Below are positions 1 to 64,000 of a stretch of DNA of 64,000 bases, one piece after another. The notes under the pieces were generated by a model that did no database searches, was not told where the DNA came from, and was given only the letters and a program-made list of their open reading frames with translations. Source of the DNA: Methylovulum sp. Its GTDB lineage: Bacteria; Pseudomonadota; Gammaproteobacteria; Methylococcales; Methylomonadaceae. The DNA lies in the NCBI RefSeq assembly GCF_028687615.1, contig NZ_JAQTZU010000010.1, forward strand, positions 1 through 64,000. Direction: 5' to 3'. A program made the translations under genes and the position numbers. Positions within the stretch are counted from its first letter, which is position 1, and the number at the start of each line of letters is the position of its first letter.

Positions 1-2
1 CT

Positions 3-596
3 GCATTTATGCCCTATGGGTACATCGACATCAAATACCTGCCCCAAATGCCTGACGGGGACAGCCGCCGCTACCGCCTCAAAGCCATTGACCTCGCCAC
101 CCGCCGGGTGTTTCTTGCCGTTTACGAGGAGCAGACCTGCGCCAGTAGCGTCGATTTCCTCAAGCGCGTTGTTCGAGCCGCGCCAATGAAAATCGTCAAG
201 CTGCCCACTGACAATGGCACCCAGTTCACCGACCGTTTCACCGGCAAAGGCAAGCAGCCCAGCGGCCAACATGGCTTTGACCAGGCCTGTGCCGGACTCG
301 GTATTGAACATCGCTTAAGTCCACCCCGCCACCCGCAAACCAACGGCATACCCTCTGGGGCACAAGTGGTGGAGCGTTTTAATGGACGGATCAGCGAATT
401 GCTCAAGCAAACCCGGTTTAACTCCGCCGAGGAATTGGAGAAGACCTTGCTCAGCTACCTGGTTATCTATAATCATCATATTCCACAACGCGCCATCAAC
501 CATCAAACACCCATGCAAGCCGTCCAAAAATGGCAAGAAGATAAGCCCGAGTTGTTTGTTAAAAAGGATTATGATCAGGAGGGACTTGACAGTTAA
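3..596 (+). CDS. IS481-like transposase, C-terminal part (gene begins before the window)
   Basis: This is the DDE integrase-core half of an IS481/IS3-type transposase, which cuts and joins insertion-sequence ends. The three acidic positions are visible: Asp in YIDIKYL near the left edge, Asp in TDNGTQF, and Glu in VVERFNGRI. The reading frame is open to the left edge, so the first in-frame ATG at 9 is probably internal and the helix-turn-helix half lies outside the window. After the stop there is no clear terminal inverted repeat, so the right end of the element was not located. It marks the edge of an accessory region. Confidence 0.8.
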   Translation, partial: AFMPYGYIDIKYLPQMPDGDSRRYRLKAIDLATRRVFLAVYEEQTCASSVDFLKRVVRAAPMKIVKLPTDNGTQFTDRFTGKGKQPSGQHGFDQACAGLGIEHRLSPPRHPQTNGIPSGAQVVERFNGRISELLKQTRFNSAEELEKTLLSYLVIYNHHIPQRAINHQTPMQAVQKWQEDKPELFVKKDYDQEGLDS

Positions 597-770
597 GTAA
601 TACTTTCCTTAATAAAAACAACTAGACATCCATCCCGACAAGGCAATCCATCTGTGCCTTGTTCCAATGGAAGTGTTGGTTTGGCAGAGTCGATAGCTCG
701 TTGAAGCGTGGCATCTTGTTCTATTTTGCAATTGCCAGTATTTTGCCATATTTTCAACGGGCTATTTTTT

Positions 771-896
771 TGGCTATGTCACCGTTAATTGTTGAAAAAA
801 TTTTATTTTCTGCGAAAAGCCTTATTTCATGCGGATTGTAGTTTTCTCTCAAAGCCGCGTCGTTTAAGGCTTCCATAATTAACGGTGACATAGCCA
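771..896. repeat. 20-bp perfect inverted repeat pair enclosing 86 bp
   Basis: Positions 771-790 (TGGCTATGTCACCGTTAATT) are the exact reverse complement of 877-896. The block lies in the 329-base gap between the transposase and the 3' end of the TPR gene. The 86 bases between the arms hold no convincing ORF. The size and shape fit a small non-autonomous element or the ends of a decayed transposon. No T-run makes it a simple terminator. Nothing else was recognised between 597 and 925. Confidence 0.6.
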
Positions 897-925
897 TTTT
901 TTTTGTCATGGATAAGGGGAGAGTT

Positions 926-1783
926 TTACAAACAAAACAACTGATGTTTTTCCAGCGTCCGACGAAAATCTTCCTGCTTACGCAGGTTTTTCAAATCAGA
1001 GTCTTTACGCAATATCTCACAATCGTTAAAGCCGAGACTAAGTGCTTTATCCAGCGGCTCCAAGGCGAGATCAGTTTTATTGATGGCTGAGTAATAAGAC
1101 GCCAGGTTATAAAAAATAACCGAGTCTTTATCGTCGCATTCACTAGCTTTAAGTAAATCTTTTTCAGCCAGATTGAGTTTTTTATCTTGCCAATAAGCGA
1201 TACCGCGATTCATATAAGCACTAGCAAAACAACGGCCTTTCGCTTCTTCCTGTTTAACGGCGGCATCAAATTCCACCAGCGCATTTTTGATATTTTCACT
1301 GCGCGTTTTAGGACTTTGTTTTGCCAATGACACAAACATCATGCCTTGCTTAACATGTTGCTGAGTTTCCAATGAAGGTCCAGGGGCAACCGGTTCGGGT
1401 GGTGCAGGAACTACGGGAGCAGCGGGTGGTTGTTCCGGTTCAACGGCGGCAATAGCGGGCGGAGGACTTTCCTGGCTAACATTAGAGGCTTCCATACTAG
1501 CCAAATCCATGTCAGCCGATTCGGGTGCCGGTGTATCCGTTCCTCGCATAGCCCATACCAAAATACCGGCTAGACACAAACTCACTATGCCACCGCTGAT
1601 TGCCATCAAGCGAACCCGTTTACGACGTGCTTGGTCTGTCGCGCTGTTACTGTTAAACCCTTCGGCTTGTAACGCTTGTCTACATTCAGGACATTTGCCA
1701 TCTTGGGGGATTTCAATTAACTCATTTCTTAATGCCAGATCGCAATTGACGCGATTTGTGCATCTTGCTGTTGCTTGTGCCAT
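926..1783 (-). CDS. zinc-ribbon, single-TM, TPR-like protein
   Basis: The predicted protein has 285 residues. The start is the ATG at 1783, because GGAG lies 7 bases upstream; a TTG 12 bases further up overlaps that site. Order of parts: an N-terminal cysteine cluster (C-x5-C then CPEC, about residues 7-35) typical of zinc ribbons; one membrane helix near 60-80; a Pro/Glu-rich linker; then helical tetratricopeptide-like repeats, with an AYMNRGIAYW-type motif, to the C terminus. The layout suggests a cytoplasmic zinc ribbon and a periplasmic TPR scaffold. It is the last gene of the tubulin-like/caspase set, 23 bases after the tubulin gene. No enzymatic function is visible; an assembly or tethering role is inferred. 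Confidence 0.65.
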   Translation of the reverse strand: MAQATARCTNRVNCDLALRNELIEIPQDGKCPECRQALQAEGFNSNSATDQARRKRVRLMAISGGIVSLCLAGILVWAMRGTDTPAPESADMDLASMEASNVSQESPPPAIAAVEPEQPPAAPVVPAPPEPVAPGPSLETQQHVKQGMMFVSLAKQSPKTRSENIKNALVEFDAAVKQEEAKGRCFASAYMNRGIAYWQDKKLNLAEKDLLKASECDDKDSVIFYNLASYYSAINKTDLALEPLDKALSLGFNDCEILRKDSDLKNLRKQEDFRRTLEKHQLFCL

Positions 1784-1806
1784 TTTAAACTCCAAAAATT
1801 AAAAAA

Positions 1807-4800
1807 TCAGGCGGGGCTATCGAGTAACGTGATGGCATTTTTAGTGCTCTCGCGCAATTTGATATAAAAAACATCTTCGACATTATTACCGCGATGCGTT
1901 AACACAATTCCTAATTGTTCACGTAATTTAACCTTTAAGGTTTCGCGGTTACTGGCGATCTTGTAATGTTCAGACTTGATCAGCGGATTAACGGCTTTCT
2001 CAAGATAAAACACTTGCTCTTCAGTAGCGCTATTGACCGCTTCTTGTAACACGCCGACAGCGACCATATTACTATCGGATGTTACTGTGAACAGCGAAAG
2101 TACATCATTCGGATAAAAGTGATATTCAGGCAACCCATCGCTATCCAATGTTTCCAAACGCCAGCGTTGCTTATCGGTGTTAGGATCGTGCTGGATTTGT
2201 AGTAATTCCAGTGCCAATGCCAATTGATATAAAGGCAAAATACGCTTGCCCATTTGGTCAGGACGCGGGCGGAATAATTCCGGCAAACGGTCGGCAGGAT
2301 GATCTTCGATATGCACCTCAAGCCGCGCACGGGTCGGGTTTTGTTGTAGGCGCAAATCATATTTTTCTTTCAGAAATTGCACCGGCTGCAAAAAACGTAG
2401 CGGAAAGCCAAACTTAAAACAAACCAATGAAATCTGATTAAGATTACGCGAACTATCAACGATACACATCGTAATGCCGGGGGTTTGATTGCCCATAAAC
2501 AAACCTGCCAATTCATCACGAAAGCTTTTTACTTCATCGCAACGCGGCAGAATAACCGCCATCACCGCACTGGGAGTAGTGGTGATTTCACTTTGGTTAA
2601 AGCGCATAAAGGTTTGGGTGCTGGCAACAATATCGCGAATATAGGTGCGTAATTTTTCCCGATCCTGAAATTGTCCCGCCAAACGTGACACAATATTGGC
2701 GCCAATCAAGTGATTATTCAGGCTAGTTGCTTCATCATGCTCCAATTGCGAATTATCACGCGCCACTTGTTCAAGTGTATTTCTTAGGTCACCATGATAG
2801 AGCAAGGCGCCGAAATATTTTTCTTTGCTGCGCGAATCAACTTTGTTAGTTTCAGCGGCATTAACAAACTCTGAGCGTGACCGTTGCGCCCATTGTTTTT
2901 GCTTGCTTTCCGAGGTCAGCAAGCTACGACAAAACTCCTGCACCTTGTCCGGCTCGTAAAACTTAATCAGATTCTGTTTAATATCGGTACTTTCCCCAGA
3001 GCGGCAGGTAGCAGCGCGGCGTTTATCAAAAAATTGCTGTGCGTCTTCGATAGCGCGTTTAAATTCTATAAAATTAACCTGAGTTTTATCACGCAATTCA
3101 TTTAGACAGCGGAGCAACAGTTGTTCGGCGAAACGCCAGGCGGCATTCCAAGTTTGCAATTCGTAGTATTCCTTCAAGCATTCGGCTTGGCTATCGAAAA
3201 GTGCCTCACGTTTTCCCGCCATCTTGCCGAAAATACCGACATTGCCCCAGGCATCCTTGTTTTTGGAGATCAGGTCTAATAATTCGCTACGGCGAATTCC
3301 CATTGCCTTCAAACGTTCGGCAATTTTGCCGGTTCTGTTTCTGGTATCTTCGATTAGATCGTTTAGCAGGGTTTGTAAGTCAACAAAACCGTACTCGCCT
3401 TCCTGCCATTTTTGATACATCCATGCCTGTACCGCATTACAAACCTCGGCAATGTGGGTATTTTCCCTTCCTAGATCATCCTGTTTGGACTTATAAAAGG
3501 TTTCAACACCCGTGTTTCTAAAGTGTTTGTCATAATGTTCCTGAAACGCTTTTTGCAGTAAATCGAGGCGTTCATCGCGTCCGCCTGAAACCGGCACGAC
3601 CCACGCATTGTTTTTAAGCTCATTCGCCGCTTGCGCCCATTCGCTGCCCAGATCATTCCAATGCGCATTGCTCTCGGTTTCCAGCAAGCCCTCGGATAAG
3701 GTAATCTGGTTATTGCTTAATTTCCACGGCCTACGATTAGCCTCTTTTTGGACAAAATCAGCAAAAGACTGGTTTTTAGGTTCGGCACGGAAACGGGTAT
3801 CGCCAGGCATCCAATTGTTGTATAGCATTTGTAAAATGGCTTGTTCGGCAAAACAGGCGGATAAATGCTCGCGGATTTCCTCGTCTGGAATGACAATTTT
3901 TTTCACGCCAAAGGTTTGCAAACGCACGGTGCGCAATTTGAAATTATTGTCGCTGGCTTTGGCTTCATCAGGAATATTAAAATTTTCCAGTGAAATAGCT
4001 GATTTAACGTTTTGAGGAATGGAAGCCGCCGGATCGTCCAACAAAAATACCCGCTGATACAGCAATTGTGCAAACAACTGAGTGACTTCTTGCACAGGTA
4101 TCTTAATGCTGGCTTCGTTGACATTATCCAGAATAAAACAGCCCTGCAAACGGTCTTTTAGCTTGGACGCATTGCCCAAGCTGGTGTTTTCAAAGCGCTG
4201 TGTTTGTCTAGTCAAATCAATTGGTGCGAATAAAGGGCCGCCTTTATTCGGGGTTTCGCTGGCATCGGAAACCAGATAAGCATTTAATTCCTGTAATGCA
4301 GCGTAACCATTAGCGTAGTAATTGGTTTTTTCGCCATTACTCGCCCAAGGTGAATTTTCTTCAGGTAACAGCAGATATAAAAAGATGGGATAGTGCGAGG
4401 AGTTAGGAAATTTGGCGCGTAATTGTGCAATCACATGCAAAAAAGAACCACTACCCGTTCCGCCAGCCAAACCGCTACAAACATGAAATTGCACGCCTTG
4501 TTGGGTACTGGCGCTTTCTAGTTGATGTGTAAGTGTCAGTACATGGATGCCAAAATTACTACATTCGGGTTCAAAGAGAGCCACACCCAAGCGGCGAATT
4601 TGTCCGCCCGCCGTTTCATTAATATTCATCGACGAAAAAATTTCCGCCCAGTCTTCTTTTTTACCAATATAACGGTGGGTAATCGGATAATTTTGTACGT
4701 CATTCAGACGCACACTCAAATTATTTTGTGAAATGGGGAACAGGCTTTCCTTGTTTAAACCAATATCACTACCAATATCATCTTGCGTCCGCCATTGCTC

Positions 4801-4986
4801 GCTTGCTGCCAAATCCGGCTTGCTAGAATCGACATACAGGTATTTGAGATAAATAGAAGAATCCGGCTTAAAACGCGATTGGTTCGGATCATTACAACGA
4901 AACTCCTCGTAAATCGCTTTTCGTAAATTTTTAATTGTTTTACCGCCAGTACCGCCCAAGCCGATAATTAGGTGATTGTTTGACAT
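1807..4986 (-). CDS. large FtsZ/tubulin-superfamily (Tubulin_2-like) protein
   Basis: This is a 1059-residue protein. It opens with a glycine-rich nucleotide loop (IIGLGGTGGKT, residues 7-17) and carries the tubulin/FtsZ phosphate-binding signature as GLAGGTGSG at 172-180. These fit the Tubulin_2 type of FtsZ-like GTPase (families FtsZl described by Makarova and Koonin, linked by them to membrane remodelling). Only about the first 350 residues look like the GTPase; the remaining 700 are mostly helical, with no domain I can name and no membrane segment. The gene starts 9 bases after the membrane-protein gene, so the two are surely cotranscribed. A filament- or scaffold-forming GTPase working with the adjacent membrane protein and caspase is an inference. 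Confidence 0.75.
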   Translation of the reverse strand: MSNNHLIIGLGGTGGKTIKNLRKAIYEEFRCNDPNQSRFKPDSSIYLKYLYVDSSKPDLAASEQWRTQDDIGSDIGLNKESLFPISQNNLSVRLNDVQNYPITHRYIGKKEDWAEIFSSMNINETAGGQIRRLGVALFEPECSNFGIHVLTLTHQLESASTQQGVQFHVCSGLAGGTGSGSFLHVIAQLRAKFPNSSHYPIFLYLLLPEENSPWASNGEKTNYYANGYAALQELNAYLVSDASETPNKGGPLFAPIDLTRQTQRFENTSLGNASKLKDRLQGCFILDNVNEASIKIPVQEVTQLFAQLLYQRVFLLDDPAASIPQNVKSAISLENFNIPDEAKASDNNFKLRTVRLQTFGVKKIVIPDEEIREHLSACFAEQAILQMLYNNWMPGDTRFRAEPKNQSFADFVQKEANRRPWKLSNNQITLSEGLLETESNAHWNDLGSEWAQAANELKNNAWVVPVSGGRDERLDLLQKAFQEHYDKHFRNTGVETFYKSKQDDLGRENTHIAEVCNAVQAWMYQKWQEGEYGFVDLQTLLNDLIEDTRNRTGKIAERLKAMGIRRSELLDLISKNKDAWGNVGIFGKMAGKREALFDSQAECLKEYYELQTWNAAWRFAEQLLLRCLNELRDKTQVNFIEFKRAIEDAQQFFDKRRAATCRSGESTDIKQNLIKFYEPDKVQEFCRSLLTSESKQKQWAQRSRSEFVNAAETNKVDSRSKEKYFGALLYHGDLRNTLEQVARDNSQLEHDEATSLNNHLIGANIVSRLAGQFQDREKLRTYIRDIVASTQTFMRFNQSEITTTPSAVMAVILPRCDEVKSFRDELAGLFMGNQTPGITMCIVDSSRNLNQISLVCFKFGFPLRFLQPVQFLKEKYDLRLQQNPTRARLEVHIEDHPADRLPELFRPRPDQMGKRILPLYQLALALELLQIQHDPNTDKQRWRLETLDSDGLPEYHFYPNDVLSLFTVTSDSNMVAVGVLQEAVNSATEEQVFYLEKAVNPLIKSEHYKIASNRETLKVKLREQLGIVLTHRGNNVEDVFYIKLRESTKNAITLLDSPA

Positions 4987-4995
4987 GGTATGTCT

Positions 4996-5802
4996 CTATG
5001 AGTTTATAGAAGGTGGAGTGTGTGCGGAATGAATGCGAATCTGGCTCAAAGCTGCATAAGCTATCCAGCCCAAACATATCGAGTAACACAAGGCCGTAAA
5101 TAGAATCAGCAGCACACGGGTGATAAAAATAATGCGGGGAATCTGTGGTTCCAATTCGCGGTAAATTTGCTCGACCGCTAGTTGAATGCCGCGTGTATGC
5201 GGATAACTGGTGCCCGGATTAGCCTTGAAATAATTGCTTACATCCTCGCTAACCGCATTCGCCGATATGGCTGGTTTAGTACCGATAATGATGGATAGCA
5301 GTGGGAAATTGAAATTAAAGTTTTCAATCGCTGCTTCGGCGGTCATCTGACTCAGTTTGATACGTGTTTCTGTGTGATTCGCTGGAATCTTCTCACCACC
5401 TTGTTCCGGCGCTGGATAGGTGGAAAAATCCTCAAGTTTCATGTTTTTAATTTCATGATATTGGCTAGTAAATTGTTTATTCTGCCAAGCTTGACTACTC
5501 GCCAGCGCGTCACGCCAATGGGCAATAACCGCTGCAAAAGTCGGCGGCAAATACACGGCAGCAATATAAGTTGGCACAGTAACCGTCACCATCACGGCAA
5601 GCAACCCACAAAGGATATGCTGACCCATGCTTAAACGGTAAGGCTTATAAAACAAACGGCCAAAAAAAGTGCACAAAAGCCATAAGATTGAAGCAAGAGC
5701 CAGACCTGATAGCAATAACAGCACAAAGTATTTCGGATCGTGATCGATAAGCCTATGGATAGCGTCAGAGAATATCGCAAAAAAATTGACGATATAGTTC
5801 AT
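4996..5802 (-). CDS. three-helix membrane protein of the tubulin-caspase cluster
   Basis: The protein has 268 residues. Hydrophobic segments lie at about 25-47 (YFVLLLLSGLALASILW), 62-86 (LCGLLAVMVTVTV) and 222-252. A polar stretch of some 135 residues between helices 2 and 3 is probably periplasmic, because basic residues lie in the short loop between helices 1 and 2. It matches no family I recognise. It sits between the lipoprotein caspase (24 bases upstream) and the tubulin-like gene (9 bases downstream), so it is a natural candidate for the inner-membrane anchor linking a cytoplasmic GTPase to an envelope-side peptidase. That link is inference. Confidence 0.6.
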   Translation of the reverse strand: MNYIVNFFAIFSDAIHRLIDHDPKYFVLLLLSGLALASILWLLCTFFGRLFYKPYRLSMGQHILCGLLAVMVTVTVPTYIAAVYLPPTFAAVIAHWRDALASSQAWQNKQFTSQYHEIKNMKLEDFSTYPAPEQGGEKIPANHTETRIKLSQMTAEAAIENFNFNFPLLSIIIGTKPAISANAVSEDVSNYFKANPGTSYPHTRGIQLAVEQIYRELEPQIPRIIFITRVLLILFTALCYSICLGWIAYAALSQIRIHSAHTPPSINS

Positions 5803-5826
5803 GGTGTTTTCCGGTTGAGGAGTGGG

Positions 5827-7362
5827 TTATCTCGATAAATCAAAGTTGATACATTCATTGGGAGTACTGATCATTTCTGGGGTTTGTGAACAGTTTTCGA
5901 GACTATCGCTAACTACTTTTCTGGTTCTAATCCTTGCGTAATCAAATGCAGGGAATATTTGTCCATGAGAATTTTGCAAACCTTTCGCTAAATAATAAGT
6001 AAAATATGAAGTAGGCACTTTATCTGAATCAAATTGAGACTTTTCGTCACCGCTAGTGGCGGTGAGAATGATTTTTCCTTGCTGTTGTCGAATATTGGTA
6101 TTGCCAAAAGCCGTGCGGAAATTTTCCATCATTTCATAATTATAATTTTCCCCTGACTGTGTTACTTTAAATTTATTTGTATCTGTCAAAAAAAGACTCT
6201 TGCTACCTTTACTGTTACATTTTTCCTGATCAGCGATAAGCTGTTGCTGGGTTTTTATACCAGAAAGTGCCGTGTTGTTATAACTACTAGCACTGCACAT
6301 TTTACCACTACCAATTAAGTCACTTTTATTTTCAGCATTTAAGCTTTGTGAATAGTTTTGTTCACGTTCTACATATTGCGCACCCCCTACAGGATAAGTT
6401 AAAGCCCCCAGTGCTGCGCCGCTGTAACATGTATCAAGAACAGCAACGAACTTGTCGGTGTTAATGCCCGTTATAAAATCTTGTATATCATCAAACGACA
6501 CTGCCGTTTTTAAGGTTGCAATTCGCTGTTTTACTATTTTTATAATGGCATCGTCACCGCTTTCATTCTTATTTATTTTGTCTGCAAGGGCTTGAACATC
6601 TTCCGTTTTTAAATCTGATTTAAGGTCGTATGGAATGATCCCCATTTTCCCAAAAGTATTGGGCGGAGTACCATGTGTGCTAATGTAAAACACCACCGAA
6701 TCATTGGGTGACGCTTTATTCTTCAGTTCTCTCAACGCGTTTAAAATATTGTTTTTTGTTGCTCGCTCGTCTTTAATCAACGTAATGTTTTCTTCTTTAA
6801 ATCCGCTACTTTTTTTCAACGCATCTTTTATCGATTCAATATCTTTAACGGCTGTTTGTATGCCGCCGATTCCATTTTGAAACTTTGACACCCCGACAAG
6901 CAGTGCATACTTTTCGCCTTTGCCACTCAAATTTTGTTGCGGCACATACGATTTAACCAACTTTATTTCTTGTAAATCGCGGGGTGTAACGGGTGAAATG
7001 TCCATTGAACTCGTACCGACAACTGTTAAGGCGGTCATGTAGGCTAAATCGACCTGATCTTCATTCAGGTAAGAGCCTTTGAGCTTAATGCGACCAGATT
7101 TGTCATAGCCCACAAAACCACCAGGTACACCCGCTTTTTTGATTAGCCTAGAAATCCGTTCACAATCTTCTTCGGCAACTTTAGCTATATCTCCAGGATA
7201 AGAAGCAGCGCAACCTTTAGCTTCTTCCTCTTTCGCCAAATCGAGTGCTAAATTGGCGCCTACCGTGGCACAACCTGTTAGCAGTAAGTTACTTGATAAA
7301 AAAATCCATATAAGTTGGGTAGTAATTTTTTTTATCAAGAAGGCTTTGGGTACGGCTGGCAT
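5827..7362 (-). CDS. lipoprotein caspase-family (C14-like) peptidase
   Basis: The protein has 511 residues. An N-terminal hydrophobic segment ends in a lipobox (LLTGC, Cys31), so it is predicted to be a lipid-anchored envelope protein. Residues about 88-130 resemble a BON-type fold (GRIKLKGSYLNEDQ), at low confidence. The caspase domain begins near 151 (YALLVGVSKF) and has the catalytic dyad: His230 in YISTHGTP and Cys312 in VLDTCYSGAA. The last 150 residues are unassigned. GGTGAA lies about 8 bases upstream of the ATG. A terminator separates it from the lipoprotein gene upstream, so it begins the caspase-membrane protein-tubulin-TPR unit. The substrate is unknown. Most recognised bacterial caspase-like proteases are cytoplasmic, so a lipoprotein form is notable. 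Confidence 0.8.
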   Translation of the reverse strand: MPAVPKAFLIKKITTQLIWIFLSSNLLLTGCATVGANLALDLAKEEEAKGCAASYPGDIAKVAEEDCERISRLIKKAGVPGGFVGYDKSGRIKLKGSYLNEDQVDLAYMTALTVVGTSSMDISPVTPRDLQEIKLVKSYVPQQNLSGKGEKYALLVGVSKFQNGIGGIQTAVKDIESIKDALKKSSGFKEENITLIKDERATKNNILNALRELKNKASPNDSVVFYISTHGTPPNTFGKMGIIPYDLKSDLKTEDVQALADKINKNESGDDAIIKIVKQRIATLKTAVSFDDIQDFITGINTDKFVAVLDTCYSGAALGALTYPVGGAQYVEREQNYSQSLNAENKSDLIGSGKMCSASSYNNTALSGIKTQQQLIADQEKCNSKGSKSLFLTDTNKFKVTQSGENYNYEMMENFRTAFGNTNIRQQQGKIILTATSGDEKSQFDSDKVPTSYFTYYLAKGLQNSHGQIFPAFDYARIRTRKVVSDSLENCSQTPEMISTPNECINFDLSR

Positions 7363-7410
7363 AAGAATTCACCATGTAGGTTAAATATTTCCAGCAAATG
7401 CTGGATTAAT

Positions 7411-7443
7411 AAAAAGGGCATACTGTGTAGTGTCTGTATGCCC
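7411..7443 (-). terminator. intrinsic terminator between lipoprotein and caspase genes
   Basis: On the minus strand an 8-bp stem (GGGCATAC at 7416-7423 with GTATGCCC at 7436-7443) is followed directly by a run of T. A second small hairpin, CCAGCAAATGCTGG, lies at 7391-7404. It falls 36 bases after the frame-corrected end of the lipoprotein gene, which supports that longer reading frame, and it makes the caspase gene the head of a separate unit. Confidence 0.7.
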
Positions 7444-7479
7444 AAGACTTCATATTTTTACTTTCTATTTGGCTTTTTG

Positions 7480-8201
7480 TTAAATCCGATAAACTTTTTC
7501 AGAAACAGTTTGGGTGGATGCTAAACCACATTTGTTAACACCATCATTAGCAACCGTGTAACAGAAATTCAGGACACCTCCTTCAATTTCACTGTTATTA
7601 GAAGCGTCAATCAATTTGATTGTCGTGTTATAGACACCTTCTTTATAGGTATGACCCAAGGTAATAAATAATCACCACCACATCCTTTTGTTATTGCCCT
7701 ACCCGTATTTTTTTCTCCGCCAGAGGTTACATTATTTTTGAATGTAACCTCTTGCTCTTGACCACTTGCACCTGGTGTAGCTAAATCCATTTTAACGGAA
7801 ATTTTCAAATTTTCTCCAGGGCTGACGACTTGCGCGGGTTGTTGTGCAAATTTGAGTAAAGCTACGGGGTTGCTTGAAGTTGAAGAATAATTCATGCGCC
7901 TTTTTACTGACGCACAATCCATTGCAGGTACCGCTTTTTCAGCCGCTTCATCCATAGAAGCCGCCCAAGCGCCCACGGCAGCACCAACCGCCATACCTGC
8001 CGCAACGCAAGCAGCAGTATTTTTTCCACCCGTCATCTTATCGCACAAAACACCCGTACCCGCGCCAGCCGCAACACCTGCCAGTATTCCTGTACCGGTA
8101 GACCCCATTGCGGTAGAAGCTTGTTGCATCGTTTCGCAACCACTGATTAAAAAAGTGGTAGAGGCAACTAACGCGACGATTTTGTAATTTATTTTTTTCA
8201 T
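7480..8201 (-). pseudogene. glycine-zipper lipoprotein, frameshifted near its 3' end
   Basis: As written the ORF stops at 7611 (196 residues). It has a lipobox (LISGC, Cys22) and a glycine-zipper segment (GTGILAGVAAGAGTG, then AAGMAVGAAVGAW), the pattern of envelope-spanning lipoproteins. At about 7665-7670, within TTATTTATTA, a one-base shift opens a frame that continues for about 60 more sensible residues (GHTYKEGVYNTT, NFCYTVANDGVNKC) to a TAA at 7480, just before the terminator. The original gene was therefore about 240 residues. The shift may be a real deletion in a T run, a sequencing error, or less likely programmed frameshifting. The start follows a TTTCC-rich leader with AAAGGAAA upstream. 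Confidence 0.7.
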
Positions 8202-8223
8202 TATTATTTCCTTTCGGTGATTA

Positions 8224-9072
8224 TTAACGGTGGGTTAAATTGAAATCAACAAACAAAACTTGGCCTTCGTCGAGTGCGGCAGCAGGTACGACTGAATAAC
8301 TGGCAGGTTCAGCAGAAGTGGTATCTTCCTCGGCAAACATACCCTTAGAACCGGCATTGTGTTTGCTGCGCATACAATCAATACTAGAACCACTTTCTTC
8401 GGCGAACATACCTTTACTACCTGCGCCACCACTGTCTGCGCAATCAAAATACCGAGATTGTTCAGTGTAAGCCGCCGTAGTTCCCTTTGCTGAAGGTGTT
8501 GGTTCCGAATTGGGTATAGGGAATTTGGCAAGTGCAATAGTGACTTTTTCGTTACTCGGCACATTATCAAAAGCGATTGCGCCATGTGTGGGGATGGTAT
8601 AAATGTGATTAGGCTCTATCAGGCCTGATGTCTGTCCCTTCGCCGGGTAAAGCGGCGTTTGTTGTCCTGAAGCATCTTGATTCAGGACATACAAATAGCC
8701 TTCAGTCTTACTTTTGATTTGCAATTTGATACGGTCACCGCTATGGAAAGTATATCCCGTTGTTACTTTCCGACTACTGCCATCGGCTTCCTGTAAATCA
8801 ATCCAGTATTGCAAACCGGCATAACTGACTGGGGTTTGTTCAGTTCTATCATTGCGGGCTTGAGAAATAACCCTTGGTTTGGGTCTCGATGTCGTTGGTT
8901 TTACTCTGGCAGGCGTTGTATCTGTATTAGCATCTTCATCATTCATCATGACTGATGTGCCTTCATCAGCAAACATAGACTTGGCGCCCGCTTCGGCTAA
9001 AGCTAACGTTGGACAAGTTAATGCACACAATGCCGCCGCTAAAATGGCGTTATTGAGAGGTGGCCTTTGCGT
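8224..9072 (-). CDS. exported DUF4384-domain protein with lost native start
   Basis: From the DNA, a signal peptide (ILAAALCALTCPTLALAEA) leads into a low-complexity linker and then a DUF4384-type beta domain (YWIDLQEADG, GDRIKLQI, GYLYVLNQDASG, LYPAKG). A short motif occurs three times: AKSMFADEG just after the signal peptide, and SKGMFAEES and SKGMFAEED near the C terminus. No ATG precedes the signal peptide within its own sequence; upstream codons run in frame into an IS5-type transposase remnant, and the open frame continues to an ATG at 9435 inside that element. The native start has been replaced, and expression, if any, would use IS sequence or a rare start codon. DUF4384 proteins are often found beside caspase-like and other regulated envelope genes; the role here is unknown. 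Confidence 0.6.
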   Translation of the reverse strand, partial: TQRPPLNNAILAAALCALTCPTLALAEAGAKSMFADEGTSVMMNDEDANTDTTPARVKPTTSRPKPRVISQARNDRTEQTPVSYAGLQYWIDLQEADGSSRKVTTGYTFHSGDRIKLQIKSKTEGYLYVLNQDASGQQTPLYPAKGQTSGLIEPNHIYTIPTHGAIAFDNVPSNEKVTIALAKFPIPNSEPTPSAKGTTAAYTEQSRYFDCADSGGAGSKGMFAEESGSSIDCMRSKHNAGSKGMFAEEDTTSAEPASYSVVPAAALDEGQVLFVDFNLTHR

Positions 9073-9560
9073 CCGGCGCTCCGTGCCGTCAATGATGAAT
9101 TCCCGCTGGGACGAAGCTTCGAGGCGTTGTTCCGCCGAAACGGGGCCACGCGCCGGCCATCGCCAACGCCTTTTGCAGGATGGTGCTGAGGCGGGCAATC
9201 CATTCATGGGCGCGGCCTTGGGACATCCCGAACAGAAAACCCATGACCACCTGTAATGGGTACAACTTGAGGTAAACCAATATGAAAAACAGCCGGTCTT
9301 CCGCTGCCCGCAGTGTGGTCGGCACCGCGCCGCCACCGGGCTTGCGCCGCCGTTCCTGGTGGGCGGAGGCGGCCTCAAGGTGTTCTTCCCACGCCTTTTC
9401 AAAGTGGCCCGGCAGACCTTCAAATTCAGCGGCATCCAGCCCTGTGAAGCTTCTGAAAACGGAAGGGCAGGTTATGACATTGGCACAAAAAAGCATGGCG
9501 TATCAATCTCATTGGGCAAAGGTTTTGGGGCGGGTCCGCTCAATAATGGTGGCTTGGGGG
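9064..9560 (-). mobile_element. IS5-family transposase remnant, 5' part
   Basis: Minus-strand frames encode the N-terminal helix-turn-helix part of an IS5/ISL2-type transposase (FRSFTGLDAAEFEGL, then RLFFILVYLKLYPLQ and GFLFGMSQGRAHEW). After a frameshift near 9120 they encode the start of its DDE domain (EFIIDGTERRTQRP). At about 9060-9072 the similarity stops and the signal peptide of the DUF4384 gene begins in the same frame. The catalytic half is absent, so the element is dead. An eleven-base G run at 9555-9565 lies near its outer edge. Bases up to 9642 hold nothing else recognised. Confidence 0.75.
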
Positions 9561-9642
9561 GGGGGAATATAAAAAAACTCAGTTTCAACGTTAATTCGGA
9601 TAATGTCTAATATTTAGGAAAGATGTCTAATAACTAGACCTG

Positions 9643-12471
9643 TCAGGTCTTGGTGAGGAAAAACCGCCGCAAATAAGTCCCCGTATGCGAAGCCGGATTT
9701 TCGGCAACCGTTTGCGGCGTTCCTTCCGCAACTAACAAGCCGCCGCCATCCCCGCCTTCCGGTCCCATGTCTATCAGCCAATCGGCGGTTTTTATCACAT
9801 CCAGGTTATGTTCGATGACGATGACGGTGTTGCCGTGGTCGCGCAGGGTGTGCAGCACGGTCAGCAATTGTTTGATGTCGTGGAAATGCAGGCCTGTGGT
9901 GGGTTCGTCGAGAATGTACAGGGTTTTGCCGGTGTCGCGTTTAGACAGTTCTTTCGCCAGCTTGACCCGTTGCGCTTCGCCACCCGATAGCGTGGTGGCG
10001 TTTTGCCCCAAGGTGATGTAGCTGAGGCCGACTTCCACCAGGGTTTGTAATTTTTTTGCCAGACTTGGCACGGCTTTGAAAAATTCCGCCGCGTCTTCGA
10101 CGGTCATGTTCAGCACGTCGTTGATGGTTTTGCCTTTGTAGCGGATTTCCAAGGTTTCGCGGTTATAGCGTTTGCCGTTGCACTGTTCGCAATGCACGAA
10201 AATGTCCGGCAAAAAGTGCATTTCCACCTTAATCACGCCGTCGCCCGTGCAGGCTTCGCAGCGTCCGCCTTTGACGTTGAAGCTGAAACGCCCTGGCGTG
10301 TAGCCGCGTGAGCGGGCTTCGGGCGTGGCGGAGAAAAGCTCGCGTATCGGCGTGAACAAGCCTGTGTAAGTCGCCGGATTCGAGCGCGGGGTGCGGCCTA
10401 TCGGGCTTTGGTCTATGTCCACGACTTTGTCGAAATGTTCCAAGCCTTCAATCGCATCGCAGGGTGCGGGGATGATGCCCGCGCGGTTGATTAAACGGGC
10501 GGCGTGGGCATACAGCGTGTCGTTGACCAGCGTCGATTTGCCGGAACCGGACACGCCCGTGACGCAGGTGAACAAACCCACCGGAAAGGCAATATCGACA
10601 TTTTTCAGGTTATTGCCGTGGGCGTTGCGGACGATGATTTGTTTGTCGGGGTTGACGGGCGTGACGTTTTTCGGCACGTCTATGCCGGTTTGACCGGACA
10701 AATACTGCCCCGTCAACGAATCGGCGTTGCCCAAAATATCCGCCAAGCTGCCTTGGGCGATGATCTTGCCGCCGTGGATGCCCGCGCCTGGGCCAATGTC
10801 GACGATGTGGTCGGCGGCGCGGATCGCATCTTCATCGTGTTCGACCACAATGACGGTGTTGCCCAAATCCCGCAAGCGGAACAAGGTGCCGAGCAGGCGT
10901 TCATTGTCGCGCTGGTGCAAACCAATGGACGGTTCATCCAGCACATACATGACACCGACCAGCCCCGCGCCGATTTGGCTGGCAAGGCGTATGCGTTGTG
11001 CTTCGCCGCCGGACAGCGTGTCGGCGCTGCGGTCTAAGGTCAAATAATCCAAGCCGACATTCACTAAAAATTCCAGACGTTCCTGGATTTCCTTGACGAT
11101 TTTCACGGCAATTTCGCCGCGTTTGCCCGCCAGATGCAGTTCCGAGAAAAACGCCAGGCTTTTGCGTATCGGCAAGCGGGTGAGTTGGTTGATCGGCAAA
11201 TCATCGACAAACACATTCCGTGCGGCAATATTCAGCCGCGCACCGTCACAGGCATTACAGACTTTTTGCGATAAATATTTCGCCAGTTCTTCGCGCACCA
11301 GGCTGGAATCGGTTTCGTGGTAGCGACGATCCATATTGGCGACGATGCCTTCAAAGACGTGGCGTTTGATTTTTGTCGGCCCCGCCCCGATGGCATATTT
11401 GAATTCGATGGTTTCATTGCCGCTGCCATACAAGAGTACATCTTGGATAGTTTTCGGCAATTCGGAATAGGGTATTTCCGGGTCAAAGCCATAATGCGCC
11501 GCCAAAGAACAGATGAGTTGGTAATAATAGCCGTTACGCCTGTCCCAACCGCGTATCGCGCCACCCGCTAGGCTGATGTCGGGGTTATGGATAATCAGCG
11601 TGGGGTCAAAATGTTGGCGCACCCCCAAACCATCGCAACTGCTGCACGCGCCTTTGGGGTTGTTGAAGGAAAACAAACGTGGCTCCAGCTCGGTCAAGCT
11701 GTAGCCGCAATGTGGGCAGGCGTAACGTTCGGAAAACAGCAATTCCGTGCCGCCGTCTTCCAGGCTGGCGGCGATGGCGATGCCATCGGCAATGCGCAAG
11801 GCGGTTTCAAACGATTCGGACAGGCGCAGGGCGATGTCGTCGCGGATTTTGAAACGGTCAACAATCACCTCTATCGTGTGTTTCTTTTTTAAATCCAGTG
11901 TCGGCGCGTCGTCCAGGTCATACACCACGCCGTCGATACGGGCGCGGATGAAGCCTTGGGCGCGGCAATCGTCCAGCAATTGCACATATTCGCCTTTACG
12001 CTGGTTGACGACGGGCGCGAGCAGCATCCAGCGTTGGTCTTGGGGTTGGGCGAGGACTAAATCAACCATTTGGCTAACGGTTTGTGCTTCCAACGAGACT
12101 TGATGTTCAGGGCAGCGCGGTGTTCCGGCACGGGCAAAGAGCAGACGGAGGTAATCGTAGATTTCGGTGATGGTGCCGACGGTGGAGCGGGGATTGTGTG
12201 ACGTGGATTTTTGTTCGATGGAAATGGCGGGGGATAAACCTTCGATATGGTCAACATCCGGCTTTTCCATCATCGACAAGAATTGCCGCGCATACGCCGA
12301 CAGCGATTCGACATAGCGCCGCTGGCCTTCTGCATAAATGGTGTCAAATGCCAGCGAGGATTTGCCGGAACCGGACAAGCCCGTGATGACGATGAGCTTG
12401 TCCCTGGGCAAATCCAGGTCAATGTTTTTTAGATTATGCGTCCGCGCACCGCGTATGCTGATCGTATCCAT
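9643..12471 (-). CDS. uvrA: excinuclease ABC subunit A
   Basis: This is the 942-residue DNA damage sensor of nucleotide excision repair, which loads UvrB at lesions. The start is the ATG at 12471 (MDTISIRG), the usual UvrA beginning; the longer frame upstream is not family sequence. Visible are Walker A motifs GLSGSGKSS in the first half and GVSGSGKST in the second, two ABC signatures ([12 protein letters not shown] and [12 protein letters not shown]), and zinc-binding cysteine pairs (CPHC/CSSC and CEAC/CEQC). Length is normal. No obvious LexA box was seen upstream. It is transcribed alone, next to accessory sequence on the 3' side. Confidence 0.97.
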
Positions 12472-12678
12472 CAATAAATCCGCCAAATGTAAAGGGTGGC
12501 ATGATACGTTTAAAAAGGCGTTGTGTGCAAATACATGGAACTTGATGGATTGGACAGGTAGGCTTGGCAAAACGGCTATGGAAAACGTCACCGCCATTAA
12601 GTTTACGCGTTAAAATGGCTTTTGGTGATTTTCGAGAAAGAACATACCATCAAAAATCTGATTCGTAGAAAAACTAAA

Positions 12679-12744
12679 GTCCACGAAAATCACGAAAATC
12701 ACGAAAAAATAACATGGAGACGTTTTTTCGTGTCTTTCGTGGAC
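12679..12744. repeat. imperfect inverted repeat with tandem ACGAAAATC units
   Basis: Left arm 12679-12698 (GTCCACGAAAATCACGAAAA) pairs with 12723-12744 at about 18 of 20 positions. The left arm is itself built from repeated CACGAAAAT units. It lies in the gap between uvrA and the Uma2 remnant and could form a long A/T-looped hairpin. No coding sequence is supported in 12472-12778. It resembles dispersed intergenic repeats found beside Uma2 genes, but that comparison is from memory only. Confidence 0.5.
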
Positions 12745-12778
12745 AGATTTTTTGGTAAATTCATTGCAGGAAATCACC

Positions 12779-13199
12779 TTAACTCCATAAGTCCGCCAAC
12801 GAAAAAGTCACGGCATCAAACGGCGGCACGGCAACGGCGTCATCATCCTTAAGCGTGGCAATCAAAGTCCAGCGGCCTTGTTGCAACTCAAACGCCTCCA
12901 AAGTTTGCGCCAACGGATCGACTATCCACACGAATGGTACGCCATAACGGGCATAAATCGGCAACTTCACCACGCGGTCTTTTTGAGCGGTGGACGGCGA
13001 CAAGATTTCACACACCCAATCGGGGGGCAATATCAAAACGTTGGTCATCGGGAACATTGGGCATCCGCTCACGCCGCCAGCCCGCCAAATCCGGCACGGC
13101 GACTTCGACATCACGGATTGCGCTTCGGGTTCTATAAGAGACATCTTTCCTAACCGAGACAAGTTGGGGCTTGATTTCAGGCCAAGCCCGTCTATCCAT
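12779..13199 (-). pseudogene. Uma2-family (DUF820) nuclease-like gene, truncated and frameshifted
   Basis: Pieces of a Uma2 domain occur in two minus-strand frames. VEVAVPDLAGWRRERMPN is in one frame; PPDWVCEILSPST, YARYGVPFVWIVDP and the C-terminal end are in another. Going from one to the other needs a one-base change in a run of six C near 13020, and a second shift is needed near 13118, where IEPEAQSV precedes DVEVAV. About 60 N-terminal residues are missing, replaced by the trxB promoter region. Uma2 proteins have a restriction-endonuclease-like fold of unclear role. This copy is almost certainly inactive. Confidence 0.7.
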
Positions 13200-13291
13200 T
13201 CGGTTTGGCTAAACGGTAATTTTCAAATCTGGAAGCTTTTTTGTATAAAGGTCTTAGATATAATTGTCGAAATACGCTTTCACCTGCATAA

Positions 13292-14299
<1,008 letters not shown>

Positions 14300-14367
14300 A
14301 CACCTTAGCCCCGCTATCGGAAACATTATCGGCGTTTGTCACAGGGGTAGATTGGCATGGCAGATAG

Positions 14368-15063
14368 ATGAAACTGACTATCCTAAATCCGAAAAATCCT
14401 GAGCAAGCCTTTCCGTCGGTCACAAAAGCGTTGAAAGAACCGGATGGTTTGTTGGCAATCGGCGGTTGCCTGTCGAAAAAACGCTTGGTCAATGCCTATC
14501 GGCAAGGTATTTTCCCTTGGTATAACCCAGGTGAGCCGATTTTATGGTGGTCGCCAGATCCACGCTTGGTGTTGTTTCCCGAAAAATTGCTGATTTCACG
14601 GAGTTTACGCAAAACGCAACGGCAACATATTTTTTCGGTGACCCTCGACCAAGCTTTCGATGAAGTCATCAACGGTTGCGCCCAACCCAGGCCAGGGCAA
14701 TCAGGGACATGGATAACCAAAGACATCAAACAGGCTTATGCTGAATTATTCCGTTTAGGAATTGCCCATTCTGCGGAAACCTGGCTCGATGGAAAGTTGG
14801 TCGGCGGGCTTTACGGAATCGCATTAGGCCAGGTCTTTTTTGGTGAATCCATGTTCCACACCCAAACCGACGCGTCTAAAATTGCCTTTGCCGCCTTAGT
14901 CGGGCAGCTTAAATCCTGGGATTATCGGTTAATAGACTGCCAGGTGCATTCGCAACATTTGGTCAGCTTAGGCGCAGAAGAAATTCCGCGTGATGATTTT
15001 GTGCAATGGCTTGACCACTATTGTGATTTGCCCGCCAGCCCCTTGGCTTGGCGGCCTTTATGA
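14368..15063 (+). CDS. aat: leucyl/phenylalanyl-tRNA-protein transferase
   Basis: This enzyme adds Leu or Phe from charged tRNA to proteins with N-terminal Arg or Lys, making them ClpAP substrates under the N-end rule. It has 231 residues, with the family motifs YRQGIFPWY, WWSPDPR, GLYGIALGQVFFGESMF and the C-terminal DCQVHSQHLVSLGAEEIPR. Its stop overlaps the next start (ATGA), so it is coupled to bpt. The adaptor and unfoldase that act on its products, clpS and clpA, lie only 1 kb downstream on the other strand, giving a tight N-degron locus. Confidence 0.96.
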   Translation: MKLTILNPKNPEQAFPSVTKALKEPDGLLAIGGCLSKKRLVNAYRQGIFPWYNPGEPILWWSPDPRLVLFPEKLLISRSLRKTQRQHIFSVTLDQAFDEVINGCAQPRPGQSGTWITKDIKQAYAELFRLGIAHSAETWLDGKLVGGLYGIALGQVFFGESMFHTQTDASKIAFAALVGQLKSWDYRLIDCQVHSQHLVSLGAEEIPRDDFVQWLDHYCDLPASPLAWRPL

Positions 15064-15761
15064 AAAATATCCCTTTATTTGTGACCCAGGAACATCCTTG
15101 CAGTTATCTGGAAAATGAAATTGCCCGGTCAGTATTCATACACCCATCCTACGCCATGACTGCCGATTTGTATGGACAGCTTCTGGCACAAGGTTTCCGA
15201 CGTAGCGGCGACGAAGTTTACAAACCGTATTGCCGGCACTGTACCGCCTGTGTCCCGATCAGATTGGACGTGGTCAAGTTTAAACCTAACAGAAGCCAAA
15301 AACGGTGTTGGGGAAAAAACCACGCCACCCAAGTGCAAGTGAAACCGGCAATCTTTGAACAAGCGCATTATGAAATGTACTTGCGTTACCAAGCCAGCCG
15401 TCATACGGACGGTGACATGGCGCATTCCAGCCCTGATGATTATATTGGTTTTTTGGGCAGTTCTTGGTGCGACACCCGATTTGTAGAACTGTCGATCAAC
15501 AACCAATTAGCAGGTATCGCCGTTGTCGATCAGTTTGCTGACGCGTGGTCAGCGGTTTACACCTTTTTTGAACCGTCGTTTTCTGATTACAGCCTCGGCG
15601 TTTATGCGGTTTTGTGGCAAATAGAACAAGCCAAACAATCTAGTCGGGAATTTTTGTATTTAGGCTTTTGGATACAGGCGTGTAAAAAAATGGCTTATAA
15701 AAGCAATTACCAGCCGATGCAATTATTGCTTAACAAACAATGGACTGAGATGGTTCTTTAA
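15060..15761 (+). CDS. bpt: aspartate/glutamate leucyltransferase (arginyltransferase family)
   Basis: This enzyme transfers Leu to proteins starting with Asp or Glu, extending the bacterial N-end rule. It has 233 residues. The start is the ATG overlapping the aat stop, rather than an upstream in-frame codon at 15048. Visible are the N-terminal CSYLENEIA, the YKPYCRHCTACVPIR cysteine motif, and the acyltransferase-like VYTFFEPSFSDYSLGVYAVLWQI. Translational coupling with aat and the nearby clpS-clpA support the assignment. Older annotation calls it ate. Confidence 0.94.
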   Translation: MKNIPLFVTQEHPCSYLENEIARSVFIHPSYAMTADLYGQLLAQGFRRSGDEVYKPYCRHCTACVPIRLDVVKFKPNRSQKRCWGKNHATQVQVKPAIFEQAHYEMYLRYQASRHTDGDMAHSSPDDYIGFLGSSWCDTRFVELSINNQLAGIAVVDQFADAWSAVYTFFEPSFSDYSLGVYAVLWQIEQAKQSSREFLYLGFWIQACKKMAYKSNYQPMQLLLNKQWTEMVL

Positions 15762-15795
15762 AGCCAAAAAAAACATTTCGAGCCACGCACTTCTG

Positions 15796-15822
15796 TTGTT
15801 AAACACGGGCTTATGTTATAGT
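15796..15822 (+). promoter_or_regulatory. possible sigma-70 promoter for infA
   Basis: TTGTTA at 15796-15801 and TATAGT at 15817-15822 are separated by 15 bases, which is short of optimal, and lie 30 bases before the infA start. A GAGG ribosome site follows at 15840-15843. The call rests on motif match alone. Confidence 0.35.
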
Positions 15823-15851
15823 GGGGGCTTTTAAATATCGAGGTAATATAA

Positions 15852-16070
15852 ATGGCTAAAGAAGATCAAATTGAAATGGAAGGCAAAGTCATCGACACGC
15901 TTCCTAATACCATGTTTCGTGTGCAACTGGAAAACGGCCATATCGTCACGGCGCATATTTCCGGCAAAATGCGTAAACACTATATCCGTATCCTGACTGG
16001 TGATAGTGTCAAAGTTGAAATGACCCCTTATGATTTGACCAAAGGCCGAATCTCCTTCCGTATGCGCTAA
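15852..16070 (+). CDS. infA: translation initiation factor IF-1
   Basis: This is the 72-residue OB-fold factor that occupies the 30S A site during initiation. The standard sequence is visible ([19 protein letters not shown], then [14 protein letters not shown] and GRISFRMR). GAGG lies 8 bases before the ATG. It is convergent with clpA, whose stop lies 37 bases beyond, as is usual for the aat-bpt-infA-clpA-clpS locus. Confidence 0.98.
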
Positions 16071-16106
16071 TCCCGCCAGGGATCAGCGCAATCATCCCCA
16101 TGCCGC

Positions 16107-18374
16107 TTAACTGTCTTCCGAAACGACCAATTCCTTGCCTTCTATGGCAAAACCCAGTTCGTTGTTTTCCATGTAAATAGTGACATGCCCGCCGTTTGCC
16201 AGTTTGCCAAACAACAAATCATTCGCCAGGGGTTTTTTAATTTTCTCTTGTATCAAGCGCGCCATCGGCCTCGCCCCCATTTTGGGATCACAACCATGCT
16301 CCGCCAACCATAAACGCGCCTCCGCCTCCAGGGTCAGCGTGACTTGCTTATCCGCCAACAAAGCTTCCAGTTCAAAGATAAATTTGTCAACCACATGCCC
16401 GACTATGGAAATGTCCAGCGGTTTGAATTGGATAACTGCGTCCAAACGGTTGCGGAATTCCGGTGAAAAACTTTTTTCTATGACCTTCATGCTGTCGCTG
16501 GCATGGTCTTGATGGGTAAAACCAATCGACGCACGGCTACCTTCTTCTGCGCCCGCATTCGTGGTCATGATCATGATGATGTTGCGGAAATCCGCCTTAC
16601 GCCCGTTGTTGTCCGTCAAGGTGCCATGATCCATCACTTGCAACAACAAATTGAACACATCAGGATGCGCCTTTTCCAACTCATCCAACAACAGCACCGC
16701 ATGGGGATGCTTGTTGATTTGCTCGGTCAACAAGCCACCTTGGTCAAAGCCAATATAGCCAGGAGGCGCACCTATCAACCGGGATACGGTATGCCGTTCC
16801 ATATATTCCGACATGTCCAGACGGATCAATTCGACGCCCAGCACTTTTGCCAATTGCCGTGTAACTTCCGTTTTGCCAACCCCCGTCGGGCCAGCGAACA
16901 AAAATGAGCCGATAGTTTTTTGGGCGTCCCGAAGACCGGCGCGTGACAATTTGATCGCCGATGCCAGTGCAGAAATCGCTTCGTCCTGACCAAACACCAG
17001 CATTTTGAGGTTTTTCTCCAAATTGGCGAGTTTGTCCACATCATTGGAGGAAACTGATTTGGCGGGCACCCGGGCAATTTTGGAAACGATTTCTTCAATT
17101 TCGGACGCATCTATCAACTGCTTGCGTTCGGATTCAGCCGTCATGCGTTGTTTCGCACCCGCCTCGTCAATCACATCTATGGCTTTGTCTGGTAAATGCC
17201 GGTCAGTGATGTAACGGTCGGACAATTCCGCCGCCAAACGCAGGGCATCGGGCGAGTATTTGACATCATGATGCTCTTCAAAACGCGACTTAAGCCCTTT
17301 CAAAATCAAAATGGTGTCGGCAACTGACGGTTCCAAAATATCCACCTTTTGGAAACGGCGGGCAAGGGCATGGTCTTTCTCAAACACGCCACGGTATTCC
17401 TGATACGTGGTCGAACCGATGCAGCGTAAATGACCGGAAGCCAAAGCGGGTTTAATTAAATTGGACGCATCCATCACCCCGCCGGATGCCGAACCTGCAC
17501 CGATGATGGTATGGATTTCATCAATGAAAAGAATGGAGTTAGGTTCTTTTTTCAGTTGGTTCATTAACGCTTTCAGACGTTTTTCAAAATCGCCCCGATA
17601 CTTGGTACCCGCCACCAACGCGCCCAAATCGAGCGAGTAAATCACGCTTTTCAGCAACACATCGGGCACATCTTCTTCGACGATTTTTTTTGCCAAACCT
17701 TCGGCTATGGCGGTTTTGCCAACACCGGCCTCGCCTACCAACAAGGGATTGTTTTTCCGGCGGCGGCATAAGGTTTGTATCGTGCGTTCAATTTCCATCT
17801 CGCGTCCAATCAACGGGTCGATCCGGCCTTTCAACGCTTCTTCATTGAGATTGGTGGCATATCTATCCAGCGGGCTGCCTGATTCGGTCTCGGAATTGCC
17901 ATTATCTGAACTTTGCTCGTGGTTGCCTGGGTTGCCCTGTTCGATTTTAGAAATGCCGTGCGAAAGGTAATTGACGACATCCAACCGCGATATGTCCTGC
18001 TTGTTCAGCAAATACACCGCATGGGAATCTTGTTCGCTAAACAAGGCGACGAACAGGTTGGCTCCAGTCACTTCTTTTTTATCTGAAGCTTGGACATGAA
18101 AAACCGCACGTTGCAAAACGCGCTGGAAGCCTAGCGTCGGCTGGGTATCGCGCTGGATACCGGGCGGAATCAGGGACATCGTTTCGTCAATAAACTTGGT
18201 CAATTGGCTACGCAACAAAGGGATGTTGCAACCACAGGCATTCATAATGGTTTCTGCGGACGCATTATCGAGTAGGCCCAGCAATAAATGCTCAACCGTG
18301 ATAAATTCATGGCGTTTATCATGGGCATTTTTAAACGCGGTATTTAAGGTAATTTCAAGTTCTTTGCTTAACAT
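16107..18374 (-). CDS. clpA: ATP-dependent Clp protease ATP-binding subunit ClpA
   Basis: This AAA+ unfoldase feeds substrates to ClpP. It has 755 residues: Clp N-domain repeats (about 1-145), first AAA module with GEAGVGKTA and VLFIDEIHT-type Walker motifs, second AAA module with GPTGVGKTE and LLLDELEKAH, and a C-terminal D2-small domain. The ClpP-binding IGF/IGL loop is present as a variant near SRASIGFTHQ. It lies 9 bases downstream of clpS on the same strand, so the two form an operon. Length matches the family. Confidence 0.97.
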   Translation of the reverse strand: MLSKELEITLNTAFKNAHDKRHEFITVEHLLLGLLDNASAETIMNACGCNIPLLRSQLTKFIDETMSLIPPGIQRDTQPTLGFQRVLQRAVFHVQASDKKEVTGANLFVALFSEQDSHAVYLLNKQDISRLDVVNYLSHGISKIEQGNPGNHEQSSDNGNSETESGSPLDRYATNLNEEALKGRIDPLIGREMEIERTIQTLCRRRKNNPLLVGEAGVGKTAIAEGLAKKIVEEDVPDVLLKSVIYSLDLGALVAGTKYRGDFEKRLKALMNQLKKEPNSILFIDEIHTIIGAGSASGGVMDASNLIKPALASGHLRCIGSTTYQEYRGVFEKDHALARRFQKVDILEPSVADTILILKGLKSRFEEHHDVKYSPDALRLAAELSDRYITDRHLPDKAIDVIDEAGAKQRMTAESERKQLIDASEIEEIVSKIARVPAKSVSSNDVDKLANLEKNLKMLVFGQDEAISALASAIKLSRAGLRDAQKTIGSFLFAGPTGVGKTEVTRQLAKVLGVELIRLDMSEYMERHTVSRLIGAPPGYIGFDQGGLLTEQINKHPHAVLLLDELEKAHPDVFNLLLQVMDHGTLTDNNGRKADFRNIIMIMTTNAGAEEGSRASIGFTHQDHASDSMKVIEKSFSPEFRNRLDAVIQFKPLDISIVGHVVDKFIFELEALLADKQVTLTLEAEARLWLAEHGCDPKMGARPMARLIQEKIKKPLANDLLFGKLANGGHVTIYMENNELGFAIEGKELVVSEDS

Positions 18375-18383
18375 AGATGCTCC

Positions 18384-18707
18384 TTACACGACTTCCATCG
18401 AACACAGCAACGGATGTTGGTGTTCGCGCGAATATTCATTGACTATAGTGACTTTCGTTTCGGCAACATCCTTTGTGTACGTCCCACAAACCCCAACCCC
18501 TTGCGTATGTATCTGCAACATCACCTGGGTCGCCAATTCCTCGGACATACCAAAAAAATCCATCAACACTTCCACGACAAAATCCATCGGTGTAAAGTCA
18601 TCGTTCAACAAAATGACTTTGTATAAAGGTGGTATTTGTAACTTGGGCTTGGTTTCCTGAACAACCAAGTCATCATCGTTATCTTGGAATGGATTAAAAT
18701 CGGACAT
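18384..18707 (-). CDS. clpS: ClpS adaptor for N-degron substrates
   Basis: ClpS binds proteins with N-terminal Leu, Phe, Tyr or Trp and delivers them to ClpA. It has 107 residues; the ATG at 18707 (MSDFNPFQ) is chosen over a TTG nine bases upstream. The family core is visible: [23 protein letters not shown] and the metal/ligand-pocket region [12 protein letters not shown]. It is first in the clpS-clpA operon and complements aat and bpt. Confidence 0.96.
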
Positions 18708-18898
18708 GGCAACCAAAAAAATAACTTTACGGGTATTAACATAATGCTAAGTGTAGAGTATTTCAAGCTTGTCTACACAACAAATTATCATGACTGCCCT
18801 GACGAGGGTAAGTTGTGTGGACAATCGGCAAGCTTTATCAATATCCTGTCACTAAATCGAGTAAAATACTTCATTTAATTCATGCTTGGAGACTATTG

Positions 18899-19360
18899 AT
18901 GGTTTGGAAACCCAACGTTACCGTCGCCGCAATTATCGAACAAGACCAACGCTTTTTGCTGGTTGAAGAAGAAACCGCCAATGGCCTGCAATTTAACCAG
19001 CCGGCCGGACATTTTGAAGAAAACGAAGACTTGATCACTGCCGTCAAGCGGGAAGTGCGGGAAGAAACCGCCTGGCAATTTGAACCGGAAGCGATAGTCT
19101 CCATCCAGCTTTGGCGTAAAAACCCTCACACCACGACCTTCATCAGGGTTTGTTTCGCGGGTTCCTGCCATAGCCATAACCCGCACCAGCCACTCGATAC
19201 CGGCATCGTCGGCACCCATTGGCTAACCCGTGACGAAATCGCCGCACAGCAACATCGGATGCGCAGCCCTTTGGTGCTGATCGGCGTAGACGAATACCTG
19301 CAAGGCGAGCGTTACCCCTTGGCTTTATTAAAATCATTTCTCGATTTGGATCATGAGTAA
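18899..19360 (+). CDS. Nudix hydrolase (NudJ-like)
   Basis: This 153-residue protein hydrolyses nucleoside diphosphate-linked compounds. The start is the ATG at 18899 ([13 protein letters not shown]), with TTGGAG 8 bases upstream. The Nudix box runs [23 protein letters not shown]; the usual Gly near its end is Ala, which is tolerated in NudJ-like enzymes. It overlaps mnmA by 8 bases, and a Nudix gene just before mnmA is a recurring gammaproteobacterial arrangement, as with nudJ-mnmA in Escherichia coli, where NudJ acts on thiamine pyrophosphate precursors. The exact substrate cannot be read from the sequence. Confidence 0.88.
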
Positions 19361-20456
19361 AAATAGTATCGTCGGCATGTCCGGTGGCGTCGATTCCTCC
19401 GTCACCGCCCTGCTGTTGCTGGAACAAGGCCATAAGGTCAGCGGCTTGTTCATGAAAAACTGGGAAGAAGACGATGGCACCGAATACTGCACCGCCATGC
19501 AGGATTTGGCGGATGCACAGCAAGTCTGCGACAAGCTCGGCATACCATTAAAAACCGTCAACTTCGCCGCCGAATATTGGGATGAAGTGTTTGAAGTGTT
19601 CCTGTCCGAATTCGCCGCTGGACGCACGCCCAACCCGGATATTTTGTGTAACAAACACGTTAAATTTAAAGCGTTTTTAAATTACGCGATTGAAGACTTG
19701 GGCGCAGACACCATCGCCACCGGACACTACGCCCGTGTCGCCGAGCGCGACGGCACATTCCAATTGCTAAAAGGCTTAGACCCGAACAAGGAACAAAGCT
19801 ATTTCCTCTACGCAATGGGACAAAAAGCCTTATCGAAAACCCTGTTCCCCATCGGGCATTTGCACAAACCGGAAATCCGCGCCTTGGCAAAAAAAGCCGG
19901 TTTCGACAACCACAAGAAAAAAGACAGCACCGGCATTTGCTTCATCGGTGAGCGCAAATTTAAAGAATTCCTGCAACGCTACTTGCCCACCCAACCCGGC
20001 GAAATGCGTACTCCTGAAGGCCAGTATATCGGTAAACATCACGGCTTGATGTACTACACCTTTGGGCAGCGGCAAGGCTTAGGGATAGGCGGAGTCAAAG
20101 ATGCGCCGGATGAGCCGTGGTATGTGTTGGAAAAAGACTTAGAGAACAATGTGCTGATCGTCGGCCAAGGCCATGACCATCCGCTGATGCTGCACAACAG
20201 CCTGGAAGCAGGGCAATTGGATTGGTGTAGCGGCAAACCCTTGCTTGAACCGCTACGTTGCACCGCCAAAACCCGTTACCGCCAAGCTGACCAAGCTTGT
20301 TATCTTGAGCCATTGCCAGACGGACGCTGCAAAGCCGTGTTTGATGAACCGCAACGGGCGATTACGCCTGGGCAATCGGTGGTGTTTTATGACGGCGAGG
20401 TGTGTTTGGGTGGCGGGATTATTGAATCTAAATCAAACACAACGAGTGGCTTTTAG
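19353..20456 (+). CDS. mnmA: tRNA-specific 2-thiouridylase
   Basis: MnmA installs the 2-thio group on U34 of Lys, Glu and Gln tRNAs, taking sulfur relayed from a cysteine desulfurase. It has 367 residues. The PP-loop is [10 protein letters not shown] at 8-17, the first catalytic Cys is in [10 protein letters not shown], and the second is in [10 protein letters not shown]. The start codon lies inside the Nudix gene. It is followed after 9 bases by eutB, so these may be cotranscribed. The 52-kb encapsulin desulfurase is not an obvious partner. Confidence 0.97.
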
Positions 20457-20465
20457 CTAACCACC

Positions 20466-21857
20466 ATGTACAAAACCCACCTAGCCCAGCAATCCTACGA
20501 TTTCAAAACCCTACGCAAGCTAATGGCGAAAGCCAGCCCTGCGCGTTCCGGCGATTGTCTGGCGGGTGTGGCGGCGGTGAACCATTTGGAGCGGGTGGCG
20601 GCGCAGTGGGTGTTGGCGGATGTGCCGCTGAAACAATTTTTGACCGAAGCCTTAGTGCCTTACGAAAGCGACGAAGTGACGCGGCTGATTATCGACGGGC
20701 ATGACAGACAAGCGTTTGCGCCCATCAGCCATTTGACCGTCGGCGATTTCCGCAACTGGTTGTTATCCGAACAGGCTGATACGGCAACGTTGACAAAAAT
20801 CGCCGCTGGCCTGACACCGGAGATGGTCGCCGCCGTGTCGAAAATCATGCGAATCCAAGATTTGATTTTGGTGGCGAAAAAATGCCGCGTGGTCACGCGT
20901 TTCCGTGGCACGATAGGTTTGGCGAACCGTTTGTCCACCCGCCTACAACCCAACCACCCCACCGACAATCCCGCCGGTATCGCCGCCAGTATCTTGGACG
21001 GTTTGCTCTATGGCTGCGGCGATGCAGTGATCGGCATCAATCCCGCCACCGACAACCTCGAAGCCACGACGCGCTTGTTGCACCTGCTTAACGATGTCAT
21101 CGAGCGTTACCAAATCCCCACCCAAGCCTGTGTGTTGGCGCATGTCACCACCACGATGAAAGCGATGGCACAAGGTGCGCCCGTGGATTTGGTGTTTCAA
21201 TCCATCGCCGGAACCCAAAAAGCAAATGATAGTTTCGGTATCAATTTGGCGATGTTACAGGAAGCCCACGAAATGGCCTTAAGTCTAAACAGAGGCACAG
21301 TCGGCGACAACTGCCTATATTTTGAAACCGGACAAGGCAGCGCCTTATCCGCCAACGCCCACGAAGGTTTGGACCAGCAAACTTGCGAGGCGCGGGCATA
21401 CTCGGTGGCGCGGCAATTTAAACCGTTGCTGGTCAACACCGTGGTCGGTTTTATCGGCCCCGAATACCTGTACGATGGCAAGCAAATCATCCGCGCCGGA
21501 TTGGAAGACCATTTTTGCGGCAAATTGCTCGGCCTGCCGATGGGCTGCGATGTCTGTTACACCAACCACGCCGAAGCGGATCAAGATGATATGGATATGT
21601 TGCTGACGCAATTTGCCGTGGCGGGCGGCACGTTCATCATGGGTGTGCCAGGCGCGGATGATGTGATGCTGAATTACCAATCGACCTCGTTCCATGATGC
21701 GCTGTATGTGCGGCAAATTTTAGGCTTGCGACCCGCGCCTGAATTTGAGCAATGGTTGCAACAACATCAAATTTTTAATGGTGATAACCAATTGATGCGG
21801 CAAGGAATTCCTGCGCTGTTTGGTGGTGTGGGCATTTTGCCTACGAATGGTTCTTAA
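20466..21857 (+). CDS. eutB: ethanolamine ammonia-lyase large subunit
   Basis: EutB is the catalytic, coenzyme B12-dependent chain that splits ethanolamine into acetaldehyde and ammonia. It has 463 residues, the normal length. Family motifs are visible: FKTLRKLMAKASPARSGD, MRIQDLILVAKKCRVVTRF, and DNCLYFETGQGSALSANAHEG, with the HAEADQDDMDMLL segment. It has no nearby eut shell or reactivase genes. Its partner eutC follows after a 387-base repeat-filled gap, an unusually wide break for subunits that are normally adjacent. Confidence 0.95.
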   Translation: MYKTHLAQQSYDFKTLRKLMAKASPARSGDCLAGVAAVNHLERVAAQWVLADVPLKQFLTEALVPYESDEVTRLIIDGHDRQAFAPISHLTVGDFRNWLLSEQADTATLTKIAAGLTPEMVAAVSKIMRIQDLILVAKKCRVVTRFRGTIGLANRLSTRLQPNHPTDNPAGIAASILDGLLYGCGDAVIGINPATDNLEATTRLLHLLNDVIERYQIPTQACVLAHVTTTMKAMAQGAPVDLVFQSIAGTQKANDSFGINLAMLQEAHEMALSLNRGTVGDNCLYFETGQGSALSANAHEGLDQQTCEARAYSVARQFKPLLVNTVVGFIGPEYLYDGKQIIRAGLEDHFCGKLLGLPMGCDVCYTNHAEADQDDMDMLLTQFAVAGGTFIMGVPGADDVMLNYQSTSFHDALYVRQILGLRPAPEFEQWLQQHQIFNGDNQLMRQGIPALFGGVGILPTNGS

Positions 21858-21930
21858 GATTATGCTACTTACCAAGCTCCTGCTTACCCGCAAGGCATAA
21901 AACGATAGGAAGCAAGAGCTTCCCATACTG

Positions 21931-22174
21931 CGTTCCCAAACTGGAGCTTCACTGTCATTAAGTTAAGTATTTTTACCTTTAATTTCAATAATATAAGTAT
22001 ATTGTAGGGCGCATTAGCGATAGCGTAATGCGCCGGATGCTTGAAATCCAACATGCGGTGCAATACGGCTATCGCCTATTGCACCCTACAAAAGGTGTTT
22101 TACAGATTTCTCAACAAATTGATTTTAAAAATAATTCCTTAACTTAATGGCATTGAAGCCGGAGCTTGGGAACG
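21931..22174. repeat. MITE-like element with about 37-bp terminal inverted repeats
   Basis: The left arm at 21931-21967 (begins CGTTCCCAAACTGGAGCTTC, ends CATTAAGTTAAG) is the near-perfect reverse complement of the right arm at 22138-22174 (begins CTTAACTTAATGGCATTGAA, ends CTTGGGAACG). A further copy of the right arm, with about 5 mismatches in 38, lies at 42835-42872. A separate 88-bp repeat is nested inside. The element has no ORF and splits eutB from eutC. Confidence 0.75.
22003..22090. repeat. 88-bp dispersed repeat, copy 1
   Basis: It runs from TGTAGGGCGCA to TGCACCCTACA, imperfect inverted termini (GTAGGGCGCA against GTAGGGTGCA). A near-identical copy lies at 24721-24808. Internal sequence reads GCATTAGCGATAGCGTAATG, itself a hairpin. 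It resembles the common intergenic 'GTAGGGTGCAATAGGCGATAGC' elements of proteobacteria. It is nested within the larger element 21931-22174. Confidence 0.8.
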
Positions 22175-22180
22175 AGCGAA

Positions 22181-22210
22181 TGGAGTCCAAAAACCTGTTT
22201 TTGGACTCCA
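22181..22210. terminator. perfect 14-bp hairpin upstream of eutC
   Basis: TGGAGTCCAAAAAC (22181-22194) and GTTTTTGGACTCCA (22197-22210) pair perfectly around a CT loop. It has no downstream T run on either strand beyond its own A/T core, so its action as a terminator is uncertain; it lies 35 bases before eutC. Confidence 0.45.
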
Positions 22211-22244
22211 TTTCAACACTGACAATTTCTACTCCCAACCAGCC

Positions 22245-23048
22245 ATGAGCAACCCACAGCAAATCACCCCAGACCCTTGGCAAACCCTAAGCCAATTCAC
22301 CGCCGCGCGTATTGCCTTAGGCCGGGCGGGAATAAGTTTGCCGACCCGTGCCTGTTTGGACTTCCAACTCGCCCATGCCTTGGCGCGGGATGCGGTGAAT
22401 ATCCCGCTGGATTTTACCGAACTTGCCGGACGCTTGGCGGCAAACGGCATTGGCTCTTTAACTTTACAAAGCCAAGCGGAAAACCAACGCCTGTATTTGC
22501 AACGGCCTGATTTGGGGAGATTGTTAAGCCCCTCTTCGCAAGAACGCTTAAAAAACCACGCACTATCACCCGCCGATGCCGTTGTGGTGGTTGCCGATGG
22601 TTTGTCATCCACCGCCATCGCCCATCATGCCGAGCCATTTTTAAACTTATTGCTGCCGGAACTGCAAAACAACAACTACCAAATCCCGCCCGTTTGCCTA
22701 ATCAAACACGGGCGTGTCGCCGTGGGCGATGCCATTGCCGAAGCTTTCGCGGCGCGGTTGTGCCTTGTTTTGATCGGCGAACGCCCTGGCCTAAGCTCGC
22801 CGGATAGCATGGGCATTTATTTTACCTATCAAGCTAAATCCGGCCTTAGCACCGATGCCGACCGCAATTGCATTTCCAATATCCATCACAATGGCTTAAG
22901 TTATGCCCAAGCATTAAAAAAACTGCTATTTTTAATCGCCGAAGCAGAAAAATTGCAACTGTCGGGAGTGAATTTAAAAGATGAAACGACCGAAACAGAG
23001 TTAGAGAACTTGCCGCCATCAAGTAATTTTCTCCTAACTCACCGATAG
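22245..23048 (+). CDS. eutC: ethanolamine ammonia-lyase small subunit
   Basis: EutC completes the B12-binding site of ethanolamine ammonia-lyase. It has 267 residues. Family motifs are visible: RIALGRAGISLPTRACLDFQLAHA RD near the N terminus (split here by one residue group), VVVADGLSSTAI, and GERPGLSSPDSMGIYFTY, with the C-terminal CISNIHHNGLSYAQA. Length and motifs are intact, so the enzyme should be functional despite separation from eutB by mobile sequence. An own promoter or read-through would be needed. Confidence 0.95.
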   Translation: MSNPQQITPDPWQTLSQFTAARIALGRAGISLPTRACLDFQLAHALARDAVNIPLDFTELAGRLAANGIGSLTLQSQAENQRLYLQRPDLGRLLSPSSQERLKNHALSPADAVVVVADGLSSTAIAHHAEPFLNLLLPELQNNNYQIPPVCLIKHGRVAVGDAIAEAFAARLCLVLIGERPGLSSPDSMGIYFTYQAKSGLSTDADRNCISNIHHNGLSYAQALKKLLFLIAEAEKLQLSGVNLKDETTETELENLPPSSNFLLTHR

Positions 23049-23122
23049 TACAGGGACAGTCCGTACATTGCCTAAGCCATCCCGGCGATTTTCACCGTGC
23101 AAACCATCTGTAACGCCAACTA

Positions 23123-23731
23123 ATGCCTCCTACCCTACGCTATCTCAACCAACAAGCCTACGCCGACACCTGGCAAGCCATGCAAGAGTTCACCGTGCAA
23201 CGCAGCGCCGATACGCCGGATGAACTTTGGATAGTCGAACACCCGCCCGTCTACACCCTAGGCTTAAGCGGCAAGCGCGAGCATTTGCTGGCTATGACCG
23301 ATATTCCCGTCGTGCACAGCGATAGGGGCGGACAAGTGACTTACCACGGCCCAGGGCAGTTAGTGATTTACACCTTGCTGGACATTAAACGTTTGCAAAT
23401 CAATATCCGTGAGCTAGTCAGCCTACTGGAAAACGCCATGATCGTCACCTTGGCGGATGTCGGCATCACCGCATTAGCCAAAGCCGACGCGCCCGGCGTG
23501 TATGTGCAAGGCAAAAAAATCGGCTCGATTGGTTTGCGTATTAAAAACCATTGCAGTTATCATGGCTTAAGTCTGAACAACTCTATGGATTTGCGCCCGT
23601 TTTCGCACATCAACCCGTGCGGCTACTCCGGTTTGCAAATGACCCAACTGGCCGATTTGGGTGCCGCCATTGACACCAATGATTTAGCCGCCCTAGTTAT
23701 TGAACACATCACCGCAGCCTTACCGTCATGA
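23123..23731 (+). CDS. lipB: lipoyl(octanoyl) transferase
   Basis: LipB moves an octanoyl group from acyl carrier protein to the lipoyl domains of 2-oxoacid dehydrogenases. It has 202 residues. Seen are [15 protein letters not shown], the substrate-binding [14 protein letters not shown], the [11 protein letters not shown] lysine region and the catalytic cysteine in INPCGYSGL. Its end overlaps the lipA start by 4 bases (ATGA), so they form a coupled pair for lipoate synthesis. Confidence 0.96.
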
Positions 23732-24687
23732 ATTATCAAGCCCCCTCACGCGCCACCCCCGAATCCCACCAACGTAGCGCGGAAAAACTGGCGCGTATCC
23801 CGATTAAAGTCGAGCAACCGGAAACGGCGTTGCGCAAACCCGATTGGATACGCATCAAAGTCACCGCTAACGAAGAAATCACCCGCGTCAAGCAATTGCT
23901 GCGCGAACATAAACTGCACACCGTCTGCGAAGAAGCCGCCTGCCCGAATTTGGCAGAATGCTTCCAGCACGGCACGGCAACCTTCATGATCATGGGTGAT
24001 TTATGCACCCGCCGCTGCCCGTTCTGCGATGTCGCCCACGGTAAACCGCTGCCCTTGGATGCCAACGAACCGCAACACTTAGCTGATGCGATAGCCGCAA
24101 TGGCGTTGAAATATGTCGTCATCACCTCCGTAGACCGCGATGATTTGCGCGACGGTGGCGCGGGGCATTTCGCCGAGTGCATCAGCCAAATCCGCGCCTT
24201 GACACCATCCACCAAAATCGAAATCCTAGTCCCCGATTTTCGTGGACGGGTAGAAAAAGCCATCAATATCTTGGTGCAACAACCTTGCGACGTGTTCAAC
24301 CACAACCTGGAAACCGTGCCCCGCATCTACAAACAAGCGCGTCCTGGTTCGGATTACCAAGGCTCTTTGGATTTATTGCGCCAACATCATGAAGCGTTGC
24401 CGCATATCCCGACCAAATCCGGCTTGATGATGGGTTTGGGCGAGGAAACCGACGAAGTGATAGCCGTGATGAAAGATTTACGGGCACATGGTTGCGCTAT
24501 GCTGACTTTGGGGCAATACCTACAACCCAGCAAAGCCCATTTGCCCGTACAACGCTATGTCACGCCGGAAGAGTTTGCCGATTATGGCAGGGTTGCTAAG
24601 GAATTAGGCTTTAAACAAGTGGCTAGTGCACCGCTGGTTAGGTCTTCTTACCATGCGGATTTGCAGGCTAAGGATGTGATTGAATAA
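23728..24687 (+). CDS. lipA: lipoyl synthase
   Basis: LipA is the radical-SAM enzyme that inserts two sulfurs into octanoyl-protein. It has 319 residues. The auxiliary cluster cysteines are C67, C72 and C78 ([12 protein letters not shown]), and the radical-SAM CxxxCxxC is C93/C97/C100 (CTRRCPFC). The conserved C-terminal RSSYHA supplies the serine ligand. It directly follows lipB with a 4-base overlap. Nothing unusual in length. Confidence 0.97.
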
Positions 24688-24720
24688 GTGGTTGTAAGGA
24701 AGGTAACGCAGCACGTAGCA

Positions 24721-24808
24721 CGTAGGGCGCATTAGCGGTAGCGTAATGCGCCAGATGGTTGAAGACCAACATGCGGTGCAATACGGCTATCGCCTATTGC
24801 ACCCTACG
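24721..24808. repeat. 88-bp dispersed repeat, copy 2
   Basis: This is a second copy of the element at 22003-22090, from CGTAGGGCGC to ACCCTACG, with only a few differences (GCGGTAGC for GCGATAGC and CAGATGGTTGAAGACC for CGGATGCTTGAAATCC). It lies between lipA and the 3' end of tatD. No gene is supported in 24809-24962. Confidence 0.8.
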
Positions 24809-24962
24809 GAGTGCGTCTTGCGAGTTAGGTACAAAGACATATGCAAAGGTTGCCATCCTTGGCAATTCTATTCATTTGGGAGGTCAACGGCGGCAATCCC
24901 TTTCTATGGGCATTTCAGATAAGGGGCGATTGCAAAATTATAGGTTTCTGACTGAATCGGTT

Positions 24963-25736
24963 TTACACAAAATTAAACAACGTATAAAAATTCCGCGTGG
25001 ACAACCCGGCTATCTCCTCAAACGTAGCCCCGCGCAACTGCGCAATATGTTCGGCGACATGGCGGACATATAGCGGATAATTGGTTTTGCCCCGGAACGG
25101 TACGGGAGCCAGATAAGGGGAATCGGTTTCGATCAGGAAACGGTCGGCGGGGACTTTTTTGGCGACTTCTTTGATTTCTGTGGCATTGTTAAACGTGACG
25201 ATGCCGGAAAAAGAAATGTAGAAATTCAAGTCCATCGCTTTTTGGGCGAATCCCCAATTTTCGGTGAAGCAGTGGATGATGCCGCCGACTTCATCTGCGC
25301 CTTCTTCCGCGAGAATTTTCAAAGTGTCTTGCCCGGCTTCGCGGGTGTGGATGATCAACGGTTTTTTCAACGTTTTTGCGGCGGCGATGTGGTTTCTAAA
25401 GCGGTTATGTTGCCAGGTTAAATCCCCGTCGCTACGGAAATAATCCAAGCCGGTTTCGCCGATGGCAATCACTTTTTCGTTCTGCCCCAAAGCAATCAGT
25501 TCATCGGCACTAGGGTCGCGGCCTTCATGCTCATTGGGATGCACACCGACGCTGACCGAGATTTGCGGGTAATCCGCCACCATCGCCAACATGGCGGGAT
25601 AGGCTTCCAAATCTATGGCAATGCACAATAAATGCTCGATATTGCTGTTTTGGACTTGCTGCATAAAACAGCTAAAGTCGTTTTGGTAGGGCTTAAGGTC
25701 GATACGGTCGAGATGGCAATGGGAGTCAATCAGCAT
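24963..25736 (-). CDS. TatD-family metal-dependent hydrolase
   Basis: This 257-residue TIM-barrel protein belongs to the TatD/YcfH DNase family of metal-dependent 3'-5' exonucleases. Metal-ligand motifs are visible: DSHCHLD at 4-10, GETGLDYFR, IHTREA, and HCFTENW, with the closing ETDSPYLAP. In many gammaproteobacteria a ycfH copy follows holB and pilZ; here it lies downstream of an HD-GYP gene on the same strand as that cluster, which supports YcfH-like identity. Substrate is uncertain. Confidence 0.9.
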   Translation of the reverse strand: MLIDSHCHLDRIDLKPYQNDFSCFMQQVQNSNIEHLLCIAIDLEAYPAMLAMVADYPQISVSVGVHPNEHEGRDPSADELIALGQNEKVIAIGETGLDYFRSDGDLTWQHNRFRNHIAAAKTLKKPLIIHTREAGQDTLKILAEEGADEVGGIIHCFTENWGFAQKAMDLNFYISFSGIVTFNNATEIKEVAKKVPADRFLIETDSPYLAPVPFRGKTNYPLYVRHVAEHIAQLRGATFEEIAGLSTRNFYTLFNFV

Positions 25737-25973
25737 GGCATAACCTAAGTTTTTAAGGAAAGGTATTTTCTAGGATTATTGGTAGTGGCTAGGATGAAAT
25801 ATCTAAAAACTCTTCACATCCTTGGAAACTGAATTTCGCTGCGGGGACTAACGGCTGCAATGTGCCGGAAGGATGGCTTTAATAGCAACAGCCGGCTTAA
25901 GCACCACCTGATTTTTTATGGGGCTAGAAGAGTCGCGGAATGCTTAGTTGCTCTTTTATCACGCTCAATTTTG
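25737..25973. other. intergenic stretch rich in GGA motifs
   Basis: No gene is supported here. On the plus strand, AGGATTA, AGGATGA, TTGGAAAC, GGGGACT and CGGAAGGATGG occur within about 110 bases, followed by a CCGGC stem half and a short T run near 25913. It may be only leader sequence of tatD on the other strand. Confidence 0.25.
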
Positions 25974-27239
25974 TCAAAGCAACTTGGTAGCAGAAGCCGT
26001 TTTTACGCCCAATTCTTTGACAATATATTCGCCAAGATCAATGTCCACCGTGTGCGGCTGAATTACTTTATTAATAAATAACAATGGCTTGCCTTCGTGA
26101 TCACGAAAACGGTCAAGGTTGATGATTTGTGGCGGATGCCGGATTTCACCCGTGTTGTCGCGGATAACCATGACTGTGGGCAATAAATGTTTATCGGATT
26201 TGACCCCGATTACAATGCCAGTACTGCCATTGTTAAGATGTACAATGCTACCGACAGGATAGATGCCCAGACATTTGATAAAGCTTTCGACCAGTTCGGC
26301 ATCCAACACGGTATCACGCATCGCATAAATGGACTTAAGGGCGTCGGAGCACGATATTTGTGCATTTGGATCGGCACTGTTGCTGATTTTTTCATAGCTA
26401 TCAACAATTGCGATTATTTTCGACAACAAACTGATTTCGGAGCCTTTTAGACCACGCGGATAACCTGTGCCATCGACCTTTTCATGATGGGAGTAGGTAA
26501 TCTCGATGACTTCGGCGGAAATTTCCGGAATTTTACCCAACATCTCCGCACCATATTGAGGGTGCAGTTCCATCAATATTTTTTCTTCGCCAGTCAAGCC
26601 ATGATTGCATTTGTCCAAAATTGCCTTGGGGACTTTTGCTTCGCCAACATCATGCAGTAATGCCGCAATACTCAATTGCGTCAATTGTTCATGGCTCAAG
26701 CCCAAATAACGGCCAAACAAAGAGCTAAAAATACAGCTATTAATGCTATGGGCAACGGTGTCTTTCCGGTTTGAACGCAGATTGCTCAATAATACCAATG
26801 TGTTATGGTTACGCATGACGCTGCTTACCACGTCTTGTACGCAGGATTTTATCTCCGGCATGGCGATATAGTTATTGAGGCGGAAATTATTCAGCACTTT
26901 GTTCAACGAAACCGTGGCATGTTCATAGGTTTCAGACGCTATCGCCAAGTCTTCCACAAAGCTTTTTTTAACGCCGTGTGCGGCATCATGGCGGGCATGT
27001 TCCGTTGTAGCGTGGCTGTCGTCTTTTTCGCCAGAGGATTTGAACGCTGTAAACGACAGGGTTTGGACGCTCTGTTCCTCATCAATCTTGACCGTTTTGC
27101 AAAAACGTCGAAGCTCCTCGATTTGTTTGTCGTTCTCAATACGAAAGCCTTGAAACATAAATGATGTTTCTAACCACGACCTATCTAAATGAGCAACAAA
27201 CATACCTATTTCCAGGTCTTTTGTATCAATTTCTATCAT
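25974..27239 (-). CDS. HD-GYP domain cyclic-di-GMP phosphodiesterase-like protein
   Basis: The protein has 421 residues from the ATG at 27239, chosen over an upstream TTG because AGGA lies about 10 bases before it. The N terminus (IEIDTKDLEIGMFVAHLDRSW) is a DUF3391 domain. The HD-GYP domain has the metal-binding LLHDVGEAKVP and the signature HHEKVDGTGYP, with all key residues present, so cyclic-di-GMP hydrolysis is likely. A PilZ-domain gene (a cyclic-di-GMP receptor type) follows upstream at 27663 on the same strand, and a palindrome lies in between. Confidence 0.9.
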   Translation of the reverse strand: MIEIDTKDLEIGMFVAHLDRSWLETSFMFQGFRIENDKQIEELRRFCKTVKIDEEQSVQTLSFTAFKSSGEKDDSHATTEHARHDAAHGVKKSFVEDLAIASETYEHATVSLNKVLNNFRLNNYIAMPEIKSCVQDVVSSVMRNHNTLVLLSNLRSNRKDTVAHSINSCIFSSLFGRYLGLSHEQLTQLSIAALLHDVGEAKVPKAILDKCNHGLTGEEKILMELHPQYGAEMLGKIPEISAEVIEITYSHHEKVDGTGYPRGLKGSEISLLSKIIAIVDSYEKISNSADPNAQISCSDALKSIYAMRDTVLDAELVESFIKCLGIYPVGSIVHLNNGSTGIVIGVKSDKHLLPTVMVIRDNTGEIRHPPQIINLDRFRDHEGKPLLFINKVIQPHTVDIDLGEYIVKELGVKTASATKLL

Positions 27240-27509
27240 GTTCAATTCCTAAAACTGGGCTTTGAGGTAAACGGCACATTCCCCCCCGCCTTAAAGATAA
27301 AAATAATAAATTCATAATACCGCACCCAGCACCTGACCGCATGCTGTTGTTCGGGACGGAGTTCACCTTTTGATGAGATCGTTAGCAAATCAAGTCCTTA
27401 TAGGTAAGGGACCGTTGAAAATACGCAAAAAATCTTTGCCATTGGCACTAATTGCTTGATAAATCGCCGATTATTCCGGCCTTCCGAGCGGCTTGAGTAT
27501 TAAGCATAG

Positions 27510-27581
27510 GTTTTCAGGCAGTATTTAGGAGTGCAAACCTAGGTTTGCACTCCTGATTGATTTAAAAAAATTCCTGAAAAC
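27510..27581. promoter_or_regulatory. nested palindromes: 28-bp perfect palindrome within a 9-bp stem
   Basis: AGGAGTGCAAACCT at 27527-27540 is followed immediately by its exact reverse complement (27541-27554), giving a 28-bp palindrome with no loop. An outer pair, GTTTTCAGG (27510-27518) and CCTGAAAAC (27573-27581), flanks it. It lies in the 423-base gap between the HD-GYP and PilZ genes. It could be a terminator after pilZ, since a T-rich side exists on the minus strand (the A run at 27563-27570), or an operator. Nothing else is seen in 27240-27662. Confidence 0.55.
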
Positions 27582-27662
27582 TTTTGCACCAGTACTTAGC
27601 AAAATACCGGCTTTGGTAACCTCGGCATCCCGTATCGACAAGCCCCACACATTCTACCCCGC

Positions 27663-28028
27663 CTACATAGTGTGGGTCTGTCGTTCAGAACCCAAAGCCC
27701 CTGCCAAATAAGCTTCTATTTTAGTCCGCGCCACACCACCGCCAGCTTCGGTAAATTGGACACCTATGCCTGATGAACGGTAGCTTTGCGATCCTGCGGG
27801 GGTTTTCCAGACCACTTTACCCTGTACGGGTATTTTTTCGGTTTCATCCATTAGGTTTAGCAACATAAACACTTCCTGTCCCATTTTATAGGGACGGTTG
27901 GTCGGTATGAACAAACCGCCATTAATTAAGAAAGGCATATAAGCGGAATACAGCGATTTTTTGTCTTTGATTGACAGCGTCAATATGCCAGATCTTGGCG
28001 TTGTGGTGTTTGAAGTGGAATCTGCCAT
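27663..28028 (-). CDS. pilZ: PilZ-domain protein
   Basis: The protein has 121 residues. After about 20 residues (GILTLSIKDKKSLYSAYMPF) a PilZ fold follows with NGGLFIPTN and GQEVFMLLNL, then KVVWKTPAG and GIGVQF. It matches the type IV pilus PilZ protein encoded next to holB in Pseudomonas-like genomes, which lacks the canonical RxxxR cyclic-di-GMP motif. No such motif is clear here either. It ends the holB operon, with 2 bases between the genes. Confidence 0.88.
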   Translation of the reverse strand: MADSTSNTTTPRSGILTLSIKDKKSLYSAYMPFLINGGLFIPTNRPYKMGQEVFMLLNLMDETEKIPVQGKVVWKTPAGSQSYRSSGIGVQFTEAGGGVARTKIEAYLAGALGSERQTHTM

Positions 28029-28030
28029 GT

Positions 28031-29020
28031 TTACTTACTCTGGTTAAGCTGTGACCAATAAATTAAGATTTCTTCAAAAAGAATCTGTTTGTTGATGGTG
28101 GTGTCCAAGCGTTGCCGGCTGCTGAGCAACAAATCATATAAGCCATAAAGTTTTTTTAATGCCATGCCCTGTGCCAAAGCTTGCAGGGGTTTAATCAAAT
28201 CAGGATTGAACAAGCTATCGGTCGAAGCATGATAAACGCACTTTATTAAATCCATCACCCATGAGCTGATCCAGAAAAGCAATTGTGATGCAGACAGGGC
28301 CTGCCAATTTTCAGCAACGACAACCGGATGCGTTTGTTGTTTGGCTATGGCTAACCATTCCTTGAAACAATCATTACGTTGTTTCAGCGTATCTTGATGG
28401 GCATATTCTAATGCCAATAACGGGGCGTATTGCGCCAATGCCAACAAAATCGGCAAATCTGCTGATGATAATCCTGGCTTTTGCTCCCTTAACCAAGCAC
28501 TTAGAATATTTATGCCCGCTGCCGCAATCGCCAATTTTTGGCAACGGCTGACAATAGTCGCTGGCAGTTTGGCGGGTTTGTCGGTGATCAGCAGAATCAC
28601 CGTCCGCTCAGCCGGCTCTTCCAAGCATTTTAAAAACGCATTCGCCGCTCTGGTGTTCATGGCATCGGCGGGATTAACAATGACGACACGGTATTTATCG
28701 TACTGCGGCTTTAAGCTGATGCGCGTGATCAAGGTGCGGACTTGTTCTATGGCAATCCCTTTTCCGGCTTCCTCCGGCTGCAAGGCAATGAAATCAGGAT
28801 GGGTTTGGGCGGTAAACAGCAGGCAACTAGCACAGGCTCCGCAGGCCAGGCCATCACGTTGGGGATGGTTGCACAGCAAAGCATTGGCAAATTGTTTGGC
28901 GAGCTGTTGTTTACCATAGCCTTTTTTTCCCGTAATCAACAATGCCTGGGGTATGCGTTGCTGGACGACATAGTTTTGCAGATGCGTCCAATTTTGTTGT
29001 TGCCACGGTAGCAGGGTCAT
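28031..29020 (-). CDS. holB: DNA polymerase III delta' subunit
   Basis: HolB is part of the clamp loader that loads the beta sliding clamp. It has 329 residues. The N terminus has LLITGKKGYGKQQL, a Walker-A-like loop with Gln after Lys, as expected for a non-hydrolysing delta' chain. The zinc cysteines are CNHPQRDGLACGACASC. LKCLEEPAERTVILLIT is also typical. It overlaps tmk by 4 bases, in the tmk-holB-pilZ order usual for gammaproteobacteria. Confidence 0.95.
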   Translation of the reverse strand: MTLLPWQQQNWTHLQNYVVQQRIPQALLITGKKGYGKQQLAKQFANALLCNHPQRDGLACGACASCLLFTAQTHPDFIALQPEEAGKGIAIEQVRTLITRISLKPQYDKYRVVIVNPADAMNTRAANAFLKCLEEPAERTVILLITDKPAKLPATIVSRCQKLAIAAAGINILSAWLREQKPGLSSADLPILLALAQYAPLLALEYAHQDTLKQRNDCFKEWLAIAKQQTHPVVVAENWQALSASQLLFWISSWVMDLIKCVYHASTDSLFNPDLIKPLQALAQGMALKKLYGLYDLLLSSRQRLDTTINKQILFEEILIYWSQLNQSK

Positions 29021-29640
29021 CGCAACAAAATCCGCAAATTTTCCGTTATGGCCTGTTGCACTTCCACCAGCGGCTGGTTGGCTTTAATCAGTTTGATGCG
29101 CTGTGGATGCAGTTCCATCTGTAATAAATAGGCCCGTCTGACCCGTTCAAAAAAGCTGGTTTTTTCCGCTTCAAAACGGTCAACCACAACACGTTTTCTG
29201 ACCCGCGCCATACCAATTTCAACTGGCGCATCCAACAACAAGGTTAAATCCGGCCGTAAAGTGCCTTGGACAAAATTTTCCAGCCACTCAATGGTACTTG
29301 CTTTCATATTTCGCCCGCCACCCTGGTACGCATAGGTCGCATCGGTGAAACGGTCGCTCAGCACCCAGTTGCCTTGTGCCAATGCTGGTTCTATCACATG
29401 TTTGATGTGCTGTGCCCTGGCTGCAAACATCATCAGCAATTCGGCCTGTTCAGTCACGGTTTCACTACCGGCATCCAGTAATAATTGGCGTATTTTTTCG
29501 GCAAGGAACGTCCCGCCCGGTTCACGGGTGACAACAACCGGAATATGATGTTTTTCTAAATAATCTTTGATAAACGCTAGATTGGTGGTTTTACCGACAC
29601 CCTCGACACCTTCCAGAGTTATAAATTTACCGCGTATCAT
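29017..29640 (-). CDS. tmk: thymidylate kinase
   Basis: Tmk phosphorylates dTMP to dTDP. It has 207 residues. The P-loop is LEGVEGVGKTTN, followed by the DR[E/Y]-type TREPGGT motif, the DRFTDATYAYQGGGR substrate-binding motif, and LLLDAPVEIGMARVRKR. Its start overlaps mltG by 14 bases and its end overlaps holB by 4, so it is translationally coupled on both sides. Confidence 0.96.
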   Translation of the reverse strand: MIRGKFITLEGVEGVGKTTNLAFIKDYLEKHHIPVVVTREPGGTFLAEKIRQLLLDAGSETVTEQAELLMMFAARAQHIKHVIEPALAQGNWVLSDRFTDATYAYQGGGRNMKASTIEWLENFVQGTLRPDLTLLLDAPVEIGMARVRKRVVVDRFEAEKTSFFERVRRAYLLQMELHPQRIKLIKANQPLVEVQQAITENLRILLR

Positions 29641-30649
29641 GTTTCTTCCTCTGGTAATTGTCCACCGCCAGATTATGGGCTTTTAAGCTTGCAGAAAAGA
29701 CATGGGTGCCATCACCACGCGCAACAAAATAAAGATTATCGGAGTTATCGGGATGTAAGGCGGCGTTAATGGCTTCCCGCCCTGGCATGGCAATAGGGGT
29801 GGGTGGCAGGCCAGCAATCACATAGGTATTGTAAGGTGTCAGTGCCCTTAAGTCTTTGTAGGTGATATTGCCTTGATAGGCTTCGCCTATCCCGTAAATG
29901 ACGGTCGGATCGGTTTGCAGGCGCATCCCTTGTTGCAGGCGGCGGACAAACACGCCGGCAATCTGGCTTCGCTCCGGTTTGGCGGCGGTTTCTTTTTCGA
30001 CAATAGAAGCCATAATTAACGCTTCGTAGACATTTTTATAAGGTAGGTTTTCGGCTTTTTTAGCCCATTCCTGATCAATTATAGTCTGCATTTTCACGTA
30101 GGCCCTTTGCAGCAAAGCGAAATCAGTCGTGTGTTTTTCAAAAAAGTAAGTGTCCGGGAAAAACGCGCCTTCGGGATGTGGAATTTGTGCACCCAACTTA
30201 GCCATTAATGAAACGGCATCGCCTTCTTTAAGCGTATGGTCAAGGTGGGGGTTTTTTTCAATTTCTTGCCTTATCTGTTGGTAATTCCAACCTTCTGGAA
30301 AAGTGATTGCGTATTGTTTAGTCTTGCCTGACATCAACAAGGCTAAAATGCCTTGCATAGTCAGTCCCGGCGCCAATTCATATTCGCCGGTTTTAAGCCG
30401 TTTAAACGCATCATCTTGCAAGGCCAGTAACTTAAACCACACGGGATTAAGGGGCAGTTGTTGTTCCAGCAATTTGTCGGTAATCCGCGCGAAAGAATCG
30501 CCTTTGGCAATTTCTACCGTGACCGGATTGCCTGTTACTACAGGCATGTACAGTGCGTCCTGATACCCCAGCCATGCCCAAAAAACCGGGCAAGCCAAAA
30601 GCAAAACCAAAATACCAGCCACTTTATGCCGCAACGCCAACACCCGCAA
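29627..30649 (-). CDS. mltG: endolytic murein transglycosylase
   Basis: MltG cleaves nascent glycan strands in the inner membrane and releases undecaprenol-linked chains. It has 340 residues: a single N-terminal membrane helix (VAGILVLLLACPVFWAWLG), a LysM-like region (VEIAKGDSF), and the YceG domain with catalytic glutamate in IMASIVEKETA and the ASGLPPTPI-like motif IAGLPPTPIAMPG. The start is a TTG at 30649 or, equally plausible, a GTG at 30643; there is no ATG. It overlaps pabC by up to 26 bases, the usual pabC-mltG-tmk arrangement. Confidence 0.95.
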   Translation of the reverse strand: MRVLALRHKVAGILVLLLACPVFWAWLGYQDALYMPVVTGNPVTVEIAKGDSFARITDKLLEQQLPLNPVWFKLLALQDDAFKRLKTGEYELAPGLTMQGILALLMSGKTKQYAITFPEGWNYQQIRQEIEKNPHLDHTLKEGDAVSLMAKLGAQIPHPEGAFFPDTYFFEKHTTDFALLQRAYVKMQTIIDQEWAKKAENLPYKNVYEALIMASIVEKETAAKPERSQIAGVFVRRLQQGMRLQTDPTVIYGIGEAYQGNITYKDLRALTPYNTYVIAGLPPTPIAMPGREAINAALHPDNSDNLYFVARGDGTHVFSASLKAHNLAVDNYQRKKHDTR

Positions 30650-31466
30650 ATTTAGATCGGGCCAACCATTGTTGAATTTGCCGGCTTATCGGCCCAACTG
30701 AAAAAGGGCTGCCTTCAATTTGCCTGACCGGCCAGATGCCCATAATGGAATTGCTAAAGAAGATTTCATCAGCCGACAGTATGTCGGCTTTTGTGTAGTG
30801 ATGCTCGATCACAGCCAGCTTGTTTTGCGTACAAAGCCCAATGATAATCTGGCGCATAACCCCGGCAACCCCCGATTGCGTCAATTGTGCGGTATATAAG
30901 ACATTATTTTTAACATAAAAAATATTGCTCATCGTGCCTTCAATCACATGATCATTCATATCGAGCATAATCCCTTCTTGGATGCCGGGATCTGACCATT
31001 CTGCCCTGGCCAAAACCTGTTCAAGGCGGTTCAAATGCTTGATTCCCGCTAAAGCAGGATTTAACCCCAAACGGGTATGGCAGAAACGGGCAATGACGCC
31101 CTGTTGCGGGTATGAATCGGGATAATCGGGGAAAGGATGTAAGCTTATGACGCGGGTAGGCTCAATAATATCAGGCTGCCGGTAGCCTCTGCCGCCCGCC
31201 CCTCGGGTGAGGATGAGTTTTACAACGGCTTGCCCCATTACAGGGGCAAAAGTACAAACTTTATTAATTTCAGAGACAAGTAGCTTGGTATCGGGTGTAG
31301 GAAGATAAAGCCTGGCGCAACCTGTTTGTAAGCGTTGTAAATGCTGTTCCAAAAAAACAGCTTGCCGGTTGAAGATTTCTATGGTTTCAAATAAACCATC
31401 GCCGTATTGGAAACCACGGTCTGCTACGTCAATCGTCGTGCTGGCTATGCCGTTGACAAGATACAT
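30624..31466 (-). CDS. pabC: aminodeoxychorismate lyase
   Basis: PabC is a fold-type IV PLP enzyme that releases pyruvate from aminodeoxychorismate to give p-aminobenzoate for folate. It has 280 residues from the ATG at 31466 (MYLVNGIAST); upstream frame sequence belongs to fabF. Seen are DRGFQYGDGLFETIEI, the PLP lysine in GIKHLNRLEQVLAR, EGTMSNIFYV, and SGVAGVMRQII. It lies 19 bases after fabF, as in many gammaproteobacterial fab clusters. Confidence 0.93.
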   Translation of the reverse strand: MYLVNGIASTTIDVADRGFQYGDGLFETIEIFNRQAVFLEQHLQRLQTGCARLYLPTPDTKLLVSEINKVCTFAPVMGQAVVKLILTRGAGGRGYRQPDIIEPTRVISLHPFPDYPDSYPQQGVIARFCHTRLGLNPALAGIKHLNRLEQVLARAEWSDPGIQEGIMLDMNDHVIEGTMSNIFYVKNNVLYTAQLTQSGVAGVMRQIIIGLCTQNKLAVIEHHYTKADILSADEIFFSNSIMGIWPVRQIEGSPFSVGPISRQIQQWLARSKFAGVGVAA

Positions 31467-31485
31467 GTAGAGCAGGCAAGGCAAG

Positions 31486-32736
31486 CTATCCGTAACGTTT
31501 AAAGACCAACGACCCGTTGGTGCCGCCGAATCCGAAGGAGTTGGACATCGCCACATCAATTTTCATGTTTCTGGCGGTGTTCGGGACATAATCAAGATCA
31601 CACGCAGGGTCTTGATTATCTAGGTTGATCGTTGGCGGGGCAATTTGATGTCTAATGCTTAATGCCGTCAACACCGCTTCAATACCGCCTGCCGCACCTA
31701 ACAAATGGCCTATCATGGACTTGGTTGAACTGACCGCAACCTTATAAGCATGATCGCCAAGAGCCGCCTTCATCGCCATCGTTTCGCCCAAATCACCTGC
31801 GGGAGTTGACGTGCCATGCGCGTTGATATAATCAACTTGGCCAGCATTTAAACCGGCATCATGTAATGCCAGCCTCATGCAACGGGCCGCACCTTCACCA
31901 CCTTCCGATGGCGTGGTGATATGGTAAGCGTCACCGCTCATGCCAAAACCGATCAATTCGGCATAAATAGTGGCACCGCGGGCTTTGGCATGTTCCAATT
32001 CTTCGAGGACCACCACCCCTGCCCCATCACTCAACACAAAACCATCACGGTCTTTGTCCCAAGGACGGCTTGCGGATTGGGGATCAGCGTTGCGGCGTGA
32101 CAACGCCTTAGCCGAAGCAAACCCGCCCATTGCCGTAGGTGAAGAAGTGCAACGCTCTGCGCCACCCGCCACCATGACATCGGCATCGCCGTACATGATC
32201 AGACGCGCCGCATCACCGATATTATGCGTACCCGTGGCACAAGCGGTGACGATAGCGTAGTTTGGCCCTTTCAAACCATACTTGATCGAAAGGTTGCCGG
32301 AAATCATGTTGATGATGTTGCCAGGCACAAAAAACGGCGAAATACGGCGGGGGCCGCTTTTGTCATAAGTCGCGTAACATTCTTCGATACCAGTAATGCC
32401 ACCGATACCGGAACCGATGGCAACACCAATACGTCCGGCATTGGCTTCAGTCACTTCAATCCCAGAATCTTCAAACGCCTGGCAACCGGCGGCAATCCCA
32501 TAATGGATAAAGCCATCCATACGTTTAGCATCTTTTTCGGCTATGTATTGGGTGACATCAAAATTTCTGATCACGCCACCGAAAGTGGTCGCAAAAGGCG
32601 AAATATCAAATGAATCAATCGGAGTTATTCCGCTTTTACCGTTGACAATACCATCCCAAGTTTCAGAAACGGTGTTAGCTAAGGGGGTGACAGCACCCAA
32701 TCCAGTTATTACAACTCGACGTTTGCTCAATGTCAT
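31486..32736 (-). CDS. fabF: beta-ketoacyl-ACP synthase II
   Basis: FabF elongates fatty acyl chains with malonyl-ACP. It has 416 residues. The catalytic triad is visible: Cys166 in [11 protein letters not shown], His in [12 protein letters not shown] and His in [12 protein letters not shown]. Length is normal. It follows acpP in the order fabD-fabG-acpP-fabF seen across gammaproteobacteria. Confidence 0.97.
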
Positions 32737-32812
32737 GTCCGTAAGAAATCAAGAAAGGAATTAGAAGGAGGGAAAGTTAGTGGATGAAACGGGTTCATCC
32801 ACTGGATGGTCA

Positions 32813-33043
32813 TCAAACGTGCTTTTCTACATAATCAATGGCTTGTTGGACGGTAGTGATTTTTTCAGCATCTTCATCTGGAATTTCACATTCGAATTCT
32901 TCTTCAAGAGCCATCACGAGTTCAACTGTATCCAGAGAATCAGCACCAAGATCGTCTACAAAAGAAGCATCTGTAGCAATTTCTTCCTTAACACCCAGTT
33001 GCTCCGCAACAATCTTTTTTACTCGTTCTTCAATGTTACTCAT
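32813..33043 (-). CDS. acpP: acyl carrier protein
   Basis: This is the 76-residue acidic carrier whose Ser36, in the DSLD motif ([19 protein letters not shown]), takes the phosphopantetheine arm. GAGGA precedes the ATG. It has its own 138-base upstream gap after fabG, typical for an extra strong promoter in front of acpP. The 76 bases to fabF hold no gene. Confidence 0.98.
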
Positions 33044-33181
33044 AATTTATATCCTCAAACAATGTAAGCTTTTCTATTTTGCTTACAAAAGTATTGTTAT
33101 TAATTTTTACTAGAAATCCCGTCCCCGGCAATTCCAGACGGTCGGGGAATTATACTTTCATATTACAATAATGTCACAATT

Positions 33182-33913
33182 TTAAGGCATAAACATCCCG
33201 CCGTTGACATGGATAGTTTCGCCAGTAATGTATGCCGCCCCTGATGATGCCAAAAACGACACGGCATGGGCTATTTCATCGGCATTGCCTAATCGGCCCA
33301 AAGGAATGCCCGCCAACAATTTGATTTTGATGTCGTCATTCAATTCTTTGGTCATATCGGTGTCAATAAAACCTGGGGCGACGGTGTTGACAGTAATGTT
33401 GCGCGAACCGACTTCCTTGGCCAGGGACTTGCCAAAACCGATCATGCCCGCTTTTGCCGCCGCATAATTGGCTTGCCCTGCATTGCCCGTCGCCCCGACT
33501 ACTGAGGAAATATTGATGATGCGCCCGTATTTTTCTTTCATCATGCCGCGCAGCACGGCTTTGCTCATGCGGAACACGGAAGTCAGGTTGGTGGTGATGA
33601 TGTCATCCCACTCCTCGTCTTTCATGCGCATCAGCAGATTATCGCGGGTAATGCCGGCATTGTTGACCAATACCGTCGGTACACCGAATTCGTCGTTGAC
33701 GGTTTTGATCAATCCATCTATTGATGCTGCATCCGCAACATTAAGCTTGATGCCTTTCCCTGATACACCCAGATAAGCCGTAATGGACTCTGCGCCGTTA
33801 TCGGTCGTTGCCGTACCCACGACAAAAAAACCATCCGTAGCCAAACGTTCGGCAATCGCCTTGCCAATACCACGGCTGGCACCCGTCACCAATGCGATTT
33901 GCTTAGTTGTCAT
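33182..33913 (-). CDS. fabG: 3-oxoacyl-ACP reductase
   Basis: FabG reduces the beta-keto group with NADPH. It has 243 residues, a short-chain dehydrogenase with TGASRGIGKAIA (cofactor loop), LVNNAGITRDNL, catalytic Ser in INISSVVG and YxxxK as NYAAAKAG, then the PGFIDTDMT loop. It overlaps fabD by 11 bases, so translation is coupled. Confidence 0.97.
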   Translation of the reverse strand: MTTKQIALVTGASRGIGKAIAERLATDGFFVVGTATTDNGAESITAYLGVSGKGIKLNVADAASIDGLIKTVNDEFGVPTVLVNNAGITRDNLLMRMKDEEWDDIITTNLTSVFRMSKAVLRGMMKEKYGRIINISSVVGATGNAGQANYAAAKAGMIGFGKSLAKEVGSRNITVNTVAPGFIDTDMTKELNDDIKIKLLAGIPLGRLGNADEIAHAVSFLASSGAAYITGETIHVNGGMFMP

Positions 33914-34871
33914 AGCTTAACTCCGATTGTTGGGCTTCCAATAGATCATCTAATGTTTTCTGGTCATATAGGGCGAAATGTCCGGCATGTTTCGCGATGC
34001 GCTTGTTTAGCCCCAACAAAACCTTGCCCGGCCCGCACTCGACAAAACAATCGACACCTTGTTTAGCCATAGTCTCAACCGTATCCACCCAACGCACGGG
34101 CCTATATAACTGCTCAACCAAAATATGCTTTATCGCCACGGGATCGCTGTGCGACTCGGCATCGACATTGTGGATCAACTTTACCTGAGGTGTGGCAATG
34201 GACACGTCCAATAGAAACCCGCTCAGTTTTTCGGCTGCCGGTTTCATTAATTCGCAATGGGACGGTACGCTGACGGGTATCGGTAAGACACGTTTCGCGC
34301 CTTTGTTTTTGGCGGCAAGCATCGCCCTTTCCACAGCCGCCGCATGGCCTGCTATGACCACTTGTCCAAGCGTGTTGAAATTTACGGCGGCAACCACTTC
34401 ATCGTTTGCCACGTCGGCGCACACGTCCACAACATCTTGGTCGCTCAACCCTAAGATGGCCGCCATTGCCCCCATGCCTTCCGGTACAGCTTCCTGCATT
34501 AACCGGCCACGAAGGGCGACCAAGCCTATGGCATCTTCAAATGATAAGGCATCAGAACAGACCAAAGCCGTGTATTCCCCCAAACTATGGCCCGCCATCC
34601 AAGCAGGACGCACCGGACTCAGCTTGCACCAAATTTCCCAGACCGCAAATCCGGCAGCCAGCATGATAGGCTGGGTGTTATGGGTTTGATCCAGTTCATT
34701 GTCAAAATTTTCGGTGACAATGCGCCAAAGATCAAGCCCCAAGACCTCAGACGCCCGTGCAAAAGTGTGTTTGACAGAGGGATAATGCCCGGACAAATTT
34801 GCCAACATCCCCACAGTTTGTGAGCCTTGTCCAGGAAAAACAAAGGCCAAATTATTAGACTGATTGCTCAT
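33903..34871 (-). CDS. fabD: malonyl CoA-acyl carrier protein transacylase
   Basis: FabD charges ACP with malonate. It has 322 residues from the ATG at 34871 (MSNQSNNLAFVF). Seen are FPGQGSQTVGM, the nucleophile serine in MAGHSLGEYTALVCSDAL, RGRLMQEAVPEGMGAM, and the histidine region PVSVPSHCELM. It is in the fabH-fabD-fabG-acpP run; the 109 bases to fabH hold no gene. Confidence 0.97.
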   Translation of the reverse strand: MSNQSNNLAFVFPGQGSQTVGMLANLSGHYPSVKHTFARASEVLGLDLWRIVTENFDNELDQTHNTQPIMLAAGFAVWEIWCKLSPVRPAWMAGHSLGEYTALVCSDALSFEDAIGLVALRGRLMQEAVPEGMGAMAAILGLSDQDVVDVCADVANDEVVAAVNFNTLGQVVIAGHAAAVERAMLAAKNKGAKRVLPIPVSVPSHCELMKPAAEKLSGFLLDVSIATPQVKLIHNVDAESHSDPVAIKHILVEQLYRPVRWVDTVETMAKQGVDCFVECGPGKVLLGLNKRIAKHAGHFALYDQKTLDDLLEAQQSELSYDN

Positions 34872-34980
34872 TACCAATTTTAATTATTTTTATACGGTTG
34901 TTAATATTTAACTACTAAGTGCTTGCCCAAAAAAGCGTGGGAGGGGCATTCCATGTCCAATGCCAGCACTTATGCAAGCA

Positions 34981-35949
34981 TTAATATCTGATAAGCGCGG
35001 AACCCCAAGTAAACCCTGCGCCAAAGGCTTCCAGCAAAACCACTTGCCCGCGTTGTATGCGTCCATCACGGACCGCTTCATTAAAAGCCAGCAACACCGA
35101 CGCCGACGAGGTGTTGCCCTGGGTTTCCAAGGTCACGACCACCTGTTCCATCGACATTTTCAGCTTTTTGGCGGTGGCGGCAATGATACGGATATTGGCT
35201 TGATGCGGCACCAGCCAGTCTATATCCGTTTTCTCCATTTGATTGGCTTCCAAGGTTTCATCAACAATACGCCCCAATGTATTGACCGCCACTTTAAAGA
35301 CTTCGTTGCCACGCATATTGATATAGCCCAACTCATCTTTCCCTGCATCAGTCGCCACTTGCGGATTCGGGCAAAACAACAAATCTTCGTATTCGCCATC
35401 GGAATGGATGTGTGTGGACAAAATACCCTTTTCTTCCGCAGCCTGCAACACCACAGCCCCCGCACCGTCACCAAACAGGACGCAAGTGCTACGGTCAGTC
35501 CAATCGACAATGCGCGAACAAATTTCCGAACCGACCACCAGAACGGTTTTTGCCGCGCCGGACTTAATGTACTGGTCAGCAATGCTCAAACCAAAGATCG
35601 AACCGGAACAGGCGGCCTGCACATCAAACGCGACACAGTTTTTTATCCCCAAACGCTGTTGCAACAAACAACCCGTACTCGGATAAACACGGTCAGGTGT
35701 TCCGGTTGCGACAATAATCAAATCAATCGTTTCAGCGTCAATCTGCGCCGCTTCAAGCGCTTGTCTGGCGGCGATTTCCGCCATGCTTGCAGAACTTTCT
35801 TCGGCGGCGGCGATACGGCGGCTTTTAATGCCTGTGCGTTCGTGTATCCAATTATCAGAAGTATCCACCATCAAAGAGATTTGCTCATTGGTCAGCACTT
35901 TTTCCGGCAAATAGCCGCCCGTGCCTATCACTCTTGAATAATGGCTCAT
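34981..35949 (-). CDS. fabH: beta-ketoacyl-ACP synthase III
   Basis: FabH starts fatty acid synthesis by condensing acetyl-CoA with malonyl-ACP. It has 322 residues. Cys114 is in [10 protein letters not shown], the catalytic His is in [11 protein letters not shown] and Asn is in [12 protein letters not shown]. It overlaps plsX by 4 bases. The plsX-fabH pair is a standard phospholipid-fatty acid link. Confidence 0.97.
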
Positions 35950-36974
35950 ACGCTTTCCCTTTGAGCTAAGATTAGTTGGATTTGCTCACTGACTTTTTTG
36001 ATCACGTCATTTTTCACTTCGACTTCGGCCAATTGGATTGCCGTCTTAAACGCCAACACATCGGCGCCGCCGTGGCTTTTAATCACCAATCCGCGCAAAC
36101 CTAAAAAGCTCGCGCCATTATAACGCCTCGGATCTATGCGTTTTTTAAAAGCCTTGAGCACCGGATAAGCGGCCAAAGCCGCCAGGCGGGTAAGCGGATT
36201 TTTGCCAAACGCTTCTTTCAGCGCGAAGCCCATCATCTTGGCGGCACCTTCTATGGATTTCAGCGCGACATTGCCAACAAAACCATCGGCAACAATCAAA
36301 TCGACTTTGACACTACCGGCAGTCAAGGAATCGCCTTCGACATAGCCAATGTAATTCAAGGAGGAGTTTTCCAGTAACTTAGCCGCCGCTTTCACTTGCT
36401 CGTTTCCCTTCACCTCTTCCTCGCCGATATTCAGCAAACCGACTTTAGGATGCTCTATTTGCTCGATGGCCTTGACCAATTCGTTGCCCATAATGGCAAA
36501 CTGGAACAGATGCTCGGCGGTACAATCGACATTCGCACCCAAATCCAAGGCGTGGGTATGCCCGTAGATAGACGGCAAAGTCGAAACAATGGCAGGACGA
36601 TCCACACCTGGGATCATTTTCAACACAAACCGTGCCGTCGCCATCAACGCGCCCGTATTGCCTGCACTGACGCAAGCATCGGCGGCACCGTCACGCACCA
36701 AATTGATGGCGACCCGCATCGACGAATCTTTTTTGTTCTTTAACGCTTTCGATGGCGACTCATCCATGCCGACGCATTGGGAGGCATGGTGGATGGACAA
36801 GCGTCCTTGATAGTCAAGCAATGCTTGCGCCAAATGTTGTTTAAGTAAAACTTCGTCACCCACCAAAATCAGCGTTAAGTCTGGATTGCCCTTTAAGCAA
36901 TCTAAGGAGGCAGGAACCGTCACAACAAGACCATGATCCCCACCCATTGCATCAATTGAAATTGTTAAGCCCAC
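35946..36974 (-). CDS. plsX: phosphate acyltransferase PlsX
   Basis: PlsX makes acyl phosphate from acyl-ACP for phosphatidic acid synthesis. It has 342 residues. The start is a GTG at 36974 (reads [13 protein letters not shown]). Visible are [37 protein letters not shown] and [15 protein letters not shown] terminator between rpmF and plsX likely attenuates read-through from the ribosomal gene. Confidence 0.96.
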
Positions 36975-37000
36975 GCTGCCTGGTGACCCCGCCTTAAATT

Positions 37001-37028
37001 AAAAAAGCCGAACCCGCAAAGGTTCGGC
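37001..37028 (-). terminator. intrinsic terminator after rpmF
   Basis: GCCGAACC (37007-37014) pairs with GGTTCGGC (37021-37028), and the minus-strand transcript then has six U from the A run at 37001-37006. It lies 25 bases after rpmF and 27 before the plsX GTG, so it could act as an attenuator within the cluster. Confidence 0.8.
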
Positions 37029-37052
37029 ATATCATCAGGCCTTGAAAAAGCC

Positions 37053-37238
37053 TTAGTCTTCTTCAACAACCGCACCAACAATTTGACGGCCTTTAAAATA
37101 ACCATCGGGTGTCATGTGGTGACGCAAGTGCATTTCGCCTGTGATTGGATCTTGGGTCAATGCACGACTGGTTAACGAATCGTGTGAACGACGTTGGCCA
37201 CGTCTTGAACGTGACACTTTACTTTTCTGAACGGCCAT
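37053..37238 (-). CDS. rpmF: 50S ribosomal protein L32
   Basis: This 61-residue basic protein matches L32 (MAVQKSKVSRSRRGQRRSHD). It has a modified C-terminal half without the usual CxxC pair. Its ATG overlaps the yceD stop as TAATG. The yceD-rpmF-plsX order is conserved in proteobacteria. Confidence 0.96.
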   Translation of the reverse strand: MAVQKSKVSRSRRGQRRSHDSLTSRALTQDPITGEMHLRHHMTPDGYFKGRQIVGAVVEED

Positions 37239-37780
37239 TAGGAATCTCCAGTATTTTTTAAATTGGCTAAGATGGAAAAAGGGTTTTCACGGGATGATGG
37301 TTTCTCATCCCCAAATAATTCTGCTTTGTTAGTTGGTCTGTTTTTTTCAAAGTGGCCGGTCTCAAAACAAGCGTGCTGGTGTTTTGGAAATGCCGGCAAA
37401 GCCAGCAACAGCTCATCTTCGACAATGTCCTTAAGCAATAGGGTTTCGCCTTCAAGCATCAGCGGCTCAAATTCTTCGGGCAATTTATCGGCTTGCTCTA
37501 TAGAAGTGACAATGCCTAATTTGACCTCGCTATTGACAGGCCATTCCAGTGCTTCCAAACAATTCTGGCAACGCAATTGCAAAACGGTTTCCAGTCGGCC
37601 ATCAATCGTCGCCAATCGGCCTTCGCGTTGAAAAAAAAGCTCAATAGCAACCGCCCCCGAATCATCGAACAGCAAATCTGCCAAACGTTTCAGGTTATGC
37701 AAAGGAATTTGACCCTTTAAAGCACCACGCTTGTCGGCGAGATGCAACGGGTCTATGTATTCAGGTAATCGAGCTAACAT
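37238..37780 (-). CDS. yceD: YceD/DUF177 family protein
   Basis: The protein has 180 residues from the ATG at 37780 (MLARLPEYIDPLHLADK). The family core is visible: IDGRLETVLQLRCQNCLEALEWPV, with the CxxC pair, and VEDELLLALPAFPKH. YceD proteins are linked to 23S rRNA accumulation in plants and bacteria and are nearly always encoded before rpmF. The biochemical role is unclear. The reported longer frame to 37822 lacks family sequence. Confidence 0.92.
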   Translation of the reverse strand: MLARLPEYIDPLHLADKRGALKGQIPLHNLKRLADLLFDDSGAVAIELFFQREGRLATIDGRLETVLQLRCQNCLEALEWPVNSEVKLGIVTSIEQADKLPEEFEPLMLEGETLLLKDIVEDELLLALPAFPKHQHACFETGHFEKNRPTNKAELFGDEKPSSRENPFSILANLKNTGDS

Positions 37781-37910
37781 AACCGCACAATAATATATGG
37801 AAACGCCAAAAGCGTCAAACATTCAAATACAAAGCAATTTAACGTGCCGCCCTGCACCATCCTCCACCAATAGGAAGCATTGTCTATCTGGCTTCGCGGG
37901 GAAGGCACAT

Positions 37911-37935
37911 CCGGTTAGGGCTGCGCCCTAACCGG
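37911..37935. repeat. perfect 11-bp hairpin in a gene-poor stretch
   Basis: CCGGTTAGGGC (37911-37921) and GCCCTAACCGG (37925-37935) pair perfectly around a TGC loop. There is no adjacent T run. It lies in the 471-base stretch between yceD and the amidohydrolase-like gene, at the edge of the accessory region. Confidence 0.5.
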
Positions 37936-38015
37936 CCGCCACATAATTTTGACAAAACCGCAATCATGTGTGGATTGCCGCGCTTTCCATCCACCCGCAT
38001 CATAAGGAGGCTGCC

Positions 38016-38066
38016 ATGTTAGATAGTGCAATCAATTTCAGCCGCGCATCCGTTACCCCTAGTTAA
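38016..38066 (+). CDS. 16-residue ORF with strong ribosome site
   Basis: An ATG at 38016 follows AAGGAGG by 5 bases and opens a frame of 16 codons (MLDSAINFSRASVTPS) before TAA. The site is too good for chance, but the peptide has no recognised relative. It may be the surviving start of a truncated gene or a leader peptide. Confidence 0.3.
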   Translation: MLDSAINFSRASVTPS

Positions 38067-38118
38067 TTCTGCCGATTCCCACGGATCGGGGCTTCCACAA
38101 AAAAAATAGGCTATGTAG

Positions 38119-38244
38119 CGTAAAAAAACGCCGCGCAAAAACCTGCAATTATGTAAAGAAGCGGCGCGGATAGTCGCGCTGGTGCTGACGGGCGAAACCC
38201 AGCAACCTTTGTTGCGGGATTTGCTAGCAGCCTGCCGGACTTAG
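38119..38244 (+). pseudogene. gene remnant (possible RbfA-like fragment)
   Basis: A 41-codon frame without a start (RKKTPRKNLQLCKEAARIV, then LVLTGETQQPLLRDL) follows an in-frame ATG-TAG. The mix of basic start and helical segment recalls the N terminus of ribosome-binding factor A-like proteins, from memory only. It is probably decayed; the family name is a guess. Confidence 0.25.
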
Positions 38245-38251
38245 CCCCCAG

Positions 38252-39154
38252 TTAACTAGACAATCCGCTTTCAAAAACAAAAAATACGGATTTCAAGGTT
38301 ACTAACGCGGTTTGGTAGTCCTGCAATCGGAATGATAATAGATTTGTCAATAAAATATTGCGATGACTGTACGCCTTGAAGTACGGGCATTCGACCCAAT
38401 AAATCGGTAGGCTTGACTTTTTACAAATCATTCCGATTGCAGGACTACCTTCATAAGTATCTACGATATTTAATACTTCCCCAATTATTCCCTTGATATA
38501 TTGAAATTCTTCATCTGATTTACCAAAATACAATTTACGATTCACTTCAATCATAATAGATTTCAAATCTTTATTCTTTTTATAATGAACCAATGGAACA
38601 ATAGTACCAGCGAATGGTTTATTGATAAAAACAACATAACCTTTACTTTCTAAGTAATTTTTAATTTCATCAACCAAAATTTGTGGCGTATGAAATTCAT
38701 CAATACCAATACAAAAATCTGGCCGAATAACATCTTGATCTGGTTCATGTGGTAAAGCTTCATTAGAGAAGCTATGGCAATCAACTATAACAATTTCTTT
38801 AAATAAGGATAAGCAGTGATTACAGGCAATAGAGAATTTAGTATGATGAGGTTTATAATATTTTTCAATTATATCTTGTCTTTCTTCATCAGTAACATTT
38901 CTTAACTGACCGCCAAAACTGTCCCTTGTGTAACAAATCCCATGCCCTTGTTGCTCCATTGGTTCATCATCAATAAATCGTTCTACATCGCAAAATAAAC
39001 GACTCCAAGGAAAAACAATAGTCTCCATTGAAGAATATGAAAACAATTCATCAGTATACCAATCAGTCATCCTTAACAAATCTTCTTCAATTGATTTATC
39101 AAATTTTACCCCATCTGGGATTTTAGTTGAACTATGCGGAATATGTAATATCAT
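38252..39154 (-). CDS. N-formylglutamate amidohydrolase-like protein
   Basis: The 300-residue protein fits the FGase/HutG-like zinc amidohydrolase family. Metal and substrate motifs are visible: ILHIPHSSTKIP at the N terminus, RLFCDVERF, GICYTRDSFGG, and IVDCHSFSNEALPH. The family hydrolyses N-formylglutamate in histidine breakdown, but related proteins act on other N-acyl amino acids, and no hut genes are nearby. The DNA is clearly richer in A+T than the flanking core genes, which suggests transfer. A small lysine-rich ORF diverges from it. Confidence 0.8.
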   Translation of the reverse strand: MILHIPHSSTKIPDGVKFDKSIEEDLLRMTDWYTDELFSYSSMETIVFPWSRLFCDVERFIDDEPMEQQGHGICYTRDSFGGQLRNVTDEERQDIIEKYYKPHHTKFSIACNHCLSLFKEIVIVDCHSFSNEALPHEPDQDVIRPDFCIGIDEFHTPQILVDEIKNYLESKGYVVFINKPFAGTIVPLVHYKKNKDLKSIMIEVNRKLYFGKSDEEFQYIKGIIGEVLNIVDTYEGSPAIGMICKKSSLPIYWVECPYFKAYSHRNILLTNLLSFRLQDYQTALVTLKSVFFVFESGLSS

Positions 39155-39239
39155 TTTACTTTCCTATGATTTATTTACGAATTTGATTGGCCAAATCGGA
39201 TTGGAATCCACATCTCACGGTTTTTAGAGCAGAAATTAT

Positions 39240-39374
39240 ATGACAAAACATAAAGAAAAAACTAAAACACAAACGGATAATGATAAAAAGATGACCGATA
39301 AAGAGAAACAGCATCTTTTAGATAAAATGAGTAGCGGAGGATTTGAGGTTTTAAAGCCAAAGGATAAAAAATAA
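39240..39374 (+). CDS. small lysine-rich hypothetical protein
   Basis: A 44-residue ORF (MTKHKEKTKTQTDNDKKM to the end KPKDKK) begins 86 bases from the divergent amidohydrolase gene. The composition is very Lys/Asp/Thr-rich, with a SGGFEVLKP segment. No family was recognised and the ribosome site is weak. The frame is too short for certainty. Confidence 0.35.
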   Translation: MTKHKEKTKTQTDNDKKMTDKEKQHLLDKMSSGGFEVLKPKDKK

Positions 39375-39549
39375 GGCTATCATTTGTCATGGCTCCCTAT
39401 GACTGTGGCTGTACAAATCACAACTTGTGAGAACCGACATCCCCCCCTTAAAATAACTTTAAAATCTTAGTGTTATATATAAAAATAGTAGCTGTCAATT
39501 ATGCAATTAAACTCTAGGCTACCCTCCAAGTAACAAGCCATTATTTACT

Positions 39550-39942
39550 ATGAGACTACCTTGTTTTGATGAATTGGCGTTAGATATAAAAGAGAACGGA
39601 AACAAACCTCTAAGGCTCAGTTATGCTACGAATATGCACCCAAGCCCCTATTTTTACAAATATTATTGGTGGGTCTTTTGGCTTGGCAGTCAAATCGATG
39701 GTCGGGAATTTTTGGGAAATGAATATCGGTTATGTACTCATGATGCTTTTATGTTGCTTGACCAACTCAGAGCAAATGGGGATAGCTGGATACTTTATAA
39801 CAAGCATAGTCCACGCCATGACCTGATAAACACCCCATTTGATTTTGATCACCCACAATGGAAAAACAGGGTTCTTGCACCTTCTTTTGAGAACGACGTT
39901 GATCCTGTTTGGATAAGCAAGAATGGGGTAACGTACAAGTAA
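39550..39942 (+). CDS. hypothetical protein, 130 residues
   Basis: The ORF encodes an aromatic-rich protein with many Trp and Tyr residues (YFYKYYWWVFWLG near 55) and no signal peptide. It matches no family I recognise. It is A+T-rich like the neighbouring amidohydrolase gene and belongs to the same accessory stretch. The start has no strong ribosome site. The gaps 39375-39549 and 39943-40220 hold nothing recognisable. Confidence 0.5.
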   Translation: MRLPCFDELALDIKENGNKPLRLSYATNMHPSPYFYKYYWWVFWLGSQIDGREFLGNEYRLCTHDAFMLLDQLRANGDSWILYNKHSPRHDLINTPFDFDHPQWKNRVLAPSFENDVDPVWISKNGVTYK

Positions 39943-40220
39943 ACCTGTATCTAAACGCCAGTTCTAGCTGTTTGGGTTAATTGATATTTTACAGATAAGC
40001 CGCTCAGAATTTATCCCTAGCAAGCTTTTTCCTTTATAGCCTTAATTCCCTATGTCTTAAGGGTAATAAATCCTGTGAAGCGTTATTTTGCAGTCTATTT
40101 CTAAATCCTACCCCACCATCCCCCTTGTTACAGCTATGAGGCAAAGTATAGTTTCAATTTCAGCACAATTTTTAAAAATTGTATTTGTTGGCTACTGATA
40201 ACGGTATGGAAAATAGGCTT

Positions 40221-40272
40221 ATTGGTGCGATACATTGGTGTGATACATTGGTGTGATACATTGGTGTGATAC
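40221..40272. repeat. four tandem 13-bp repeats (ATTGGTGTGATAC)
   Basis: The unit occurs four times back to back: once as ATTGGTGCGATAC (40221-40233) and then three times as ATTGGTGTGATAC. It lies 45 bases before the tmRNA-end attachment site and upstream of the integrase gene, where arm-type binding sites for an integrase or excisionase are often found. Confidence 0.85.
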
Positions 40273-40316
40273 AATTTAGTTAATTTCAACTAATAGCACC
40301 TTGGTTTCAAGTACTT

Positions 40317-40350
40317 GCGGACGCGGGTTCAATTCCCGCCGCCTCCACCA
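40317..40350 (+). other. attachment site: detached 3' end of tmRNA (ssrA)
   Basis: GCGGACGCGGGTTCAATTCCCGCCGCCTCCACCA matches the TPsiC arm, acceptor and CCA end of tmRNA. The rest of tmRNA (its 5' tRNA half and ANDENYALAA-type tag frame) is not found upstream in this window. The tyrosine integrase gene starts 175 bases later. The fragment is therefore an att duplicate of a tmRNA-targeting island, with the complete ssrA lying elsewhere. Confidence 0.75.
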
Positions 40351-40384
40351 ATTTAAGATTCAAAGACGTTCAAAGAAGTACATC

Positions 40385-40421
40385 AAACCCGCAAGTCATA
40401 AGGCTTAGCGGGTTTTTTATT
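40385..40421 (+). terminator. ssrA-type intrinsic terminator
   Basis: AAACCCGC pairs with GCGGGTTT around CAAGTCATAAGGCTTA-type loop, followed by TTTTTT. It lies 35 bases after the tmRNA CCA end, where the native ssrA terminator would be, so the att fragment kept its own terminator. Confidence 0.8.
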
Positions 40422-40525
40422 GTCCAACGATGTGCAGTAAAATACAATGCAATCTACCATCAATTGATGGTAAATATGCTGGTAGGCCGTCTACCAGCAA
40501 CGCATCTACCAGCAAGGGGCTGTAC

Positions 40526-41812
40526 ATGGCTAAAACACTGAACAAACTATCGCCGCTTACCATCAAGAGCTTGGTGTCAACCGCTAAGAAAGAGGGGCGG
40601 GTGATAAAAGCCCCTGACGGTGGAGGGCTGTATTTTGTCGCCGAGCCGGAAAGGTCATCATGGTGGCGTTTTGATTATCGGATCAACGGCAAGCAGAAAA
40701 CGCTATCCGTTGGCCTTTACCCTGAAATATCAGTCCCCGAAGCCAGGGCTAGGCGCAGTGAACTGAGGGAGCAGGTGGCTAACGCCATTGATCCTAGCGA
40801 ACAGCGCAAGGCCGAACGCGCCAGCCAAAGCGGGGCAGATAGCCTTGAACCAATAGCTAGGGAATGGTGGGAGCATAAACGGGGGCAATGGACGGAAGGC
40901 CACGCACAGCGGACGCTTACAAGGCTGGTTAATGACGTGTTCCCCTATATCGGCAAGACCCCCATTAATTCCATAACGGCAATAGTGTTGCTCGAAACCA
41001 TCAGGCGGATTGAATCACGCGGTGCAATCGAATCGGCACACCGAACCAATCAGGCATGTGAAGGCGTTTTTGCTTACGCCATTGGTACGGGGCGATGTGA
41101 GAACAATCCCGCCACCGCCATCAGGTCAGTGTTAAAACCCGCCCCGCCACAAAAAAACTTTGCGCGGCTCACAGACATTGGCGACATTTCAAGGCTACTG
41201 AACGACATTGAAACCTATAAAGGTTCAGCCACAGTCCGTTCGGCACTGCAACTGCTTCCCCTCACCTTCGTGAGACCGGGCGAATTGGCAAAGCTGGAAT
41301 GGGCGGACATTGATTTTGACAAAGCCTTGTGGACAGTTCCGGCACACGTCAAAAAACAGTCGGCGGCTTATAAAAGCGACCCTGAGCGCGTCCACATCGT
41401 CCCGTTGTCACGGCAAGCAATCGCCCTATTGCGGGACATGCACCTATTGACTGGCGGGGGGCGTTATGTGTTTACAGGCTTAAGGACAGCATCAGGCAGC
41501 CAGCATGAACGGCACATGGCAATGGAGGCGTTGCTATCTGGATTACGCCGCATGGGTTACGACAAGGACGAAATGACCGCCCACGGGTTTAGGGGCATAG
41601 CATCAACCAAGATAAGGGAAATCGGGAAAGGGAAATTTAGAGAGGAAGTCATAGAGGCACAACTGGCGCATAGTACAAAAAGCAAAACCCAAAAGGCTTA
41701 CGACCACGCCGAATACCTTGAAGAGCGCACGGAACTGATGCAATGGTGGGCGGACTATCTGGACGGCCTCAAAAACGGGGCGCAAGTGATACCGTTTAAA
41801 AAGGCAGTGTGA
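40526..41812 (+). CDS. tyrosine recombinase/integrase, P4-like
   Basis: The integrase has 428 residues from the ATG at 40526, which has AAGGGG about 10 bases upstream; an earlier in-frame ATG at 40430 runs through non-family sequence. The N terminus is a DUF4102 arm-binding domain (LKTLSVGLYPEIS-type motif, seen as GKQKTLSVGLYPEISVPEAR). Catalytic residues are visible: Arg in LTFVRPGELAKLEW, H-x-x-R in AHGFRGIAS, and the nucleophile Tyr in KAYDHAEY. It should recombine the island with the tmRNA 3' end beside it. The 251 bases after it hold no gene. Confidence 0.9.
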   Translation: MAKTLNKLSPLTIKSLVSTAKKEGRVIKAPDGGGLYFVAEPERSSWWRFDYRINGKQKTLSVGLYPEISVPEARARRSELREQVANAIDPSEQRKAERASQSGADSLEPIAREWWEHKRGQWTEGHAQRTLTRLVNDVFPYIGKTPINSITAIVLLETIRRIESRGAIESAHRTNQACEGVFAYAIGTGRCENNPATAIRSVLKPAPPQKNFARLTDIGDISRLLNDIETYKGSATVRSALQLLPLTFVRPGELAKLEWADIDFDKALWTVPAHVKKQSAAYKSDPERVHIVPLSRQAIALLRDMHLLTGGGRYVFTGLRTASGSQHERHMAMEALLSGLRRMGYDKDEMTAHGFRGIASTKIREIGKGKFREEVIEAQLAHSTKSKTQKAYDHAEYLEERTELMQWWADYLDGLKNGAQVIPFKKAV

Positions 41813-42063
41813 TCGCTTTCTTGTACCACCGTACCACTTTTATTTAAAAAACAACATTCCCCCAGATTTTTACCTAACTGATAAAGTGAGTTGTCAGTGC
41901 ATTTTTTTATAGTTGTGTTGTGTTTGCGATTTTTCCGGTGGTATCGGTGGTACGGGGATAACGTTTCCCGTTAAACAATGCCGCGTGATGCCGTGCGCTT
42001 ATGTCGCTTGGATTGTCCAAAGACGTATAATAAAGCCCGATAAGACACTAACAGGGGCAAGCC

Positions 42064-42291
42064 ATGACAACCTTAGAACTCGACAACGAAACCACCGCCT
42101 TGCTAGCCGCAATGGCGGCACAGGAACACACCACCTTGGCGCAACTGGCAAACAGGCTATTGACCGAATGCCTTGAAGACTGGCAGGACGCGCGGGCGGC
42201 TGATGCCGCGCTGGCGGAACTGGAAGGCGGCTCAGATACCGTTATCAGCTTCGAGGAATGGGAGAACCAGCTAGATGCAATGGCGCGTTGA
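42064..42291 (+). CDS. antitoxin of a RelBE/ParDE-type pair
   Basis: This 75-residue acidic protein starts with a ribbon-helix-helix-like segment (TTLELDNETTALLAAMAAQEH TTLAQLANRLL split at the loop) and ends in an acidic, disordered tail (FEEWENQLDAMAR). It overlaps the toxin gene by 17 bases. It is predicted to bind both the toxin and its own promoter. Family naming (RelB-like) is by context. Confidence 0.75.
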   Translation: MTTLELDNETTALLAAMAAQEHTTLAQLANRLLTECLEDWQDARAADAALAELEGGSDTVISFEEWENQLDAMAR

Positions 42292-42547
42292 ACTGAAAGC
42301 CAAAGCCGCGCAAGCCATCAACAAACTGGATGCCCCGCAACGGGAACGCATACGCGCTTTTTTAAAAAAACAATCGACCCAAACCAACCCACGCGCCACC
42401 GGAAAAGCACTACAAGGCCAACTTGCCGGATATTGGCGGTATCGTGTCGGCGATTACCGCCTTATCTGCCAGATCTGCCAGATAAAAGACGGCGAACTGC
42501 TTATCTTGGTGCTTGAAATAGGCCACCGCAAAGACATTTACCGCTGA
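42275..42547 (+). CDS. RelE/ParE-family toxin
   Basis: The 90-residue protein has the ParE/RelE fold signature (GYWRYRVGDYRLICQI, then LVLEIGHRKDIYR). RelE types cut mRNA at the ribosome; ParE types poison gyrase. The final GHRKDIYR motif fits RelE. A nine-base in-frame duplication inserts a second ICQ triplet in the core strand (see findings), which could change the fold. It follows the antitoxin with a 17-base overlap. Confidence 0.85.
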   Translation: MQWRVELKAKAAQAINKLDAPQRERIRAFLKKQSTQTNPRATGKALQGQLAGYWRYRVGDYRLICQICQIKDGELLILVLEIGHRKDIYR

Positions 42548-42712
42548 CACGCGGACACCCCTTTAACCGGATAGCCCGACGGGGCGACAAGCGGGAGTCC
42601 TACCTCGTTTTCGGTTAATCTTTAACGGCTCGTTCTACCTTACCAAGCATTAGCAGGAAGTTTTTTCGACATCCATGAAACTTTCCCAACAATTCAAAAT
42701 GAACAGTAAAGC

Positions 42713-42792
42713 GTTGGGCAACCGCTTTTGTTGCCCAACATTTCAATACGCCAAGGCTCCAAGAATCGGGTGGCAAAAAGCGGTTGCCCAAC
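42713..42792. repeat. 17-bp perfect inverted repeat
   Basis: GTTGGGCAACCGCTTTT (42713-42729) and AAAAGCGGTTGCCCAAC (42776-42792) are exact reverse complements. An inner GTTGCCCAAC (42730-42739) also pairs with the start of the left arm, giving a compact GTTGGGCAAC/GTTGCCCAAC hairpin. No ORF is supported in 42548-43035. Confidence 0.6.
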
Positions 42793-42834
42793 CCATATAG
42801 TGATATATAACACATTGATTTTTAATTGATAGTC

Positions 42835-42872
42835 GTTAATTTAATGGCAGTGACGCCGGAGCGTGGGAACGA
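42835..42872. repeat. third copy of the 37-bp repeat arm
   Basis: GTTAATTTAATGGCAGTGAC and the bases that follow to GTGGGAACGA match the right arm of the element at 22138-22174 at about 33 of 38 positions. Only one arm was found here. It ties this accessory stretch to the same dispersed repeat family. Confidence 0.7.
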
Positions 42873-43035
42873 TGTAAGCATTGCCGAAGGACATGAACGG
42901 CATGACTGTCCATATTTTAAGCGGGATGCTTTGAAATGTTCACCACCCGAGCAAGCCAGTCTGTGCAAATATTAACAACATTTTTACAAGCATTTGCATA
43001 AACTGGGGGTGTTTTTAACAACACAGGGTAAAAAA

Positions 43036-43401
43036 ATGAATGACCGATGTTATGTAGGGATCGACAATACAGATGAAAATGAATGGCTTGTGGCCTTGTT
43101 GGGCAAGGACACGGTTATTCTGTCAAAACCTTTCAAAAACACCCCCGCCGGACTTGGCGACTTGGTGCGCTTTGTCACTGAACACGGTATTAGGCCAAAA
43201 ATTTGCCTCAAACCCAGCCATCCCTCACTTAAATTAATTAATACTATCGGCAACATCCCCGATGTTGAAGTGGTGCTGATGTCCAATGCCGGCCTTAAAA
43301 TGCACCTGGCCTGGCTGCCTAAGGTAATGGCGGCATCGTATATACAAAATGGCCCCTGCCAAGCGCAGTTGTTGGCCTATTGCGCGGAACGGGTGGCCTG
43401 A
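43036..43401 (+). CDS. stand-alone IS110-like N-terminal domain protein
   Basis: The 121-residue protein resembles the RuvC-like N-terminal domain of IS110 transposases: YVGIDNTDENEWLVALLG, then NTPAGLGDLVRFV. The first acidic residue is kept (Asp in VGID), but the usual Glu of the EATGGY motif is replaced by KPSHPS. The C-terminal serine domain is absent. AGGG precedes the ATG by 7 bases and the frame is clean, so it may be a maintained, non-transposing protein rather than debris. It leads the potassium channel gene by 31 bases. Confidence 0.5.
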   Translation: MNDRCYVGIDNTDENEWLVALLGKDTVILSKPFKNTPAGLGDLVRFVTEHGIRPKICLKPSHPSLKLINTIGNIPDVEVVLMSNAGLKMHLAWLPKVMAASYIQNGPCQAQLLAYCAERVA

Positions 43402-43432
43402 TATTCAAAATCTACAAACAGGAGAATGAAAC

Positions 43433-43999
43433 ATGCGTTGCTTAGCGGAATGCCATAATGCAATCAAATGGGCGAACACACTTAAGGTAGACTTAATCAA
43501 GGCCAGAAACCTCGGTTACCTGGTTTTGCTGGCGGTCATGGTGGCCTTGGTTGCCGGTTTGTTGCTGTTTTTGATTGACCCCAACATACAATCGCCGCTG
43601 GACGGGATATGGTCGGCTTGGGTGACGATGACCCATGTGGGTTTCGGCGATGTGGTTCCGGTTTCCTTTTTGGGGCGTTTGTTGGCGGCGGGACTGATCT
43701 TGTGTGGCTTGGTGTTTTTTTCACTGTTCACCGCGCTGATTTCAGTGACGTTGATTGGCAGGAATATGGATGCCTTAGGAGGGAACGTACTGCGGATCGA
43801 AAAAGAAACTAGCAGTATCCAAGATGAGGAAAGCCAGATTCTCGCCGAATTGGTCAGGCTGAACAAACGTCTGGAAGCACTGGAGAATCAGTTGTTATCC
43901 GGCTCAAGCCAATGCCAAAGCCAAAGCCAAAGCCAAAGCCAAAGCCAAAGCCAAAGCCAAAGCCAAAGCCAAAGCCAAAGCCACAGCCAATTCAATTAA
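43433..43999 (+). CDS. two-TM potassium-channel-like protein with Gln-Ser tail
   Basis: The 188-residue protein has TM1 at about 28-48, a pore loop at 58-73 with THVGFGD (in place of the usual TVGYGD), TM2 at 78-106, a coiled-coil at 120-155, and a C-terminal tail of repeated Gln-Ser. The filter Phe-for-Tyr change is known in some channels. AGGAGA precedes the ATG. The tail is encoded by 11 copies of CCAAAG (see next feature). It begins a potassium/regulatory cluster followed by an NtrC-type activator and KdpD-KdpE. Confidence 0.8.
   Translation: MRCLAECHNAIKWANTLKVDLIKARNLGYLVLLAVMVALVAGLLLFLIDPNIQSPLDGIWSAWVTMTHVGFGDVVPVSFLGRLLAAGLILCGLVFFSLFTALISVTLIGRNMDALGGNVLRIEKETSSIQDEESQILAELVRLNKRLEALENQLLSGSSQCQSQSQSQSQSQSQSQSQSQSQSHSQFN
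43915..43980 (+). repeat. hexanucleotide microsatellite (CCAAAG x11)
   Basis: Eleven perfect CCAAAG units encode the Gln-Ser tail of the channel protein, followed by one imperfect unit. Because the unit is a multiple of three, slippage would change tail length without breaking the frame, so the gene is a candidate for length variation between cells. Confidence 0.9.
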
Positions 44000-44032
44000 T
44001 CCAACACTACTTGACCCCAACGGAGAGCAAGC

Positions 44033-45076
44033 ATGAAAAGCTTAGCCCAGGTTTATCGGCTGAAGCAAAACCCGCCTTCGACATCTTTTGCCATGCCGGA
44101 AATCATTGGCGAATCCCCAGCCATGCAGGAAGTCTTTCGTGCCATTAACCGGCTGGTGCGGTTTTCTGTTACGGTGTTGGTCAACGGCGAATCGGGTACG
44201 GGTAAAGAATTGATAGCCCGCGCCTTACACGGACACAGCCCAAGAGCGGACAAACCGTTCATCGCCCTGAATATGGCGGCTATACCGCGCGAATTGCTGG
44301 AGTCGGAATTGTTCGGTCACGAGCGCGGCGCGTTCACCGGTGCCCATGCCCGCCGGATCGGGCGTTTCGAACAAACCGACGGTGGCACGCTATTTTTGGA
44401 TGAAATCGGCGATATGCCGATGGAAATGCAAACCCGCTTGTTGCGTGTGCTTGCAGAAGGGGAATTTTATCCCATAGGCGCACAGTCACCCGTCCGTGTC
44501 GATGTGCGTATCATCACTGCAACCCATCAAAACCTGGAAGACAGGGTAGCCAAAGGGTTATTTCGCGAAGATTTGTATCATCGTTTGAACGTGATTCGCC
44601 TCAATCTTCCGTCTTTGCGGGAACGCCGCCAGGATATTCCCATGCTGTTGCGGCATTATCTCCAGAATGCCAGCATCTTATTGGGTGAAAAAATTAAATT
44701 TTTGCTTCCTGAAACAGAAGACTATCTGTGCAATTTGAATTGGCCTGGAAATGTGCGTCAATTGGAGAATGTCTGTCATTGGATTACCGTGATGGCTCCT
44801 GACCGTGAAGTCCATATCCACGACTTGCCCCTTGAATTGCTACGGATGGACATATTCAAGAAGGATGCTGATTGGCAAGAGGTTTTACGCCAATGGGTTG
44901 AAAGTCGGCTGGAAAGCGGTGCCAATGATGTCGCCAAAGAATTCTTCATATCCGCCGAGAAAGTGCTGATTGATTCTGCTTTACGGAAAAGCAGCGGGCA
45001 ACGTTATGTCGCAGCCCAACGTTTGGGCTACAGCCGCAACACCTTAACCCGAAAGATGCGCGAACTGGCTTTGTAA
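44033..45076 (+). CDS. NtrC-family sigma-54 activator without receiver domain
   Basis: The 347-residue protein has only the AAA+ and DNA-binding parts of NtrC: Walker [12 protein letters not shown], the sigma-54 contact loop [28 protein letters not shown]-type sensor (seen as [11 protein letters not shown]), and a C-terminal Fis-type helix-turn-helix ([21 protein letters not shown]) close to NtrC. The usual N-terminal receiver is missing, as in PspF, so control would come through another partner. GGAG lies 6 bases before the ATG. It follows the channel gene by 33 bases, which suggests shared control of potassium or nitrogen genes. Confidence 0.88.
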
Positions 45077-45115
45077 ACCTGTCAGTTTGGTTCGACTAGA
45101 TACTATAGTGCCTTA

Positions 45116-45255
45116 GAACGTGTTTTAAAAGCGTCGCGAGCGGTTCGAGCAAGGCGCACGGAGCGCAGAAACCGGAGTGTGCATGGAGTACATGAGGATT
45201 TTGAGCACCGCGCAACGCCGCAATCGAACTGCATAGTAGCTTTTAAAGCACGTTC
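45116..45255. mobile_element. MITE-like element, about 140 bp
   Basis: GAACGTGTTTTAAAAGC (45116-45132) and GCTTTTAAAGCACGTTC (45239-45255) are inverted termini with one mismatch. The interior is G+C-rich and contains the widely repeated GCGTCGCGAGCGGTTCGAGC stretch. TTAG flanks both sides (overlapping the left end), a possible 4-base target duplication. It lies between the activator and kdpD and has no ORF. Confidence 0.75.
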
Positions 45256-45285
45256 TTAGCATGATACTGAAAATGGAATGTGACC

Positions 45286-48039
45286 ATGAATCTTGAACGC
45301 CCTGATCCAGATGACCTTCTTGCCCGTGTCGAACGTGACCAGATTCGCGCTTGCCGAGGACGGCTGAAGATTTTTTTCGGGGCGGCGGCAGGTGTCGGCA
45401 AGACCTATTCAATGTTGTTGGCAGCCAAGGAAAAACGCGCCGAAAATATCGATATTATCGTCGGTTTGGTGGAAACGCACGGGCGCAAGGAAACGGCGGC
45501 CTTGTTGGAAGGGTTGGAAGTGTTGCCGTCCAGGCAGATCGACTATCGCGGCACGGTGCTGCATGAATTCGACCTGGATGCCGCGCTCAAGCGCAAACCG
45601 TCCATCATCATCGTCGATGAATTGGCGCACTCCAATGCCCAAGGTTGCCGCCATCCCAAACGTTGGCAGGATATTGAAGAACTGCTTGAGGCAGGGATAG
45701 ATGTTTATACCGCGCTCAATGTGCAACATCTGGAAAGCCTTAATGACGACATCGGACAAATTTCCGGCATCCGGGTGTGGGAGACGGTGCCGGATACGGT
45801 GTTTGAGCAGGCTGATGAAGTCGAGCTGGTGGATTTGCCGCCCGACGAGTTGCTGGGTAGGCTTAAAGACGGCAAGGTGTATGTGCCGCAACAGGCCCAG
45901 GAGGCGGCCAAGAATTTTTTCCGCAAGGGCAATCTGATTGCGTTGCGGGAAATGGCTTTGCGGCAAACCGCCAGCCGTGTCGATGCCCAGATGCTGGATT
46001 ACCGCGAAAATCATTTTATCCGCGATGTTTGGCAGGTCAGTGAACGGATTCTGGTTTGCATAGGCCCCAACACCTTAGCCGAGCGGCTGGTCCGCGCGGG
46101 CAAACGCTTTGCCACCAGTTTACGTGCCGAATGGATAGTCGTGTATGTCGAAACACCGGAATTGCAACGCTTGCCAGCGGAAAAGCGCGATGGCGTGTTG
46201 CGGATTTTACGCTTGGCGGAACAACTGGGTGCCGAGACCGCAACCTTGAGCGCGCCCGAAATGAGCACCGCCATCATCAAGTATTCCAACGAACGCAATG
46301 TGACCAAGATCGTCATGGGCAAACCCACCCGCCGGGGTTGGAAGCGTTTGTTCTTGGGTTCGGTGGTGGATGTGCTGATCAGCGACGCACACAACATCAA
46401 CCTGTATCTGCTGGGCAGCCCTAGGCCTGACAAGAACGGTAACGGCGACAAACCAGAACTCTTGTACCGGAAAAACCCCTTGCCGGGGCTGGGCAAAAAA
46501 CGCTTAGCGCAACAAAAAAGCATCCAGGGTTATGTCTGGGCAATGCTTGTGACTATCGCCAGTACCGTGCTGGCTTACCTGATGTTCGGCAAGTTCGCGC
46601 TGGCTAACCTCAGCATGGTGTTTTTGCTGGGCGTGGTTTTTATTGCCACGCGTTATGGGCGCGGCCCGTCCATTTTTGCGTCATTCCTGGGCGTGGCGAT
46701 CTTTGATTTTTTGTTCGTCCCCCCTTATTTCAGTTTTTCGGTGTCCGATAGCCAATATCTGGTGACGCTATTGGCGATGTTGACGGTGGCGGTGCTGGTC
46801 AGCAGCCTGATGGCGAATGTCCGCTCCCAGGCCAAGGTGGCAGGGCATAGGGAGCGGCGGGCGATAGTCCTTTATGCGATGAGCAAGGAGCTGACGGCTA
46901 GCCAGAGTGAAGATGAGATCGTATGCACCGCCGTGCATCATTTTTATACGGAGTTTGGCAGCCGTAACGTCATCTTATTTCCTGATGCCAATGGACGCAT
47001 TGTTTATCCGACCGGCAATGATATGCCAGAATCGCTGCACGGTGCTGATTTGAGCGTGGCGCAATGGGTCATGGATCATAACGAGATCGCCGGGCAAGGC
47101 ACCCATACTTTGCCGGGTGCCGAGGCTCTTTATTTCCCGTTGAGCAATAAAGAAACCATGTTGGGGGTTTTGGTCTTGCTGCCCGTCAATTTACGTCGGG
47201 TATTTCTGCCGGAACAACAAAAATTGCTGGAGACGTTGCTTGGGCAGATTGCCCAAGCGATTATCCGTGTGCGTTTGACCGAGCAAGCCCGCAAAACGCA
47301 AGTGGCAATGGAAGCCGAACGTCTGCGTAATTCCTTGCTTAGTTCCATTTCCCATGATTTACGCACACCCTTGGCGACTATCGTCGGCTCGGCCAGCACC
47401 TTGGTGGAAGATGACAATTCGCTCAAACCGGAAGACAAGCTGGAACTGAACCGCGCCATTTATGAAGAGGCGCAACGGATGTCGAGCCTAGTCAATAATA
47501 TCCTGGATATGGCAAGGCTTGATGCCGGTACGGTTGAACCGAACAAACAATGGTATCCGCTGGATGAAATTATTGGTGTGGTGCTGAACCGTTTGCAAAA
47601 ACGTCTCAAAGGCCGCCGGATGACAGTCAAACTGCCGCCTGGCATTTTGATGGTTTATGTCGATGCCGTGATGATTGAGCAGGTGTTGATTAACTTGCTG
47701 GAAAACGCCTTGCGTTACACGCCGGACAACAGCCCTTTGGAGGTTACGGCCAAAGCGTCTGCGGATTCGGTGGAAATCTCGGTGGCCGATCAGGGTCAGG
47801 GGCTACCTGAAGGCGGCGAAAACAAATTGTTTGAAAAATTTTATCGGGTGCGTAACGAGGCGGCACAAAGCGGGGTAGGTTTAGGTTTGGCAATTTGCAA
47901 AGCGATCATTGAGGTGCATGGCGGGAGCATCCATGCCCAAAATAGGCCGGAAGGAGGCGCGGTGTTTTCGTTTATGATTCCGCTGGGCCACGCGCCACCT
48001 GTGGTGTGCCAAGAAGAGCCTTGCGGTATGGTTGGCTAG
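45286..48039 (+). CDS. kdpD: sensor histidine kinase KdpD
   Basis: KdpD senses potassium and turgor and phosphorylates KdpE. It has 917 residues from the ATG at 45286; a GTG six bases earlier is an alternative. Parts in order: KdpD N-domain with Walker A GAAAGVGKT at 32-40, a universal-stress-type region, four close membrane helices about 415-505, a GAF-like region, HisKA with His690 (SISHDLRTPLATI), and HATPase_c (NLLENALRY, GVGLGLAICKAI). It is followed by kdpE after 2 bases. The kdpFABC pump genes are not in the window. Confidence 0.95.
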   Translation: MNLERPDPDDLLARVERDQIRACRGRLKIFFGAAAGVGKTYSMLLAAKEKRAENIDIIVGLVETHGRKETAALLEGLEVLPSRQIDYRGTVLHEFDLDAALKRKPSIIIVDELAHSNAQGCRHPKRWQDIEELLEAGIDVYTALNVQHLESLNDDIGQISGIRVWETVPDTVFEQADEVELVDLPPDELLGRLKDGKVYVPQQAQEAAKNFFRKGNLIALREMALRQTASRVDAQMLDYRENHFIRDVWQVSERILVCIGPNTLAERLVRAGKRFATSLRAEWIVVYVETPELQRLPAEKRDGVLRILRLAEQLGAETATLSAPEMSTAIIKYSNERNVTKIVMGKPTRRGWKRLFLGSVVDVLISDAHNINLYLLGSPRPDKNGNGDKPELLYRKNPLPGLGKKRLAQQKSIQGYVWAMLVTIASTVLAYLMFGKFALANLSMVFLLGVVFIATRYGRGPSIFASFLGVAIFDFLFVPPYFSFSVSDSQYLVTLLAMLTVAVLVSSLMANVRSQAKVAGHRERRAIVLYAMSKELTASQSEDEIVCTAVHHFYTEFGSRNVILFPDANGRIVYPTGNDMPESLHGADLSVAQWVMDHNEIAGQGTHTLPGAEALYFPLSNKETMLGVLVLLPVNLRRVFLPEQQKLLETLLGQIAQAIIRVRLTEQARKTQVAMEAERLRNSLLSSISHDLRTPLATIVGSASTLVEDDNSLKPEDKLELNRAIYEEAQRMSSLVNNILDMARLDAGTVEPNKQWYPLDEIIGVVLNRLQKRLKGRRMTVKLPPGILMVYVDAVMIEQVLINLLENALRYTPDNSPLEVTAKASADSVEISVADQGQGLPEGGENKLFEKFYRVRNEAAQSGVGLGLAICKAIIEVHGGSIHAQNRPEGGAVFSFMIPLGHAPPVVCQEEPCGMVG

Positions 48040-48041
48040 CC

Positions 48042-48737
48042 ATGACGAACACCAACCCAGTGATTATTGTGATAGAAGATGATCCGGCAATACGCCTGTT
48101 TTTGCGGACGGGTCTGGGTGCCCACGGTTTCAAGATATTTGAGGCGGACAAAGGCCGGCAAGGCATTATCGAAGCGGGGGTGCGCAAACCCGACCTCATC
48201 ATTTTGGATTTGGGTTTGCCGGACATGGATGGTGTCGAGGTTATCAAAAGCATACGCGAATGGTCGGCGATGCCTATCATCATTTTGTCGGCACGGAGTT
48301 CCGAGCAGCATAAAATCGACGCGTTGGATGCCGGAGCGGACGATTACCTGACCAAGCCGTTTGGTTTGGGGGAATTGCTGGCGAGGATACGGGTCGCGCT
48401 ACGCCATTCGGTCAGCTGCCCAGCGCAAGATGCGGATGGTGTATTTAATACTGGCGAGTTGAAAGTCGATTTGTTGAAACGCCAGGTTTTCGTTGCCGAT
48501 AAAGAAATCCACCTGACCCCGATTCAATATCGACTATTGTCACTGTTGATAGTCAATGCTGGTAAAGTGTTGACGCACCAATACATACTCAAGGAAGTCT
48601 GGGGGCCGTCGTACAAGGACAATTCGCATTACCCACGAATTTACATGAGCCAGCTTAGGCAAAAACTGGAAGCCGACCCGACGCAGCCACAGTATTTGTT
48701 GACGGAATCGGGTGTAGGCTACCGTTTGAAAGTCTAA
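48042..48737 (+). CDS. kdpE: response regulator KdpE
   Basis: KdpE is the OmpR-type partner of KdpD. It has 231 residues from the ATG at 48042, just after the kdpD stop. The receiver has IEDDPAIRLFL, the phospho-acceptor Asp in LILDLGLPDMDG, and the Lys of LTKPFGLGELLAR. The C-terminal winged helix has LTPIQYRLLSLL and HPRIYMSQLRQKLE-like sequence (seen as YPRIYMSQLRQKLE). Length and motifs are normal. With no kdpFABC nearby, the targets may include the channel or activator genes upstream. Confidence 0.95.
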   Translation: MTNTNPVIIVIEDDPAIRLFLRTGLGAHGFKIFEADKGRQGIIEAGVRKPDLIILDLGLPDMDGVEVIKSIREWSAMPIIILSARSSEQHKIDALDAGADDYLTKPFGLGELLARIRVALRHSVSCPAQDADGVFNTGELKVDLLKRQVFVADKEIHLTPIQYRLLSLLIVNAGKVLTHQYILKEVWGPSYKDNSHYPRIYMSQLRQKLEADPTQPQYLLTESGVGYRLKV

Positions 48738-48945
48738 TCTCCTTTGTCTACCTGAACGTCAGTCGCAGCAGTTTGGCGAATGCCCGGCAGGGCTTGTTTG
48801 AAAGGGGGGAGGGGATTTGTAAGTCCGCAATTGGTTTTTCCATAAGCAACTTGATCGCCCAGAAATTTATCTGGATAATCACGCCCTTGCTTAACTATCG
48901 TACCGATTTTTAAGGATTTTCTCACTACATGAACAAGCCCGTCAG

Positions 48946-49068
48946 TTTCCCCTGCCCACCGACATCCACAGCCCCGCCGACGTCCACCAGTTGCCCAAAG
49001 AGCTGCTCAAGCCGCTGGCGAAGGAGCTGCGCGAATTCCTGACCCGGTCGATGGACAAAAGACCCTGA
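48946..49068 (+). pseudogene. fragment of the dxs (deoxyxylulose-5-phosphate synthase) N terminus
   Basis: A startless frame reads FPLPTDIHSPADVHQLPKEL, then LLKPLAKELREFL, then TRSMDKRP and a stop. This matches the very first residues of DXS (PLLDxIxSPADLxxLP). The codons are more G+C-rich than nearby genes. Only about 40 codons remain, so it is a dead fragment, probably brought in or left by rearrangement. The complete dxs is not in the window. Confidence 0.55.
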
Positions 49069-49121
49069 AACCCATATAGAGCCTTTATTTTTTAGCACTC
49101 CACAGCGGCATAGCCCCAAAA

Positions 49122-49171
49122 TTGGCAAACGCTTTGGTTGCCAATGGGTACAAAGTTTGGTACTTTGTACC
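49122..49171. repeat. two adjacent small hairpins
   Basis: TTGGCAA (49122-49128) pairs with TTGCCAA (49138-49144), and GGTACAAAGT (49147-49156) pairs exactly with ACTTTGTACC (49162-49171). They lie upstream of a good terminator in a stretch with no gene. Confidence 0.5.
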
Positions 49172-49240
49172 AACAAGACAACTTGCCGAATGACAAATAG
49201 CCATTAATAAATAGTTTCGTGCTGACTGGATAACCAGAAG

Positions 49241-49273
49241 CCAACGGGCCTTCAAGCCCGTTGGTTTTTTTTT
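49241..49273 (+). terminator. strong intrinsic terminator with no gene upstream
   Basis: CCAACGGGC (49241-49249) pairs with GCCCGTTGG (49256-49264) around a CTTCAA-type loop and is followed by T9. kdpE ends 500 bases earlier, so the terminator may serve a small RNA or a lost gene. Apart from the dxs fragment and hairpins, 48738-49381 has no recognised coding feature. Confidence 0.75.
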
Positions 49274-49381
49274 GCGCTGATTTTATTGCAGGGTTTGTTT
49301 ATTGGGTTTATCCGCTTGTTAAGCGTGTTATTTTTTTGATTTATAAATAAAAATTTTATCTTAGACGAGGTCAAAATTAAC

Positions 49382-50347
49382 ATGGACATAACTCCAAAAA
49401 CTGAGATTCATTGGAACATCGAGACCATTGTCTCTGAACTTCGCTTGTTACGGAATAAATCCTTGGAAAACAGGCAACGGGAAGGACGGCCACCCAAACT
49501 GCCGTCCCGTAAAGCCTTGGTTGCCATTTTGGAAGGTTTTTCAGCGGCGTTGTTCCCGAACCGCTTGGGTTCGGGTGAGCTTTCCGATGAAAGCGTCGAT
49601 TATTTCGTCGGACAGACTTTGGATGCCGCGCTTCGGGGCTTGTTTGAGCAATTACGCCGTGAATGCCGGTTCAAAGCCGAGCAACAAGGTTTGTTCGATA
49701 TTGATTGCGGGCAACAGGCGGCGGTTATCAACCGTGAGTTTGCCGCGCAATTGCCCGCGCTACGGGTTTTACTGGATAGCGACCTGATTGCTGCCTACGA
49801 GGGTGATCCGGCGGCAACCAGCCTGGATGAGGTGCTGGTCTGTTATCCGGGCATGATCGCGATTATTTACCACCGGATTGCCCACACACTTTATATGCTG
49901 GGTTCACCACTGGTTGCGCGGATGATTGCCGAAATATCGCATTCGGCGACCGGCATTGACATTCATCCCGGTGCAACAATTGGTGCGAGTTTTTTTATTG
50001 ACCACGGCACGGGTGTCGTCATTGGCGAAACGGCGGTCATTGGTCGGCATGTGCGTTTGTACCAAGCGGTGACATTGGGAGCCAAACGTTTCCCGAAAGA
50101 CCAGGACGGCAGTTTAGTCAAAGGCAATGCGCGGCATCCGATAGTTGAAGACGATGTTGTGATTTACGCAGGTGCGACCATTCTGGGGCGCATCACCATA
50201 GGCCAAGGCTCTTCGATAGGCGGCAATGTCTGGCTGACCCATAGCGTCGCAGCGGGCAGTGTCATCACCCAATCGCTGGCGAATAATGAACCGTCGGCAA
50301 ATTTAACCACGCACCACTTAACTTTACTCAATAACAGAAATACATAA
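49382..50347 (+). CDS. cysE: serine O-acetyltransferase (EpsC type)
   Basis: CysE makes O-acetylserine, the carbon skeleton for cysteine. It has 321 residues, with an N-terminal helical domain and C-terminal left-handed beta-helix hexapeptide repeats (GIDIHPGATIGASFFIDHG, then GVVIGETAVIGRHV and YQAVTLGAKRFPKD). The HPGATIG histidine and the DHGTG motif are catalytic. GAGG precedes the ATG. It heads the cysE-encapsulin-desulfurase set: this gene feeds cysteine synthesis while the encapsulated enzyme draws sulfur from cysteine. Confidence 0.94.
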   Translation: MDITPKTEIHWNIETIVSELRLLRNKSLENRQREGRPPKLPSRKALVAILEGFSAALFPNRLGSGELSDESVDYFVGQTLDAALRGLFEQLRRECRFKAEQQGLFDIDCGQQAAVINREFAAQLPALRVLLDSDLIAAYEGDPAATSLDEVLVCYPGMIAIIYHRIAHTLYMLGSPLVARMIAEISHSATGIDIHPGATIGASFFIDHGTGVVIGETAVIGRHVRLYQAVTLGAKRFPKDQDGSLVKGNARHPIVEDDVVIYAGATILGRITIGQGSSIGGNVWLTHSVAAGSVITQSLANNEPSANLTTHHLTLLNNRNT

Positions 50348-50398
50348 GCAGTTGTTTTTAAAAATTAACATTCACCCAACACCACGAAGGAACAAACC

Positions 50399-51316
50399 AT
50401 GTCCGATATTCATGAAGCCCATACTGCGTTAAGCGACGTCGCAGCCCGCACCCTGGCGAACGCCACCAAAACCGTCCCCATGATGTCAACCATCACGCCA
50501 CGATGGTTGGTGCATTTGCTCCAGTGGGTTCCGGTCGAGGCAGGGATTTACCGTGTCAACAAAGTTAAAAATGAAACCGGCATCGCTGTCGATTGCTCGA
50601 ATCTCGATGAGCGGGATTTACCGCAAACCTATGTCGATTATGAAGAATGGGGCCGCGAGTATCGTTTAGGTGCGGTCAATAGCGTCGTTGACATTCACAC
50701 CCGCGTCTCTGACCTGTACAGCAGCCCGCACAACCAAATCCAAGAACAATTGCGCCTGACCATTGAGACCATTAAAGAACGTCAGGAAAGCGAGTTGATT
50801 AATAACAGCGAATACGGTTTGCTACATAATGTCGCCGCCATCAATAAAATACAGCCGCGTAAGGGTGCGCCTACTCCTGATGACTTGGATGAATTGTTGG
50901 CAAAAGTTTGGAAACAACCGGCGTTTTTCTTGGCGCATCCGCTCGCGATTGCTGCATTTGGACGCGAATGTACCCGCCGTGGCGTACCGCCTGCTACCGT
51001 GACTTTGTTTGGTTCGCCGTTCATCACTTGGCGCGGTGTGCCGGTCATTCCGTCAGACAAGCTCAAAATCGTCAACGGCAAAACCAATATTTTGCTGATG
51101 CGTACCGGTGAAAGCCGTCAAGGCGTGGTAGGCCTTTATCAACCCAATCTGACTGGCGAGCAAAGCATGGGCTTGTCCGTGCGTTTTATGGGTATCAACC
51201 ATAAAGCGATTTCTTCGTACTTGATTTCGTTGTACTGCACCTTGGCGGTGTTGACGGATGACGCGCTCGCCGTGCTTGAGAACGTCGAAGTGGGCAAGTA
51301 CCATGAATACCAGTAA
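50399..51316 (+). CDS. family 2 encapsulin shell protein
   Basis: The 305-residue protein matches family 2A encapsulin shells (Srp1/SrpI type), which share the HK97 phage capsid fold and form protein nanocompartments. Seen are the N-terminal arm, YEEWGREYRLGAVNSVVDIH, LLHNVAAINKIQPRKGAPTPDDLDELL (in parts), HPLAIAAFGRECTRRGVPP and FITWRGVPVIPSDKL. The next gene is a cysteine desulfurase overlapping it by 14 bases, the known cargo pairing of this family. The assembled shell is expected to store sulfur made by the cargo under sulfur stress. Confidence 0.9.
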   Translation: MSDIHEAHTALSDVAARTLANATKTVPMMSTITPRWLVHLLQWVPVEAGIYRVNKVKNETGIAVDCSNLDERDLPQTYVDYEEWGREYRLGAVNSVVDIHTRVSDLYSSPHNQIQEQLRLTIETIKERQESELINNSEYGLLHNVAAINKIQPRKGAPTPDDLDELLAKVWKQPAFFLAHPLAIAAFGRECTRRGVPPATVTLFGSPFITWRGVPVIPSDKLKIVNGKTNILLMRTGESRQGVVGLYQPNLTGEQSMGLSVRFMGINHKAISSYLISLYCTLAVLTDDALAVLENVEVGKYHEYQ

Positions 51317-52949
51317 TTCTGACAAGCAAACTGGATTTCCAGGCGACGATTTGGGGGAACTGTCGGTGGAACAATTGGAACGTATGGCGAATGAACTATT
51401 TTCGGCGTTGCCAGGGGCGATAGGAAATGATGTCGTTGGTTCAGCCCATCAGCAAATAGACGCGCAAGTAGCGGCACATCCACGGGCCGTGGCTTGTGCC
51501 GCAAGGCTTGCCGATTTGGCCAGCCAGACAGGGCGTGTGGCAGCCGATGCGGTCATCGCGGGCGAGTTGCAATGGCAGGAATTATCAGCGCAATTTCCGC
51601 AGCCTATTGTCAATCTGCCCGTCAACACGACAAGCAATTCATCATTTTCGTCATTTTATTTTCTCGATGAAATACCGGCTTTTGCCCAGGCTTTGCACAC
51701 GCCCTCACTTGCCAATAGCCATCCTACGTTTGATGTTGATGCCGTGCGCCGGGATTTTCCGATCTTGCAAGAGCGGGTCAACGGACGCCCGTTGATTTGG
51801 CTGGATAATGCCGCGACGACGCAGAAACCGCAATGTGTCATTGATAGGCTGAGCTATTTCTACCAGCATGAAAATTCCAATATCCACCGCGCCGCGCATG
51901 AACTGGCGGCACGCGCCACCGATGCTTATGAAGGTGCGCGTGCTACTGTCGCACGATTCCTGCATGCGTCCGCCAGCGATGAAATTATCTTCGTGCGCGG
52001 TGCAACCGAAGGCATTAACTTGGTCGCCCAGTCTTGGGGCCGCCAACATATTGGCAAGGATGATGAGATTGTCATCACTTGCTTGGAGCATCATGCCAAC
52101 ATCGTACCCTGGCAGCAGCTATGCACGGAAACCGGTGCACGCTTGCGTGTGGCTCCGGTCGATGATGACGGGCAAGTCTTGTTGGAAGAGTACGAAAAAC
52201 TGCTCAATCCCCGCACCCGTCTGGTGGCTTTCACGCAAGTTTCCAATGCCTTGGGTACGGTGACACCGGCGCGTGAGATGGTTGCGATGGCGCATCGCCA
52301 CGGTGCGCGGGTCTTGGTTGACGGGGCGCAATCGGTTTCGCATTTGCGGGTCGATGTCCAGGCCTTGGACTGTGATTGGTTTGTGTTTTCCGGTCATAAG
52401 ATTTTCGGGCCGACAGGGATTGGCGTGGTATACGGCAAGCGTGGGTTGCTCAACGCAACGCAACCCTGGCAAGGTGGCGGTAATATGATTGAGGATGTGG
52501 CTTTCGAACACACCCGCTATCAGCAAGCACCCGCGCGTTTTGAAGCCGGTACCGGCAATATCGCCGATGCCGTGGGCTTGGCGGCGGCATTGGATTATGT
52601 CGAAATACTGGGGATTGAAAATATCAACCGCTATGAGCATGAATTGTTGGTCTATGCGACACAAGCCCTTAGCGAAATTCCAGGGCTGCGCCTAATCGGC
52701 ACGGCACCGGACAAAACCAGTGTGTTGTCTTTTGTGCTGAAAGGGGCTGCGACAGAAGAAGTCGGTACGGCGCTGAACAAGGAAGGCATCGCGGTGCGTT
52801 CCGGCCACCACTGCGCCCAACCGATATTACGTCGCTTCGGTTTAGAAAGCACAGTCCGCCCTTCATTGGCGTTTTACAATACCTACAGGGAAATTGATGT
52901 GCTGGCAGCGGCCTTGCGGCGTATCCAATGCGGTCGCACGGTGTTTTAA
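51303..52949 (+). CDS. SufS-type cysteine desulfurase with encapsulin-cargo extension
   Basis: The protein has 548 residues from the ATG at 51303; the frame opens earlier but only within the shell gene. Residues 1-145 are an extension absent from ordinary SufS: a helical, Ser/Asn-containing stretch expected to contain the cargo-loading signal. The desulfurase follows: VRRDFPILQERVNGRPLIWLDNAATTQKP (in parts), PLP-binding Lys in FSGHKIFGPTG, and the catalytic Cys in RSGHHCAQPILRRFG. It overlaps the shell gene by 14 bases. It releases sulfur from cysteine inside the shell. Confidence 0.92.
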   Translation: MNTSNSDKQTGFPGDDLGELSVEQLERMANELFSALPGAIGNDVVGSAHQQIDAQVAAHPRAVACAARLADLASQTGRVAADAVIAGELQWQELSAQFPQPIVNLPVNTTSNSSFSSFYFLDEIPAFAQALHTPSLANSHPTFDVDAVRRDFPILQERVNGRPLIWLDNAATTQKPQCVIDRLSYFYQHENSNIHRAAHELAARATDAYEGARATVARFLHASASDEIIFVRGATEGINLVAQSWGRQHIGKDDEIVITCLEHHANIVPWQQLCTETGARLRVAPVDDDGQVLLEEYEKLLNPRTRLVAFTQVSNALGTVTPAREMVAMAHRHGARVLVDGAQSVSHLRVDVQALDCDWFVFSGHKIFGPTGIGVVYGKRGLLNATQPWQGGGNMIEDVAFEHTRYQQAPARFEAGTGNIADAVGLAAALDYVEILGIENINRYEHELLVYATQALSEIPGLRLIGTAPDKTSVLSFVLKGAATEEVGTALNKEGIAVRSGHHCAQPILRRFGLESTVRPSLAFYNTYREIDVLAAALRRIQCGRTVF

Positions 52950-52970
52950 GGATGTAACGATCTGTCATGA

Positions 52971-53003
52971 ACCGGCATCCAAAACCAGTTTTTGGATGCC
53001 GGT
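52971..53003. terminator. bidirectional hairpin after the desulfurase gene
   Basis: ACCGGCATCCAAAA (52971-52984) pairs with TTTTGGATGCCGGT (52990-53003) around CCAGT. It lies 21 bases after the desulfurase stop and serves either strand; the convergent yaiI gene ends at 53054. A/T flanks are weak, so it is a hairpin terminator at moderate confidence. Confidence 0.6.
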
Positions 53004-53053
53004 GCCATTAAAAGCATTGTCACTGAAGCATGGCTAAAATTCGGCTGCCACGA

Positions 53054-53515
53054 TCAAACGGGTTTCTTTCTGATGTGCTGGGCTAAGAAGGCGTCCAATT
53101 GATTGGCAAACGCTTGTATGTCACGGGGGCTTAAGGCGGCAGGCCCGCCGGTCGCTATGCCGCTGGCGCGTAAGGTGTCCATAAAATCACGCATATTCAA
53201 ACGTTCCTTGATCGTGTCCTCGGTATAGCGTTCGCCACGGGGATTGATCGCATGTCCGCCTTTGGCAATCACTTCACTCGCCAGCGGAATGTCGCCGGTA
53301 ATCACCAAATCACCAAGGTTTAGCCTGTTGACGATTTCGCTATCGGCAACATCAAAGCCTGGGTGTACCCGCAACATTTTGATATGGCGTGATGGCGGGG
53401 TTGCCAGATGCTGGTTGGCAACCAGGGTCGTGGTGATAGCGGTACGTTCCGCCGCCCGAAACAGAATGTCTTTGATCGCCTTCGGGCAAGCATCTGCATC
53501 AACCCATATCTGCAT
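53054..53515 (-). CDS. yaiI: YaiI/YqxD family (DUF188) protein
   Basis: The 153-residue protein starts at the ATG at 53515 ([12 protein letters not shown]), with AAGGGA 6 bases upstream. The family pattern is clear: [16 protein letters not shown], then [36 protein letters not shown] and [11 protein letters not shown]. It is a PIN-like fold of unknown substrate; the acidic residues Asp4, Asp6 and others are kept. It ends the minus-strand gltA run. Confidence 0.92.
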
Positions 53516-53559
53516 GTTGGTCCCTTGCCGCACTACGCCAATTGGGGAGATGGTGTTTT

Positions 53560-54861
53560 TTAATTCGATTTACGATGATCCGCCGGAACGTCACGGCGTG
53601 TTGCCCCAGTGTATAACTGGCGTGGACGGCCGATTTTTTGTTCCGGGTCGGCGATCATTTCATCCCAATGCGCTATCCAGCCGACCGTCCGGCCCATTGC
53701 AAACATCGCGGTGAACATATTGGTGGGTATGCCCAGTGCGTGCAGGACGATGCCGGAGTAAAAATCGACATTGGGATAGAGTTTTTTCTCGATGAAATAT
53801 TCGTCTTCCAGAGCGATACGCTCCAGTTCCAACGCGAGTTCAAACAATTTTATGTCGTGCAGGCCTAATTCGTTGAGGACTTCATGACAGGTCGCCCGCA
53901 TTAATAGGGCGCGGGGGTCATGGTTTTTATAGACGCGATGACCAAAACCCATGAGCCTGAATGGATCGTTCTTGTCTTTGGCTTTTTGGATATATTCAGG
54001 GATGCGTGAGACATCGCCGATTTTTTCCAGCATGTTCAAGACCGCCTCATTGGCCCCACCGTGGGCGGCCCCCCACAAACAGGCGATACCGGCAGTGATG
54101 CAAGCGAACGGATTGGCTCCGCTGGAACCCGCCAAACGGACGGTGGATGTCGACGCATTTTGTTCGTGGTCGGCGTGCAGGATCAAAATCCTGTCCAATG
54201 CCCGCACCAGCACCGGATTGGCATGGTAGTCATCGCAAGGCGTCGCGTGCATCATGCGCAGGAAGTTTTCCACATAATTGAGTTTGTTTTGCGGATACAT
54301 GAACGGCATCCCCGTGCTGTACTTATGGCACATCGCAACGATGGTCGGTACTTTGGCGATTAGCCGGATGGAGCACATCTCGCGGTCTTTTTTGGAGCGG
54401 ATGTCCAGGGCGTCATGATAAAACGCCGATAATGCCCCGACGACTCCGACCATAATCGCCATCGGATGCGCGTCACGGCGGAAGCCTTTGAAAAAATTGG
54501 TCAATTGGTCATGCACCATCGTGTGCATCGTGATGTTGTATTGGAATTTTTCCAGTTCTTCGCTGGTGGGCAGTTCACCGTTGAGTATCAGGTAGCAAAC
54601 TTCCAGGAAATTGCATTGCTCGGCAAGCTGTTCGATAGGATAGCCACGGTACAACAAAACGCCTTCTTCGCCGTCGATAAAGGTGATCGTGGAGCGGCAA
54701 CTGGCGGTTGAGTTAAATCCAGGATCGTAAGTGAACAAACCTGTGTTTTTGTACAAGGCTTGGACATCAACCACATTGGGGCCGGTGGTTCCAGTTAAAA
54801 CAGGTAACTCACATAAAGATTGGCCGTTCTCATTTAAGCTAAGATTGTTTGGATGGGTCAT
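53560..54861 (-). CDS. gltA: citrate synthase
   Basis: GltA condenses acetyl-CoA and oxaloacetate at the start of the TCA cycle. It has 433 residues from the ATG at 54861 (MTHPNNLSL). Catalytic motifs are visible: His in [13 protein letters not shown], His in [13 protein letters not shown] and the Asp region near [29 protein letters not shown] and [22 protein letters not shown] are typical of the hexameric type II enzyme of gram-negatives. It lies 66 bases after eda in a shared minus-strand order zwf-edd-eda-gltA. Confidence 0.96.
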
Positions 54862-54926
54862 GGATATTCTCTCTGTTTTAGGTTCGTTAAGTGGTACCAC
54901 AAGCCTTTAGTTGATCAGGTTGTTGA

Positions 54927-55577
54927 TCAGGCTGATTTGACATTTGCAATGGCTTGCCTTGCCAATTCAGTGACTTTCGCCCAATCTTTGGTTTTTACGG
55001 CCTCGGCTGGAGCCAGCCAAGAACCACCAACACACGCGACATTGCTTAGGGCGAGATAAGCATTGTAGTTTTCTGGTGAAATCCCCCCCGTTGGGCAGAA
55101 CGTGACGTAAGGCACTGGGCCCGCAATGGCTTTTAACATCGGTATGCCGCCTGCGGCTTCGGCGGGGAAGAATTTAAAATGATCCAAGCCGTATTCCATG
55201 CCCAGCATCAGTTCGGACAAGGTGGCGATACCCGGAATCAGCGCGATATTGCCGGTTTGTGCGGCAGCCAGCAATGTGGGTGTCAGGCCAGGGCTGATGG
55301 CAAACACGGCACCGGCATCTTCTGCGGCTTTGAGTTGTTCTGGGGTGGTGATTGTGCCTGCACCGACAATAGCGTCTTTGACGTTATCGGCAATCAGTTT
55401 GATGGCTGCCAGTGCGATAGGTGTGCGTAAAGTGATTTCCAAGACTCTAATACCGCCAGCGACCAAGGCTTCTGCGAGGGGTACGGCATCATCCAGTTGT
55501 TGGATGACCATCACGGGCATGACAGGGCCGGCAGTTAATACCGCTTTCGGGTGGATTTTCCAATTGTTTGTCTTCAT
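54927..55577 (-). CDS. eda: KDPG aldolase
   Basis: Eda cleaves 2-keto-3-deoxy-6-phosphogluconate to pyruvate and glyceraldehyde 3-phosphate, the last step of the Entner-Doudoroff route. It has 216 residues, a TIM barrel with [27 protein letters not shown], the Schiff-base Lys in [11 protein letters not shown], and [16 protein letters not shown]. It follows edd on the minus strand after 217 bases. Such an ED branch is typical of gammaproteobacterial methanotrophs and of pseudomonads. Confidence 0.96.
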
Positions 55578-55699
55578 TATTGTTTAGCCAAAGTTTACGT
55601 TTAGATTTTAGGGTGGGTTGATTGTTGTGGGTTGCGCCCATGCTAATCCAACTGACGCATCGTATTTATTGCGGCTTGTTAATCACAAACGAATTAATC

Positions 55700-55795
55700 A
55701 CTGATGTTACGCACCGACTACGAACTATCAATAACTTACAGTTGTTTTTTTGCTTTGTAAGTCATTGATTCTTCGTTTGCCTGCGTAACATCAGT
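55700..55795. repeat. 14-bp inverted repeat at the 3' end of edd
   Basis: ACTGATGTTACGCA (55700-55713) and TGCGTAACATCAGT (55782-55795) are exact complements. The right arm touches the edd stop. AATCACAAA also occurs on both sides (55681 and 55798), and GTAAGT/ACTTAC halves lie within. It may be an edge of a small mobile repeat or a weak terminator between edd and eda. Confidence 0.5.
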
Positions 55796-57615
55796 TAATC
55801 ACAAATAAACAAATTAGACGCACCGGTTTCCGCCGATGAGGCGTTCAAGCGGAAGTGTCCAAACATTTCCCGTCCCATGCCGTAGTGGTGGTTTTTGGCG
55901 GTGTTGGGCAAGGGTTTACGGGCGTTGAATTCCGTTTCGTCAACCAACACGTTACAGTCGCCTGTTTGCAAATTCAGCGAAATGATGTCGCCATTGAGGA
56001 CTTTGGCGAGCGGGCCGCCTGCTTCGCATTCGGGGCAAAGATGGATGACGGAAGGCACTTTACCTGACGCGCCGGACATGCGCCCGTCGGTGACCAAGGC
56101 GACTTTAAAGCCTTTGTCTTGCAACACGCCGAGCGGCGGGGTCAGTTTGTGCAGTTCCGGCATACCGTTGGCCCTAGGGCCTTGGAAGCGGATGACGGCG
56201 ACAAAATCTTTTTCCAGTTCCCCGCGTTGGAATGCCGCCAAGAAATCGGCTTGGTCGTCAAACACAACCGCAGGGGCTTCAACGATTTGGTGGTCTTCGG
56301 AGACGGCTGACAATTTGGAAATCCCTCGCCCTAAATTGCCGTGCATTTTGTGCAGGCCACCGCCAGTGGCGAAGGGTTGGGCGACGGTGCTTAACACTTC
56401 GGTGTCCAAAGAGGTTTCCGGTACGGCTACCCAGACCAGTTTTTCGTCGATGAGTTTAGGTTCTTGGCAATAGTGGCTCATGCCGCGTTCGTCGCCAACA
56501 GTGATGATGTCTTCGTGCAGCAAGCCGTTGCGTAACAGCTCGGCAATCAACACGCCCATGCCGCCAGCCGCCTGGAAGTGGTTCACGTCAGCCGGGCCGT
56601 TGGGGTAAATTTTGGCGATCAACGGGATGGCTTTGGAAAGATTGTCAAAATCGTCCCAGTTCAGGACGATGCCGGAAGCACGGGCGATGGCAATCAAGTG
56701 CATCGTGTGGTTGGTGGAACCGCCTGTTGCCAATAAACCAATCACGGCATTGACAATGGCTTTTTCCGAAATCATGTGGGCAATGGGACGGTAATCATCA
56801 CCTAAGGCTGTAAATTTCAGGATTTGTTTGGCGGCGGCTTGGGTCAGTTCGTCACGCAACGGCGTGTATGGGTTGATAAAAGAGCTGCCAGGCAAATGCA
56901 AGCCCATGATTTCCATCATCATCTGGTTGCTGTTGGCAGTCCCGTAAAAAGTACAGGTTCCAGGGCTGTGATAAGACGCGGATTCCGCTTCCAGCAATTC
57001 TTTACGGCCTATTTTGCCGACGGCGTAGGCTTGTCTGGCCCGGGCTTTTTCTTTGTTGGTCAAGCCGCTAGGCATAGGGCCTGCGGGGATAAAAATGGCG
57101 GGTAAATGTCCAAAACTCAATGCGCCAATTAACAGTCCAGGGACGATTTTGTCGCAAATGCCCAGATAAAGTGCGCCGTCGAACATGTTGTGGCTCATGC
57201 CAATCGCGGTCGCCATTGCAATCAGGTCGCGGCTGAACAAGGACAATTCCATGCCCGCCTGGCCTTGCGTGATGCCATCGCACATCGCGGGCACACCGCT
57301 GGCGACCTGGGCGACGCCACCCGCTTCCCTGATTGCCGCTTTGATCAAATCCGGCGCATTTTTGTAGGGTTCATGGGCTGACAACATGTCATTGTAAGAG
57401 GTGATGATGGCGATATTGGCTTTTTGGTCGCCCGTCAAATCCGCTTTTTCAGCAGCGCTGCAAGCGGCAAAACCATGCGCCAAGTTACCGCAGCCCATGC
57501 CTGAACGGATCGGGCCTTTTTTAGCAACGCCGTCAATATATTTCAGATAAGCTGAACGAGTGGGATGGCTACGTTCAATGATGTCTTGTGTCACTTTTTC
57601 AATGATCGGATGCAT
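55795..57615 (-). CDS. edd: 6-phosphogluconate dehydratase
   Basis: Edd converts 6-phosphogluconate to KDPG using a [4Fe-4S] cluster. It has 606 residues. Cluster and active-site motifs are visible: [65 protein letters not shown] and [13 protein letters not shown]. Length is normal. It lies 63 bases after zwf on the same strand. Confidence 0.97.
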
Positions 57616-57678
57616 TATGTCTTCCTTCCTGTGCGATAACTTGTTTATTGGCTGTTTTTATATGTCTGGGCATGCTGT

Positions 57679-59148
57679 TTATTCTTCCCAGGCCCTGCCG
57701 TCGCGGGCGATCAAAGCGATTGAGGCGACTGGCCCCCAGGTTCCGGCGGGATAGGTTTTGGGTGCGGCGTTAAGGTGTTGCCAGGCGTTTTGTATCGAAT
57801 CAATCCATGTCCAGGCCTGTTCAATTTCTTCACGGCTTAAGAACAAAGTCGGATTGCCGCGCATGGCTTCCAGCACCAATTTCTCATAACCGCCGAAGAT
57901 GCGGCTTTGTTTGAAAGTTTCGGAAAAACTCAAATCCAGTTTGGTTTTTTTCAGCTTGATATGTTCATCTATGCCCGGGATTTTGTTGAGCATTTCAATT
58001 TCCACACCTTCATTGGGTTGCAGATGGATAATCAATTTATTGGGCGGTAAATCGCGGAAGCTGTCCTTAAAAATATTGTGTGGCAGTTGCTTGAAGTAAA
58101 CGACGATTTCGGTGCGTTTGCCGAGCATCGCTTTACCTGTGCGTAGATAAAACGGTACGCCCGCCCAACGCCAGTTATCAATATCCACGCACAAAGCGAC
58201 AAAACTTTCAGTGGTGCTTTCGGTGTTGGCCCCTTCTTCTTCCAGATAGCCAAGGACGGACTTGCCTTTTAAATAGCCCGCCGTGTATTGTCCGCGCACG
58301 GTTTTTTCTTCAACGTTATTTAGCGTGATCGGACGCAGGGCTTTGAGAACCTTTATTTTTTCATTATGGATGCTTTCCGCTTCCAAATTGACGGGCGGTT
58401 CCATCGCGATAAACGTCAAAATCTGCAACAAGTGGTTCTGCACCATGTCACGCAATTGTCCGGTTTTGTCAAAATAGTCCCATCGGCCTTCAATACCGAC
58501 TTCTTCCGCGACGGTGATCTGGATATGGTCGATAGTATTGTGATTCCAGTTGGTGGTAAAAATGGAGTTGGCAAAACGTAATGCCAGCAAGTTTAGTACC
58601 GTTTCTTTGCCTAAATAATGGTCGATGCGGAACACTTGTTTTTCGGAAAAAACTTTGGCGACTTCGTCGTTGATTTCCTGTGACGATTTGAGGTTATGGC
58701 CTATCGGTTTTTCCATGACCATTCGTGATTCGTGAGTCAAAATGCCCGATTGGTGCAATCCCAGGCAAATGTTTTTAAACAAAAACGGAGAAACGGCAAA
58801 ATAATTGACCAGCACCCTAGTTTTGCCATCCGTGACGGTTTTCAGTTGCTTGTATTGGTCAAGTTGCGTCAAATCTATTTGCAGATAGGCCAGTCTGGCC
58901 GAGAAACGTTGCCAGACGGCCTCGTCTAATGCGTCATTTAAAAATTCTTGCAAACTTTTATGGGCAATTTCAATAAATTGGCTGTTGTCATGTACATGCC
59001 GGTCAACACCGATAATGCGCGTGTCCGGTTCTATCAGATTGGCGTTTTCTAGCCGGTATAAAGAAACAAGCAGCTTGCGGCGTGATAAATCACCAAGCGC
59101 ACCGAAGATAACCAAATCACAGGGTTTAAATGCTTTTTTGTCTGTCAT
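57679..59148 (-). CDS. zwf: glucose-6-phosphate dehydrogenase
   Basis: Zwf oxidises glucose 6-phosphate with NAD(P)+, feeding 6-phosphogluconate to edd and supplying reductant. It has 489 residues. FGALGDLSRRKL is the nucleotide-binding motif; RIDHYLGKE is the substrate-binding signature. YKQLPHNIF and the N/KLIIHLQPNEGVE region follow. It heads the zwf-edd-eda-gltA run. The 313 bases before it, up to the next gene on the other strand, hold no coding sequence on the minus side and carry a promoter for the plus-strand operon. Confidence 0.97.
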   Translation of the reverse strand: MTDKKAFKPCDLVIFGALGDLSRRKLLVSLYRLENANLIEPDTRIIGVDRHVHDNSQFIEIAHKSLQEFLNDALDEAVWQRFSARLAYLQIDLTQLDQYKQLKTVTDGKTRVLVNYFAVSPFLFKNICLGLHQSGILTHESRMVMEKPIGHNLKSSQEINDEVAKVFSEKQVFRIDHYLGKETVLNLLALRFANSIFTTNWNHNTIDHIQITVAEEVGIEGRWDYFDKTGQLRDMVQNHLLQILTFIAMEPPVNLEAESIHNEKIKVLKALRPITLNNVEEKTVRGQYTAGYLKGKSVLGYLEEEGANTESTTESFVALCVDIDNWRWAGVPFYLRTGKAMLGKRTEIVVYFKQLPHNIFKDSFRDLPPNKLIIHLQPNEGVEIEMLNKIPGIDEHIKLKKTKLDLSFSETFKQSRIFGGYEKLVLEAMRGNPTLFLSREEIEQAWTWIDSIQNAWQHLNAAPKTYPAGTWGPVASIALIARDGRAWEE

Positions 59149-59401
59149 TACGTGTCGCCGAATAAATAGGAAGGCCGATGTGGGTATTGAGCAATTAATA
59201 TGCCGATATATTAATGCCTTATTATCTCAGAATTTGTTTGAAGATGCTTACAGATTAGCGTCTTTTGAAAACCAAGATGGGCAAGGGCGGTGGTCTTATT
59301 GCCCCCATGTTTGTGCATGACTGCGCTATTTTAGTGCGGTTGTGATGTTTTAGTCCTTGTGACATGGATTAAAACACTAAAAATTGATTTATTAAAATGA
59401 A

Positions 59402-59431
59402 TTGACAAGCTGATTCAATCTCAATTATAGT
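59402..59431 (+). promoter_or_regulatory. sigma-70 promoter for the small thiol operon
   Basis: TTGACA at 59402-59407 and TATAGT at 59426-59431 with an 18-base spacer match the consensus closely. AGGAGAG follows at 59451-59457, just before the ATG at 59462. This is the best promoter match in the window. Confidence 0.75.
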
Positions 59432-59461
59432 TTTGACTCGAAACCAAAAAAGGAGAGTGTT

Positions 59462-59698
59462 ATGAATATTGCGATTTTTTATCATGCTGGATGCCCTGTA
59501 TGTCTAGGGGCGGAACAAATGGTGGCTGATGCCATTGATCATGCCAAATATGCCGTTGAAGTTGTGCATTTGGGGGAACAATCTGACCGTATTGCCGAAG
59601 CTGAAGCGGCGGGTGTGTTATCAGTTCCCGCGTTGTTGCTGGACGGCCACGTTTTTCATATCAATTTCGGCGCATCGCTTGATGACTTAAAAAAATAA
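59462..59698 (+). CDS. thioredoxin-like/glutaredoxin-like small protein
   Basis: The 78-residue protein has a thioredoxin-fold start with CPVC at 15-18 (HAGCPVCLGAEQMV) and a cis-Pro-type VPALLLDGH motif. It lacks a signal peptide, so it acts in the cytoplasm. AGGAGAG sits just upstream. It leads a three-gene run with a 59-residue membrane protein and a secreted Cys-rich protein; a disulfide or sulfur-transfer role is inferred. Confidence 0.75.
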   Translation: MNIAIFYHAGCPVCLGAEQMVADAIDHAKYAVEVVHLGEQSDRIAEAEAAGVLSVPALLLDGHVFHINFGASLDDLKK

Positions 59699-59714
59699 TA
59701 AAAGGCATACAATT

Positions 59715-59894
59715 ATGAGTGGACAAGAACAAAAAAAAGATAAATTTTGGCTGTATGTGGGCGGCACCCTGTTTCTGATCATTGCGGGTATTGCGATGGT
59801 GAAGCAAAGCGAGAATGAAAAATTCGCCCCGATTAAGCAACAGATAGAAGAAGAAAATGCCCAGATGAATATCCGGGTGTTGAATGGCAATTAA
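59715..59894 (+). CDS. 59-residue single-TM protein
   Basis: A short ORF (MSGQEQKKDKFWLYVGGTLF start) has one membrane helix at about 13-30 (LYVGGTLFLIIAGIAMV), a charged C-terminal half (KQQIEEENAQMNIRV), and lies 16 bases after the thioredoxin-like gene. No family was recognised. The tight spacing argues it is a real gene. Confidence 0.6.
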   Translation: MSGQEQKKDKFWLYVGGTLFLIIAGIAMVKQSENEKFAPIKQQIEEENAQMNIRVLNGN

Positions 59895-59910
59895 ATTTTG
59901 GAGAGCGATT

Positions 59911-60288
59911 ATGAAATTGAGTTTTACAGCCCGGCTATCCGTGTGGGTGTTGCTTGGCGGTGCGTTCTTTGTTAGTGAAACGCAGGCAACCGAATATATT
60001 TATCGGGATTTGATGGCCAATACCTTGCCGTCAGCGGGGTGTGCAGCCGAAACCGAGGCCGTGGCACATGCGTCCAAAGCGTTTAATCTTAATAAATACA
60101 GCAAAAAGTTTTGCCAGTCACAAGGTTATGGCTGGCATGTTGATGAAATTAAAGATACTGGTAAGCCGGTTTGTCAGGATTGCAACAATGCCAATGCCGG
60201 TAAAAAGCAATGTCACCTTGAAGACGTTGTCGTGAAGTGCAAACGCATTAAACCGGGTTCAGTGGGTATGCTGCCTGGGAAGAGTTAG
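59911..60288 (+). CDS. secreted cysteine-containing protein
   Basis: The 125-residue protein starts at the ATG at 59911 with GGAG 9 bases upstream; the earlier in-frame ATG at 59884 would overlap the previous gene. A signal peptide (LSVWVLLGGAFFVSETQA) is followed by about 100 residues with six cysteines, including CQDCNN and paired cysteines before KQCHLEDVVVKC. It is probably disulfide-bonded in the periplasm. No family was recognised. It may be the target of the thiol protein upstream. Confidence 0.65.
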   Translation: MKLSFTARLSVWVLLGGAFFVSETQATEYIYRDLMANTLPSAGCAAETEAVAHASKAFNLNKYSKKFCQSQGYGWHVDEIKDTGKPVCQDCNNANAGKKQCHLEDVVVKCKRIKPGSVGMLPGKS

Positions 60289-60348
60289 CAGATTAAATCA
60301 GGGTGTTTTTGCATTTTTTTCTTGAATCCATGTTTTCCTCCAATATTG

Positions 60349-60380
60349 GCCGAATAGCTGGGAAATTCGGCCTTTTTTTG
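60349..60380 (+). terminator. intrinsic terminator after the small thiol operon
   Basis: GGCCGAAT (60349-60356) pairs with ATTCGGCC (60366-60373), followed by TTTTTTT. It lies 60 bases after the secreted protein gene and closes the three-gene unit. Confidence 0.85.
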
Positions 60381-60511
60381 TTTATTGATTTCCGTATTCT
60401 GACGTCCATTAGGCTGACGGCTTAATTTGTTATAATATTTCCATTGGCAAAGTTGCTTTTTCGGCGGCTGCGTTGCCGGGAAAATTTATTTATAACAAGA
60501 CAACACGGACT

Positions 60512-60859
60512 ATGAGCAACAATACCATCCAATTTCCACCCTCAGAGGATTTTTTCTCGTCGGCGTTTTTATTTAACAATGTCGGTGCTCCGTTTGTGAT
60601 CGGCATGGCGGTGGGGTATTTCGCCAAAAAAATGCTCAGAATAACTTTGTTTGTTTCTGGCGCGGCTATCGTGCTGCTATTTGTCGCTGAATATTATGGA
60701 ATCGTTAATATCAGCAATGCGGATTTGCAAAATGCCGCCAGTTCGGCAACTGATGCGGCAAAATCTTCAGGTGACTTTCTGGTACATCGTCTGTCCAGTA
60801 TCACCAGCAAAGGCGTAAGTGGTGTGGCGGGATTCTTTGCCGGTTTTAAATTTGGATAG
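60512..60859 (+). CDS. FUN14-domain membrane protein
   Basis: The 115-residue protein starts at the ATG at 60512 (MSNNTIQFPPSEDFF), with no clear ribosome site. It has two hydrophobic stretches, FVIGMAVGYFAKKMLR and LFVSGAAIVLLFVAEYYG, and a glycine-rich end (GVSGVAGFFAGFKFG). The GMAVGYFAKK pattern fits the FUN14 family, whose bacterial members have no assigned function. It is convergent with rho. Confidence 0.65.
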   Translation: MSNNTIQFPPSEDFFSSAFLFNNVGAPFVIGMAVGYFAKKMLRITLFVSGAAIVLLFVAEYYGIVNISNADLQNAASSATDAAKSSGDFLVHRLSSITSKGVSGVAGFFAGFKFG

Positions 60860-60884
60860 CTTGGGTGCAGGCGTTAAATGCGCT

Positions 60885-62141
60885 TTAACGCTTCATCGAA
60901 TCAAAAAACTCTGCATTCGTCTTAAAATCTTTTAGCTTGCCGATTAAAAATTCAGATGCCGCTGTTTCGTCCATAGGTTGCAAAATTTTGCGCAGTATCC
61001 AAGTTTTTTGCAAAGTATCCGGGTCGACCAGATATTCTTCGCGGCGGGTACCGGAGCGGTTGATGTTGATCGCCGGATAAATGCGTTTTTCGGCAATCTT
61101 GCGGTCCAGATGCAATTCCATGTTGCCCGTGCCTTTAAATTCCTCGTAGATCACCTCGTCCATTCTAGACCCGGTATCCACCAAAGCCGTGGCGATGATC
61201 GTCAAACTGCCGCCTTCTTCGATATTACGCGCCGCACCGAAAAAGCGTTTGGGTTTTTCTAGCGCATTGGCATCGACGCCGCCTGTTAAAATCTTGCCGG
61301 ATGATGGCACAACGGTATTGTAAGCCCGTGCCAAACGGGTGATGGAGTCTAACAAAATGACCACATCGTGTTTGTGTTCGACCAAGCGGCGGGCTTTTTC
61401 GATGACCATCTCGGCAACTTGCACATGGCGCACGGCGGGTTCGTCAAAGGTGCTGGAAATCACTTCGCCACGCACACAACGCTCCATTTCCGTGACTTCT
61501 TCAGGCCGTTCGTCGATTAACAATACAATCAAATAACATTCGGGATTCTGCTCGGCAATCGCTTGGGCGAGGCTTTGCAAGATCATGGTCTTACCGGCTT
61601 TGGGCGGCGAGACAATCAAGCCACGCTGGCCTTTGCCAATTGGGGCGATCAGGTCGATGATGCGGCCTGTCAGGTCTTCGCTAGTGCCGTTGCCCTGTTC
61701 AAGCACGAACCGCTCTTTGGCAAACAGCGGCGTCAAGTTGGAAAAGTAGATTTTGTTCTTGGTGTTTTCGGGCGGCTCAAAATTGATTTGCTCAACTTTA
61801 AGCATGGCGAAATAGCGTTCGTTATCTTTCGGCGGCCTGATTTTACCGCTGATGGTATCCCCAGTTTTTAGTGAAAACCGACGGATTTGACTGGGGGAAA
61901 CATAAATATCATCCGGGCCTGCGAGATAGGAACATCCGGGTGTGCGTAAAAACCCAAAACCATCCTGCAAAATTTCCAGAACCCCGTCGCCGTATATGTC
62001 GTCGCCTGCTTTTGCCTGTTTTTTAAGGATGGCAAAAATTAAATCCTGTTTGCGTGATCTGGCGACATTTTCCAGTCCCAAAGACTCGGCGATGTCTATG
62101 ACTTCACTGATTTGTTTAAGCTTTAACTCGGTTAGATTCAT
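60885..62141 (-). CDS. rho: transcription termination factor Rho
   Basis: Rho is the hexameric helicase that ends transcription at C-rich RNA sites. It has 418 residues: N-terminal RNA-binding cold-shock-like domain ([15 protein letters not shown]), Walker [22 protein letters not shown] (Walker B), [20 protein letters not shown] and the R-loop KRIYPAINI. Length and motifs are normal. It follows trxA on the minus strand, as in Escherichia coli. Confidence 0.98.
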
Positions 62142-62336
62142 AAAAAGATAACTTGAAGGAAAGCGGCCGGGACGTGTGGGCCCAACTGCCTACTATAGGA
62201 TGGATTGAATGTCAGGGGTGTATAATCGGATGATATGATGAGTGCGCGTGACCACCGCACGGGGGTAAGTATAACTGACGCACCCAGACCCGTCCAACTA
62301 TTTGTGGCGGATCTGGATCAAGGGGCGAAGCTAGGT

Positions 62337-62663
62337 TTAGATGTTGTTATCAAGAAATTTGGTAAGTTCTGATTTAGTCAGCGCTCCGACTTTTGTCGCT
62401 TCCACTTCGCCGTCCTTAAACAGCATCAGGGTGGGAATGCCGCGTACTCCATAATGTTGTGGAGTTTGTGGGTTTTCATCGATGTTCACTTTTACCACAG
62501 TCAGTTTGCCTGCGTATTCTTCGGCAATAGCATCCAGTACAGGGGCGATCATTTTGCAAGGCCCGCACCATTCCGCCCAATAGTCGACCAGGACAGGGCC
62601 GGTAGATTTAAGGACTGTTTCGTTAAATTCACTATCACTTACATGAAGGACTGAGTCACTCAC
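62337..62663 (-). CDS. trxA: thioredoxin 1
   Basis: This is the 108-residue cytoplasmic disulfide reductase. The start is a GTG at 62663 with GGAG 7 bases upstream, because the upstream frame is non-family sequence. WCGPC is at 32-36 with the pair C33/C36, and the cis-Pro is in [10 protein letters not shown]. It lies 195 bases before rho on the same strand and diverges from rhlB, the usual rhlB-trxA-rho locus. Confidence 0.97.
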
Positions 62664-62778
62664 ACTAATTCTCCAACAATTCAAAATGTAAAACTATAGG
62701 AGGCTTGGCAACGTGAGTCAATCAATTTTTAGGCCCTGCCATTTCAACCTAAGAGCGTTTTACGATATGCTATAGCCC

Positions 62779-64000
62779 ATGAAACAGACACATCTTACCG
62801 AAACCCGATTTAGCAACCTCGAATTATCTGGCAGTATTCTCCGAAGCCTGGACGATGCCGGCTTTAATTACTGCACGCCGATTCAGGATAAGGCGTTGCC
62901 TTTACTGCTACGCGACAAAGACATAGCCGGACAGGCACAAACCGGAACCGGAAAAACCGCGACGTTTTTACTGGCCACTTTTCAATATCTCATCAATGAT
63001 GGCGGTGATGAACCGGCAGACGTTGAATATGATGAATATGATGAATATGGCGAAGAGAAAGAGATAATATCCGCACCTGTCGCCGTCTTCGCCGATAAAA
63101 ATATCAACAATCCGCGGGCAATTATCCTCGCCCCGACCCGCGAACTGGCGATCCAGATCCACAAGGATGCGTTATTGCTGGGCAAGCATCTGGATTTGAA
63201 GTTCGCGTTGATTTACGGCGGTACTGATTATGAAAAACAGCGCGACAAAATAAAATCCAATGTCGATATTATTATCGGGACGCCCGGGCGGATCATTGAT
63301 TTTTATAAGCAAAAAGTGTTTACCTTAGAGCATGTCAAAGTCACCGTAATGGATGAAGCTGACCGTATGTTTGATTTGGGCTTTATCAAGGACATCCGCT
63401 ATTTGCTCAACCGTATGCCATCGCCGGACAAGCGTCTGAATATGTTGTTTTCAGCCACCTTGTCTTATAAAGTCACGGAGCTGGCTTACGAACACATGAA
63501 CAATCCGGTGCTGATCCGTATCGAAAGCGAAGAAGTCACGTCCAAAGCCATAGAGCAAAGCGCGTATTGCCCGTCTAACGAGCAGAAGCTGCCGTTGCTC
63601 ATCGGTATCCTCAACCATTATCAGCCGCTACGCAGCATCATTTTTGTCAACACCAAGCGTTGCGCCGAACTGCTGGATGATACGCTCAATGCCAATGGCT
63701 ATAAAACCGCCGCCCTGAGTGGCGATGTGCCGCAAGATAAACGCCAGCGCTTATTGAATGATTTTCAGGAAAACCGTATCCGCTTATTGATTGCGACGGA
63801 TGTTGCCGCCAGAGGGCTGCATATCGCCGATGTGTCGCATGTGTTCAATTACGATTTGCCGCAAGATGTGGAAGATTATGTGCATAGGATAGGCCGCACC
63901 GCCCGCTTTGGCGCCAGTGGCGAGGCGATCAGTTTTGTCTGTGAGCAATACGCGTATTCCATGCCCGACATTGAAGACTATATCGGGCAAAAAATTCCCG
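62779..64000 (+). CDS. rhlB: DEAD-box RNA helicase RhlB (3' end outside the window)
   Basis: RhlB unwinds RNA for the degradosome. At least 407 codons are present, running off the right edge. DEAD-box motifs in order: PIQDKALP (Q motif), AQTGTGKTA, PTRELAIQ, GTPGRIIDF, DEAD, SAT, VNTKRC, ATDVAARGLHI and HRIGRTARFG. An acidic insertion lies between motifs I and Ia with three EYD-type repeats (DVEYDEYDEYGEE), absent from the common form. It diverges from trxA. Confidence 0.95.
   Translation, partial: MKQTHLTETRFSNLELSGSILRSLDDAGFNYCTPIQDKALPLLLRDKDIAGQAQTGTGKTATFLLATFQYLINDGGDEPADVEYDEYDEYGEEKEIISAPVAVFADKNINNPRAIILAPTRELAIQIHKDALLLGKHLDLKFALIYGGTDYEKQRDKIKSNVDIIIGTPGRIIDFYKQKVFTLEHVKVTVMDEADRMFDLGFIKDIRYLLNRMPSPDKRLNMLFSATLSYKVTELAYEHMNNPVLIRIESEEVTSKAIEQSAYCPSNEQKLPLLIGILNHYQPLRSIIFVNTKRCAELLDDTLNANGYKTAALSGDVPQDKRQRLLNDFQENRIRLLIATDVAARGLHIADVSHVFNYDLPQDVEDYVHRIGRTARFGASGEAISFVCEQYAYSMPDIEDYIGQKIP

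What the first reader, a model, noticed from the sequence alone, without database searches (positions are those of the whole stretch)
926..9072. Envelope caspase with a tubulin-like GTPase: candidate undescribed system
Seen: four minus-strand genes with gaps of 9-24 bases encode a lipoprotein caspase (His230, Cys312), a three-helix membrane protein, a 1059-residue FtsZ/tubulin-like protein (GLAGGTGSG) and a zinc-ribbon/TM/TPR protein. Just upstream lie a glycine-zipper lipoprotein and an exported DUF4384 protein. Known: FtsZ-like Tubulin_2 proteins have been linked to membrane remodelling by gene context, and bacterial caspase-like proteases act in stress and defence. Inferred: a transmembrane assembly in which a cytoplasmic GTPase scaffold controls or responds to an envelope protease, possibly in defence or programmed envelope change. 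I know of no described system with exactly these parts.
Basis: partly seen in the sequence, partly recalled or inferred. Interest (0 to 1): 0.85.

Follow-up and report, generated by a model that had tools for sequence, protein, structure and literature searches.

The report
Tubulin-linked envelope caspase operon
Some methane-eating bacteria and a few unrelated bacteria carry a mobile-looking gene set that pairs a tubulin-like protein inside the cell with a caspase-type protease on the cell envelope, perhaps a self-destruct or defence device; I found no description of it as a system.

Summary
The observation mostly holds. Four intact minus-strand genes encode a zinc-ribbon/TM/TPR protein, a Tubulin_2 protein, a three-TM protein and a lipoprotein caspase. 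The two upstream genes are damaged in this copy: DUF4384 lost its start to a broken transposase, and the glycine-zipper gene is frameshifted. The six-gene order is intact in five other Methylococcales loci and split over two contigs in a sixth. Caspase lipoprotein, DUF4384, Tubulin_2 and zinc-ribbon-TPR recur in an unrelated family and on a Paraburkholderia plasmid, without the three-TM protein. New here: a zinc-ribbon/TM 'tether' that accompanies Tubulin_2 and carries different periplasmic parts, and two near-identical operons that differ by a replaced caspase/glycine-zipper block. Related Tubulin_2 proteins also sit in VMAP and TIR/STAND loci. The operon is AT-rich and lies at different sites, once beside conjugation genes. 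Best reading: a mobile trans-envelope conflict system with a Tubulin_2 switch and an envelope caspase effector. The defence role is inferred; motility or envelope remodelling is a real rival.

The parts
926..1795 (-). zinc ribbon + one TM ('tether') + periplasmic TPR protein; likely start 1783 by comparison with relatives
   Evidence: TPR_1 over cut-off; tether alignment with four invariant Cys; TM at 63-81
1807..4986 (-). Tubulin_2 (FtsZl1-type) protein, 1059 aa
   Evidence: PF13809 152.5 bits; GTP loop GLAGGTGSG; no TM by hydropathy
4996..5802 (-). three-TM protein (TM3), no named family
   Evidence: no Pfam hit over cut-off; relatives beside Tubulin_2 in five further loci, L035, L036, L038, L039, L041
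5827..7362 (-). lipoprotein caspase (Peptidase_C14), His230/Cys312
   Evidence: PF00656 48.3 bits; dyad invariant in 7 of 7; metacaspases rank first in Foldseek
7611..8201 (-). glycine-zipper lipoprotein gene, frameshifted; out-of-frame tail to about 7480
   Evidence: alignment and three-frame translation
8224..9060 (-). DUF4384 gene, 5' truncated
   Evidence: PF14326 42.5 bits; junction with transposase fragment near 9060
9089..9496 (-). broken transposase fragment (HTH_Tnp_4) that replaced the DUF4384 start; not part of the system
   Evidence: PF13613 39.3 bits, sequence

Best explanation
A mobile, multi-gene trans-envelope conflict system, most likely for anti-phage or other abortive defence. 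Inside the cell the Tubulin_2 protein is a GTP-dependent switch or scaffold. It docks on the cytoplasmic zinc ribbon of a single-TM tether protein and, in Methylococcales, on the three-TM protein. The tether carries a TPR domain into the periplasm. There it meets the exported DUF4384 protein, the glycine-zipper lipoprotein and the lipoprotein caspase (the Ala after its lipidated Cys suggests the outer membrane, by a recalled sorting rule). A trigger changes Tubulin_2 assembly, the tether clusters or releases the caspase, and proteolysis in the envelope kills the cell or frees an effector. Shown: genes, order, topology signals, catalytic residues, recurrence, Tubulin_2-tether linkage, caspase-block replacement, signs of mobility. 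Inferred: docking, GTP control, trigger, substrate, defence outcome.
For: Six-gene order in five other loci and one split locus. Caspase-DUF4384-Tubulin_2-tether-TPR in L137 and on the Paraburkholderia plasmid L034, dyad and lipobox Cys kept. Full-family caspase (over 500 bits) in 9 of 251 genomes of the order, 7 of them with Tubulin_2. Strong tether in 12 of 15 Tubulin_2 genomes and in 0 of 236 others at 45 bits. Caspase/glycine-zipper block replaced between L003 and L004. Conflict-type partners of related Tubulin_2: VMAP-C + PNP (L040), TIR, STAND and TPR-S (L092). Foreign base composition and unshared flanks. Conjugation genes next to L006 and restriction-modification genes near L006 and L008.
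Against: Window flanks: 39 ORFs gave 11 PADLOC families, one ORF each, that I read as housekeeping look-alikes without resolving each; no system recognised. The SMC/LmuB hit in L008 may be housekeeping SbcC, since the window's UvrA-like protein also hits a PADLOC model (mad3) strongly. A Tubulin_2 protein of Synechocystis affects phototaxis. TM3 not found outside Methylococcales. No relatives in phages or viral contigs. No sign of positive selection. No test of activity; caspase model of low confidence; no Tubulin_2 model.
Confidence: 0.45

Rival explanations
1. A membrane-remodelling, pilus or motility apparatus: Tubulin_2 positions envelope complexes, and the caspase matures or turns over an envelope component.
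For: Makarova and Koonin proposed membrane remodelling from context (vWA, GTPase, OmpA). Synechocystis sll0445 (Tubulin_2) mutants have impaired phototaxis and the protein is reported in complexes with pilus proteins. Relatives here sit with OmpA, PBP, ABC and FtsX-like genes, some below Pfam cut-off.
Against: Patchy presence (15 of 251 genomes of the order), foreign base composition, replaced caspase block and TIR/VMAP partners of related proteins suit an accessory conflict system better.
Confidence: 0.27
2. An envelope stress or quality-control protease system: damage in the periplasm is sensed and the caspase cleaves damaged or regulatory envelope proteins, without any invader.
For: All parts except Tubulin_2 carry envelope signals; DUF4384 and OmpA partners in G500.
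Against: Rare and patchy; mobile signs; a core stress system would be expected to be more stable.
Confidence: 0.15
3. A conjugation accessory (entry exclusion, mate selection or transfer aid) carried by conjugative elements.
For: In L006 the operon lies directly upstream of traE, traK, traB-like and traC genes; one relative lies on a plasmid.
Against: Conjugation genes were seen at one locus only; L008 shows none in its 23 kb by the Pfam scan of five flanking genes; the L034 plasmid is typed non-mobilizable.
Confidence: 0.08
4. In the window's own strain the system is a decaying remnant without function.
For: DUF4384 start lost and glycine-zipper gene frameshifted.
Against: Four genes are intact with catalytic and GTP-loop residues kept; the glycine-zipper gene was not found in L034 or L137, so it may be dispensable.
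Confidence: 0.05

Closest known systems
FtsZl1 / Tubulin_2 systems (Makarova and Koonin 2010, PMC2875224; parts 1-2 of 5 read)
   Same: Tubulin_2 domain over the Pfam cut-off; membrane-linked operon; relatives with vWA and OmpA proteins.
   Different: No vWA, P-loop GTPase or kinase in the window operon; a caspase is not named in the parts read (additional files not read).
GTPase-centred and ternary conflict systems with tubulins (Kaur et al. 2020, PMC7159879; passages and section 33 read)
   Same: Constant NTP-dependent core with variable effectors, some with tubulin, caspase or zinc ribbons.
   Different: No DO-GTPase, GAP1, MoxR, vWA or VMAP hit in the window operon; effectors here are exported or lipidated.
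EACC1-caspase two-gene system (Kaur et al. 2020)
   Same: Membrane-linked caspase; nearest NCBIfam model of the window caspase is caspase_w_EACC1.
   Different: 67.7 bits against a cut-off of 140; no EACC1 hit; six genes rather than two.
Synechocystis Sll0445-Sll0447 (PMC9880817; section 9 read)
   Same: Tubulin_2 protein in an envelope-linked context.
   Different: FtsA-like and DivIC-like partners, motility phenotype, no caspase mentioned in that section.

Membership tests
FtsZl1 / Tubulin_2 | PF13809 over its gathering score | tested here: met
   152.5 bits, cut-off 27
FtsZl1 / Tubulin_2 | GTP loop GGGTG(S/T)G | tested here: inconclusive
   window has AGGTGSG within GLAGGTGSG: first Gly is Ala
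FtsZl1 / Tubulin_2 | operon with vWA, GTPase or OmpA partners (frequent, not obligatory) | tested here: not met
   none among the window's operon genes; present in relatives
FtsZl1 / Tubulin_2 | long coiled coil and helical C-terminal domain | not tested
   structure job never accepted
Peptidase C14 (caspase superfamily) | domain over cut-off and His/Cys dyad | tested here: met
   48.3 bits, cut-off 21.4; dyad in 7 of 7; metacaspase fold hits
EACC1-caspase system | caspase over the EACC1-type cut-off | tested here: not met
   67.7 of 140 bits
EACC1-caspase system | 5' EACC1 gene | tested here: not met
   no such hit in Pfam or NCBIfam scans of the operon
VMAP ternary system | MoxR AAA+, vWA and VMAP proteins | tested here: not met
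   absent from the window operon; AAA and VMAP-C found in relative L040
Known anti-phage systems in PADLOC | matches to a named system's components | tested here: not met
   of six operon proteins only the caspase matches (model 'caspase', 2.7e-10)
Anti-phage defence system | protects cells from phage | not testable with these tools
   needs experiment

The most novel reading that the evidence does not exclude
Tubulin_2 plus the zinc-ribbon-TM tether is the constant core of a broad, unnamed class of trans-envelope conflict machines with plug-in periplasmic effectors (caspase, vWA, PBP/OmpA and others). In the caspase version the caspase and the glycine-zipper lipoprotein are a matched pair that is replaced together: the caspase releases the glycine-zipper protein to perforate the outer membrane. 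That would be an envelope counterpart of caspase-gasdermin pairs, run from the other side of the inner membrane by a tubulin-like switch.
Probability: 0.22. Interest if true: 0.88.

Novelty: new variant of a known kind. Interest (0 to 1): 0.7.

Why it matters
Tubulin_2 proteins were described in 2010 from gene context, and the only functional data that my searches turned up are motility mutants in Synechocystis. This work gives them a recurring partner domain (the zinc-ribbon-TM tether), a defined operon with a protease whose active site can be mutated, and natural operon pairs that differ mainly in the caspase block. That makes the function of Tubulin_2 testable, and raises the possibility of a caspase effector that acts in the periplasm under cytoplasmic NTP control.

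Tried and rejected
Phage or prophage origin: no Tubulin_2 relative in 50,697 phage records; a viral-contig scan matched 52 stretches but none encoded a relative. EACC1 membership: rejected on score and missing partner. The trio as worded (with TM3): rejected, since the TM3 profile did not hit L034, L043 or L137. Positive selection as the cause of caspase divergence: computable dN/dS values stay below 0.17, several dS values being saturated; unequal synonymous divergence between genes points to recombination. The LmuB hit in L008 is not counted as a Lamassu system. Literature searches that turned up no description of this operon: (open-licence PMC papers only; DUF4384+caspase gave 3 papers, seen as listing and abstract starts).

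Missed at first: my ORF choice hid the Paraburkholderia caspase behind a longer antisense ORF; scanning every ORF recovered it. The profile used then included L137. A motif script found 13 zinc-ribbon+TM proteins in 394 ORFs of 26 loci, one of them of a different type (L010:1822), and missed some true ones such as L008 and L043:7445.

Rows dropped or not worked out: the tree used 14 of 18 Tubulin_2 rows, those over 500 bits, and carries long-branch warnings. Distant Tubulin_2 loci L044, L045, L055, L056, L057 and L093 were fetched, but few or none of their partners were scanned. The 45-bit tether threshold was set after seeing the gap; at E up to 1e-3 it is 12 of 15 against 5 of 236. The tether profile was built from neighbours of Tubulin_2 in many of the same genomes. 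Fisher tests ignore relatedness. The 19 comparison genes for GC were picked by me from the window.
Full report
CHECK OF THE OBSERVATION. Pfam names Tubulin_2 (152.5 bits, cut-off 27), Peptidase_C14 (48.3, cut-off 21.4) and TPR; the 268-aa protein has no family over cut-off. Hydropathy gives it three TM segments and the TPR protein one. His230 and Cys312 are invariant in 7 of 7 caspases. The caspase model is of low confidence (mean pLDDT 57, pTM 0.58), but Foldseek ranks plant metacaspase-9 and yeast Yca1 among the first three (E 6e-6 and 2e-5), in line with a profile search of PDB sequences (metacaspase-1, 1e-7). The two upstream genes are damaged: the DUF4384 frame runs back into a broken transposase fragment, and the glycine-zipper gene shifts frame. 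The window may hold a partly decayed copy.

RECURRENCE IN RELATIVES. The nearest named loci are Methylovulum and other Methylococcales. Tubulin_2 relatives were found in 5 of 20 genomes of the genus, 15 of 251 of the order, 4 of 398 of the phylum with this protein, 8 of 398 with the Pfam model, 7 over its cut-off, 3 of 303 of the class with a 12-row profile and 3 of 70 of the family of G500. Each count but the last includes the window's own genome. The order DUF4384, glycine zipper, caspase, TM3, Tubulin_2, zinc-ribbon-TPR is intact in L003, L004, L005, L006 and L008, and split over two contigs inside Tubulin_2 in L009+L010. L007 starts inside TM3 and carries Tubulin_2 and the tether. L091 ends inside the caspase. 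L090 has the first three genes and then an unrelated 378-aa ORF near the contig end.

The caspase family is tied to this operon. In the order, 112 of 251 genomes have some caspase match at E up to 1e-3, but only 9 exceed 500 bits and the next genome's best scores 71. Seven of the 9 have Tubulin_2; the other two are the L090 and L091 genomes. Fisher p for co-occurrence is 1.9e-8, relatedness ignored.

RECURRENCE IN UNRELATED LINEAGES. L137 (G985, a family of the same class but another family than the window's) has caspase lipoprotein, DUF4384, Tubulin_2 and zinc-ribbon-TPR in a row; its caspase scores 127.8 bits with the Methylococcales profile. L034, on a 1.09-Mb Paraburkholderia plasmid, has the same row. 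These caspases are 28% and 31% identical to the window's and keep the lipobox Cys, the His and the Cys. Their Tubulin_2 proteins are 65% identical to each other and 26-27% to the window's. The profile that found the L034 caspase (242.8 bits) included L137. A third case, G500, has OmpA, DUF4384, Tubulin_2, two zinc-ribbon-TM proteins, a caspase with DUF4384 and a signal-like N-terminus, a CHAT protein, a divergent caspase with a lipobox-like N-terminus, and one more caspase close by. The TM3 and glycine-zipper profiles hit none of these three loci. In the third Tubulin_2 genome of that family (G992, L138) no caspase was hit by the profile.

THE TETHER. Proteins next to Tubulin_2 share an N-terminal zinc ribbon and one TM (14-row alignment, four invariant Cys). 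Different parts follow: TPR (window, L034, L043, L137), PBP-like plus OmpA (L037), vWA (L035 over cut-off; L039 below it), and stretches without a Pfam match (L038, L039:698, L121:7768). In 251 genomes of the order, 17 match at E up to 1e-3. Twelve have a best score of 81.6 bits or more, and all 12 are among the 15 Tubulin_2 genomes. Elsewhere the best are 42 and 39 bits (G114, G062; the latter with ankyrin repeats), and three genomes score 20-22. Tubulin_2 genomes without a tether match are G143, G167 and G177. Fisher p is 2.7e-14 at E up to 1e-3 and 4.6e-18 at 45 bits, a threshold set afterwards. The profile came from neighbours of Tubulin_2, so the informative part is the absence in other genomes. 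G047 has four matches within 13 kb downstream of Tubulin_2, one of them at 36 bits.

VARIABLE PARTS. L003 and L004 are 98.6% identical in DNA from the start of TM3 to the end of the match (TM3 itself 90-98% in most 100-base steps) and 98-100% over DUF4384. Between these, a block from early in the glycine-zipper gene to the end of the caspase falls to 40-76%, with gaps. The caspases are 45% and the glycine-zipper proteins 54% identical, Tubulin_2 100%. The block has been replaced. Between the window and L004, synonymous divergence is 0.75 in Tubulin_2 and 1.9 in the caspase, again suggesting mosaic history. All computable dN/dS values are below 0.17; some dS values are saturated.

CONFLICT-TYPE RELATIVES. 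L040 has Tubulin_2 on the C-terminal side of a 1430-aa protein beside an AAA protein and a PNP_UDP_1+VMAP-C protein; I read its N-terminal part as a degenerate vWA (sequence printed; no profile hit). Its Tubulin_2 is 80% identical to that of L039, which sits with TM3, two tethers and vWA-like and FtsX-like proteins below cut-off. L092 has Tubulin_2 with a STAND-type NTPase (nSTAND6 over cut-off) beside an AAA+TIR protein and a TPR-S protein. A 14-row tree groups L040 with L039 (99/98) and L092 with L037 (97/98), with long-branch warnings elsewhere. So similar Tubulin_2 proteins serve envelope-type and immune-type partner sets. Kaur et al. 2020 already described tubulins in DO-GTPase systems and rare ones as effectors in ternary systems (passages and section 33 read).

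MOBILITY AND NEIGHBOURHOOD. The operon is 43.3% GC against 49.2% for the rest; GC3 of its six genes is 0.335-0.454 against a mean of 0.572 (minimum 0.492) for 19 window genes that I chose. Among 56 flanking ORFs of ten loci (window: first 20 kb), the only shared gene is one in L003 and L004. In L006 the operon is followed by traE, traK, traB-like and traC genes; a complete type I restriction-modification set lies 20-27 kb away on the same contig (L126). In L008 a type II methyltransferase and restriction enzyme lie 5-8 kb away, and an SMC/SbcC-like gene is adjacent. Against this, 39 other ORFs of the window matched 11 PADLOC families at E up to 1e-20, one ORF each, which I read as housekeeping look-alikes (the strongest-resolved is the UvrA-like 984-aa protein, name recalled) without resolving each; no system was recognised.

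MECHANISM AND JUDGEMENT. Shown: parts, order, recurrence, catalytic residues, tether linkage, block replacement, signs of mobility. Inferred: a cytoplasmic Tubulin_2 switch docks on the tether's zinc ribbon, and its assembly state is passed through the membrane to an envelope caspase. Joint replacement of glycine-zipper gene and caspase suggests a matched pair, perhaps protease and substrate. The defence role rests on the company kept and on the constant-core, variable-effector pattern that Kaur et al. take as a mark of conflict. The strongest counter-evidence is the Synechocystis phototaxis phenotype (section 9 read). Makarova and Koonin 2010 was read in parts 1 and 2 of 5; its additional files were not, so a caspase among their unnamed families cannot be excluded. 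PMC10910872 and PMC9871819 were seen as passages only.

Noticed in passing
L040:8028-15271: Tubulin_2 on the C-terminal side of a 1430-aa protein, beside an AAA protein and a PNP_UDP_1+VMAP-C protein: looks like a VMAP-type ternary conflict system with a tubulin effector.
   Followed up: partly
L092:6388-14851: TPR-S protein, Tubulin_2 with a STAND-type NTPase, and an AAA+TIR protein in a row.
   Followed up: partly
L035:7391-19877 and L121:3143-9315: Large Tubulin_2 locus with TM3, four tether matches, vWA, ABC ATPase, FtsX-like permease, FGE-sulfatase and lipoproteins.
   Followed up: partly
L043:2117-15284 and L139:4950-5756: G500 locus with Tubulin_2, three C14 caspases and one CHAT protein within about 15 kb.
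   Followed up: partly
L034:18842-19555, L137:13710-14420, L043:6892-7467: A domain with a G(R/H)W(R/Q)AE start appears as a lipoprotein in two loci and on a zinc-ribbon-TM tether in the third.
   Followed up: no
L003:8293-9369, L004:9372-10469: A further hydrophobic gene (358/365 aa, three TM segments by hydropathy, no Pfam hit for the L003 copy) follows the TPR gene in these two loci only.
   Followed up: no
L090:10487-11623: A four-TM 378-aa ORF follows the DUF4384-glycine-zipper-caspase genes where TM3 would be expected; the contig ends just after it.
   Followed up: no
L122:8963-10027: A tether-like protein with ankyrin repeats in a genome without a Tubulin_2 match.
   Followed up: no
window 3-596: Partial IS481-type transposase at the contig end, below its NCBIfam cut-off.
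   Followed up: no
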